A DNA stretch of 43,179 bases, taken from assembly GCA_025349905.2 (NCBI GenBank), contig MU624600.1, forward strand, positions 1-43,179, read 5' to 3'. A model generated the notes under the pieces. That model was not told the origin of the DNA and did not search any database. It worked only from the letters and a program-made list of their open reading frames with translations. The stretch comes from Blastocladiella britannica. Lineage: Eukaryota; Blastocladiomycota; Blastocladiomycetes; Blastocladiales; Blastocladiaceae. Of this stretch, positions 1 through 43,179 are shown piece after piece (positions within the stretch are counted from its first letter, which is position 1; each line of letters starts with the position of its first letter). The position numbers and the translations under genes were made by a program.

Positions 1-286
1 CGTCAGCTGCGGCGGGAAGAAAGCGGCCGATGGCCTCGGACGCACGGCGGGGCGGGCATGGATTGGCGAAGCGCCCGGGCAAGGGGAAGTCAACGTGGTC
101 GGGAGTATTGGATCGGTCGTGGAATGACAGCTCGGAATTGCGGTAGCATGATCGGACTGAGATAATGCTCGTGGAATTCCAGCAAGAAAAAGCAACGAGA
201 AAAACAGCTTGGTTTGGTGCTGGAAAAACAAGGACTGAAGAATTCCGTTGGCGATAAAACGAACGTTTTTTTCTACGTCACTTCCA
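1..286 (-). other. Left edge; 3' flank of the first gene, possible cut-off exon
   Basis: No complete gene is visible. On the minus strand an ATG at 149 opens a 19-codon frame that is rich in Arg and Pro and lacks acidic residues, which resembles the start of a mitochondrial presequence. It meets a stop near 90. A GT close to that stop and a CAG near 7-9 could form an intron leading off the window, so this may be exon 1 of a cut gene 137 bp downstream of the 7TM gene. This is a weak guess. Confidence 0.2.
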
Positions 287-1495
287 TCACAGAATTCCGA
301 CACCCGAACGCTGTTCAGTGCGCAGCCGTGCAACGTCAATTGCGACACTACCACCATTGAACAGAGGAGAAGCCTGCTGCACGACCATGCTCTCGTGCAT
401 GTCAAATGTCTGCTCCAGGATACGGGCCTCCACGCGATGCCGGCCCTGAAACACCTTGGCGAGCCGCTCAAACGAGAGCTCGGTGGCCAGCGCCAGTGCG
501 CTCAGAGCATCGCACAGCGCCAGGTTCATGATGCGGCCATTGCTTGCTCGCGAGTTGACGAGCAGGAACGCGAACCACTCGATGAGCAAGAGTACCGTGA
601 GGACAATGAAGGCGTGTGAGAGCGGGTAGGTGACGGTGCCGCCCGAGCCACCGCCGCTACCGACCAGCCTTCTCCCTGAAGATGCAGCGCTCGCCGAACG
701 CATGCGCTGAAAACTCACGAATCGCGGGGGTGGGAGTGGATCCGTCTTGGACATCCCCCCTATCATCGCACTGCCAGCCGTGGATGCAGCGGAGGTGCTC
801 CGACGCGATATCACTTCACCCGCGGCTGGAAGCTCTGCCGCCGCCGCCGCGGCACCACCCGAGGACGATACGGCCATGATGTCGCGCAGTGCCCACACTG
901 ACCCAGCGGCAGAAAACAGCGGAAATGCACATGCGAGCCACGCGGTCCAGGGGGAGTTGAACTTGACGGTCCACCAATCGTACGCGGTGAATGGCGGGTC
1001 GGCCATCAGGCAGGTGTTGAGCCGCAACGCTGCATCCACCCACAGCGCAATCATCACGACGACCGTGATCCATGTGATGGTGCGCAAGAGAAGGGTCCGT
1101 CCCCGTGGGCTTTGCGTGACTAGCAGCGCGCATCGGTGACAGGAAGCGATGCCAATCAATCCACCCTGAAGCGTAAATGTCGTTGTCCATAGGATCTGGT
1201 ACGAGGGGAAGAACGGCGACGTGCGCTGCGTCCAGATCAAGTAGTATTCGGTTCCGACCAGGCACGACGTGAAGAGCAGCAGCAGGGCCGCGCAAAACAA
1301 GAGCTGTGCTCGATGCGACAGGTACCGCAGAGGGGAATCATCTGAAATGTAGTGCGATGGGAACGCGCGCTTGTAAACGGGCCGGAGCGCGATCAGAGCG
1401 ATTGCACCGGCGACACAGCAGGCTCCTATGGAATTTTGTGCAATATCGTCCGCCAGCAGTGGCTGTACTGAGGCGGGGACCGATCGGAAAAACAT
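287..1495 (-). CDS. Seven-helix membrane protein, unknown family (paralogue A)
   Basis: Single-exon gene of 402 aa. I see seven hydrophobic segments: after a short N-terminus, one near residues 20-40, pairs in the next 150 residues, a long Ala/Gly/Ser-rich loop between helices 5 and 6, then helices 6 and 7 and a hydrophilic tail. It is clearly paralogous to the gene at 10632-11996. Shared elements are IASC(H/Q)RCAL(L/I)VTQ after helix 3, LTVL...EW...FL(L/I)VNS in helix 6, (A/V)TE(L/M)SFER after helix 7, and a tail motif (E/D)QTFDM. The start at 1495 is chosen because homology to the paralogue begins there. An in-frame ATG at 1531 and a longer frame to 1645 would run into SEC16. The SEC16 stop is only 55 bp upstream. 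The topology is receptor-like (long third inner loop), but I recognise no known GPCR class motif, so function is unknown. Confidence 0.8.
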   Translation of the reverse strand: MFFRSVPASVQPLLADDIAQNSIGACCVAGAIALIALRPVYKRAFPSHYISDDSPLRYLSHRAQLLFCAALLLLFTSCLVGTEYYLIWTQRTSPFFPSYQILWTTTFTLQGGLIGIASCHRCALLVTQSPRGRTLLLRTITWITVVVMIALWVDAALRLNTCLMADPPFTAYDWWTVKFNSPWTAWLACAFPLFSAAGSVWALRDIMAVSSSGGAAAAAAELPAAGEVISRRSTSAASTAGSAMIGGMSKTDPLPPPRFVSFQRMRSASAASSGRRLVGSGGGSGGTVTYPLSHAFIVLTVLLLIEWFAFLLVNSRASNGRIMNLALCDALSALALATELSFERLAKVFQGRHRVEARILEQTFDMHESMVVQQASPLFNGGSVAIDVARLRTEQRSGVGIL

Positions 1496-1550
1496 TGTAA
1501 TTTTCCTTATATTCCAAAAAGGAGGCTCCATTCCAGACGCGCATATGCAA

Positions 1551-4500
1551 TCACATCCCTCCAGCACCACCAGCTTGGGGCAAGAACGATGGCGGCGGCG
1601 TCCCTCCCGGCGGAGGCTGTGCGCCAGACCCCGCGTTAAACACATCTACGTAGCGCGAGCGGCCGCGCATGTTGCGGACCGAGCCGGTCGCCGGACCAGG
1701 CGGTGGCGCACCCTCACCAATCAGATCCTCAATCGACGGCCGAGGGCGGACGCGCTGCTGTTGCGATCCACCCGGCGACGTACTGCCGCCGGCCGACGAA
1801 GGCGCGGGCGACGCCGCCAGCGGCGGAAGACCCACCACACTGCCTGGTCGTGGCATGGACGGACCAGCATGACCAGCACCAGCAAACGACGACGGGGCAA
1901 ACGACGACGCCGAATTCATGGGAATCATGGGCGCCGGCGACGGGCCAGCATTGGGTGACCCGGAGCTCGACGGCGGCAGCGACATGCCCGCCGGCGCATT
2001 GGACGAAAAGGACGGCGCCGGCAACGACACGCGCTGTGATGGGGCGGCGGGGCTAAACGGTGGCGGCGGCATCGGACCGGCATTCGGGGGTCCCGTCTGA
2101 GGCGGCCCAGATCCCATGGGCGGCGGCGTCGATCCCATCATGGGCGGCGGCGCAGACGGACCAGAAGCCGCGGCGGCAGCGCCATCCGAGCCGGCCGAGC
2201 CGTCGACCCACTTCTTCAGGTCCTTGTCAAAGTAGAACGTGTTTTCCTCGCCCAAATTCGCCTTGACGGGCGGCGGTGTGCCATCCTTGGGCTTTTCCTT
2301 GCCGCTCAACAGCCCCTTGAAGAGGCCAAACATGCCGCCCTTGCTCTCAGAGGCCGATTTTTTACCATCGCCCTTGGGCGAGTCGGCCTTGCCATCGTTC
2401 GCCGCCGATCCATTGGCAGACCCAGACGAGGTAGCTCCCGTTTCCTTCTTTTTCTTGAGACTCGAGTTGCCAAGCCCGAGATCGTCCCACTCGTCGGGAC
2501 CGGCATTGGTGGACTCTTGCGGTGCGGCAGGCGCGGTCGCACTCGTTGCTGCCGCATCGGTGGCGATAGGCCCGGGAGCATAGGGCGATGCTGCGCGCGC
2601 GACCGGCGGGTTGAAGGGCTGCGGAGAGAACGACCGCGCTTGTTGAGGTTGCTGCTGTTGTGCCAGCGGCTGGCCAAACGGCAGCGGTGCCGGGGCAAAT
2701 GCAGGCGCAAACGAGGGCTGGTTGTGGCCAAAGGACGGCACCGTGGGGGACGCCACCGGTGGCACAGATGGCGCACGAGCAGGCGCCTGGAAGGGAGACC
2801 CGCTGCTGGTGCCGGCGGCCGCATTGCACGGCTGCATCGCTGGTGGGACACCTGGCGCGCTGGTCGCAGCGGCGGCGGGCGAAAAGCCGGTTGGGCCCTC
2901 TGGGATCGACGCCGGCAAGTTTGTACCATAAAATGAAGTGCCGCCACGCTGGGACACAGTGGGCGACGGGGCACGACCGGGCACGCCATACATTCCGGCG
3001 GCGGTGGGTGCGGGTGCCTGGCCCTGGAACGACATTTGGCTCATGCGGCGACTAGAGTCCATGCTCGCCATGCTCGCCAGTCCGTTGGGAACGTGCGAAG
3101 CGGTGCTCATGCGGCGGCGCACCTCCTGCAGGGTTTGGCCAAACAAGGCGTCGGACATGGCCTCCTGGTACGCGAGCTCTTCGTTGTACGGGAAGGCGAC
3201 ATCCGTTCGCGGTGAAACCGCACTCAAAATGTCCTGGCCCGCGGGCGTCAGGGCCAACAGTCGTCGTACATCATCGCTGGTGACACCGGCGCCAATGGAG
3301 CGCGCATACCACACGTCGGCGTGCACTGCCGTCTGGTTCTCGACAGCGAGCGCCTCGGGACCCATCATCGCCTCGGTGAGCTCCACCAGGGAGTGCAGTT
3401 CCTTGAGCACCGCTGGGAGGAGTACATTCGAGTCGCGCGCGAGGAGCCACGCGGCAGTGAGCATGGCGCTGCGCACGTAGTTGCGCGCCGGCACCGCGAA
3501 GCTCCCAGCCAGCAAGCGACGAGCATGCGCAAGCTTGTACCCAACCAAGTGCGGCAGGGCCGCTACATCGAGCGGGAACGGAACGGGGCCAGGGACCGTG
3601 GCGTTGGCGCCGAGCGGGCCAGCGTCGCCCGACAACACCGCCAGGCAAAACTCGACCATCTCGGTCAACAGGAGCGCCTCCGCGTTGGCGTGGAATGTGT
3701 TTGCGCTGCGCAGGTGCGCGGCGCTGACCAGCACCTGGTGCGTTGCAGCGCGGCCAAGCGCGCCGTACAGCGTCGGGCCAAAGTATGCGGTCCCCACCGG
3801 CTGAGCCACCAAATAGCACAGGGCCGCCGCCTCGGTACGGCCGTACGCGCACAGACGGTCGCCGAGCATGGCCAAGGCACGGTGCGTGTTGGCGCCGTTG
3901 CGGTGCGTCAGCACCAGCACCAATACCTCCCGCCACCAGTTGAGTTGGGCCGACGTGGGCGTAGCGGCATTGGCATCGGATTGGAGGAGCAAATAATCGA
4001 CCGCGGCAGCCGCCCACTCCAGCTCTCCATTGGCGGTAATGACGGTCAAAAAGAACTGCAGCGCTGGAACGCACGGGCGCGAGACCTGGAGGTCAAGCGC
4101 CGGGAACTCCCAGCTGGCATCGTGCGCCATGGAGTCGCCCACCAGGCCGTGGCGCGCAAACAAGCCGTTCACGCGCGCCCACACGTTGGGAGGACAGCGG
4201 GCACCAAGCGACAGGGCGGTCGCCCACTGGTTGGTGCGCACCGAAAGCTCGACCGCGTCGACAATGTGGCCCGGGTTGAGGAGCATGTTGTACAGTGGCA
4301 GCACCGCCGGGTCCGCTGCTGCCGTCGTTTCTGTTGCCTCCAGGTCGGTTTCGGCAAGGTGCGCGCGAAGCACGTTAGCCGCCACCACGTCGGCTGGCTG
4401 CCCCAAACCGCTCGTAGACATGAGCGCGTTCACGACCTGGAGGAGCAGTCGCCGGTCAACCAGGTGGTGGTGCGCCTCCGATTCCACCTCGGACGCAGAC

Positions 4501-7500
4501 GATGCAGCAATCGCCGCGGACGTGGCACCCTCTTGCGAAGCCAGCCAGTCGCACGCCACCCGGCGCGCCTCGTCCACGGACACACCAGGGCGAAGCACTG
4601 GTCCTGGAAGTCGTGCAAGGTCAGAAGTGGTTGCGTCCGCAAGCGGCTCAAACCGAATCAGGCCAGGGAACAGCTTGGTGATGGGCTTGACCACTGTTGG
4701 ATCCGTGGAATAGCGAAGCGTCGCCTTGGGGAACGAGACCACCATTGTGCCGCGCGGCGAAAAGGCAATCACGGGCACCTTGCTCCCAATGAGGTGCAGG
4801 TGGAACGGCCCGCGGACAGTCGGGACTGCCACTGGCGGGGGCGTCCGCGGATACGAAATCTTGGGAGGCGGCGCCGAGTCCACCAGGGGGCTGCCGCACC
4901 ACGCACAGAATCGGCCGCCAGCGGGACCAAACGTGCTGCAAGTTGAGCACTTGATGGGTAAGGGTGCAAGCTGACGCGATGCGGCGCGCGAGCTCGCTGG
5001 GCTGCCTCCACGGATCGGGGACGTCAGCGGGCTTTCGTCACCAACACCAAAGGCACCCGCCGTTGGGGTCATAGAGCCCGTCGTGTCAAAGGACCGAACG
5101 CTGGCACCCGAGGAGGGACGCGAGGGAACTTGGACCGAGAGCCCGCCAGCCTTGCCCAAAACTGGCTGGGGCGCAACTGGAGAAATGCGCTGGCCGTCGT
5201 ATGGCGAGCCCGGCACGGCGCCCCATGCAGGAACACTGGGCGGCGCACTCCACGCCGGCGCGGTGGGCGGTGACGTCGGAGCAGGCGGTGCATGCGGTTG
5301 AGGCGACGAAGGTCCGCTTGATTTGCCCGATGTGTGCACCGGTGAGAAGGATGGCTGAGGCTGGTACTGATTCGACGCCATGGGCGGTGCCGGCATGGGG
5401 CCAGGCGACCGGGAGAGCGGAACAGACGGCGGCAGCTGTTGCATCTGCGGTTGCGGTTGCGGTTGCTGTTGTGGCTGCGGTTGCGCCTGCATCTGCGGGA
5501 GTGGAGGCGGCACGAATGCACCCAGCCCGGGCGGGGGTTGTGGCGACGTCGCCGGGCCCGCCAGCGGCGAGAACGAAGGGACGGAGCTCAGACGTTGAGG
5601 CGAAGGCAGGCGCTGCGGCGACGGCAGGCGGTGATGTTGCGGCGAGATGCTGCGCTGTGGCTGTACCAACGTCGCGGTGGGCGGCATTGACAGTGAGGCT
5701 GTGGGTGGCGGCGGGACTGTTACATCAATCAAGTGAGCGACTTGTGAAGTGAAAAAAAAAAACGCGGCAGTGGCAACGTACATTGCATATCCATATGCGC
5801 TGGCTGGGGCGGTGACTGAGCGTGTTGCTCCCAGCGAGTCGGGGAAGCTAAAATACAAAAAGTGTGGTGAGAAAGTTGACATGGAAAAACGAAAAGAAAT
5901 ATGCGCACCAGGACTGTCGTTCGGGTAGCCCTGATAGGCAGGCGACTGATGCGGATGGTAATCCATGTGTTGCGGCGCAGCAAGGGGGCTCGTCGCAACA
6001 GGAGCTGCTGGCGGGTAGAAATCATGCTCGTGCTGCAGGGGCGGCGGGTGGGCAAACCTTTCATGTGCAGGCTCCGGCGAAGTCGTTGGATAGGGCCCGT
6101 ACACGGCCGCATATGCTTGTTGCTCTTGCTCTGACCCAAACTGGTGGTGTTGCGCAACAGAGCTAAACACATCTTCAGAGGCACTGTGCCAATCCTGCTG
6201 CGGGCCTGATAGGGAAGACGATTGTGCTACAGGGAGCGGCGCGTGCTGCTGTTGGTCCGCAGTCGGTTGCGCATATTGTTGCTGCTCTTCGTGCTGACCC
6301 GCAGCTTGCTGGTACTGCTGAGATGGCGAGTGCGCTGGTTGGGGCGGAGACTGGGGCTGTGCCGTCGGCGACCACGACTGGGCAACAGGCTCAGGGCTCT
6401 TGGCCGGCGCGTGCGTGGGCACTTGAACCGGGCTCCAAGACGATGCCGAAAAAGGCTGGGGTGCAAATGCCGACAGGTCCACTGGGGCGGCAGGAGCAGT
6501 GGTCGCAAGAGTGGAGTGACTGGGCGGGGAGGCAGCTGGCGCGGGAGCATGCATAGGCGACCAGTGGGCTGGGGGTTGTTGACTGTAGGCGACATCCTGG
6601 TGGACTCCAAAAGCGGGCGGGGCAGGCGGAGACGAAGAAGGCAGGTGCTGCGGGGATGCAGGGGGAAGCGCATGCTGTGGGGGCGATCCAGAGGGAAGTG
6701 CGTGATGTGGGGGTGACGAATAGACGGCCGCAGCAGCATCGGGCGACCAAGCGTGGGCAGGAATGGGGGCCCACGGTTGCTGCTGTAACGGTTGTGCGAG
6801 TGGCGCCGATGCGACACCGGCGAACGCAGGGCTCGTGGACACGGCAGTTGCCGCTGCTGTGGGAGACAGTGAAACCGAACCGCCATAAACCTGTGCAGGA
6901 GCACCCGGGGAAAAGGAAGCAACTTGCGAGGAGTGCGATGGCGATCCAGCAGCGAACGAGTGCGGCGGCTGAGCAGCTGGCTCGCCTGCAAACTGCGTTT
7001 CCTGCATCGAGAACCAATCCTGGGCCGGAGCACCAAACGGTGCTGGGTTGCCAAACATGCTGGAAGGCGCTGGCGCACTCACTGGCACCTGTGCCGTGGC
7101 GGGAGGAGCAGGCGGCAAGAAAGTGGCAGGCGAAGCTCCCATAAAGTTGTCCTGGGGCGAGACGCTGCGTGCTGGTTGAGGAGGCGACTGGCTAGTATGG
7201 GGAACTGCAGGTGGTGCTGCCGCAACTGGTGCCGAAACTGCAGCCACGGGCGCTGGCGAAATCGCACGAGGAGGCGGTGGCGGTGCTGAGACCACAGGAC
7301 TGGGAACGCGTGCATGTGTCTCTGGAACGGGCGCTGCCTCTGGGGACCACCCAGACGACCACGATGGCTGCGGTGGGGCAGAGGCAATGGGCACAGCTTT
7401 ATGGGCAGGCGGTGCAAATGCGTCAAATGCCGACGACGCTGCAGCGGGAGCCCATGCAGGTGCGGGAGCCGATTGAGCGGTCCATGTCGCAGTGATCGGA

Positions 7501-10076
7501 GGCGAGGTGGCTTTTGGCGGTGGCAGCACAGGTTGGGTCGCAAATGTAACAGGACTGAGTGCACGAGGGGCGAAAAGATCGTCGTGCGCGGATGGAGCGG
7601 ACCAGCCAGCAAACGGAATGGGCGCGGCCTGCGCAGGAGGGGATGCAGCCACAGCAGCCGTAGTTGGCATGACAGGCGCAAAGTGAGCAGTCGGCGGTTC
7701 AATATGAGCTGTTACTGGAGCGGCAGGAAATTCGTCCATGGGCGGCTGAGAGGCCAGCGGTGGTGCGGCGGGCGAGGGTGCTTCAAAAACGGGCAGTGGA
7801 ATGGCAGCTGCAAAGACATCGGGGGCGCCAGCAGAGAATGAAATTTCAGGCACAGCAGCCTCGGGCGGCGGGGGCACCGTTGACAATGGCACAATTGCTG
7901 CATCTGCCGGCGGGGCGTCGACAGCAGGCAGGCTGACCGCATCAACCAGACCGTCCTCATCGGCGCGCTCGCTTGGCACTGCAGGCCCAGGAGTCGCATT
8001 GGCATCAGGCGCAGAGGGCGCGACCGCGGTGGAACTGGCGCCAAGGTCTTCCGGGACTTCTTCCTCCTCGTCCCAGCCCCAGTCAGAGTCCGTGTTGACA
8101 TCTGCCGCGTGCTCGGAATCGGCAGCGTTGGCCTGTGGGTGCACTGGAGCAAGCATGTCCTGGGAAGAGAGCCAGGTGGCGGGGTGGTCGAGTGTGGAAT
8201 CGACGGGCACTTGGGACTGTGTCTCTGCCACGGGAGTGCGATCAGCGGCAACATCAGGAGATGACGCAACAGGAGCAACGGGTGCAATGGGCGCGGCCGT
8301 GCCAGGGCCCGGGACTGGGTCCCATGCCTCATCTGCAGCCTCGGCATCGTCCCACCACGAGGCGTTTTGGGCGGGAACGACGGGCGCCACCGCGACTGGC
8401 TGTGCTGGAGCTGGCGGAACAGGCGCCGATAGGGCAAATGGTGCCGCGGCAGGTTCCGCCTCTGTGGTGGGTGCTGAAACCTGTTCCGGGACTGGGACCA
8501 TCGTCACGGGCGCCTTTGGTGGGGAACCAAATAGCTCAGTCAAAGAAGGGTAGCTGGCAGGGGCTGCAAACGGAGAAGGAACGGCTGAAGTCGGGGTGGG
8601 TGGGGTGGCTGCAATTGTCACAGCGAGCTCGGGGCCAGTCGCCAGGGGCACAGGCGGCGCGACGGCCACGGAAACGGGCGGCGGCGGCGGCAGCGACTCC
8701 AAGGCCACTGGGGCGGAAGGAGCAGCGACGCTCGCCGCAGGCGGCAGGGCGTTTGACACGGCTGAGTCAAGCATCACCTCTTCTTCCTCCGGTTGGTCTT
8801 CGACACAGATAGCGCGACCTTGCTGCTCAACCGCTGCCACGCCAGCATCATGATCGAGAGCACTGGGAGTAACAGCGGCGGGTGCGTTGTGGCTCGCGGT
8901 CATAAACAGGTCGATCGCCGCGTACACTTGACTTTCCTCTGGTCGCGGCGGCGGCGAGGCGGGTGCAGCGGGCGTGGGCGCAGTCGCGGTCACGCCCGTG
9001 GATCCAGGCATGGGCCCAAATGATTCAAAAAACGAGCCGCCATGGGGGACGCCGAGCGGCTTGGAGGCAGGGGACAGCGGTCCGGGAGCCGAGACGCCCA
9101 TGGCAAATGGGTTGGCGCCAGTTGCTAGCGGGCCGACCGACGGCGGGCGCACAAACGGCGACGCACCCACGACCGCGGGTCCGCCAAAGGGAGCGGCCGA
9201 CATGGGCCGCACAACGGGTGACGCCGGCACAAATGATCCGGTGGTCGGTGCCGCAGCGAATGGGTACGGAGCAGCCGTGTTGACCGATGGGGCAGTCGAT
9301 GCCGGCCGCGATCCGGGAAGCGACGGCGGCAGCGCGGTAGAGGCGGCAGCTGCGAAGGTGGTCGATCCGGGCCCTGCAAACGGCACTGGTCCGGAAAAAG
9401 TGTTACCAGCACTGGTCGGGGCTGCACCACCACCAGGATTGCCACCAAACGGGTTTCGGGCAGTCGGCGGCGTCGCAGGCGGCGGAGCAGCCGATCCAGC
9501 GGGACCAAGTGCGCCGCCGCCCCCGAGGAGCGACGAGAAAAAATCGTCCGTGGACGGTACGCGGACGGGGGCAGCATTACCCTGAGCCGAGATCGAGCCC
9601 GATCGCGAGCCCCACGCCGGCGAGGCAAAGGGAGACGCGCTCACCGGGGGGGTGTGCGATACGGGAGCGTTGGCGGCGCCTCCAAAGAGCGCGGCGGCGT
9701 TGCCGAGAGCTGTAAAAAAAACGTGAGGACTGGTCTGGCTGGCAAAAAAAAAAAGAGCAAATCGCGTACGAGTGACAGTGCGGAACGGAATACCGGCAAC
9801 GGGCGCAGCAGAGCCAATGCCGCCGAATGGAGCAGCGGTCGAGAACGAGCCCGAGCGACTAAAAGACGCGCGTCCACTTCCGCCGGCGCCCATGGCAGGG
9901 AGGCCGGGGGCAAAACCCGCGGCAGGCAGTTGCTGCTGCTGATGCTGCTGCTGAGGGTGCTGAGTGGGATCGGCACCAGGAGCAGGTCGCGTGCCACCAA
10001 ACAGGTCGGACGCCGAGGAAGAGCGCGAACCGCCGCCGCCAAATAGGGACGAGGCGTCCGCAAAGGGATTGGACAT
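1551..10076 (-). CDS. SEC16: SEC16-like COPII coat scaffold protein
   Basis: Scaffold that organises COPII coat assembly at ER exit sites. Four-exon model: 10076-9770, 9709-5909, 5847-5782, 5716-1551 (introns of 60, 61 and 65 nt; the last two bracket a 66-nt exon and together restore frame), about 2779 aa. The first 1,640 residues are Pro/Ala/Ser/Gln-rich and probably disordered. A CxxC...CxxC zinc-ribbon-like pair lies at about 1648-1670. The central conserved domain begins near 1690 with HLIGSKVPVIAFSPRG, and the helical Sec16 C-terminal domain spans about 1810-2230. The conserved tail near 2517-2567 contains LGEENTFYFDKDLKKWV, a SEC16 hallmark. The first intron could instead be 84 nt (9710-9793), also in frame. 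Antisense open frames across this gene are composition artefacts. Identification is firm; exact N-terminal splicing is less so. Confidence 0.9.
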   Translation of the reverse strand: MSNPFADASSLFGGGGSRSSSASDLFGGTRPAPGADPTQHPQQQHQQQQLPAAGFAPGLPAMGAGGSGRASFSRSGSFSTAAPFGGIGSAAPVAGIPFRTVTRTRFALFFFASQTSPHVFFTALGNAAALFGGAANAPVSHTPPVSASPFASPAWGSRSGSISAQGNAAPVRVPSTDDFFSSLLGGGGALGPAGSAAPPPATPPTARNPFGGNPGGGAAPTSAGNTFSGPVPFAGPGSTTFAAAASTALPPSLPGSRPASTAPSVNTAAPYPFAAAPTTGSFVPASPVVRPMSAAPFGGPAVVGASPFVRPPSVGPLATGANPFAMGVSAPGPLSPASKPLGVPHGGSFFESFGPMPGSTGVTATAPTPAAPASPPPRPEESQVYAAIDLFMTASHNAPAAVTPSALDHDAGVAAVEQQGRAICVEDQPEEEEVMLDSAVSNALPPAASVAAPSAPVALESLPPPPPVSVAVAPPVPLATGPELAVTIAATPPTPTSAVPSPFAAPASYPSLTELFGSPPKAPVTMVPVPEQVSAPTTEAEPAAAPFALSAPVPPAPAQPVAVAPVVPAQNASWWDDAEAADEAWDPVPGPGTAAPIAPVAPVASSPDVAADRTPVAETQSQVPVDSTLDHPATWLSSQDMLAPVHPQANAADSEHAADVNTDSDWGWDEEEEVPEDLGASSTAVAPSAPDANATPGPAVPSERADEDGLVDAVSLPAVDAPPADAAIVPLSTVPPPPEAAVPEISFSAGAPDVFAAAIPLPVFEAPSPAAPPLASQPPMDEFPAAPVTAHIEPPTAHFAPVMPTTAAVAASPPAQAAPIPFAGWSAPSAHDDLFAPRALSPVTFATQPVLPPPKATSPPITATWTAQSAPAPAWAPAAASSAFDAFAPPAHKAVPIASAPPQPSWSSGWSPEAAPVPETHARVPSPVVSAPPPPPRAISPAPVAAVSAPVAAAPPAVPHTSQSPPQPARSVSPQDNFMGASPATFLPPAPPATAQVPVSAPAPSSMFGNPAPFGAPAQDWFSMQETQFAGEPAAQPPHSFAAGSPSHSSQVASFSPGAPAQVYGGSVSLSPTAAATAVSTSPAFAGVASAPLAQPLQQQPWAPIPAHAWSPDAAAAVYSSPPHHALPSGSPPQHALPPASPQHLPSSSPPAPPAFGVHQDVAYSQQPPAHWSPMHAPAPAASPPSHSTLATTAPAAPVDLSAFAPQPFSASSWSPVQVPTHAPAKSPEPVAQSWSPTAQPQSPPQPAHSPSQQYQQAAGQHEEQQQYAQPTADQQQHAPLPVAQSSSLSGPQQDWHSASEDVFSSVAQHHQFGSEQEQQAYAAVYGPYPTTSPEPAHERFAHPPPLQHEHDFYPPAAPVATSPLAAPQHMDYHPHQSPAYQGYPNDSPGAHISFRFSMSTFSPHFLYFSFPDSLGATRSVTAPASAYGYAMYVATAAFFFFTSQVAHLIDVTVPPPPTASLSMPPTATLVQPQRSISPQHHRLPSPQRLPSPQRLSSVPSFSPLAGPATSPQPPPGLGAFVPPPLPQMQAQPQPQQQPQPQPQMQQLPPSVPLSRSPGPMPAPPMASNQYQPQPSFSPVHTSGKSSGPSSPQPHAPPAPTSPPTAPAWSAPPSVPAWGAVPGSPYDGQRISPVAPQPVLGKAGGLSVQVPSRPSSGASVRSFDTTGSMTPTAGAFGVGDESPLTSPIRGGSPASSRAASRQLAPLPIKCSTCSTFGPAGGRFCAWCGSPLVDSAPPPKISYPRTPPPVAVPTVRGPFHLHLIGSKVPVIAFSPRGTMVVSFPKATLRYSTDPTVVKPITKLFPGLIRFEPLADATTSDLARLPGPVLRPGVSVDEARRVACDWLASQEGATSAAIAASSASEVESEAHHHLVDRRLLLQVVNALMSTSGLGQPADVVAANVLRAHLAETDLEATETTAAADPAVLPLYNMLLNPGHIVDAVELSVRTNQWATALSLGARCPPNVWARVNGLFARHGLVGDSMAHDASWEFPALDLQVSRPCVPALQFFLTVITANGELEWAAAAVDYLLLQSDANAATPTSAQLNWWREVLVLVLTHRNGANTHRALAMLGDRLCAYGRTEAAALCYLVAQPVGTAYFGPTLYGALGRAATHQVLVSAAHLRSANTFHANAEALLLTEMVEFCLAVLSGDAGPLGANATVPGPVPFPLDVAALPHLVGYKLAHARRLLAGSFAVPARNYVRSAMLTAAWLLARDSNVLLPAVLKELHSLVELTEAMMGPEALAVENQTAVHADVWYARSIGAGVTSDDVRRLLALTPAGQDILSAVSPRTDVAFPYNEELAYQEAMSDALFGQTLQEVRRRMSTASHVPNGLASMASMDSSRRMSQMSFQGQAPAPTAAGMYGVPGRAPSPTVSQRGGTSFYGTNLPASIPEGPTGFSPAAAATSAPGVPPAMQPCNAAAGTSSGSPFQAPARAPSVPPVASPTVPSFGHNQPSFAPAFAPAPLPFGQPLAQQQQPQQARSFSPQPFNPPVARAASPYAPGPIATDAAATSATAPAAPQESTNAGPDEWDDLGLGNSSLKKKKETGATSSGSANGSAANDGKADSPKGDGKKSASESKGGMFGLFKGLLSGKEKPKDGTPPPVKANLGEENTFYFDKDLKKWVDGSAGSDGAAAAASGPSAPPPMMGSTPPPMGSGPPQTGPPNAGPMPPPPFSPAAPSQRVSLPAPSFSSNAPAGMSLPPSSSGSPNAGPSPAPMIPMNSASSFAPSSFAGAGHAGPSMPRPGSVVGLPPLAASPAPSSAGGSTSPGGSQQQRVRPRPSIEDLIGEGAPPPGPATGSVRNMRGRSRYVDVFNAGSGAQPPPGGTPPPSFLPQAGGAGGM

Positions 10077-10631
10077 ATTTTATGTTCGTGCTCAAGCTGG
10101 CCAACGTGCAGAATAAGGGTCAGCTCTCAGTTAGAAAAAATATTATGATAAACAAACCAGAGCCAACGAAAACGAGGTCAGGCGCAGAGCAAAATATTTA
10201 TCGAGGAACTAGTAGATGGGAGAAAAAAAGAGGTATCAAGAAAATGGCAGGCCAGGGCCGATCAGTTGTTGTTGTCCGAGGAGCGTGCGCTGGCGTTGTG
10301 GGTTCACGAAAGAGAGAAAAAAAACATGAACAAAAAAAAACGCGAGAAACGCCACACAGCAGTGCCTGCCACGTCGCCCAGCAAAATCCATTCCTCGGAT
10401 CGGATCCTCCATCCTTCTTGCACCCGAAACACAAACAGGCAATGAGCTCCAACGGCACTTGTTTGAAATCGGCAACTGCAACCACTTGCCTTTGTTGGCC
10501 TCCGTCGCAGTCGCAGGGATGTAACTATATATATTTTCGACATTACCCCACCGGCCGGATCCACTCCCTGTGAACCTTTTATATACGTATTCTGGAAACC
10601 ACCATCGATCACAGTTGGATTGTTAAAAACA
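10077..10631. promoter_or_regulatory. Divergent intergenic region, SEC16 / 7TM paralogue B
   Basis: 555 bp between two divergent start codons, so it should hold both promoters. It is AT-richer than its neighbours. TATA-like runs occur near 10524-10533 (tatatatatt) and 10577-10585 (ttttatata), the latter about 50 bp before the ATG at 10632. A-runs lie near 10134 and 10318. No RNA gene or credible ORF is seen. Confidence 0.5.
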
Positions 10632-11996
10632 ATGCCCGAGCCTGGGCTGATCCTGGAGTTATTCGGCGTCCCTCCAGCCCGCGATCCGCTCATTAACGAT
10701 CTGGATGCATACTGCACTTTGGGAGCGTGCGCCATCAGTGCCGTGTGTGCATTAAGCGTGTTTTCCGGGCTCGCCAAGCAAGCATTTCCAGACCATTTCA
10801 CTCCGAGCGATTCCCCGCTGTACTACCTGCTTTTGCGGTGCCGAGTGCTCGTGGTGGCCGACGCGCTGCTCATGCTCAACTGCATTGCTTCATTCGCGCA
10901 CTACTATACGTGCTGGGCGTACCGGACATCCATCTCGTTTCCGATCTTCCAGGCGATCTGGGGCATCACGTTCCCTGCCCTCGGCGCCCTCATCGCCATC
11001 GCGTCGTGCCAACGGTGCGCATTGATTGTCACGCAACGACCGCGTGCCCGCGCTTTGTTTAGCCGTGGCGTGGTTATTGCTGCCATTCTCCTGTCGGGGA
11101 CGGCCACATTAAATGCACTCACGATCTTGCTTTCTGCTCTCGGCCCCTGCCATCCACCGCGGAGCGCGAAAGAGTGGTATGATTTGCATTTTTATTCGCC
11201 TCCGGTGGTGTTTCTGGCGGCCCTTTTCCCGTTGGGATGCATGGGCGGCTCGATCTGGGCGCTCCATGCCAATTTGGGGGGACCGCAAACGGGCGCGCAT
11301 GTCATTCGGCCAGTCATGTCTGCATCCCACACGACGGCAGCGGCTCTGTCGTCCAGGTGGCCCAGCATTGTGTCCGTATCGCATGTCGTAGGCAACCCAA
11401 ACAAAGAAAGCGACGACAAGGTTGCTCGGTCGCCCTCTGCCCTCCAGGCCAAATCGGACAAGCTGCAAGTTGATGCCTCGCTTTTGCAGGTACCGGGCTC
11501 CTCGGCGACGCTTGCAGGGAGCCCAAGTGGATCTATCTCGATACCAGGGCCAAGGGCGACGACAATACCGACAGTAGCCACAGTCCAGGACAAGGCCTTG
11601 TCGCCAAGACGTTCGCTGATTTCGCCCTCCCTGCGATCATCCAACGCCAGCCGGATATCCCGACGGGGGACTCTTACGGCATCCTCCACGTATCCGCTGT
11701 CGCGCCCATTCATGCTCCTGACGGTGCTGGTGATGGTCGAGTGGATCCTGTTTTTGATTGTCAACAGCGGCATTGACTTGGGCTGCGTAATCGAGCCGAT
11801 CGCCCTGTCGCTCCTCCTGTCGGCGTGTGCCATTGTGACGGAAATGTCGTTTGAGCGCATGGCTCGCGTCATGCAGCGATCTGATGGTGAAGTGCGGCGC
11901 GGCACTCGCGAAGACCAGACGTTTGACATGGGTTCGGCGGGCAGTGACGTCGGAGGAGGAGGCAGAGGCGTGGGGGTCGAGCCTGGAGTTGCGTAA
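10632..11996 (+). CDS. Seven-helix membrane protein, unknown family (paralogue B)
   Basis: Single-exon gene, 454 aa, paralogue of the gene at 287-1495 but on the opposite strand on the other side of SEC16. Seven hydrophobic segments fall at about residues 28-50, 63-90, 100-125, 140-165, 183-205, 357-380 and 385-408. Helices 5 and 6 are separated by a Ser/Pro-rich loop of about 150 residues. Conserved blocks with the paralogue are AFP-(D/S)H(F/Y), DSPL-YL, IASCQRCALIVTQ, TYPLS, VEW, LIVNS, VTEMSFERM and DQTFDM. The ATG at 10632 is the first in frame. The 3' end meets the HAD gene tail to tail with 8 bp between stops. The loop layout suggests a signalling receptor with a large third intracellular loop, which is inference; no family is recognised. 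Confidence 0.82.
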   Translation: MPEPGLILELFGVPPARDPLINDLDAYCTLGACAISAVCALSVFSGLAKQAFPDHFTPSDSPLYYLLLRCRVLVVADALLMLNCIASFAHYYTCWAYRTSISFPIFQAIWGITFPALGALIAIASCQRCALIVTQRPRARALFSRGVVIAAILLSGTATLNALTILLSALGPCHPPRSAKEWYDLHFYSPPVVFLAALFPLGCMGGSIWALHANLGGPQTGAHVIRPVMSASHTTAAALSSRWPSIVSVSHVVGNPNKESDDKVARSPSALQAKSDKLQVDASLLQVPGSSATLAGSPSGSISIPGPRATTIPTVATVQDKALSPRRSLISPSLRSSNASRISRRGTLTASSTYPLSRPFMLLTVLVMVEWILFLIVNSGIDLGCVIEPIALSLLLSACAIVTEMSFERMARVMQRSDGEVRRGTREDQTFDMGSAGSDVGGGGRGVGVEPGVA

Positions 11997-12004
11997 ATAT
12001 ATAT
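11997..12004. terminator. Shared 3' border between convergent genes
   Basis: The plus-strand stop TAA (11994-11996) and the minus-strand stop (12005-12007) are separated by eight bases, all A or T (atatatat). Transcripts of both genes must therefore end inside each other's coding region or use this AT element as a bidirectional end signal. Confidence 0.5.
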
Positions 12005-12802
12005 TCATTGCAATGGAGCACCATCTTCGTGCACTAAGGCCGCGAGGAGCTCCTCGAGTGAATGGATCTCCATTTCGGGCGTGATCCGGTCTCGGTGGGC
12101 TGCATTGACAGGGGTGTGGACAAAGCAAGCCAGTGCTCCCGCGCTCTGTGCGCACTGAATGTCATCGGCACCGTCCCCGACCATCAGCATGTCGCTTGGA
12201 GGCAGATTCTGTATCGGGTCAATGCCATCGGGTCATTCGTTCAAGCAAATCAACAACAAAAATGGAGCTGGCGCACCCAAATCTTGCTGATATGGATCAG
12301 CGGGTCAGGGTGCGGCTTGGTCGGGCGCACCGTGTCGCGGGTTACGATCGGATGGAACGAGTACTCGTTCGCGTGGTGCGTGAGCATGTGGGTGACCGGG
12401 TCCATGTTATTGCGGGTCAAGATCGCCTTGGGGATGCCAGTCCGCTCCAGGGCCTATACCATTTTGGTATGAGTCCTTGGCCCAGGACAGCAAATGGATG
12501 ATAAAATAACAACACACAGTCATGAGCGTATGAAATGCAGGGGCCATGGACATGGCAAGCATGCCCTCCAGCTCCATCTCGGTCACAATGCGCTCGGCCT
12601 CTGCTCGTTGCGCGGGAGGCATGGCGTGCATTTCTGCCACAATGTCGTGGTGCGGCAGCAGGCCCAGGCGCGATTTCATGAGCGCAAAGTCGAGGACGGG
12701 CACGGTGAGCGTCCCGTCCATGTCAAAAACAATGCCCTTTACGGACCGTCCAGCAAGGGACGCGGCGACAGAACCGGCGAGGGTGAGTTGGTGGCAAATC
12801 AT
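12005..12802 (-). CDS. HAD-superfamily hydrolase (phosphatase-like)
   Basis: Three-exon model: 12802-12518, 12453-12277, 12208-12005 (introns 64 and 68 nt), 221 aa. HAD motif I is FDMDGTL with the nucleophile/acid pair D27 and D29. Motif II Thr lies in the LTRNN segment, the motif III Lys in TKPHPDP, and motif IV in MVGDGADD near residues 165-172. The small helical cap and length suit the fungal HAD group related to phosphoglycolate-phosphatase-like enzymes; the substrate cannot be read from sequence. An in-frame ATG exists at 12886, but it would place the start 10 bp from the divergent CAP start and add a Lys/Arg-rich stretch, so 12802 is preferred. Splice phases all agree. Confidence 0.85.
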
Positions 12803-12895
12803 TCGTTTTTTTCTTAGGAATTTTTTATTTTTATTTTTATCACGTCGATCCACTGCTGGCACGACAACAGACTCGTCGCTTGTCAAAAAGAAAAA
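12803..12895. promoter_or_regulatory. Divergent promoter, HAD gene / CAP
   Basis: 93 bp separate the two ATGs. The plus strand carries a T-rich block (12808-12840, repeated attttt units), and an A-rich leader (aaaaagaaaa) directly precedes the CAP ATG. Such a short shared interval implies a bidirectional promoter or an upstream part inside the HAD first exon. Confidence 0.45.
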
Positions 12896-14552
12896 ATGTC
12901 CACCACCGACCTCGCTGCTATCATTCAGCGTCTGGAGGCCGCTACGCTCAAGATCGAGCAGTACGCGGCTCGTCCCTCCACTGGCGCCACCCCGACTGCC
13001 GCCACCGCTCCCGCCGCCGCTGACGAGCCACTGGGCAAGTCGGCCGAGGTGTACCAGTCCGATGTCCTGGATGCGGCCGTGGCCGACTTTGAGGTTCTCT
13101 CGGGCAAGATGGGTGCCCTGATCAAGGAGCAGGTCCGTCGTCGTGCCTCATTTATATTACCCTATGATCGTCGATGGACGAGAGTGACCTGACCTGGCGG
13201 TATAATGGATAATAGACCACCCCGATCATCGCCGCCCTGCGCTTCACGCTGCGCCTGATCCACGTTGCCGCCACGCACGCCAAGCCCGCCGACTGGCCGG
13301 CCGGTCCCGTGCCGCAGTCGGCCATTGCCGCCATCCGCAATGCCATCGAGTCGGCCAATGCGATCCGCGACAAGAACCGCCGTGCGGCCGAGTTCAACCA
13401 CCTGACGGCGGTTGCCGACGGCGCGCCCGCGCTCGGGTGGGTGGTGGTCGATCCCAAGCCGGCGCCGTACGTGAACGACTTCAAGGACAGCGCCCAGTTT
13501 TACGTGAACCGCATCGTCAAGGAGTTCAAGGACAAGCCCGACGGCAAGGCCAACATTGACTGGGCAAACGCCTGGATCGCGGTGCTGGCCGCCGTGCAGG
13601 CGTACATCAAGCAGTGGCACACCACGGGCCTGGCGTGGTCGCGTGCCGCCGGCGCTCCCGCATTCTCGGCCGGCGCTGCCAAGCTCACGCCGCCGGCTCC
13701 TGGCAAGCCTGCGCCCGCTGCTGGTGGTGGTCCGCCGCCCCCGCCTCCCCCGCCTCCTCCGCCGCCGCCGCCGGCAGCTGCTGGTCCGTCTGGTGGGGCA
13801 TCTGCCGCCGCTGGCGATAGCCACCAGGCGCTTTTTGCCGCGCTCAACGTGGGCTCGTCCGTGACATCGGGCCTCAAGAAGGTGGACCCGTCGCAGATGA
13901 CCCACAAAAACCCTGCTCTGCGCGCTTCGAGCGTCGTGCCCGACAAGGCCTCGTCTGCCGCCGCTGCGACCTCTGCGGCGCCGGTGGCCAAGAAGGCTGC
14001 TCCCGCCAGCATGGCGCTCCAGGGCAACAAGTGGGTGATTGAGAACTTTGTCGGCAAGCGCGACATTGTGATTGATGACACGTCGATCAAGACGGTCGTG
14101 TATGTTTTCAACTGCGTTGATTGCGCGATCCAGATCAAGGGCAAGGTCAACTCGGTGACTCTTGGTTCGTATTTTCTATTTCTCCTGGGTTACCGGTTTG
14201 CAGCATAATATTGACGCGAAAATGAAAAGATGCATGCAAAAAGACGGCCATGATGCTCGATGCCGCCGTCTCCACGGTCGACATTGTCAACGGCAAGAGC
14301 ATTCAGCTCCAGGTGACGGGCGCTGTGCCGACCATTGCTATTGACAACTCGGATAGCATCACCTTGTACATGTCTGCGGCCGCGTGCGCCGCCGAGATTC
14401 TGACCGCCAAGTCGTCCGAGGTCAACATCATGCTCGAGCCCGTATCGGAGGGAGGCGACTTCCGCGAGCGCCCGCTGCCAGAGCAGTACCGCAGCACCGT
14501 CGATCCCAAGACCGGCATTGTACTGACGGTTCCTGTTGAGCACAAGGGCTGA
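12896..14552 (+). CDS. CAP: Cyclase-associated protein (CAP/SRV2)
   Basis: Adenylate-cyclase-associated and actin-recycling protein. Exons 12896-13132, 13216-14164 and 14230-14552 (introns 83 and 65 nt) give 502 aa, a normal CAP length. The N-terminus has the RLE-type helix (IIQRLEAATLKIEQ) that binds adenylate cyclase in yeast. The helical folded domain follows (TPIIAALRFTLRL, AWIAVLAAVQAYIKQWHTTG). A run of about 14 prolines lies near residue 255. A WH2-region motif (GLKKVDPSQMTHKNPALR) comes next, then the C-terminal CARP beta-sheet domain that binds monomeric actin. The third junction rebuilds the family motif TLDACKKT, which supports the splice site. CAP recharges ADP-actin with cofilin and profilin. 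It shares its promoter with the HAD gene and converges on the TMEM107-like gene. Confidence 0.95.
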
Positions 14553-14623
14553 TTTTTTTTCTTCCTCTCACGTTTCCTTCATTGCCAAGTCCACTTTTGT
14601 TTTATCGTCGAATGCATTTTCCG
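14553..14623. terminator. Convergent 3' border, CAP / TMEM107-like
   Basis: 71 bp between two facing stop codons. The plus strand begins with a run of eight T soon after the CAP stop and is pyrimidine-rich (tttttttcttcctctcacg). It probably holds both 3' ends; no separate gene is seen. Confidence 0.35.
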
Positions 14624-15226
14624 TCAAACTAAAATCTTGCTGTATCGCACGGCGACCTGCATTCCGGACTCGAAAAGCAATGTGGGTACACTGATCATGG
14701 CAACAATGTACCACCACACTTTGAAATGAGTTTCTTGCAACAAGGTCCCCGTGAGCCAGCTGGCTGCAGCACAGTGGGCAATTACATCTGACTCAAAAGT
14801 ACGGTTGGTCAATTCACATCGCTGACGGAACCGGTTGGATCACGCACAATACAGGTTTAATCGCGGAGAGAACAAGGTGGCTCCGGTGACAATTCCGACG
14901 AAATTTACGATCGCCGCGAGCAAAATGGCTGTGAGTGCGATGCTTGCTCTGTTGTTTCATCCGCGATCAATAACACGTCAAGATCAAATCTTTAATATGC
15001 AAAAAAGAAAAAAAATGAGAGTACTCGAATGAAGCGGCCGAATACTGGGCCATTGTGTACAGTTTTGGAATGCCAGCAACAACATTGCCCTTCTAAAATG
15101 ATGACTTTTATCAATAAGCCATTAGCGATCAAGAAAGATCATATCTACCATGGATTGAAGGGCCGACATGGCCGCTATTGCCGTCGCTGCAGCCGAGAGA
15201 AAGCGGGCCGGGAGTAAGATTGACAT
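14624..15226 (-). CDS. TMEM107: TMEM107-like ciliary transition-zone membrane protein
   Basis: Small gene hidden by three introns. Model: 15226-15149, 15092-15025, 14948-14848, 14787-14624 (introns 56, 76 and 60 nt, all GT-AG, all phases consistent), 136 aa, close to the roughly 140 aa of animal TMEM107. Four hydrophobic helices are present. Resemblance to TMEM107 from family knowledge: an N-terminal PARFL before helix 1, an acidic residue (SFEASIALT) before helix 2, AHCAAAS at the start of helix 3, and WWYI followed by P and E (ISVPTLLFE) in helix 4. TMEM107 is part of the MKS module, which gates membrane-protein entry at the base of the cilium. The 3-nt alternative acceptor at intron 1 would drop one Lys. 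The gene is head-to-head with another ciliary gene. The identification rests on remembered motifs, so a profile search would be needed for certainty. Confidence 0.75.
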
Positions 15227-15297
15227 GCGTTCTGCTTGTTTCCCAATTTCAAAAGGAAATCTCTTCCCAATTTTTTTGACATTGTATTCTTGAAACC
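15227..15297. promoter_or_regulatory. Bidirectional promoter of a ciliary gene pair
   Basis: Only 71 bp separate the ATG of the TMEM107-like gene (15226, minus) from that of the MYCBPAP-like gene (15298, plus). It contains a run of seven T (15271-15277) and no clear TATA box. Shared use suggests co-expression during zoospore formation. I do not see a convincing RFX-type X-box by eye. Confidence 0.5.
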
Positions 15298-18200
15298 ATG
15301 CCGGTCGCAATGCCCACACGAGCGACAAGCGTGCGCGTGCCAGTGAGGGTCCTCTCGCCCAAATCAGACGGCCTGCCTTTTGAGCATCCAGAGACGGCCG
15401 CTTTTATCGATCCTGACGAGCTGTTTTCAGCCGACTTTTCGCCGTCCAGCGCCGTCCCAGGCTCGGGTCTCTCGCCCTCCAGCCCCCTCGTCCTCTCTCG
15501 GTGCTCTAGCGCGCGAGGCATGTCGGGCCATGGCAGCCAGAGCCTCGGATCACCAACTGCGCTTTTGCCTGGCATATCGGGATCCAAGCTGGGAATGCCT
15601 GCGCGCCGCGAGTCCATCTATTCTCGATCAGCCCTATCTTCCGCTGCAGCTTCCTGGACGCGCATGTCAGGACCACCGCCAGAGCCTGCGCCGGAGCTCG
15701 TCGCCGAGGACAATCAGGGCGGAGCCATTATGGGAAGCATCATGCAATTTGGGCGGATTCAGTCGCAGCAACCTCGCGTCGCCGCAACCAATGGTGATCC
15801 TGAGCGTGCAGTGGCCCAGCCAAGCGAGTCCACCAATAATTCCAGCACTGGAACCATTGACCTCCGCTCCAAAGAAGGAAAGGCGACGCTATTCACGAAT
15901 TACATGTATTTCCTTGCTTATTTTTTTCGTCATGGGGCCTTTTTCTAACCTTTACTCAACTTTTTCAGGCATATGCGCCAGGAACGAGCACTGAAAAACT
16001 GGCAAAAACACTCGATCGCCTGGCAAACCGCAGAGGAAAAACTTGCACAGGGTCTTGGCAAGGTACATCCATTCATTTTTCACTGGTTTGCGGATCCATA
16101 TATGAAAATGTAAAAAAAATCGCAGGTTCCGCTCATGTCAAAAACCCACTTGTACCGTGCAAGCGTCGAGCAGCACCATTTGATCGAGGAAGCGATTTGC
16201 GTTCTGGAGGCGCACTATGATTACTGGTTGCGCGGGCTGCGTATCGGTCATGACTTGCTTGGGCTCAACTTTCCGCTCCCTCCTCAGGGTCCGCGACCGC
16301 TCGAGCGAGTCGCCTGGCCGCTTGATGCGAGGAATTCTGGTCCCGACTCGAAACTGGGCCCAGTACCAACCTACGAGGACGGACTGTCGCGAAACGAGCG
16401 CAGCTACCTTGAAAAGCGGCGTGCGGAACTTGAGCAGACCATTTCCGCGTTGGACCCAGCAGGAGGCCGCACGCATGCCCGCGACCTGGCTGGCATCTCC
16501 ATTATCGGGCAACGCATCAGCTCTGCATCGACTGCCCGCGCATCCAATGTGGATGCCCGCCTTGCTGCGACCATGTCGCGCGAAATTCAAGCTCGGCTCT
16601 CCGCCACCACCACCGCGTCGGCTTCTGCTTCAGAAAAGACTGCCGTCACTGGAGCGGCCTCTCAGCTGTCGCAACTTCGATCTCCCTCCAAGGCGTCGGT
16701 CAAGCACGAAAAGACACACCTCCAGCTCTCAACGGCGACCATTGCCTTTGACACTGCTCCTGACCAGGTGGCAGCGTCTTGCGTTTCCGTGTACAATCCC
16801 ACTGATTGCGCTATTCGTTTCAAGTGGGTCCACCATCGACCCGAGCTGCAGTTTGGCTCGCCGGGTGCCGCACTCCCAGCGACAAACACCGAAGTCGTGT
16901 ATTTGCCGGTCCGCAGCGGGATCCTTCTCCCACAATCGGCATTCGATTTCCACGTCATGTTCAAGGCGCCGCGGCCTGGCTGGTATGTCGAGGAATGGGT
17001 GTTGGAAACCACCCCCAAGTGTTGCGTTTCGATTGTTGGGTCTCCCGACGTTGGGCATGGGCGAATCAAAATTTCGGTATACTCGTTCTATTTTGTCCCA
17101 TTTGCTTGGTTCGCTACTGATACTTCTCTTGTATATGTTTGTGCAGGGAGTATGCACGGAAGAAGATTCCACCAAGACAGCTCGGGACGCATGGTTTGCA
17201 CAGCTCACGCGCGATACGTGCGTGCTCCTTTTTTTTTTTTTTGCCCGCGCACGCATGATTGTTGACATGCTCAAATCATGCTATTTTTCAGGGCACTGGC
17301 GGCTGCACGGTCCGTTATCGAAACTATGCTTGACAATGTATGGCTGTCGGCCGAGTCCAAGGCGCGCGGACCAGCCATTTCAGCTGAGCAGGCCACATAT
17401 GCAGGACGAAACTCTGATTATCAGGTATGCCTCTTTCCTCCATCCTCAAAATGAGGCAAATTGACAGTGTATATGATATATTTCTAGCTCCGGTACACGC
17501 CGCAGTTTGTTGCACAACTGCGAGGCGTCCACGCATCGATCTTGTCGGATCATCTCCACCTGGATCCCAAGCTCGAGCCATGGGACCTGCGCATTGCCTC
17601 GCTCTTCAACATGACCGAGTTTATCATGGACACAAGCGCCCGCGAGCAAGTGCTCCGCGATCTAAACGAGATGCTGGCTGCCCACGAAGGAGTCGGTACC
17701 ACTCCCACACGGCCCGACGGGTCGGCCGGGTCCACCATGATCCGTCGGGCACCCCTCTCAGCCGAAGCTCGACGGCGACGGACGGCGGCAGCACGCGCCT
17801 GGTGGGTCGAGGCGCTGGACCGAATTGGCGACGACATTCCAAAGCTGCGCCGTGGCATGGGCTTGCCCTGTGGGCCCGAACGCGCTTGCATCCGCAAGTT
17901 CCAAGTCAGCGAGGAGGAAGCGGCAGTCTTTTCGGCTGGCAGCCCTAGTGGTGCCAGCGACGCCAAGTCGGCCTCGACCGAGAAAAAGGGTGCTGTTGAC
18001 AGGAAAGGCGTTCGTACTTTCGCGCTTTATATTTACCTTGGTACGATCAGTGCTGATGTTTTTCCGTGTAGGGCACCGGCAAGGACGCTGGAAACGCAAA
18101 GGCAGCCTCCACACCCGCCGCAGGAGGTGGTAAAGGGTCTGGCAAAGACTCCAAGGGCATTACTGGAGGTGCCGCCGGGGCCACCAAGGGTGGGACTGCG

Positions 18201-18549
18201 GCCGCAAATGCTCGGGCTGGTATGATCTGCCTTGGAGTTACATTTTTTAACCATGTCACTGACACGTCTGTCATTTTGTTCTTCTTAGATGCGGACGGAT
18301 CGGGTAATAGCCCCACAACTGCTTCCGAGTGGCCTCGCGATACGCCCGACACTTGGACGATGGAGCGGACAGAAAAGGAAGGACGGTGCCGCCGGATGGT
18401 TGAGACAATGGTGCGCTTTTTTTGTTCTAAGTTGGTAACAAATACCGAAAACATTGACTCCCTGAAAAATCCGCTTGCAACTCATCCAGGTCCGAAAAGA
18501 AATTGTCTCCATTCTGGATGTGCTCGGGAAAATTCTGGCGGCCGAGTAA
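15298..18549 (+). CDS. MYCBPAP: MYCBPAP-like axonemal/ciliary protein
   Basis: Nine-exon model: 15298-15905, 15969-16062, 16126-17076, 17147-17217, 17292-17424, 17488-18009, 18072-18219, 18289-18410, 18490-18549; introns 62-79 nt, every junction GT-AG and frame-consistent; 902 aa. Residues 1-200 are Ser/Pro-rich. A basic helix (RALKNWQKHSIAWQ) follows. A region resembling MYCBPAP (YWLRGLRIGHDLLG, then PLERVAWPL) lies at about 240-330. A beta-rich ASH/MSP-like domain is at about 438-540 (TIAFDTAPD, SVYNPTDCAIRFKW, FDFHVMFKAPRPGWYVEEW). The rest is helical with a Gly/Lys-rich linker and ends RKEIVSILDVLGKIL. MYCBPAP is a conserved protein of motile cilia linked to the central apparatus; that role is family knowledge. 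The N-terminal half is divergent. Confidence 0.7.
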
Positions 18550-18622
18550 TAATATTCCGATTTTGATACTTCCAATTTGCATTGTCCCCTTTCCAGTAAC
18601 CATCAGATCTGCAATATTAATC

Positions 18623-21600
18623 ATGAACCAAATCAGAGTATATATTCGACTTGCCACACTCCTGGTAGCAGTATGGATGGTCAATGCAGCTGCCCCGATC
18701 CAGCTCCAAGTGCCATCTTGCCTCCCAGCGAACGTAGTCAAGCGATTTGGTTGGCAAACTCCCACCTCTGGTATCGCTGGCCAGTCGTTTTTGCAACAAC
18801 CACCTGCGAATGTGATCCTGGAAAGTGATGGATGGGCTTCTGCGAATCTCACGGGATATGTGGCCGCAATGCTGCTTAACGACGTGATGGGCGTTAATGT
18901 GACCTTGATGCAGTACCCTGGTTCTCGCAACTCATATGTTCGGCCATCGACGGGCGAAGTGCAAGTGAATGTCGAAATTTGGCCCAAGCAGTCGCTGTAC
19001 ACTCAGTATGTGACGCAAGATGGAACCGACGCGGATTGTGCGCGTCCCCTTTTCTTTTTGAATGGCCAATGTTGATCAGCCTCCCTCACTCGTTAGCGAC
19101 CTAGTTGGACTGCTGGGATATGTCGGGAAAATCTCGTGGTACATCAACACTGCCGTTGCAAATGCGAATCCAAATATAATCATGGTCAGTCTGCTATTGT
19201 ATTATATTTGAGGCAGGATGTGCGCTCACCATTCGTGTATTTGTATAATGTGGGTAGGACTCTTGGCGGTCGTTCTCTCAGCAAGCGGTGCTCAACTTGC
19301 TTCCGCCTGTGGGCAGCACTCCGCTCAAGCGCAATGCCAAAGGCGACCTTCTTTGCACATCAGCTGCTGGCTACAACTTTTGTGGAACCGATGGCTATTT
19401 CACGCCACCACAGTGCCAAGGTGCTTTGCGCTCGCAATGTCGCGAGTTCTGGCACCCGGACCCCAGCTACTCGCAGGGGCAAAATGAGCAGCGAATCGTG
19501 ACCCTTGGACTGAAGCTCGTCGTTGCTTACGTCGGTATGCGGCTCCTTTGCATTCATTAAAGCAGTCGATTGGTAAGATGATTGAATTGATGTCTGTAAT
19601 GACACACCATAGGTTACGATGAGATTCAGACCTTGTTCGCAGCATGCGCTGGACAATCGGCGACTGCCTGCGTTGGGGTGCGCCAACGTTTCCTCATTCT
19701 CAAATTTGGTTCTAGCTCACCCAATGAAATGGCAGTACTGGTGGAAACCAGAAGTGCTGCCATCGATTGCCGATCTCACGACAGTCAACCTGCCTCCATA
19801 TACTGCGACATGCTTCAGCCAGTTTGACTATAACAAAGTTGGGCAGGTAGGAAACAGCCTGAGCTGCGACTGGCCCATCATTGCGCTCATGAAGCTCGGC
19901 CAGGCATCGCTTGGCACCACCGCACCGCAAGTCACCATGTTGCTCAAGTCTATTTCGTTTTCCGACATTGACATCAACTTGATGCTGGCTGACTACGCGC
20001 AACACGGGTCCGATACGATTGGCGCTGCCTGTCGATGGCTCACTGCAAACCAAAATGGATGGCAAAGCTGGATTCCCAAGACCCCACCTGGCTATCGTAT
20101 GTATACCTTGACTTGTACTTTGTGAGCAATCCAGTATATTTATGAACTGGACATATGCAGTGCGATCCCTTGATCAAATATCCCCAGGCGAGGCGGTTGC
20201 CATCGTCGTTTTGATTCTGGCGGCCTTGCTTCTGGCCCTGGTCATATCGTTACTTGTCTGCTTGTACAAATTGCGCCTCGCACCGCTTGTCATTGCCCAG
20301 GCTCCTCCTTTCATCGCAGCCATTGCCGTGGGCGTGCTCTTTATTGGTCTGGACGTGATTCTCGAGACGCTGACGCCAACGTCTGCCGTTTGCACGCTCC
20401 AGACCTGGGCAATGTATTTGGGCGGATTTCTCGTCCTGGGCAGCATCTTTATCAAGACGATCCGCATTCGGCTCATTTTTGGTAACCAGAAACTTCGCAA
20501 AATGAACCTCAAGACGGCAAGGGCACTCGCAGTGCTTGGCGGAATCATGACCATGGCTATCCTCCTCCTCGTGGCATGGACCCTGACCGCTCAGCCCATG
20601 CCAAGCACGAGCATCGTGTCTGATACCACATTTACCTACTCATGTGACACCAGCGACTCGATGGCGTCCAAAGTCATTACTCTGCTACTCTTCGTCTCGC
20701 TTTCGGTGCTTTTTGTGTCTGATGTTGTGCTTGGGTTTCAGGTCCGCAATGTGGATACCATGGTACGCACGTCATCTGGTGACTTATTGCAGTGGTACTG
20801 ACGATCGACCTTGCTTGAATGCAGTACAACGAGAGCAAGTACATTGCCAATGCCACCTACGCCATTCTGATTGCCGCCGCTATTGCGCTTCCAGTCGCGC
20901 GCCTCGGTGTCCACTTCCGAGTACCTATTCCTCGTTTTTTTCTTTCTGAAATGACCGCCATCGCGTTGCGGCACTGACAAAGACATAAAAAAAAAACAGG
21001 TGAATTATATGGTCAAGAACCTCTTGACCGAGATTGCTGCATTCACAGTCGTAGGAATGCTGGTTGCCCGCCCTTTGGTTGAGGCGTACGTGGCTGAAAA
21101 ACAAAAGGAGAACCCGAGTGTGTTCACCCCTCAGCTCCGAATGGTCCGAGGTTCACGGGCAAATCGAAAGTCAATTGCAGGCCGTGTCTTTGGTGCTGCG
21201 TCCCCAACCGAGTCCAAGCTCAATCTGGACGACGTACGATTTCCTTCGGTCTCATTTGAATTTCTGCCAACTCACACCAACAAGTTGTACTAGGCGGTCA
21301 TTGCGGGCCAGGGATTTGCGATCCAGAATCAGTTCGGTATTTTCCGGCCATGGACTCAGGTTGATCTTGTCCTTGTGCAGCAGCCGGCACCGGCCATTTT
21401 GATTGTGCCAGCTGACAAGGTACGCGTATTGTCTTTATGCGGTCCACCCGCCATGGAATTAACAAAAAGTCAACATAGTCATTCCAAGGACGTGTATTCA
21501 CGGCCCATGTCTCTGCTTCTCTGCCTCCAGAGGCAACTCAGTCATCGGTCCCTGGAACATTCCTGCTCACATTCCGAGCCAAACTGTTTTTGGTCCAGGC

Positions 21601-21799
21601 ACAGGATGCAAGTGGTGCTCAGATGTGGGTTGAAGCCATCAACAAGTGTTTTACGCATGCCAACCTCCGGGCGCGCAAGAACACTGAGTCGCGTGGTGCC
21701 GCATCTGGGGAGAACTTTTCGCAGCCGGGATCGATCAAGGAAAGCAACAATATGATCAGCGACGCCAATGCAAGCGAGAAGCAGCTCTCTCCCAAGTAG
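18623..21799 (+). CDS. Class C GPCR with OpuAC/ProX-like ectodomain and C-terminal PH-like domain
   Basis: Ten-exon model: 18623-19009, 19080-19184, 19258-19534, 19613-19677, 19736-20096, 20161-20762, 20825-20920, 21000-21233, 21294-21419, 21479-21799; introns 58-79 nt; 857 aa. A signal peptide covers residues 1-23. Residues about 24-400 resemble the glycine-betaine/choline-type periplasmic binding family (ESDGWASANLTGYVAAMLL, VQVNVEIWPK, GYVGKISWYIN, YWWKPEVL...LPPYT). Seven helices at about 408-660 carry class C hallmarks: Cys at the top of helix 3 (AVCTLQTW), a Cys in loop 2 (YSCDT), and the helix-6 signature NESKYIANATYAI. Residues about 705-800 look like a PH domain, ending in the typical W-containing helix (AQMWVEAIN). 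Expected role: plasma-membrane sensor of a small amine or amino-acid-like ligand. The first donor (19010) is the least certain junction. Confidence 0.82.
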
Positions 21800-21951
21800 C
21801 GAGTCGCATTCTCTGAGTCGAACTTGGAGACGAATAGAAATGGCAGGTGAGATTCTCACATGCAGTTTTTTTGTGGGCTTTCTCTTTCTCTCTGGCACAT
21901 CAAATATAATTTCGAGGGTCGGAGAGGCCCGCCGCTACCGATATATAAAGA

Positions 21952-23943
21952 ATGATTTGTAGGCCATTCGGCCGCTCTCGTGCCCTCCAGAGCGTCGTGC
22001 TCGCATTCCTCGTGCCGCAGGTCTTTTGCTTCGCCACTCCCCCACCGCTGGCACTTTTCCCACGCAATAATGACAGCAGTAGCGATGGCCTCGCACCACC
22101 ATTAGCACCAGCTCCTCCACACTTGAATGTGTACCTTCCATCCCTCATGCTGCTTGCCGGCGCGATTGTATGGGCGATAGCGCTATGGATTCTCGAGCGA
22201 ATTGCGCAGGTGCCCGTATCCAAGGTGCTGAGCGCGCCGTTGCCCCCACACAGTTCTGCTCTCCGCTCTCGTGCCCGGAGGAAGCCCTTGCCGACAATGT
22301 CGCCCTCGGCAGCAGCCCCCCCTCGCATTACGGCAATGAACGGTGGTGGTGGTGGTGGTTCAGTGCGGACCGCCGCCCGATCGCTGTCGCCGCGTGCGCG
22401 CGAAGCGTCTCGGATCCCGCTTGTTGCTCCGCCGCACCGCCGCCGCCAAGTGCCTCAGTCGGGATCGTGGGCTGGCGCAACGATTGCCGCGACGATCCTG
22501 GCGGGTCTCTCATTGGCTATTGTGCATTTTCTTGCTGGAGACACGGCCTCTCCGGGCCTCATATACCTGGCGCTCTTCGTTGCGCTGCTGATCCCGGTCA
22601 AGCGCTGGGGCGGGTACCATGCTCGCATGTCCATTCTGAGGTATGTCTTACATGATTTTTCTTTTTGTTGTTGGAACTCACCTCTGATCCGCCCAGCCTC
22701 ACTGTGCGCGCCCTGACACCATCGTTGACGCAGCGGATCCATTTCACGGATGTCCTATTTGCCGATTTTGCCACTTCCTTTGCACGTCTCGGCGGCGACG
22801 TGTACATGTCGGTCGTTCCCCTTGCCGTGCACGCTGGCGGAGTGCGGTGGTGGATCGAGCCGGCGATCGTAAGGTTTGTGTGCATTTTCTCTGCAGCAAC
22901 ACGTTTTTTTTTTGGCCAAAGTCTCTGTCTCACAAAACCTTATGGATCGACACAGCGTCCCCTTCTTGATTCGGTTCCGACAGTGTATTGCAGAGCTGTA
23001 CCAGTCCTCGCCCAGCTCGGCTCTCCCAGCAGCGGGAGCCGCCACTCTGGCAACGCAGCGCGCCTACTTGCCCGTTCCCCGGTCGCCGCGCTCGCGACAC
23101 ATGGCCAATGCCCTCAAGTACGCGTCGTCGTTCCCAGTGATCTACCTGTCGGCTGCCACGCGGGCAGCATCTGCGGCGGCCCGCTTTGGGAATGGCGCGG
23201 TGGTGGCGCAGAGCATCAATGGCTCCATTGCTGGCCCGTCGGCGTCTCTGATCGGCATGTGGGGCGTAGCGGCATTCATTAACACCATGTACTCGTACTA
23301 CTGGGACGTGTTCATGGACTGGTCTCTGTTTGTGCGGCCCGCGCGCGGCGCTCGTGGCGCGGCGGCTGGACGTATGCTTTCGGCTTCGACTTCCATCAGC
23401 AATATCAGCAACCAGCCGGCGGCCTCCCTCGAGCACGGCGGCGGCACAGACCACCATGACGCGTCGCAATGGCCCCCACTGACCCGCCCCGTGCGCGCAT
23501 TCACCCATGCGGCGCCGTACTATGTTGCCATTGTCGCCGACTTTATTCTGCGGTCGCTGTGGATCCTGCGACTGTCGTCGCACGTGCCCGTCTCGCCCAC
23601 ATTCCTGTCCGCGGCTGAGATCGTGCGGCGCGGCATGTGGGCGGTGCTGCGCATCGAGCGCGAATGGTGCATCAATGGTGTTGGGGCCGACAATGAGGAC
23701 GACTGGGATTATACGTCGGATGACGACGACATTGTGGCCATTCACTCGGATGCAACCGCCGACACGTGGGATTCCATGCCGATGGTGGCGGTGCCACGAG
23801 TGCCGGGCAAGCGAAGCGGCGGCGGCAGCGGGGTCGCCGCCTTGTTTGAAGAGGGCGACAGTGCGGTGGCTATGGGTATCGGCGCTGGATCGATTGAGGA
23901 CGAGGCAGAGCTGTATATGAGCAGTTCCTCCTTTTCAGATTAA
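21952..23943 (+). CDS. EXS-domain membrane protein, ERD1-like
   Basis: Three exons: 21952-22640, 22697-22873, 22956-23943 (introns 56 and 82 nt), 617 aa. The N-terminus has a signal-anchor-like segment and a second helix near residues 60-80, followed by a basic, Gly-rich linker. After two more helices the EXS region follows, with VLFADFATSFARLGGD, VPFLIRFRQCIAELYQ (rebuilt across intron 2), ANALKYASSFPVIYLS, FINTMYSYYWDVFMDWSLF and FILRSLWILR...RRGMWAVLRIEREW. There is no SPX domain, so it is of the ERD1 type rather than XPR1/PHO91. Yeast Erd1 is a Golgi protein needed for retention of ER proteins and glycosyltransferases and for phosphate recycling. The acidic tail (DDEDD-like clusters, about residues 530-617) and the linker make it longer than yeast Erd1 (about 360 aa). 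Confidence 0.85.
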
Positions 23944-23959
23944 CAGAATTTAATATATT

Positions 23960-25786
23960 ATGCCCCCACGGAGGCAGCAGCGACGAAAGAGGCAGCAACA
24001 GCAAGTCCAACCAGTGGGCAATGCGGCCGGGCATGTGCTCTCGACCCCCGGCGCGGTCCTGACGGCGGTCCTGGCCTTGTCCGATACTCCGATCGATCAG
24101 CGCACCACCAACCAGGCCGTGGCGTCCATCTTTGGCCGCGTAAGTGCGGGAATGACATCTGCCAAAATAGCCGACCTGGCAACGTGGGTCCTGGTAGCGG
24201 CGATCGAGGCCGGCACTACTTTCTCCGACACGCGCGTCGTCTCGGCGCTCTTGACCGAAACGCCCGCGGACCCTGACGCCAACGATCGCGCGGCATTTGT
24301 AGCAGCGATCGTACACGTCCGCCCACAAATCCTCTCGGTGCTCCTGTGCCACAACCGCGCCAACGCAGGCGCCGCGGCCAACGCAGGAGGTACCACCACC
24401 ACGCCGCGCGATTTTGCCGTTCTCCGGGCACTGGGCGAGCTCCCACACCCACACATGTTTGCCGTCACCATCGAGGACGACCACATTGGTCCCAGAGAGG
24501 TGTTTACGTTCGTGACCAGCATGGAGTCGCGGACGGGATCGCGCACCGCGCGCGACATGGCTCGCCAGGGACTGTGGCTCGCGCTCGATGCGACCCGGCG
24601 CCGTATCCATCGGCTCCAATTCGGGGGTACGCAGCCACGATCGCAGTGTCCGCGCCGCTTGGAAACTGCTTCGCAACCAAGTACCGTATCGGGCCAGCTG
24701 GTTCACCTGAGCGACGACATTTGGTGGCGGCTACATTTTTACTTGGACCCGGCGACCGTGGCCAAGTTGAGGCGAACTGCGTCGGGGCTGCGCGGGTTCC
24801 CACTGGATGCGTTTGCGCAAGAAAAACTCGAATGGACTCTGTGCCGCGAGCCCGTACCGTGCTGGAGTATGGATCAGGATGATTTGTCGCTGCTGCGGCT
24901 GTTGGACGACCCGCGCGTGCATAATGTTCGATGTCTTGACGACGGCGCGTTTTTGGCTGCCGCAGCTCAATGGCAGCCGGCGGTGCTCCGGCGCTGGCTG
25001 GTGCGCGATCCGGAACGGACTTTGGCGTCGCCCGTGCGCCACGTGCTGCAATGGTCGCTCGACGCGGCGTTGGGCAGCGTGCGGCAGTGGCGGCTTGATC
25101 ACCCTCAATCACCGTGTACATTCCCATCGCCGGCAATAGAGACGGTGGATCTGCTCCTTGGCGCGCTCGACACTGAATGGTGGCCTTTGTGCCACGACCA
25201 CAGCTTGCAGCTAGTTGTACAACACATCCTTGCCGAAGGAAATCCAGCCCCGATGACAACAACAACGAACTGGTCGCCGGCGTGCCGCATCCTTGCGCGT
25301 TTCCTGTCCCCATCCCACGCACCGACCGAGCAAGAAATTGAGCAGAGTCTGGCCGGCCTCGATGACGAGTCGCCGACCACTTTGCACATCTACCACCAAC
25401 TGATCATGGTCGCGGCTCGATCTGGCCGCCGCCACTTTCGGACCCTCGTCCATCATTGCCTGGACCTCGCCGCCGTCCACGGCGACATGCTTGCCGATCC
25501 CCAGCTACAGTGGCTGGAGATGGCGGCTTTTGCCGGATCCCCTGAAACGGTTCAGGCGCTCGCCCTCGCATGTGCCCACCACATTGAACTCACCGATCCG
25601 GGCGAAGATGTGGATCAAGTCGCGATGCGGTTGCAGCACGGTTGGCGGCCAGCAGCGGTGCGTGCGGCGACCGAGGCAGGACATCTTCGGCTGGCCGCAC
25701 ATTGGGCTTTGCAAGGGACCGGGGATGATGATGAGCAGGACCAGCTGATGCGCATACTTGTAGAAAATGCCAATTGGGAAATGTAA
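23960..25786 (+). CDS. Hypothetical protein with F-box-like and ankyrin-like helical repeats
   Basis: Single exon, 608 aa, starting only 16 bp after the stop of the upstream gene. A Gln/Arg-rich N-terminus is followed by an all-helical region (about 25-220). Near 250-285 a segment reads LSDDIWWRLHFYLDPATVAKLRRTASGLR in pattern (short hydrophobic helices with a Pro/Asp turn), which resembles an F-box, though weakly. From about 310 to the end there are helix-turn-helix units such as WLEMAAFAGSPETVQALALA and AVRAATEAGHLRLAAHWAL that look like degenerate ankyrin repeats. If correct, it could be a substrate adaptor for an SCF ubiquitin ligase. I do not recognise a named orthologue. GC-rich codon use matches its neighbours, which argues for a real gene. 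Confidence 0.7.
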   Translation: MPPRRQQRRKRQQQQVQPVGNAAGHVLSTPGAVLTAVLALSDTPIDQRTTNQAVASIFGRVSAGMTSAKIADLATWVLVAAIEAGTTFSDTRVVSALLTETPADPDANDRAAFVAAIVHVRPQILSVLLCHNRANAGAAANAGGTTTTPRDFAVLRALGELPHPHMFAVTIEDDHIGPREVFTFVTSMESRTGSRTARDMARQGLWLALDATRRRIHRLQFGGTQPRSQCPRRLETASQPSTVSGQLVHLSDDIWWRLHFYLDPATVAKLRRTASGLRGFPLDAFAQEKLEWTLCREPVPCWSMDQDDLSLLRLLDDPRVHNVRCLDDGAFLAAAAQWQPAVLRRWLVRDPERTLASPVRHVLQWSLDAALGSVRQWRLDHPQSPCTFPSPAIETVDLLLGALDTEWWPLCHDHSLQLVVQHILAEGNPAPMTTTTNWSPACRILARFLSPSHAPTEQEIEQSLAGLDDESPTTLHIYHQLIMVAARSGRRHFRTLVHHCLDLAAVHGDMLADPQLQWLEMAAFAGSPETVQALALACAHHIELTDPGEDVDQVAMRLQHGWRPAAVRAATEAGHLRLAAHWALQGTGDDDEQDQLMRILVENANWEM

Positions 25787-26001
25787 AGACATTGTTTTTC
25801 CCACAACTCTCTTTTCTCAATAGTAAAGCTTGAAAAAAAAAAAAAAAAATGCACGCGATCGCGTCCAAGTCCAACCGTTCACAGCCATTGCGCACGTCCG
25901 CCGAAGTTCCAGCAACGGGAGGCCGGTTTGTTCATTTTTGGTTTGGATCAGGGCAACAAAATACAACAGGGAACTGACAAAACTCCACCATTAGGCGCAC
26001 G

Positions 26002-27360
26002 ATGGCCGGCCGATCCGCACAAATGACCGAGTCCGAGCGCCTAGCGCTGGACAATGAGCGCATGGCGGAGCGCCTGGCCGCCCTGAAAGCGCAAATGGCC
26101 GCGCGTCGGCAGCAGTTCCAGGCTTTGCGCTCAGATTCTGCCTCCGCCGCAACCCACGGCAGTGCTAGTGGAGAGCCGCGAGCGACATCTGCACCGCCGG
26201 ATCCGTCGACAGGGTCGCTGTTCGGATCGGTTTGGCGGAGTGGCGCGGCCGCTGGCGGGCTTTCGAGCCATGCCCGGTCGATTCTGCATGGTAAAAAGTC
26301 GTTTTTGCGGGTATGCTTTTATATATTTGGCTTGTCAGCGACTTTGACTAAATTGAGAGGGTACTGCGAGCAGACCCATGCCATCGACAGTATCGAGTTT
26401 CTGGGATCCGTGCCATCGATCCCGCCGCCGCCGCCAAAGCACTTGCCGCCCCTTGTGCCAGCATCAGCAGCGACAGCAGCGGATGAAGTTTCAGGAGCAT
26501 CAGCGGCTACCCGGCCACGGCCACCGTCGGCACCGCGCGCATTGACGCCATCTTCGGCTCGGCACCGGCGTATTGTCCGCTCCGAGTCGGCTTCAATGGC
26601 AGGAAGCGATGAAAACAGTCACGCGGCGCCGCCATCCGTGCCGGTGGTCAAAGTGTGGCACCGCCCGGTCGAAGAGGAGGATCATGATACCGTGGTGCAG
26701 CTGGACCAGCCCGTGTACGAGGCCGATCCGGCTCGGTTCGAGCTGCCCGCACCGGATCTGGACCAAACAGTCGAAATCGAGCAGCTATCAGCCTCGCGGG
26801 CGGCATCGGCGCGGCGCATGACGTCGTTCCAGTCGGTGCACATGTTCCGCGACGCAAGCGAAGAAGCATCAGCATCATTGCCGCCGATGGTAGACGAGGA
26901 CAACGACAACGCGGTGGAGGCTGATCCATGGGGTGGGTCCTTTAACGAAGCGGCCAACCAGCGCGCGTTTTCCGACGCCGTCAACGAGTGGCGCAAGGGT
27001 GGGAGTACGGAGGAGAAGGAGGAGGCACCCGCAGCTGCCGAGGATCATTTCGTTGGCGGTGGTGGTACCCGCGACTGGTTTGCAGGATCGTTCGACGAGG
27101 CGGCCGAGCAGCGCGCGTTCGCCAATGCGGTCGTGTCATGGCGGCGCGGCGACGAATCTTCCCCCGGTGGCGCCGTGGAGGGAAGAGCGCGGCCCACCAC
27201 GTCAGCGACCTGCAGCGCCGTCGGTACCGAGCACATTGCCGCCACGACCAGCATGCTCGCCGACGTGAAGTTTACTCCATCCATGTCTTTGCTTGAGCAG
27301 CTGCTCTTGCGCAAGCTGCGAGCGGAGCAGCAAGTTGAGGCGATCCCCATGCAGCTGTGA
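26002..27360 (+). CDS. Hypothetical coiled-coil protein with a duplicated GSF(D/N)EAA motif
   Basis: 432 aa if a 60-nt in-frame intron at 26311-26370 (gtatgc...cgag) is removed; left in, it would insert a Phe/Tyr-rich stretch unlike the rest. Residues about 8-45 form a coiled coil (SERLALDNERMAERLAALKA). The middle is Pro/Ser/Ala-rich. Two copies of a 25-residue unit occur near residues 292-318 and 339-362, with consensus W-x-G-S-F-(D/N)-E-A-A-(N/E)-Q-R-A-F-x-(D/N)-A-V-x-x-W-R. I recall a similar element (acidic residue, then AF..A...WR) in the ciliary B-box protein ZBBX, but no B-box is visible here, so this is only a lead. The start follows an A/C-rich leader. It lies in tandem with the protease gene, 74 bp upstream of it. 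Confidence 0.65.
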   Translation: MAGRSAQMTESERLALDNERMAERLAALKAQMAARRQQFQALRSDSASAATHGSASGEPRATSAPPDPSTGSLFGSVWRSGAAAGGLSSHARSILHGKKSFLRVCFYIFGLSATLTKLRGYCEQTHAIDSIEFLGSVPSIPPPPPKHLPPLVPASAATAADEVSGASAATRPRPPSAPRALTPSSARHRRIVRSESASMAGSDENSHAAPPSVPVVKVWHRPVEEEDHDTVVQLDQPVYEADPARFELPAPDLDQTVEIEQLSASRAASARRMTSFQSVHMFRDASEEASASLPPMVDEDNDNAVEADPWGGSFNEAANQRAFSDAVNEWRKGGSTEEKEEAPAAAEDHFVGGGGTRDWFAGSFDEAAEQRAFANAVVSWRRGDESSPGGAVEGRARPTTSATCSAVGTEHIAATTSMLADVKFTPSMSLLEQLLLRKLRAEQQVEAIPMQL

Positions 27361-27434
27361 GGTTGAGTTGTTGGCTCATCTTTTGAAAATTTCTCCTTGC
27401 CGAGACCAACCACAATACAGTCACCAGTCTCGAT

Positions 27435-30054
27435 ATGTCCTACGCGTACTCGTACCATAAATCGGGGGGCTCCCGCGGCGGAGGCTCGTCATCGTCGTCG
27501 TCATCGTCATCGTCGCCCATCATTGATATGGAGCTTCTCCAACTCGGTATGGCCGCCGTCAGCGGCGTGGTGGTGCTGGCGACCATGTCCACGTTCTTTG
27601 TCAAGCGCAGTATTGCCAAGCGCAGGCTGGCCGCCGCCGAGGATGGGAAGCGGCCACGAAAGAAGCGCAGAAAATCGAATGCGCCTCTCCCCATCGACGG
27701 AAGAGACCATGACGGCGTCACGACTGCTGGCGGTGCTGTTGGTGATGGCGAGAGTGCAGCCGATGACGAAGAGGAAGAGGAAGTGGTCGAGGACGGATGC
27801 ATCCTGTCGTCGCGCTCGGCCCGTCGTCGTCATGCCCAGTACCACCACCATCACCACCACCATCGCCAATCCGAGAGCGAGAATATCCCACTGGCCGCGG
27901 GCCTGCATAACCTCGGCAACACTTGCTTTTTCAATTCTGTCATGCAGGCAAGTACCGCACATTGTTTTGTCCAATGATCCCGATTTAACTCATAACCAAA
28001 TTTCCCCACAGTGCCTTGCGACCCTCGATCCGCTCAAGGAATTCGTGGAGAACGACACGACCGTCCGTGCCGGCTTTCCGTCGACCTCGGTCACGGCAAC
28101 GTTCAACCAGTTGCTCACTGGTTCATTATACTTCTTTTTCGTCATGGGCTTTAGGAATGTGAGAAGCTGAAAAAAAAAAGGAAGAATAGACCTGCGCACC
28201 CCGCTCCGCTCGCGCGCCTCGTTCCCGCCATCGAACGTGATGCAGGCGCTGCGTGCGTCCAACCACCGGCTCTTCAATCTCCGCCAGCAGGACGCGCAAG
28301 AACTGTTCCAGGCAGTTTCCGACACGATCGCGACCGAGCGCGCGAAAGCTCACCGGCTACTCACGCGCCCGAGCTTGGCCGACAGCCTACTCGGTGGACC
28401 CAGCAGCGGTGGCGCATCATCCATGCCTGACCCGCACATTTCGCCCTTCACGGGCCTTCTCGCGTCGCGGCTCGTGTGCATTCACTGCGGGTACTGTCCG
28501 GCGGTGCGCCATTTCACGTTCGACAATCTGTCGCTGGCGCTGCCGCTCGAGTCGCGCGCTACCGTTTCGGACGCGCTCAGAGCATTCACTGACCTGGAAC
28601 ACATTGCCGACGCCAATTGCCGCCGATGCGCTTGGCGCAAGACGGAGGCGCGGCTGCGGCGCGAGTGGATGGCGGCTGTCGAGGCTGAAGTCAAGCTCGG
28701 AAAGCAGCTGGACGCGGCGATCACCGCGGAGGTGGAGCTCCGGCCGCGCTTGCAGGCTACTCGCGCCGCTGAGCTCGACGGACAAGGTTCTGGCTCTGCA
28801 GTTGCATCGTCGACAGCAACACCCGCATTGACGACGGCCCACCGGCGCCGTTCTCGTAAATCGTCGAATGGTGGTGGCGCAGGGAACCGTAAGCGCCGCG
28901 CCAGCACAACTGCCGACCATACCGCATTGCCCGCATCCTCTACCCGGACCGAGGACGCGAGTGCTACCCATAGCGGGTCACGCGCCGCGAAAAAGGTAGC
29001 GGAACTGACGTCGCGGCTGAGCGCTCTCAAGGCGCACACGTCCGCCAGTGCCGCGCGGCTCGCATACGCCGAGGAGGTCCTGCGCATCGAGACCGAGGAC
29101 GCCGATGTGCCCAAGCACCTTGACCTGACACTGGACAGGGCGCCCACGCCGCACACCAAGCAGATGATGGTGGCGCGCGCGCCGCAAGTGCTGGCGTTGC
29201 ACCTGAACCGGTCGGCGGTGGTTGGGTACCGCGTGATCAAGAACTCGTGCCGGCTGGACCTCTCCGAGTGGCTCGACTTGTCGCCCGCGTGCACGTCCCG
29301 CGAACTCGATATGCGCGCCATGGTGGGCATGAAGGGGATTGGCGGGAGGGGGCGGCAATGGGCGTCGGCGCGTATGCCGAGCATGGGTACTGGTAACATT
29401 CTTCTGCGCACGGGATTGCTTGCTCCCGGCGGTTCTATTCGCGGCAGCGATAAGGAGTCGGTCGCCGAGTCGGGATACGCATCATTGCGGTTGGGTGTGC
29501 CTGGGTCGGCCGCTACAGTTGCTGTTGCTCGTAATACGGGCAACGACCAGGATGAGAACGATGCGGCATGGATTCCGGCCACCCGAAAGCGGCGTTCCGG
29601 CGCGCATCCCAACGCTGCCCCCTTGTCAGTCACCGCCGCAGATGCCCTGCCAGAAGGTCCCGCCGCTGGCATCCCTCCGTCACCGCCGTTGACCATGTCG
29701 ACCTCTGGATCGCCCACCAAGCTTCAACAACAACAAATGGCGCCCATGGCTCTCGACCCACCCGCACCAGTGCCGCAGGAGCAGCAGCAGCCGCGGCTGG
29801 TGCTTCATCGGGACGTTGCGTACCGGCTGCAAGGCATCGTGGTGCACTATGGCGGCCACGAGTATGGGCATTACATTGCGTACCGACGCGCTCCCGCCGG
29901 GTCCAAGGGCTGGCTGCGGGTCTCGGACGACAATGTGACGGTGGCAAGCGAGGACGAGGTCATGGGGTGTGGGGCCGGTGCCGTCATGCTGTTTTACGAG
30001 GCCGCGGACTCGGATCAGCGACTTGCTCCTGCTCCTGCTTCTTCTTCTTTGTGA
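27435..30054 (+). CDS. Membrane-anchored ubiquitin C-terminal hydrolase (USP30/Ubp16-like)
   Basis: Exons 27435-27947, 28012-28120, 28190-30054 (introns 64 and 69 nt), 828 aa. A Ser-rich start precedes a single hydrophobic helix (about residues 33-55, LLQLGMAAVSGVVVLATM), flanked by Lys/Arg, like the outer-membrane anchor of USP30 and yeast Ubp16. An acidic stretch and seven consecutive His follow. The Cys box GLHNLGNTCFFNSVMQ holds catalytic C164. QQDAQELF follows. A zinc-binding CxxC pair occurs (CIHCGYC, CRRC). The His box HEYGHYIAYRR holds H768, and WLRVSDDNV supplies the third catalytic Asp/Asn. A long Ser/Ala/Lys-rich insert separates the two halves. The enzyme should remove ubiquitin from proteins; mitochondrial location is inferred. 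Intron 1 uses a GC donor (gcaagt) right after the Cys box. Confidence 0.9.
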
Positions 30055-30087
30055 TAACAAATATATAGGGGTTATAAATATTCTATT
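30055..30087. terminator. Convergent 3' border, USP / RhoGEF
   Basis: 33 bp between facing stops, AT-rich on both strands (aaatatata near 30059 and ttataaatattctatttta near 30072-30090). It likely contains the poly(A) signals of both genes. Confidence 0.45.
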
Positions 30088-33000
30088 TTATGGCACGAGC
30101 GTGGGATTACTATTCTTTAGTGGGGAGGATGACGAAGCGGCTCGGACTCGCCGCATTGCATTGGGCGACGGCCGGCTCCTTGGCGGCCCAGTCGCAGGCG
30201 CGTGGGGCGTCTCGTCCGCAAGCAGACCAGCAAGGTGTGGTGCCGACGCCGCCGACCCGAGCCGCTTCAACGAGCAGCCAATCTGGGTGACGGCATCATC
30301 CCTCGCGATTGTTGCTGCTGCCACGGGCGCGATTGGGCGTGCGGGCACGACTGGTGTGGCTGGACGTGTCGACACGGGTACGACGGACACCGAAGGATGC
30401 GATGACGGTGGCGATAAAGCGGGCAGAGTTGGCGCTGTCGTCGCGCGTGGGGGCGTGTAAGGCAGAACCATGGGAACGCTGATCACGGGCGACGGCAAGT
30501 GCCATGTCCCGGCCTCCATTTGCACAATGTACCCCTTGATCATCGCCACGTCCGAGAATTCCTCCACGGACATGGCATAACTCGACTGCTTGGACATAGT
30601 AGGCGAAGGAGCGGCGACAGCCAGCACTGCCGTGGGTGCTGCTGGTGTCGGCGCATCGCTCACAATAATGTTTGCCTGGGGAACAGATAGTAGGCCAAGT
30701 GCAGCAGTAGCACGGTGCCGCTCCCACATTGTATCGACGCCAATCGCACCAAGGGTCGGGGTGGCCGGTGCATACGCGCCGACCATCCGCACGCCAAGGA
30801 CGCTGCTTTTAGCGATTGTGCCGTCGAGAGCCAGATTGGCAAGAGACCGCGACTGTGTCATGGCTGTCGTGGCGGTACGTGTTGCTCCCAATACTGCTGC
30901 TCCGGTCTCGGTCGCAGCAGGAGCATCCCCAAGCGTGCAGCGAGCGACAGCAGCCTTGAAATCGCGCACCCAAGCGTCACGACGCCCAGGGGGAAGCGAG
31001 ATGGCCAGCACTGCCGACTGGTGCTCCCGGGCACCGTAATAAATGATCACGGCGCGGTCGTGGCCAGGGACCGGAAACACCAAGTCGACGGCCATCAATG
31101 GCACCATGGCCCGAACCAGCAAGATGCGGTCGCGCGTGTCCGAATCGGAAATGACATCGACGCCCGTCCCAGCCCCACCATTACTGCTGTTGCCCGAGGT
31201 GCCGGTGCTATCCGCCAGCATTCGCAATGCGGCCGCGCCGCCACCACCAACACCACCTCGCGGCTTGGCCACCACCAGCGCGTCGCTAAACAGCACCAGC
31301 AACCGCGGCCGCTCGTCGACCGCGATTCCAGTGTTCATGGTCACGGTGTCAAGATGTCGAGCCGCCGTGGACCCCGCAATCGACTCGGCATCGTGAATGT
31401 GGTACCCGGGGTCTTGGCGCAGGACGCGCCGCTGCTGGTTCTCGGGTAGCCATTTCAGCGATTCCATGTACGGGTCATCGAGATCGCTGGCATTCAGCAA
31501 GTGTTTGCGGTTATTGCTCGGACGCGGATCAAATTCCAAGTGGGCAAGAACCGTCAGCAGACGCCGCTGGTCCTCCAGAAACCGCCGCCCTTCGTTGACG
31601 CGATGCACCGTCTTTTCAATCACGGCCAGCGCGGTGGTGAGGTCTGCGTGGTCTGCATGGGATGCTGGCGTGTGCTTGAGGATCTCGCGGAGGAGCAAGG
31701 GGTATTTGCAGAGCTGTGTATTTTGTTGATATAAGAGTTAGATCTCGTCAAAACCAGAATAGGTACGATACATACCCGTTGTACAGGTTTAATGAGCAGC
31801 GACGAAATGTCCAGGCCGGCATTGTCGGGATGCCCAATCAGAAACTCTTTGAATGCCGGGCGGGACTGCTGCAGTGCAATCACGGCATTTTGAGCGTCAG
31901 GTATATTGGTGCAATACGTGTTGTACATTTTGAAGAAGGGTGCCTGTGCTTTCATGATCCAATCATGAGTATTTCATCAAGATGAGAGAAGTTCAACGGG
32001 CACGCTACCAGTTTCTTAAAAATGCTGCCAACTCGGGTCACGACGCACCGATCCAGCGCGCGCCGCTTCTCCAGCTCGCCCAAGAGTTCCTGAAATGCGT
32101 GCAGGTGAGTCTCACTCCTCATTGCATCCATTGTAGTTGAAGACATACCTGGTTCAACGGAATGAGCTGCTCCACATCGGAAAATATGCTCGACAGCTCT
32201 TGTGCCGACAGGAGCTGGTTCTTGGCGATTGGGTGCAAGAATTTCTGCCAATTTCTTTCCATGTGAGTGGAGACTACAGCAATCCACTCGCAAAAAGCAT
32301 AACGTACGCGCCGCAACACAATCAAGGAACCAACGTAGTCGCTTTCGGTGACAGTGAGCTCGTAAATTGTTTCTTGCCGCTTGATTTCGGATTTTGACAA
32401 CTGCGACGTGTCCACGGGTCCCGGTAGCAATCCCAAGAGGTCGCTGGACGACAGCGGATTTTGGCCAAACGTGACGCGCTCGACAAGATCGGGTTCCAGA
32501 ACCGACCATTGCTGTGGGATATTGCGCACGGGAGGTGCTGGCGACGAACGTCCACTGGCGTTGCGCACAAGTGCCTTTGGTGTTGCTGTAGACTCTCCCA
32601 CAGTCACCGCTATTGTGGGAGTGGGAGAGCCCATGCGCACAATCACCGGACGCACCGCCACGGGCGTTGGGGAATCCGCCCCACTATTGTCCGGTTTGTA
32701 GTCGCGATCTCGGACAGAAAAGGCACGCGCAAGGCGCGACTTTGAAGCCCGTGGCGACGGTTGGGAGCTAGATAATCGCGATGCCGAGTCCTGCGACTGC
32801 GCTGCTGCGGGTTCCACGAGCGAAGAACTGGACCGTGAGCGTCCGCTGCCCGTCATGTCGCGCAGTCGGTCCATGAGAGAGGGTGCACGTATTGGAGCTG
32901 CCGGAGTCGTCGTGTACTCGGTCCCTCCACCACCGGCAGGTGGTTCGTTTCCAGCCATTTGAGCGAGGTCTGATGCCGACATGGCATGCACCACGCGTAG

Positions 33001-33252
33001 AATCGACGACGAGACTGATCGTTTGAGGTTGTTTCGATACTGATGCTCCGAGTGTGGAGACGGCGCAAGAGTATGCGGTACTTGCACTTTTTCCACTTTA
33101 TATGTTTCTTCTTCCTCTCGGTCAACGAGGCGAGTGGCAATCGGCAGATCACGAGGTTGCAGCGAGGATTTATGTAACTGCGTCGGTTTCGATGCTTGTT
33201 GCAGCCGCGGGACGGATTGCGAGCGGCGGAGCGTTGATCGGATCTCGGTCAT
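30088..33252 (-). CDS. Dbl-family Rho guanine-nucleotide exchange factor (DH-PH)
   Basis: Exons 33252-32149, 32089-32009, 31943-31776, 31713-30088 (introns 59, 65 and 62 nt), about 992 aa. Residues 1-290 are Ser/Pro/Arg-rich and probably phosphorylated. The DH domain (about 294-500) shows TIYELTVTESDYV, QLLSAQELSSIFSDVEQL, FKMYNTYC and the signature LIKPVQRLCKYPLLLREIL, which is rebuilt exactly across intron 3. A PH domain follows (about 530-660; RLLVLFSDALVVAKP, AVLAISLPPGRRDAWVRDF). The C-terminal 300 residues are low-complexity. It should activate Rho-type GTPases at the membrane. A further 57-nt in-frame intron (32274-32330) may exist in the DH start, where the model carries an extra hydrophobic stretch. 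The ATG at 33252 follows eight A; an in-frame ATG at 33288 is the alternative. Confidence 0.88.
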
Positions 33253-33445
33253 TTTTTTTCTACGCGACTTCGAAACAAAATCCGGCAAATAATGACAGGA
33301 GGGGGAGCCGCAAAGGGCAGAAAGAAAAGAACTAGACTCCGCAAGTAAATATTACCTCAAATATTTGTGCTTATTTTTCAAATGTGTTGCGTGAAATGTG
33401 AAAATTCAGATGGGGAATATGGGAAAACCTCCTGGACATATTCGA

Positions 33446-34072
33446 TCAGTCGTAATTGTTGCTGTCGTAGCCGTAATTGCAGGTCTCAATGCACGTCTCG
33501 GCCGCCACGCCCGCGTGCCCGATCCCGAGATCCTGGACCCCGTGATTGGCCACGTCTTCGAGCGTCAGCACGTCGTGCGACTGCGACGGGCGACGGAACG
33601 GGATCGGGCTGGGGAGTGTCCCGCGGCCCATGTGGTTGCGCGCCAGCAGTGCCTCCGCCCCAGCGCCCGGCCCGCCCTGTGCCGGATCCGGGCGCTTGTT
33701 TGGGTGCGTCACGCGGTTCGGCGGAGTTGCGCACCGCAGCGTGAACGACGAGAGCGACTGGGCCGAGTGGTCGAGCGGGCCAAAGTCGGCCGGATCGGTG
33801 GCCGAGGCGCCGCGGTCCGCATTTTCGTCGTCCATCGTAAAGTCCGTTACAAATACGGGCTCGGCGGCGGTGGCAGTCAGATGGCTGAAATGGTCGCCAA
33901 GTGGATCCTTGATGGTTGCCGTCGGCTCCGACTTGGCGGCGGGAATGGGGTCAGGATCGGGTGAGGACATGCGCATTGCCTCGTGGAGGTCCGGGCGCAA
34001 TCCAGCGGCACGACGGCGGCCGTGGAGTTCGGCAGGATTGTCTGAGGTGTGGTGTGGGTGTGGGTGGAACAT
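33446..34072 (-). CDS. Hypothetical low-complexity protein
   Basis: Open frame of 208 aa from an ATG at 34072 that sits in the same aaaatATG context as other starts here. His/Pro-rich N-terminus (MFHPHPHH), then Asp/Ser/Pro-rich sequence (SSPDPDPIPAAKSEP, FTMDDENADRGASATDPADFGPLDHS) and an odd Cys/Tyr/Asn-rich end. No domain or transmembrane helix is seen. Upstream codons extend the frame to 34201 but read into the likely COQ2 promoter. It is in tandem with the RhoGEF gene and head-to-head with COQ2. The last part could instead belong to an unrecognised intron. Function unknown; the opposite-strand frame looks worse (Arg-rich). Confidence 0.45.
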   Translation of the reverse strand: MFHPHPHHTSDNPAELHGRRRAAGLRPDLHEAMRMSSPDPDPIPAAKSEPTATIKDPLGDHFSHLTATAAEPVFVTDFTMDDENADRGASATDPADFGPLDHSAQSLSSFTLRCATPPNRVTHPNKRPDPAQGGPGAGAEALLARNHMGRGTLPSPIPFRRPSQSHDVLTLEDVANHGVQDLGIGHAGVAAETCIETCNYGYDSNNYD

Positions 34073-34261
34073 ATTTTTTTTTTGATTTTGTGAAGTGTAA
34101 TGGGGATTGCGAGAAAAACGAGAGAAAGCGAGAGGTTTATGAGGCCAAGGCAAATGTGGACTTTTTGCGATTCTACGACTCTCGCCGCGTCGTCCCTGCA
34201 ACGCGGAAATGCAATTGAATGGGTGGCTCTTTTCACATCAACTTTTCTTGCAAAAAAAAAA
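34073..34261. promoter_or_regulatory. Divergent region, hypothetical gene / COQ2
   Basis: 189 bp between opposite start codons. It holds a T-run just 5' of the minus-strand ATG (34074-34082) and a run of about ten A directly before the COQ2 ATG. No TATA box is obvious. Confidence 0.4.
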
Positions 34262-35532
34262 ATGTTGGTCACGCGGCCTTGCCTCAGGTTGCTCACATCA
34301 GTTGCTGGCCGTCCCTTGTCCGCGCGTCGCGTAGGTTGGACAGCCCTCGCCACCACCATCAAATGGAGCCAAGGCAAACGCATGCTCTCGACCCTGCCCA
34401 AGAACGACGCAACAAAAACACCGAGTCCACCACCGCCACCACCGCCGACTACAACAGACACGACCATCCTCGCCCGCCTCTCGGCCGCATCACTCCCCTA
34501 CCGCCAGCTCTCGCGCATCGACAAGCCCGTGGGCACCTACTTGCTGTATTTGCCATGCACCTGGTCGATCCTGGCCGCCGCGTCGACGCACGGCATTGCG
34601 CCACTGCACACCGCGTCCATGCTCGCACTCTTTGGTACAGGAGCGTTCGTCATGCGCGGCGCCGGATGCACCATCAACGACCTGTGGGACCAGGACTTTG
34701 ATAAACGCGTCGAGCGGACGCGTTCACGGCCCCTGGCTGCTGGCACTGTCACTGTACCTCAGGCCGTTGCATGGCTCGGCGTCCAATGCTCGGTCGGACT
34801 GGCTGTGCTGATGCAAATGAATTGGCTGAGGTATATTTTATATTGGCGACAAGGAACAAGGCAGTATTCATTCATAAAATTGAAAACAGCATTGCCATTG
34901 GCGCGTCCTCTATGGTCTTGGTGGTCGCCTACCCGCTCATGAAGCGCATTACCTACTACCCGCAGGTCGTTCTTGGTTCGCACTCAATTTCTTATAGTTG
35001 AACCTTCATTTTTTTTTTTTTTTTTTGACGGATGATAAAAGGACTGGCATTTAACTGGGGCGCGCTGCTGGGATACCCGGCGCTCACGGGCACGTTTGAG
35101 TTGCTACCAGCACTCCCATTGTACACGGCCGGGATCGCCTGGACGCTGATCTACGACACGCTGTACGCGCACCAGGACAAGCGCGACGACGTGGCGATCG
35201 GGGTCAAGTCCACGGCGCTGGCGTTCGGGGACCAGGGCACCAAGCCGGTGCTGTACGCGCTGTCCGGGGTGGCGGGCGTGTCGTTGGCGGCGGCGGGTGT
35301 TTCGGCCGGATTTGGGGTGCCGTGGGCTGTTGGATCGGCGGCGGGGGTGGCCAACATGGTGCGCATGACGCACGGGTGCAATTTGGCGGACCCGGCCAGT
35401 TGTGGTAAGGCGTTCCTCGGATCGACGTGGGCGGGCGTGTGGATTGCTCTCGGCGCGGCTGTCGAGTATGGGCTGCGGGTCGTGGCAGACGAAAATGAGG
35501 AGGAGGCCGACGTTGCTTCCGCTGTTGAATGA
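34262..35532 (+). CDS. COQ2: 4-hydroxybenzoate polyprenyltransferase, mitochondrial (COQ2)
   Basis: Attaches the polyprenyl tail to 4-hydroxybenzoate, the first committed membrane step of ubiquinone synthesis, in the inner mitochondrial membrane. Exons 34262-34830, 34890-34975, 35042-35532 (introns 59 and 66 nt), 381 aa. Residues 1-45 are Arg/Ser/Thr-rich without acids, a mitochondrial presequence, followed by a Pro run. Family motifs are [28 protein letters not shown], and the first Asp-rich Mg-prenyl-diphosphate site NDLWDQDFD (about 139-147) with [10 protein letters not shown] after it. [13 protein letters not shown] is rebuilt across intron 2. The second site is [13 protein letters not shown] (about 255-267). 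Multiple helices are present. Intron 2 contains 18 consecutive T upstream of a TTGAC branch-like site. An extended C-terminus ends in Glu-rich residues. Confidence 0.95.
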
Positions 35533-35821
35533 ACACCGCTTCCAGTGCCCTGCTTCCCATTCCATATCGTTTCTCGTTCATTCTCTTTGCACGCGAGATC
35601 CGGTCGGCAGACACCCATGGACAGATGCAAAAGCAAAGCAAAGCGTTCCCACTGAAGTGCCGCGCTTTTCACTCTTCTCCTTTTTATTTCGTTGACAATT
35701 TTTAGTCCATCGATACCCGCGCCAATCCTGCGCTTAAGAGGGTGCTGCATCTCTCTTTCTGCACACAAACACAAAACTCGACGATCTTCAGTCAGCCGCC
35801 CCTCATACACTAACCCATTTC

Positions 35822-35860
35822 TACACAAACCCACAAACCCACAAACCCAAACCCACACAA
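35822..35860 (+). repeat. ACAAACCC-type tandem repeat in a 5' leader
   Basis: Three to four imperfect copies of an 8-nt unit (acaaaccc, one copy caaaccc) lie directly before the ATG at 35865. The region is free of G until the aaaaag preceding the start, so the leader would be unstructured. Confidence 0.7.
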
Positions 35861-35864
35861 AAAG

Positions 35865-36368
35865 ATGCTCGCTTCCTCCTCCACCACCATTACCCGCGCA
35901 AGCCCTTCCCCCCCGAATGCCACCAACCCTAACTCGGACGACGCCGTTGACGCCTCGATCCCTTCCGCCGGCGTCCGGGGAGGCCTCCGCCCACACCCAC
36001 TGTACACGCCAAGCGGATTGACGGGGATTACGGCCTCCTCCCGTCACTCTGGCGGCGCCGGCGCCCGGTCCGCGCGCCCACTTCGGCCCGACCTCTACGT
36101 TCCACTGGCGCCACGCACACCGTCTCCAGGACCCGATCAAGCACGCGCACGTGTCAGCGGCGGCCGGCTCGCAGCGCCGCCCGGCGAAAAGGGGTGGCGC
36201 GTGTGGGTGGCGGTGGCGGCCGAGGAGTGGGAGCGCGAGCGCGCGGCCGAGACAGATGGGATGGCGGCGGGAGCGTCGGAATCATCGGGTGCGATTAACA
36301 ACGACCACGGATCGCTGGTTGGAATGGAGGACGGATCGGCCGTGAATGTTGGCGAGGGTCGGGATTGA
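35865..36368 (+). CDS. Small hypothetical protein
   Basis: Single-exon frame of 167 aa. The ATG follows an unstructured C/A-rich leader (caaaaagATG), which is a favourable context. The N-terminal 110 residues are Ser/Thr/Pro-rich with SPS, TPS and RTPSPGP clusters (possible phosphosites). Near residues 105-130 there is a short amphipathic helix (GWRVWVAVAAEEWERERA). The end is Gly/Ser/Asp-rich. No domain or membrane segment is recognised. It converges on the ceramide glucosyltransferase gene. A longer frame on the opposite strand (35151-36140) crosses COQ2 and has poor composition. Confidence 0.5.
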   Translation: MLASSSTTITRASPSPPNATNPNSDDAVDASIPSAGVRGGLRPHPLYTPSGLTGITASSRHSGGAGARSARPLRPDLYVPLAPRTPSPGPDQARARVSGGRLAAPPGEKGWRVWVAVAAEEWERERAAETDGMAAGASESSGAINNDHGSLVGMEDGSAVNVGEGRD

Positions 36369-36636
36369 TCAAACGGTAATTTTCCCACATGTGTGTTTCC
36401 CATGCATCTTCAGTTTTTACATTTTTTGGCCGTCAATATATAATACCAAATAATTCGTCACGTTATCGTTAATTATTATCATTATTAATTACTATTCTTA
36501 ATCTGCAAGTGAAAGTGTGGGTGATAAATGGTGTGGGAAAAGGGCGGACAGGGGGATCACACACTATCGCCCTGTTTTTTTTTTTTTTTTTGGGTAAACA
36601 AACCGGTGCGGAAAAGGAAAAGGTCAAAGCCTTGGA
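36369..36636. other. Convergent intergenic region with T17 run
   Basis: 268 bp between facing stops. It is strongly AT-rich at 36420-36500 (taattattatcattattaat) and has a perfect run of 17 T at 36575-36591. These probably serve as the 3' ends of the two genes. No gene is seen. Confidence 0.4.
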
Positions 36637-39443
36637 TCAAATCCCGGCCTTGGAACCACCGCCAACAGCCGAAACAGACGATGTGCGCGACCGCACCAGG
36701 ACGGGATCCATGTTTCCGCCATGCACGGTCGCCGCCGCCGACGCCGCCAGCGATCCAGGCACGGTCCAGGGCCACGACGCCACGGCGGCCACCGAAGGCC
36801 AAGTTACTTCCGATTTGCTGTCTACCAGCATCGAGGACGGCGCCGACGACAGGGTCGAGGAGTGAGCGTCTCTCAGTTCGGCAACGGGCAGTACCAGAAC
36901 ATTCGCCTCATAGGTGGTGCCGGCAGTGGCCGCTGGAGTATTGGGAGCAACTCGACGACGGGCTCGAGACGTGGCGGTAGTGGACGACTTGGACGGCGGC
37001 TGGATGGCACCGGTGCTGCTGCTGCTGCTGCTGACATGTGAAGCTGGTGCAGAGACCGTGGCAATGGGCTCGGCGACAGCAGCGGCGATCCGCGCCGACT
37101 TACGTCGCGCGTCGCGGGTCCGCGCTCGCGCCACGTACTCGTCCGCTTCCGCTGCCGTGGTCGGGGTCGCCGGCAACAAAATCACCGCCGGCTTGCTCCC
37201 AGACGATGACGACGCAGGCGCAGCCGTGACTGTAGAAACACCAAGAGTACCATTACCGCTCCCACTGCTCGACGACTGCTGCGACAAGGACGCCCGTCGC
37301 TGGGATCCAGGCGGATGCAAGTACACGGCCGATCCGCTGGACCGCGAAGCGCGGCGAGGTCCCGCACCCGAGGCCGCTGAACCTGAGGTAGCCGTCGATC
37401 CGGTACGGCTGACGCTGCTGCTCATGGAGCTCCCAATCGCCGACATGATGCTGCTGAGCGTCAAGGGTCCCAGCCCTGGCGACACAGGGACCATGTCATC
37501 ATCCGGGCCAGACGAGGGCGGGGACGGCGGCAAAGGGGGCTGCTGCTGCTGCGGCACCAGATGGGATGCAAAAGAGGACACGTAGGGGCCTGGCGGAGTG
37601 GATGCGCGCAGTGCAGGTGACGGCGGCAGCTGCAAGGGCGGAATCTCGTCGTCAAGCACGCGGGTCGTCGGACGCAGTCCCAATTTAGGTGGACGGGTGG
37701 TGACCGCAGTACCGGATTGTTGCTGCTTCTGTTGGAGGATTGACGCACGACCGGATAATGTTGATGCCAATGAAGGTTTGGGCGTAAACAGAGTCGGATC
37801 GCGGAGCCCAAGGCTTGCGGGCGTGGCAACCGCATCGGCCGCGCGAATCTGCGCCGACAAGAGAACCACTGCCTCGCGCTTCCCGTTGCGCTTGGTAGGT
37901 GACGACAGTAGTCCCGACTCCGCCTCTTCCGATACCGGTGACGAGCCGCGGATCGATATAGCGGCACCTGGCTCTTTTTCGACACGACGGACCGTGCCTC
38001 CAGGCAGAATCTGGTACAGAGCACCGCGCCAGTCGAGAGTGGATCCAGAGACGGCCCACACATAGGCAGGGAGCGCCATGGCCTCGCGCGCGGCCCATGC
38101 CTTCACAAAGGTGCCCAGCGGCAGGCACGATCCGGCCACGTTCCGCGCAACCACGTAGTCGAACGTAAACCACATGACCACATGCGCCACGTACACGGCC
38201 CAGAACGCCGGCGGCGGAGTGGACATAATCAAGTCAATGGCGGCAAGAGAGCTAGCGCTAGCGGGGCCGGGTGTGAGTACCGCCAGCAGTGCGGCCGCCG
38301 ACCGCGCCACCACCGGCCACCACGCGCGCACCGCAAACGCAAAGATGGCCGACATGGTCACGCACTCGGTGAACGGTTCCGCGACCGTGGCAAGCACCAC
38401 CGTGTACTTGCGGATGCGGCCCCACCGCATGCGCCGGGCAAAGAAATCGCGCACGGTCATCGCCCCCAGAGGCTGCCACGCGCGGTCCGGCGTTATCACA
38501 TGGCGTAAACCCAAGTCCCAGATCGCCTGCCCAATCATGTTATCTTCGGCCATGTACTTGCCAAACTCGGCAAGACCGCCCTTGAGCGCCAGGTCGGATC
38601 GTCGGAACACTGTGGACTTGCCGACCACGCACGACGACGGGCCGAGCCAGTTGATCCCGAGGTACGCGCGCGCGTGGAATGCGTTTAGAAACAGCCACTC
38701 GAGCTCGGATCCGCGCGACATGGGCCACAATCCGCACGGTAAGTGATGTACCAATCCGATGCCGGGCTTTGCGAGGGAAGAGACCGACGATCGTAAGGTC
38801 GAAGGGCCGGACCACACGTTGCTGTCGGCGATCCAGACAACATCGTGTGCTGCGATCGCGTACCCGCGCACCAGGTTGTTGATCTTTGGGTTGACGCCGA
38901 CATTCATGTCGCCTGTCCAAATTCAAATGAGCATTTATGCATTTCATGGAGAAAAAAAAATGAAAAACGAACCAATCACCAGCTTGGCAGTCACGTCCGA
39001 GAAGCGGGCCATCAGGTTCTTGACGATGGGGATCACCGGGTCGTCGGGATCCGCGACGCAAAACACCAGTTCGAGGCGGTCCTTGGGGTAGTTTTGCTCA
39101 AATGACGACGCGAGATTGGCTTCAATGTTGACGTCGACGCCTTTAAGTGGACGCAGGACGGTGACGCCGGGCATTGCACCGTCGTTGTGGGCCCAAAAGG
39201 GAACGTGTGATCCGATCCCGGCGGCCGACGAGTTGGGTGCCGGCGGTGGGGGGTCGCCGCGGCGGCGCATGCGAAAGAAGCTGGGCATTGTTATTAAGTT
39301 AATTTTGTTGAGGATCCGGCGTTATTTTAAGAAAATGCATCGGCATCCAGGCCGTACCTCGTCATGACACCGGCAAAAATCACCACGGCTGAAAAGAGCC
39401 ACCATACAAGGGCCAGCGTGGGCAAGATCACAGTGTGCAGCAT
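36637..39443 (-). CDS. Ceramide glucosyltransferase (GT21) with long C-terminal tail
   Basis: Transfers glucose from UDP-glucose to ceramide to make glucosylceramide in Golgi/ER membranes. Exons 39443-39358, 39280-38973, 38912-36637 (introns 77 and 60 nt), 889 aa. Exon 1 encodes the N-terminal membrane anchor (LALVWWLFSAVVIFAGVM). Catalytic signatures follow: GVTVLRPLKGVD, the D1 site CVADPDDP, VGVNPKINNL (rebuilt across intron 2), the D2 site WIADSNVW, the D3 site MAEDNMIG, and the (Q/R)xxRW motif RRMRW near residue 293. C-terminal helices run to about 430. The remaining 450 residues are Ser/Pro/Ala-rich with SSS and QQQ runs. Animal enzymes stop near 394 aa, so this tail is an addition. The 3' end converges on a small hypothetical gene, and the start is divergent from a P450. 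Confidence 0.93.
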
Positions 39444-40417
39444 ATTTTTGGTTTTGTGTTTTTAGGTGGATATTACGCGGATTGAATCGGCGCAATTTGA
39501 GCGGATCGGCGCCGCTGGAAGCGTGAATGCAAATAAATAAAAGCAGTATGCGAGCGGATTGCCCTGCGCAGTGTATATATAGTTGTGTGTGTGTGTGTGT
39601 GTGGCAGCGATTTGAGGTGATCGCGCTGTGGTCGACAGTGATCGTGAGAGCAGCAGCAGGCGGTCGGCGAGCTGGGATGCGTGTGCGGTATTTAAGGAAA
39701 AAAGAAAAATTGCCGCGATGGGTGGCTGGCAGGCCGCGGCGAGAGGATATTAAAACTTAGCGGTCGCCGTCGAAATGCTGCATGTATTCACTGCGCAGTT
39801 GCTGCTGGTTTGTCGAATGTCGGGGCCTCTTGCACCTGGAGGAAGATCGTGTGCAAATATAGAGCAATTAAAGAGTGTGCGCTTGAGCGAGAGCAGAGAC
39901 AGCAGGGGCGAGCAATAGTACTTTGGTGGATTTGGCTTTTTGTTTTTTTGCGTGCAGGGGAGCGCCTTCTGGGAAGAACGTGAAAATTACGAAGAAATAA
40001 TACACGAGCAAATGCAAGTATTATGATTCATTCATGCTATTGAGCCCGTGCTCGTGCCGCTTGGGAAAAATCGCCGCAACGTTTGTGATGCGCAGTGGTG
40101 GAAAAATGCTGCAGCTCGTTTGTTTCGTCAAAAGAACGCCACAAATTTCTATCAGCTCATTCTAACGATGAGTCGGCTGTACGGTCAAGACCAGGGATTG
40201 CAGGGCAAGCGGGAACGAGGCCCATATCTTCCCCGGATACGGTTGGGTTTTTTTATTGCTGAGGTGGTATTCCGATCACCGGGCCGAAGTTACCGAAAAA
40301 CAAGGAACGACACAACAAAAGAGCGGTCCGCTTTTGAGCATGGTCAAAGCGATAAATTGTCCCGCCGTCGTCTCGTCGCGTCGCCGCTCTTTCGCCTGCT
40401 TGGTTTTCATCAATTAA
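39444..40417. promoter_or_regulatory. Divergent intergenic region, ceramide glucosyltransferase / P450
   Basis: 974 bp, the longest gene-free interval of the window. It has a TATA-like element (tatatatag, about 39573-39582), which read on the minus strand lies about 130 bp before the glucosyltransferase ATG. A (TG)10 run is adjacent. T-rich stretches lie near 39940. A frame from 40048 runs on into P450 exon 1 in the wrong phase and is not supported. No RNA gene is recognised. Confidence 0.45.
39584..39603 (+). repeat. (TG)10 microsatellite
   Basis: Uninterrupted TG dinucleotide repeat of about 20 nt next to a TATA-like sequence in the divergent promoter region. Confidence 0.9.
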
Positions 40418-42334
40418 ATGGCAGCAGACACCTTATTGCAACACCTCCCCAACCTGGTAGACCTGGAATCGCTGGAAGCACTAGCCGCCCGCTTGCCCGA
40501 GCCGGCCCAGGCGGCGCTCCGGTACGCTGCCGACACGCTCGAAAAGCTGGCGGCCTCGACCGCCCAGACACCCCGGCGCAAGCTAATTGCGGCGTCGGTG
40601 GCGTCGTACCTGGCCGCGCGCATTGTACTGTCCTTGGCCCGCAACGCCCTGCATCGCCGCCGGTTGCTGGCCCGTAACCCCTTTTTGCGGGTCGTGCCGG
40701 TGACATCGCTAGAGAGTGTGCTGGCGGGCACCACGCTGGGCCAAATGACGCGCAACCCGCACGAGGCCATTGGTGCCATGACCGCGCTGGCACCCAAGGG
40801 CCACGTCACCACTGGTCCCATGGGCAAGCCGCACCTGTGGGTGTCGGATCCGCGCGCGATCCATGCCATGCTGGTGACCCACGCCCGCCGCTTTGAGCGC
40901 ACCAAGATTGCTCGCCAGCTTCTGGCTTGGGCCACTGGCCCACTCGGCCTGCTGACCCTTGAGGGCGACGACCACCGCCGGCACCGTCGGATCATTAATC
41001 CCGTCTTTAACCTCAAAAACCTTCGGACGTGCGTTACATTTTTTTTGTGTCTACCTGCTGCAAAAAACTGACGTTTTATCCCAAAGGCTAACACCCGTAA
41101 TCGCCGAGGCTGCGCGCGAAATGTCGGCCGCGGTGTCCGGCGGCGGTGCTGCCGTCAATGTGGAGTTTACCGACCTCGCATCCAAGGTCGCCCTCAACAT
41201 CATTGGCCGGACCAGTACCGTATTCAATTATTTAGATCTGACAATGCCCGGTGCTGACCATATGCAAAACTTGAAATAGCAATGGCCATGGACTTTGACG
41301 CGCTGAACGAAAAGCAACCGTCGCCCCTCACCGAGGCATACCACGAGATGACCACCATCATGGAAGTGTACCCGCTGGCGCGACTGTCGCGGCCCATGCC
41401 CTGGATTAACTCGATCCCATTCCTGAAGCACGCGCGGGTCTTTGACCAGGCCAAGGCAGTGGTGTCGCGGCACGTGGACCTGATTGTGACCGCTTTTACG
41501 GACGCGGCCTCGGCCGGCAAGGTCCCGGGTGCGTCGACGGGCGTGGTGACGACGCCGTCGCTGGTGGCAGCTCTGCTGGCCGGGTCCAAGTCGGGCGACG
41601 CGGCGCTGTCTCGTGAAGAGCTGCGATCGGAGCTGCTCTCTTTCCTGTCGGCGGGCCACGAGACCACCGCCATGACGTATGCGATGGCAGTGTGGGAGCT
41701 GGGTCGCCCGCACAATGCCGACATTCAGACGGCGCTGCGAACCGAGGTGCGCCGGGTGCTGTCCGACCACCACGACGACGCGGCCGCGGCCTACGACGCG
41801 CTGGCCGGGTGCGCGCAGCTCACGGCGGTGATCAACGAGACGCTGCGCGTGCACACCCCCGCGTACCTGATTGGGCGGCGGGCCATGGCGCGGGCGTCGC
41901 TCCCACTCGAAGACGGCAGCACGCTCGAGGTCGACAAGGAGCAGATCATCTTCATTCCGGTGGCGGCCATCCAGCGGTCGGTGCGCCAGTGGGGACCTGG
42001 TGCGCACGAATGGTCGCCGCGCCGCTGGTTGCGTGACGACGACCACGGGACCGCCGCCCTTCGCGTCGCTGCCGACTACGAGAGCGGGATCGAGGACACG
42101 TTGGCGTCGCCCATTGACAACGGCCAAGGCAGTTCGGACAAGTGGTTTGAGCCGTTCGCCATGGGTCCGCACGCGTGCATTGGCCGCCAGTTTGCGATCA
42201 TGGAGCTGCGCGTGCTTCTCGCGCAGCTGGTGGCCGACATCATGTGGACCAGCCAGGACGAGACTGTGGCCATGCGCTGGGGCATCACTGCCGGTCCCAT
42301 GAGCGTCAAGATTCAGGCGATGCGAGTCCAGTAA
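40418..42334 (+). CDS. Cytochrome P450 monooxygenase
   Basis: Heme-thiolate monooxygenase, likely anchored in the ER by an N-terminal helix (about residues 48-70, LIAASVASYLAARIVLSLA). Exons 40418-41028, 41087-41214, 41280-42334 (introns 58 and 65 nt), 597 aa. HRRHRRIINPVFNLKNLRTL is a C-helix region typical of fungal P450s and is rebuilt across intron 1. The I-helix oxygen-binding motif is AGHETT (about 371-376). The K-helix ExxR is ETLR. The PERF-like segment is SPRRWLRDD. The heme loop is FAMGPHACIGRQF with the Cys ligand at about 546. All catalytic elements are intact. The substrate and CYP family cannot be read by eye. The stop overlaps an AT element shared with TMA20. Confidence 0.95.
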
Positions 42335-42340
42335 ATATAT
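42335..42340. terminator. Six-base 3' border between convergent genes
   Basis: P450 ends with TAA at 42332-42334, followed by atatat, then the reverse-complement stop of TMA20 at 42341-42343. The block taaatatattta is nearly palindromic and serves both strands, like the border at 11997-12004. Confidence 0.5.
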
Positions 42341-43023
42341 TTAATTAAGGTCGGGCGTCTTCCACAGCCCGTCGCCCAGGTAATGCATGGTCTCGACGCC
42401 CATGTTCTTGTTGACGGACCGGATCTCGTCAGTGCTCATCTTGAGCCAGCCAATTGCCAGCGGCAACTGCTTGCCCTCGGCAAACACCGCCACAGGCGAC
42501 TCTGCGGGTAACGCGGTGCCGTCTCCAGCGGCGGGCATCCATGCTCCCGCCGACGTCAGGCCCGGGCACATGATGTGAGCGGCCGAAAGCACAAACTTGA
42601 TGGCTCCACGGTCCACCTGCACATACGGCATCATGAAGGGGTCTATACATCTACGGAGTTAGTCCCATTCTATATCATCGTTATATACAAGCGTACACTG
42701 GTGCAACAGGCGCAGGGTCGGCATCCAGGTGCCGTCAAAGTGGTTGAAAAACAGCGGGACGCCGTCGACGGCAATGATTTGCACGCGGTCCTGGCTTGTA
42801 CTTACGGTTGAGCTATCCTGAAATAGACAAATAAGACAAGTGCGTACCACTTGTAAAGCACAATCGGCGTCTTCTTGGGCAGAATGTCGTCGAGGTGCGG
42901 CTCAATGTTGGGGTAGCTCTCGACCAGCTTGGTGCGAATCGACCGCTGCACAGATGACTTGATCTGCGTTTGGCCCGTGACGGACGACGCCGGGTCGAAT
43001 TTCTTGAACAGTGGGGTGGACAT
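42341..43023 (-). CDS. TMA20: TMA20/MCT-1 translation factor (PUA domain)
   Basis: Ribosome-associated protein that, with TMA22/DENR, removes deacylated tRNA from 40S subunits during recycling and aids reinitiation. Exons 43023-42848, 42794-42697, 42642-42341 (introns 53 and 54 nt, the shortest here), 191 aa, matching the family's roughly 181 aa. The N-terminal MCT domain shows LFKKFDP and [12 protein letters not shown]; the Cys codon is rebuilt at junction 1. [11 protein letters not shown] and [21 protein letters not shown] follow, with the Tyr codon rebuilt at junction 2. The C-terminal PUA domain has [35 protein letters not shown] and HYLGDGLW. The start ATG lies in an atATGtcc context seen at several genes here. 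Confidence 0.96.
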
Positions 43024-43146
43024 ATCGCGAGTATTGGGTATACTTCGTCGAAAGAGCTCTCGGAATTCACACCGAAATTATACTACACGGCTGAGTGGGC
43101 TTTCGAAAGTTTCCATCTCACCAGCGATCTCGTCCGCTATGCGGGC

Positions 43147-43175
43147 GCTACAACCAGTTGTGCGACTGGTGTAGC
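43147..43175. other. Inverted repeat (hairpin) at right edge
   Basis: GCTAC and ACCAGT (separated by one A) pair with ACTGGT and GTAGC around a 6-nt loop, giving 11 bp with a single bulge. It lies 124-152 bp upstream of the TMA20 ATG. It has no tRNA-like D or T arms. It could be a binding site, a transcript hairpin or the edge of something outside the window. Confidence 0.5.
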
Positions 43176-43179
43176 AGAG

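Follow-up and report, generated by a model that had tools for sequence, protein, structure and literature searches.

The window analysed here is a stretch of 43,179 nucleotides from Blastocladiella britannica, contig C61 of the 624 contigs (15.3 Mb) in the genome searched. A receptor gene occupies 18623..21799 of its plus strand, from an ATG at 18623 to a TAG stop ending at 21799. Our analysis confirms, at the level of the predicted protein, that this single ten-exon gene encodes a signal peptide, an OpuAC/ProX-type ectodomain, a class C seven-transmembrane (7TM) bundle and a PH-like tail. The model, based on splicing, homologues and paralogue introns, retains the start, stop, strand and ten exons of an earlier, sequence-only reading; the length of 857 amino acids given there becomes 858.

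All exons lie on the plus strand. Exon 1 (18623..19037, residues 1-139) encodes a hydrophobic signal peptide at about residues 1-22, the start of the OpuAC domain, W71 and W120. Exon 2 (19105..19184, residues 139-165) carries the GKISWY motif and I148, which stands at the position of DmpX E113 and TmoX E131. Exon 3 (19258..19534, residues 166-258) contains the DPSY motif (Y236) and a Cys-rich insert of 38 residues and four cysteines (C198, C207, C218, C226), placed by alignment at 19333..19446. The short exon 4 (19613..19677, residues 258-279) is followed by exon 5 (19736..20096, residues 280-400), with YWWKPE (Y280, W282), C305, C323 and the end of the ectodomain. Exon 6 (20161..20762, residues 400-600) encodes TM1-TM5 with C477, K498 and C561, exon 7 (20825..20920, residues 601-632) NESKY (E603) and TM6, and exon 8 (21000..21233, residues 633-710) TM7 and the start of the cytoplasmic tail. 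The first half of the PH-like domain, with W730, is in exon 9 (21294..21419, residues 711-752); exon 10 (21479..21799, residues 753-858 and the stop) holds its second half, with W802, and then a non-conserved end.

The nine introns are all GT-AG and 58-79 bp long, the first running from 19038 to 19104 (67 bp). Junctions were chosen by GT-AG sites and reading frame, and the one between exons 1 and 2 was set from homologues; an alternative junction there, giving 850 residues and an OpuAC score of 21.6 bits, was ruled out by the homologue alignment. Introns were compared with tblastn segment breaks in three same-genome paralogues, mapped on the paralogue P0001, a break in at least one of the three being counted. 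Seven of the nine positions (residues 139, 258, 279, 400, 600, 632 and 752) match such breaks within a few residues, and no matching break was seen in the three paralogues for those at 165 and 710.

A protein homology search, made with the 850-residue version to which its identities refer, yielded 10 proteins (among the best 7993 candidates scored), 38-47% identical over 88-95% of the query and all, by name, from Blastocladiella, Catenaria or Allomyces. Both Pfam domains are listed in one protein for nine of these 10, in line with the earlier claim that the two halves form one gene; P0007 lists PF00003 alone, yet aligns with the receptor along its whole length. Separate genes are excluded by these two-half homologues and by introns of the OpuAC half that are common to the paralogues. 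Contamination is excluded by the same homologues and shared introns and by the eukaryotic-type neighbours. Indeed, among 18 other frames of the window, the eight with Pfam matches are all eukaryotic-type: Sec16, CAP, MYCBPAP, EXS, UCH, RhoGEF (two frames) and glycosyltransferase family 21. The Sec16 domains lie in an unbroken frame of 2842 residues on the minus strand (1551-10079). Upstream of the receptor gene, on the plus strand (16114-17262), is the frame with the match to MYCBPAP, an axoneme-associated family.

On the 858-residue model, OpuAC (PF04069) scored 30.6 bits against a cut-off of 21.2 (E 3.3e-7), and 7tm_3 (PF00003) 105.8 bits against 33.5 (E 3.8e-30). Both matches had been anticipated. 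The 7tm_3 match, at residues 408-636, falls close to the expected 405-660 or so, while the better of two OpuAC stretches covers residues 64-163 of the roughly 30-390 expected. Seven hydrophobic segments, as in the seven helices of the class C fold, follow the ectodomain. The motifs named beforehand (DGWASAN, VNVEIWP, WYIN, YWWKPE and NESKY) were all located in the protein. A type I ANF ectodomain is common, although not universal, in class C GPCRs; no ANF_receptor match was found in Pfam up to E 10, and OpuAC occupies its place.

For the fold, the AlphaFold model of P0001 was used as a stand-in for the window protein. Its mean pLDDT is 83.8, with ectodomain blocks mostly above 90; the domain arrangement is not established by it, because the whole-model pTM is 0.63. 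Foldseek with this model gave as top matches DMSP-bound DmpX (7yle, 8.3e-14) and TMAO-bound TmoX (4xz6, 1.2e-13), with 3l6h at 7.7e-11 and GABA-B receptors ranking after DmpX and TmoX, so that the stand-in shows the two-lobe, type II fold of solute-binding proteins (SBPs). For the ectodomain, the match depends on Foldseek and on sequence, since the VIA-align rows covered almost solely the 7TM part. Pfam, homologues, the AlphaFold model and Foldseek thus firmly support the architecture read from the letters, in which an OpuAC/ProX-type ectodomain takes the place of ANF on a class C 7TM bundle.

The family extends beyond this gene. A profile search found 12 proteins from the same three genera (among the best 7997 candidates scored), six of them new (P0056-P0061); one, P0061 of Allomyces, is an ANF-type receptor. 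The B. britannica genome holds at least five OpuAC-type receptor genes, on C61 (the window), C104, C525, C531 and, in diverged form, C63; P0001 matches segments encoded on C525 at 99% identity. These genes were recovered with protein queries. The PF04069 profile gave no match on the B. britannica contigs, probably because introns split the OpuAC domain. For 7tm_3, there were 47 exon matches on 34 contigs. In Allomyces, the OpuAC receptors P0003, P0008 and P0010 bear the consecutive locus tags GGF31_009023-009025, and P0004 and P0007 the adjacent tags AMAG_14322 and AMAG_14321; consecutive tags, together with the equal lengths of the contigs that carry them, suggest tandem duplication. In B. 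emersonii, P0057 (1403 residues) is an OpuAC-type receptor model with a long extension past the PH-like tail, which may be a fused neighbouring gene model. The receptors form a real, conserved family, of which the window gene is a further member, and we infer that the fusion is older than the split of the three genera sampled.

It had been suspected that such chimeras were known in zoosporic fungi, and this is the case. Krishnan et al. 2012 found OpuAC in six Glutamate-family receptors of Allomyces macrogynus (AMAG_01750, 04252, 14324, 14326, 15836 and 17562; PMC3251606), a species of the same phylum whose receptors show the same pairing of OpuAC with a class C 7TM. As far as the accessible text of that account goes, it lists domains and gives neither a pocket analysis nor a ligand inference nor a C-terminal domain. 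P0004 and P0007 are near those six in numbering but outside them. Class C receptors of anaerobic gut fungi likewise have type II SBP domains on the 7TM bundle, sugar-type in their case and not OpuAC, according to the portions seen of Seppala et al. 2016 (PMC5168858). Judging from the available parts of more recent accounts, Glutamate-class GPCRs are enriched in Blastocladiomycota and Chytridiomycota (2025 survey, PMC12842992), and the 7tm_3 class is marked as uncharacterised (2026 review, PMC13308352); the GPCR-bigrams of oomycetes carry other accessory domains (PMC5784254, seen in part). The OpuAC-class C fusion is thus already known. What this analysis adds is the pocket analysis, the link to Acidimicrobiia and the PH-like tail: in the literature searched we found no pocket analysis or Acidimicrobiia link for these receptors, and no report of a PH tail, the search being weak on subscription papers.

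DmpX and TmoX, which match the ectodomain best in both sequence and fold, are subunits of bacterial ABC importers, whereas the window domain is fused to a GPCR. The pocket of DmpX consists of W35, T64, W84, E113, W152, A153, Y200 and W202 (PMC10030565, available text), and that of TmoX of W55, W102, F106, E131, W177, F220 and W222 (PMC8918994, available text). TmoX E131 forms a hydrogen bond to TMAO, and DmpX E113 contacts DMSP via water. In an HMM alignment, DmpX W35, W84, Y200 and W202 fall on W71, W120, Y280 and W282 of the window protein, cage positions common to all three proteins, and E113 falls on I148. That alignment stops short of W152, and the fourth cage residue was mapped via relatives instead: in a wider alignment from which DmpX is absent, Y236 aligns with Trp in 16 of 16 non-Acidimicrobiia bacterial rows. 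Compared with DmpX and TmoX, the ectodomain therefore has Ile for Glu, Tyr for the fourth Trp (by the relatives' alignment) and the added four-Cys insert.

These features were followed through 16 fungal rows (the window protein, P0001-P0010 and P0056-P0060). W120 and W282 are invariant (16/16 each), Y280 and Y236 are kept in 14/16 each, and the W71 column has W in 13 rows and gaps in the three that start late (P0010, P0059, P0060). An aromatic cage of three or four residues, W71, W120, Y236 and W282 together with Y280, is thus present by alignment, as distinct from cleft geometry, and by the same alignments the onium cage is kept in W/W/Y/W form in the fungal receptors. At the I148 column the fungal rows have I (11), V (2), T (2) or S (1). 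The TmoX-specific Glu131 was not found in the window protein, which has Ile at the aligned position.

The 45 closest bacterial proteins (P0011-P0055) all list OpuAC. They are stand-alone SBPs, unlike the fused receptor domain, and are 23-27% identical to the window ectodomain; the few informative organism names are Acidimicrobiia or Ilumatobacter. These nearest sequences share the features of the fungal pocket: their cage columns read W, W, W, Y and Y, with I at the I148 column, in 45/45 each, and the DPSY Tyr and the Cys pair C305/C323 are kept in 45/45. The 38-residue insert is absent from five aligned bacterial relatives. Elsewhere the I148 column is polar, with Q in 10 and D in 1 of 11 proteobacterial and cyanobacterial rows and Q in 3 and E in 2 of five other bacterial rows (16 in total: Q 13, E 2, D 1). 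As far as alignment can tell, the change from a polar to an apolar residue at the Glu position is shared between the fungal receptors and the bacterial proteins closest to them.

A bacterial genome scan was limited to the best 80 of 150 confirmed loci, chosen by query-alignment patterns and so biased towards the query. In the single neighbourhood read, locus L021, the ORFs after the SBP gene were interpreted by eye as a putative ProV-like ATPase and a putative double permease of the ProW type. An ectodomain tree of 51 rows combined 11 of the 16 fungal receptors, 34 of the 80 loci (36 had been chosen; L069 and L076 were dropped) and six of the 45 proteins. The fungal domains form one branch (100/100) beside Actinomycetota proteins, on a stem of 2.48 changes per column. 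Such a fully supported branch would be consistent with a single capture. No donor or direction of transfer is claimed, because of that long stem, a root that serves for drawing only and a warning by the tool of long branches meeting.

The pocket residues point, with moderate confidence, to a methylated onium compound as the expected ligand, and the sensing of quaternary amines or similar solutes, as first proposed, would be consistent with the retained aromatic cage. With I or V at the Glu position, the polar contacts differ and TMAO is unlikely as the ligand. The same receptor could instead have had its pocket retuned to another small molecule, such as an amino acid, an amine or a host or prey metabolite, the aromatics being left as scaffold. 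The polar Glu is gone, the fungal ectodomain has a long stem and a Cys-rich insert, and five diverged genes in one genome are what ligand diversification would predict. Against this, W120 and W282 are invariant in the 16 fungal rows, and the Ile of all 45 closest bacterial sequences makes the loss of Glu common to both groups rather than a fungal retuning. We hold a retuned pocket to be unlikely, although worth keeping in mind, and retain an onium solute as the preferred ligand class.

In the 7TM half, the class C marks of the first reading were recovered, namely the pair C477/C561 and NESKY in TM6. We take C477/C561 to be the TM3-ECL2 Cys pair and K498/E603 the TM3 Lys and TM6 acidic pair. 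GABA-B2 is the nearest 7TM by sequence, and K498 and E603 align with its Lys and Asp, which form its inactive-state lock. GABA-B and mGlu receptors share the bundle, the Cys pair and the K/E(D) pair with the window protein, whereas their ectodomain is a type I ANF domain. They are not known to carry a PH-like tail. G-alpha exons score above the cut-off on nine B. britannica contigs; as a control on 14 genomes, the G-alpha profile gave a match in one and exceeded the cut-off in none. In GABA-B, one class C subunit may bind the ligand and another couple, and the kinship with GABA-B2 would allow a surface receptor without G-protein signalling of its own: a scavenger, a co-receptor or, in an obligate heterodimer, the subunit that binds the ligand. 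This seems to us distinctly improbable, given that none of the positions K498, E603, C477 and C561 varies across 11 aligned rows and that the genome has G-alpha genes. As for a gene-model artefact, in which a bacterial-type gene or contaminant beside a GPCR gene would have been joined by guessed splicing, it is barely credible in view of the two-half homologues in three genera, the OpuAC-half introns common to paralogues and the eukaryotic neighbours, even though the splice model is sequence-based and the window protein was itself missing from the matches that the first search listed.

The receptor also has a C-terminal domain that was absent from the sequence-only reading, at residues 715-816. 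Against Pfam PH (PF00169) it reached 12.7-14.4 bits, under the cut-off of 25.1, and is therefore named PH-like; no receptor tail tested reached that cut-off. Nine of the 10 tails in profile A6 match Pfam PH at E up to 1, the best at 6.2e-5. A PDB search with the profile of 10 tails matched 25 sequences (E up to 10), of which FARP1 (3.3e-6) and a PLEKHA protein (1.7e-5) score best; all 25 are taken, by name or identity, to bear a PH domain. In the P0001 model, residues 723-846 form strands and then a helix, in line with the PH pattern of strands and a Trp-bearing C-terminal helix. The tail is present in four of the five B. britannica OpuAC receptor genes; the tail profile found no match in the most diverged, C63 (L101). 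The tail of P0060 was cut out, yet omitted from profile A6.

Similar tails occur on other class C receptors. Of the 29 further contigs on which 7tm_3 matched, 20 were examined; they comprise 22 7TM genes, and in 11 of these genes the tail profile scored above 10 bits on the correct strand, 3' of the 7TM. Some of the 11 matches are half domains, owing to introns. As controls, reversed ORFs gave at most 7.3 bits and 12,349 ORFs of the 80 bacterial loci at most 7.9. Among others, tails were placed at 2349-2615 in L107, 1503-1787 in L108, 2310-2600 in L111, 2261-2533 in L112 and 4359-4625 in L118. The ectodomain type was assigned for five of the 11 genes: ANF matches exceed the cut-off in L107, L108 and L114 and fall below it in L119, and L124 has a weak Peripla_BP_6 match. 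In L105, with a sub-threshold ANF match, no tail was found. A separate class C group (L106, L109, L110) combines a Peripla_BP_4 flytrap with an EGF-like linker ahead of the 7TM, and the profile found no PH-like tail in it. On contig C463, a class C GPCR with a PH-like tail and G-alpha exons share the minus-strand orientation and are some 2 kb apart (3518-4145, 6453-7572).

The ANF-type receptor P0061 combines ANF and 7TM with an alignable tail, 14% identical to that of the window protein. A6 includes this tail among its 10 rows, though P0061 has no Pfam PH match at E 0.1, and the AlphaFold model of P0061 (mean pLDDT 42.8) was left unused. In a 7TM tree of 33 rows, several of them merged exon pieces with gaps, the OpuAC receptors form one branch (93/88) and deep links are poorly supported (48/17). 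L117 was dropped for too few columns, L104 omitted as equal to P0001, and P0060 and L101 were counted as OpuAC by reading the alignment. Because the tail is common to OpuAC and ANF-type receptors, we infer an ectodomain swap, which the 7TM tree does not settle; the simplest reading would be that a 7TM-PH receptor already in existence acquired the OpuAC domain. In the searchable literature we found no description of a 7TM-PH-like layout with a betaine-type ectodomain.

At a probability of about 0.6, we propose that the window gene encodes a class C GPCR in which a ProX/OpuAC flytrap replaces ANF, sensing a methylated onium solute, coupled to G proteins and carrying a PH-like tail. What comes from sequence is the order of the domains within a single gene, the aligned cage, the lock residues, the PH-like tail and the G-alpha genes; the further steps are put forward as a model. 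The type II ProX/OpuAC domain would stand in for the type I ANF Venus flytrap, and the aromatic cage between its two lobes would hold a small methylated onium compound (betaine, DMSP or one related to them). Ligand binding may close the lobes and move the 7TM bundle via a short linker; the lock between the TM3 Lys and TM6 Glu would then break and a heterotrimeric G protein be activated. The PH-like tail might anchor the receptor to the inner membrane or to signalling partners, or regulate it there. A wider view, which we advance tentatively and at a little under even odds, is that the class C GPCRs of Blastocladiomycota would be a conserved 7TM and PH-like chassis with exchanged ligand domains (ANF, and a betaine type captured once), the window receptor being an onium-osmolyte GPCR whose tail couples its state to lipids or G-beta-gamma.

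These receptors are a clear example of how a bacterial domain for nutrient uptake can be put to new use as the sensor of a eukaryotic GPCR. They provide a concrete candidate ligand class for orphan fungal class C receptors, with DmpX and TmoX as structural templates. The tail held in common with ANF-type receptors suggests ectodomain swaps on a common chassis, which is relevant to the question of how receptor classes come to recognise new ligands. Were the ligand an osmolyte, the family would suggest how such fungi could sense algae, plants or salinity.
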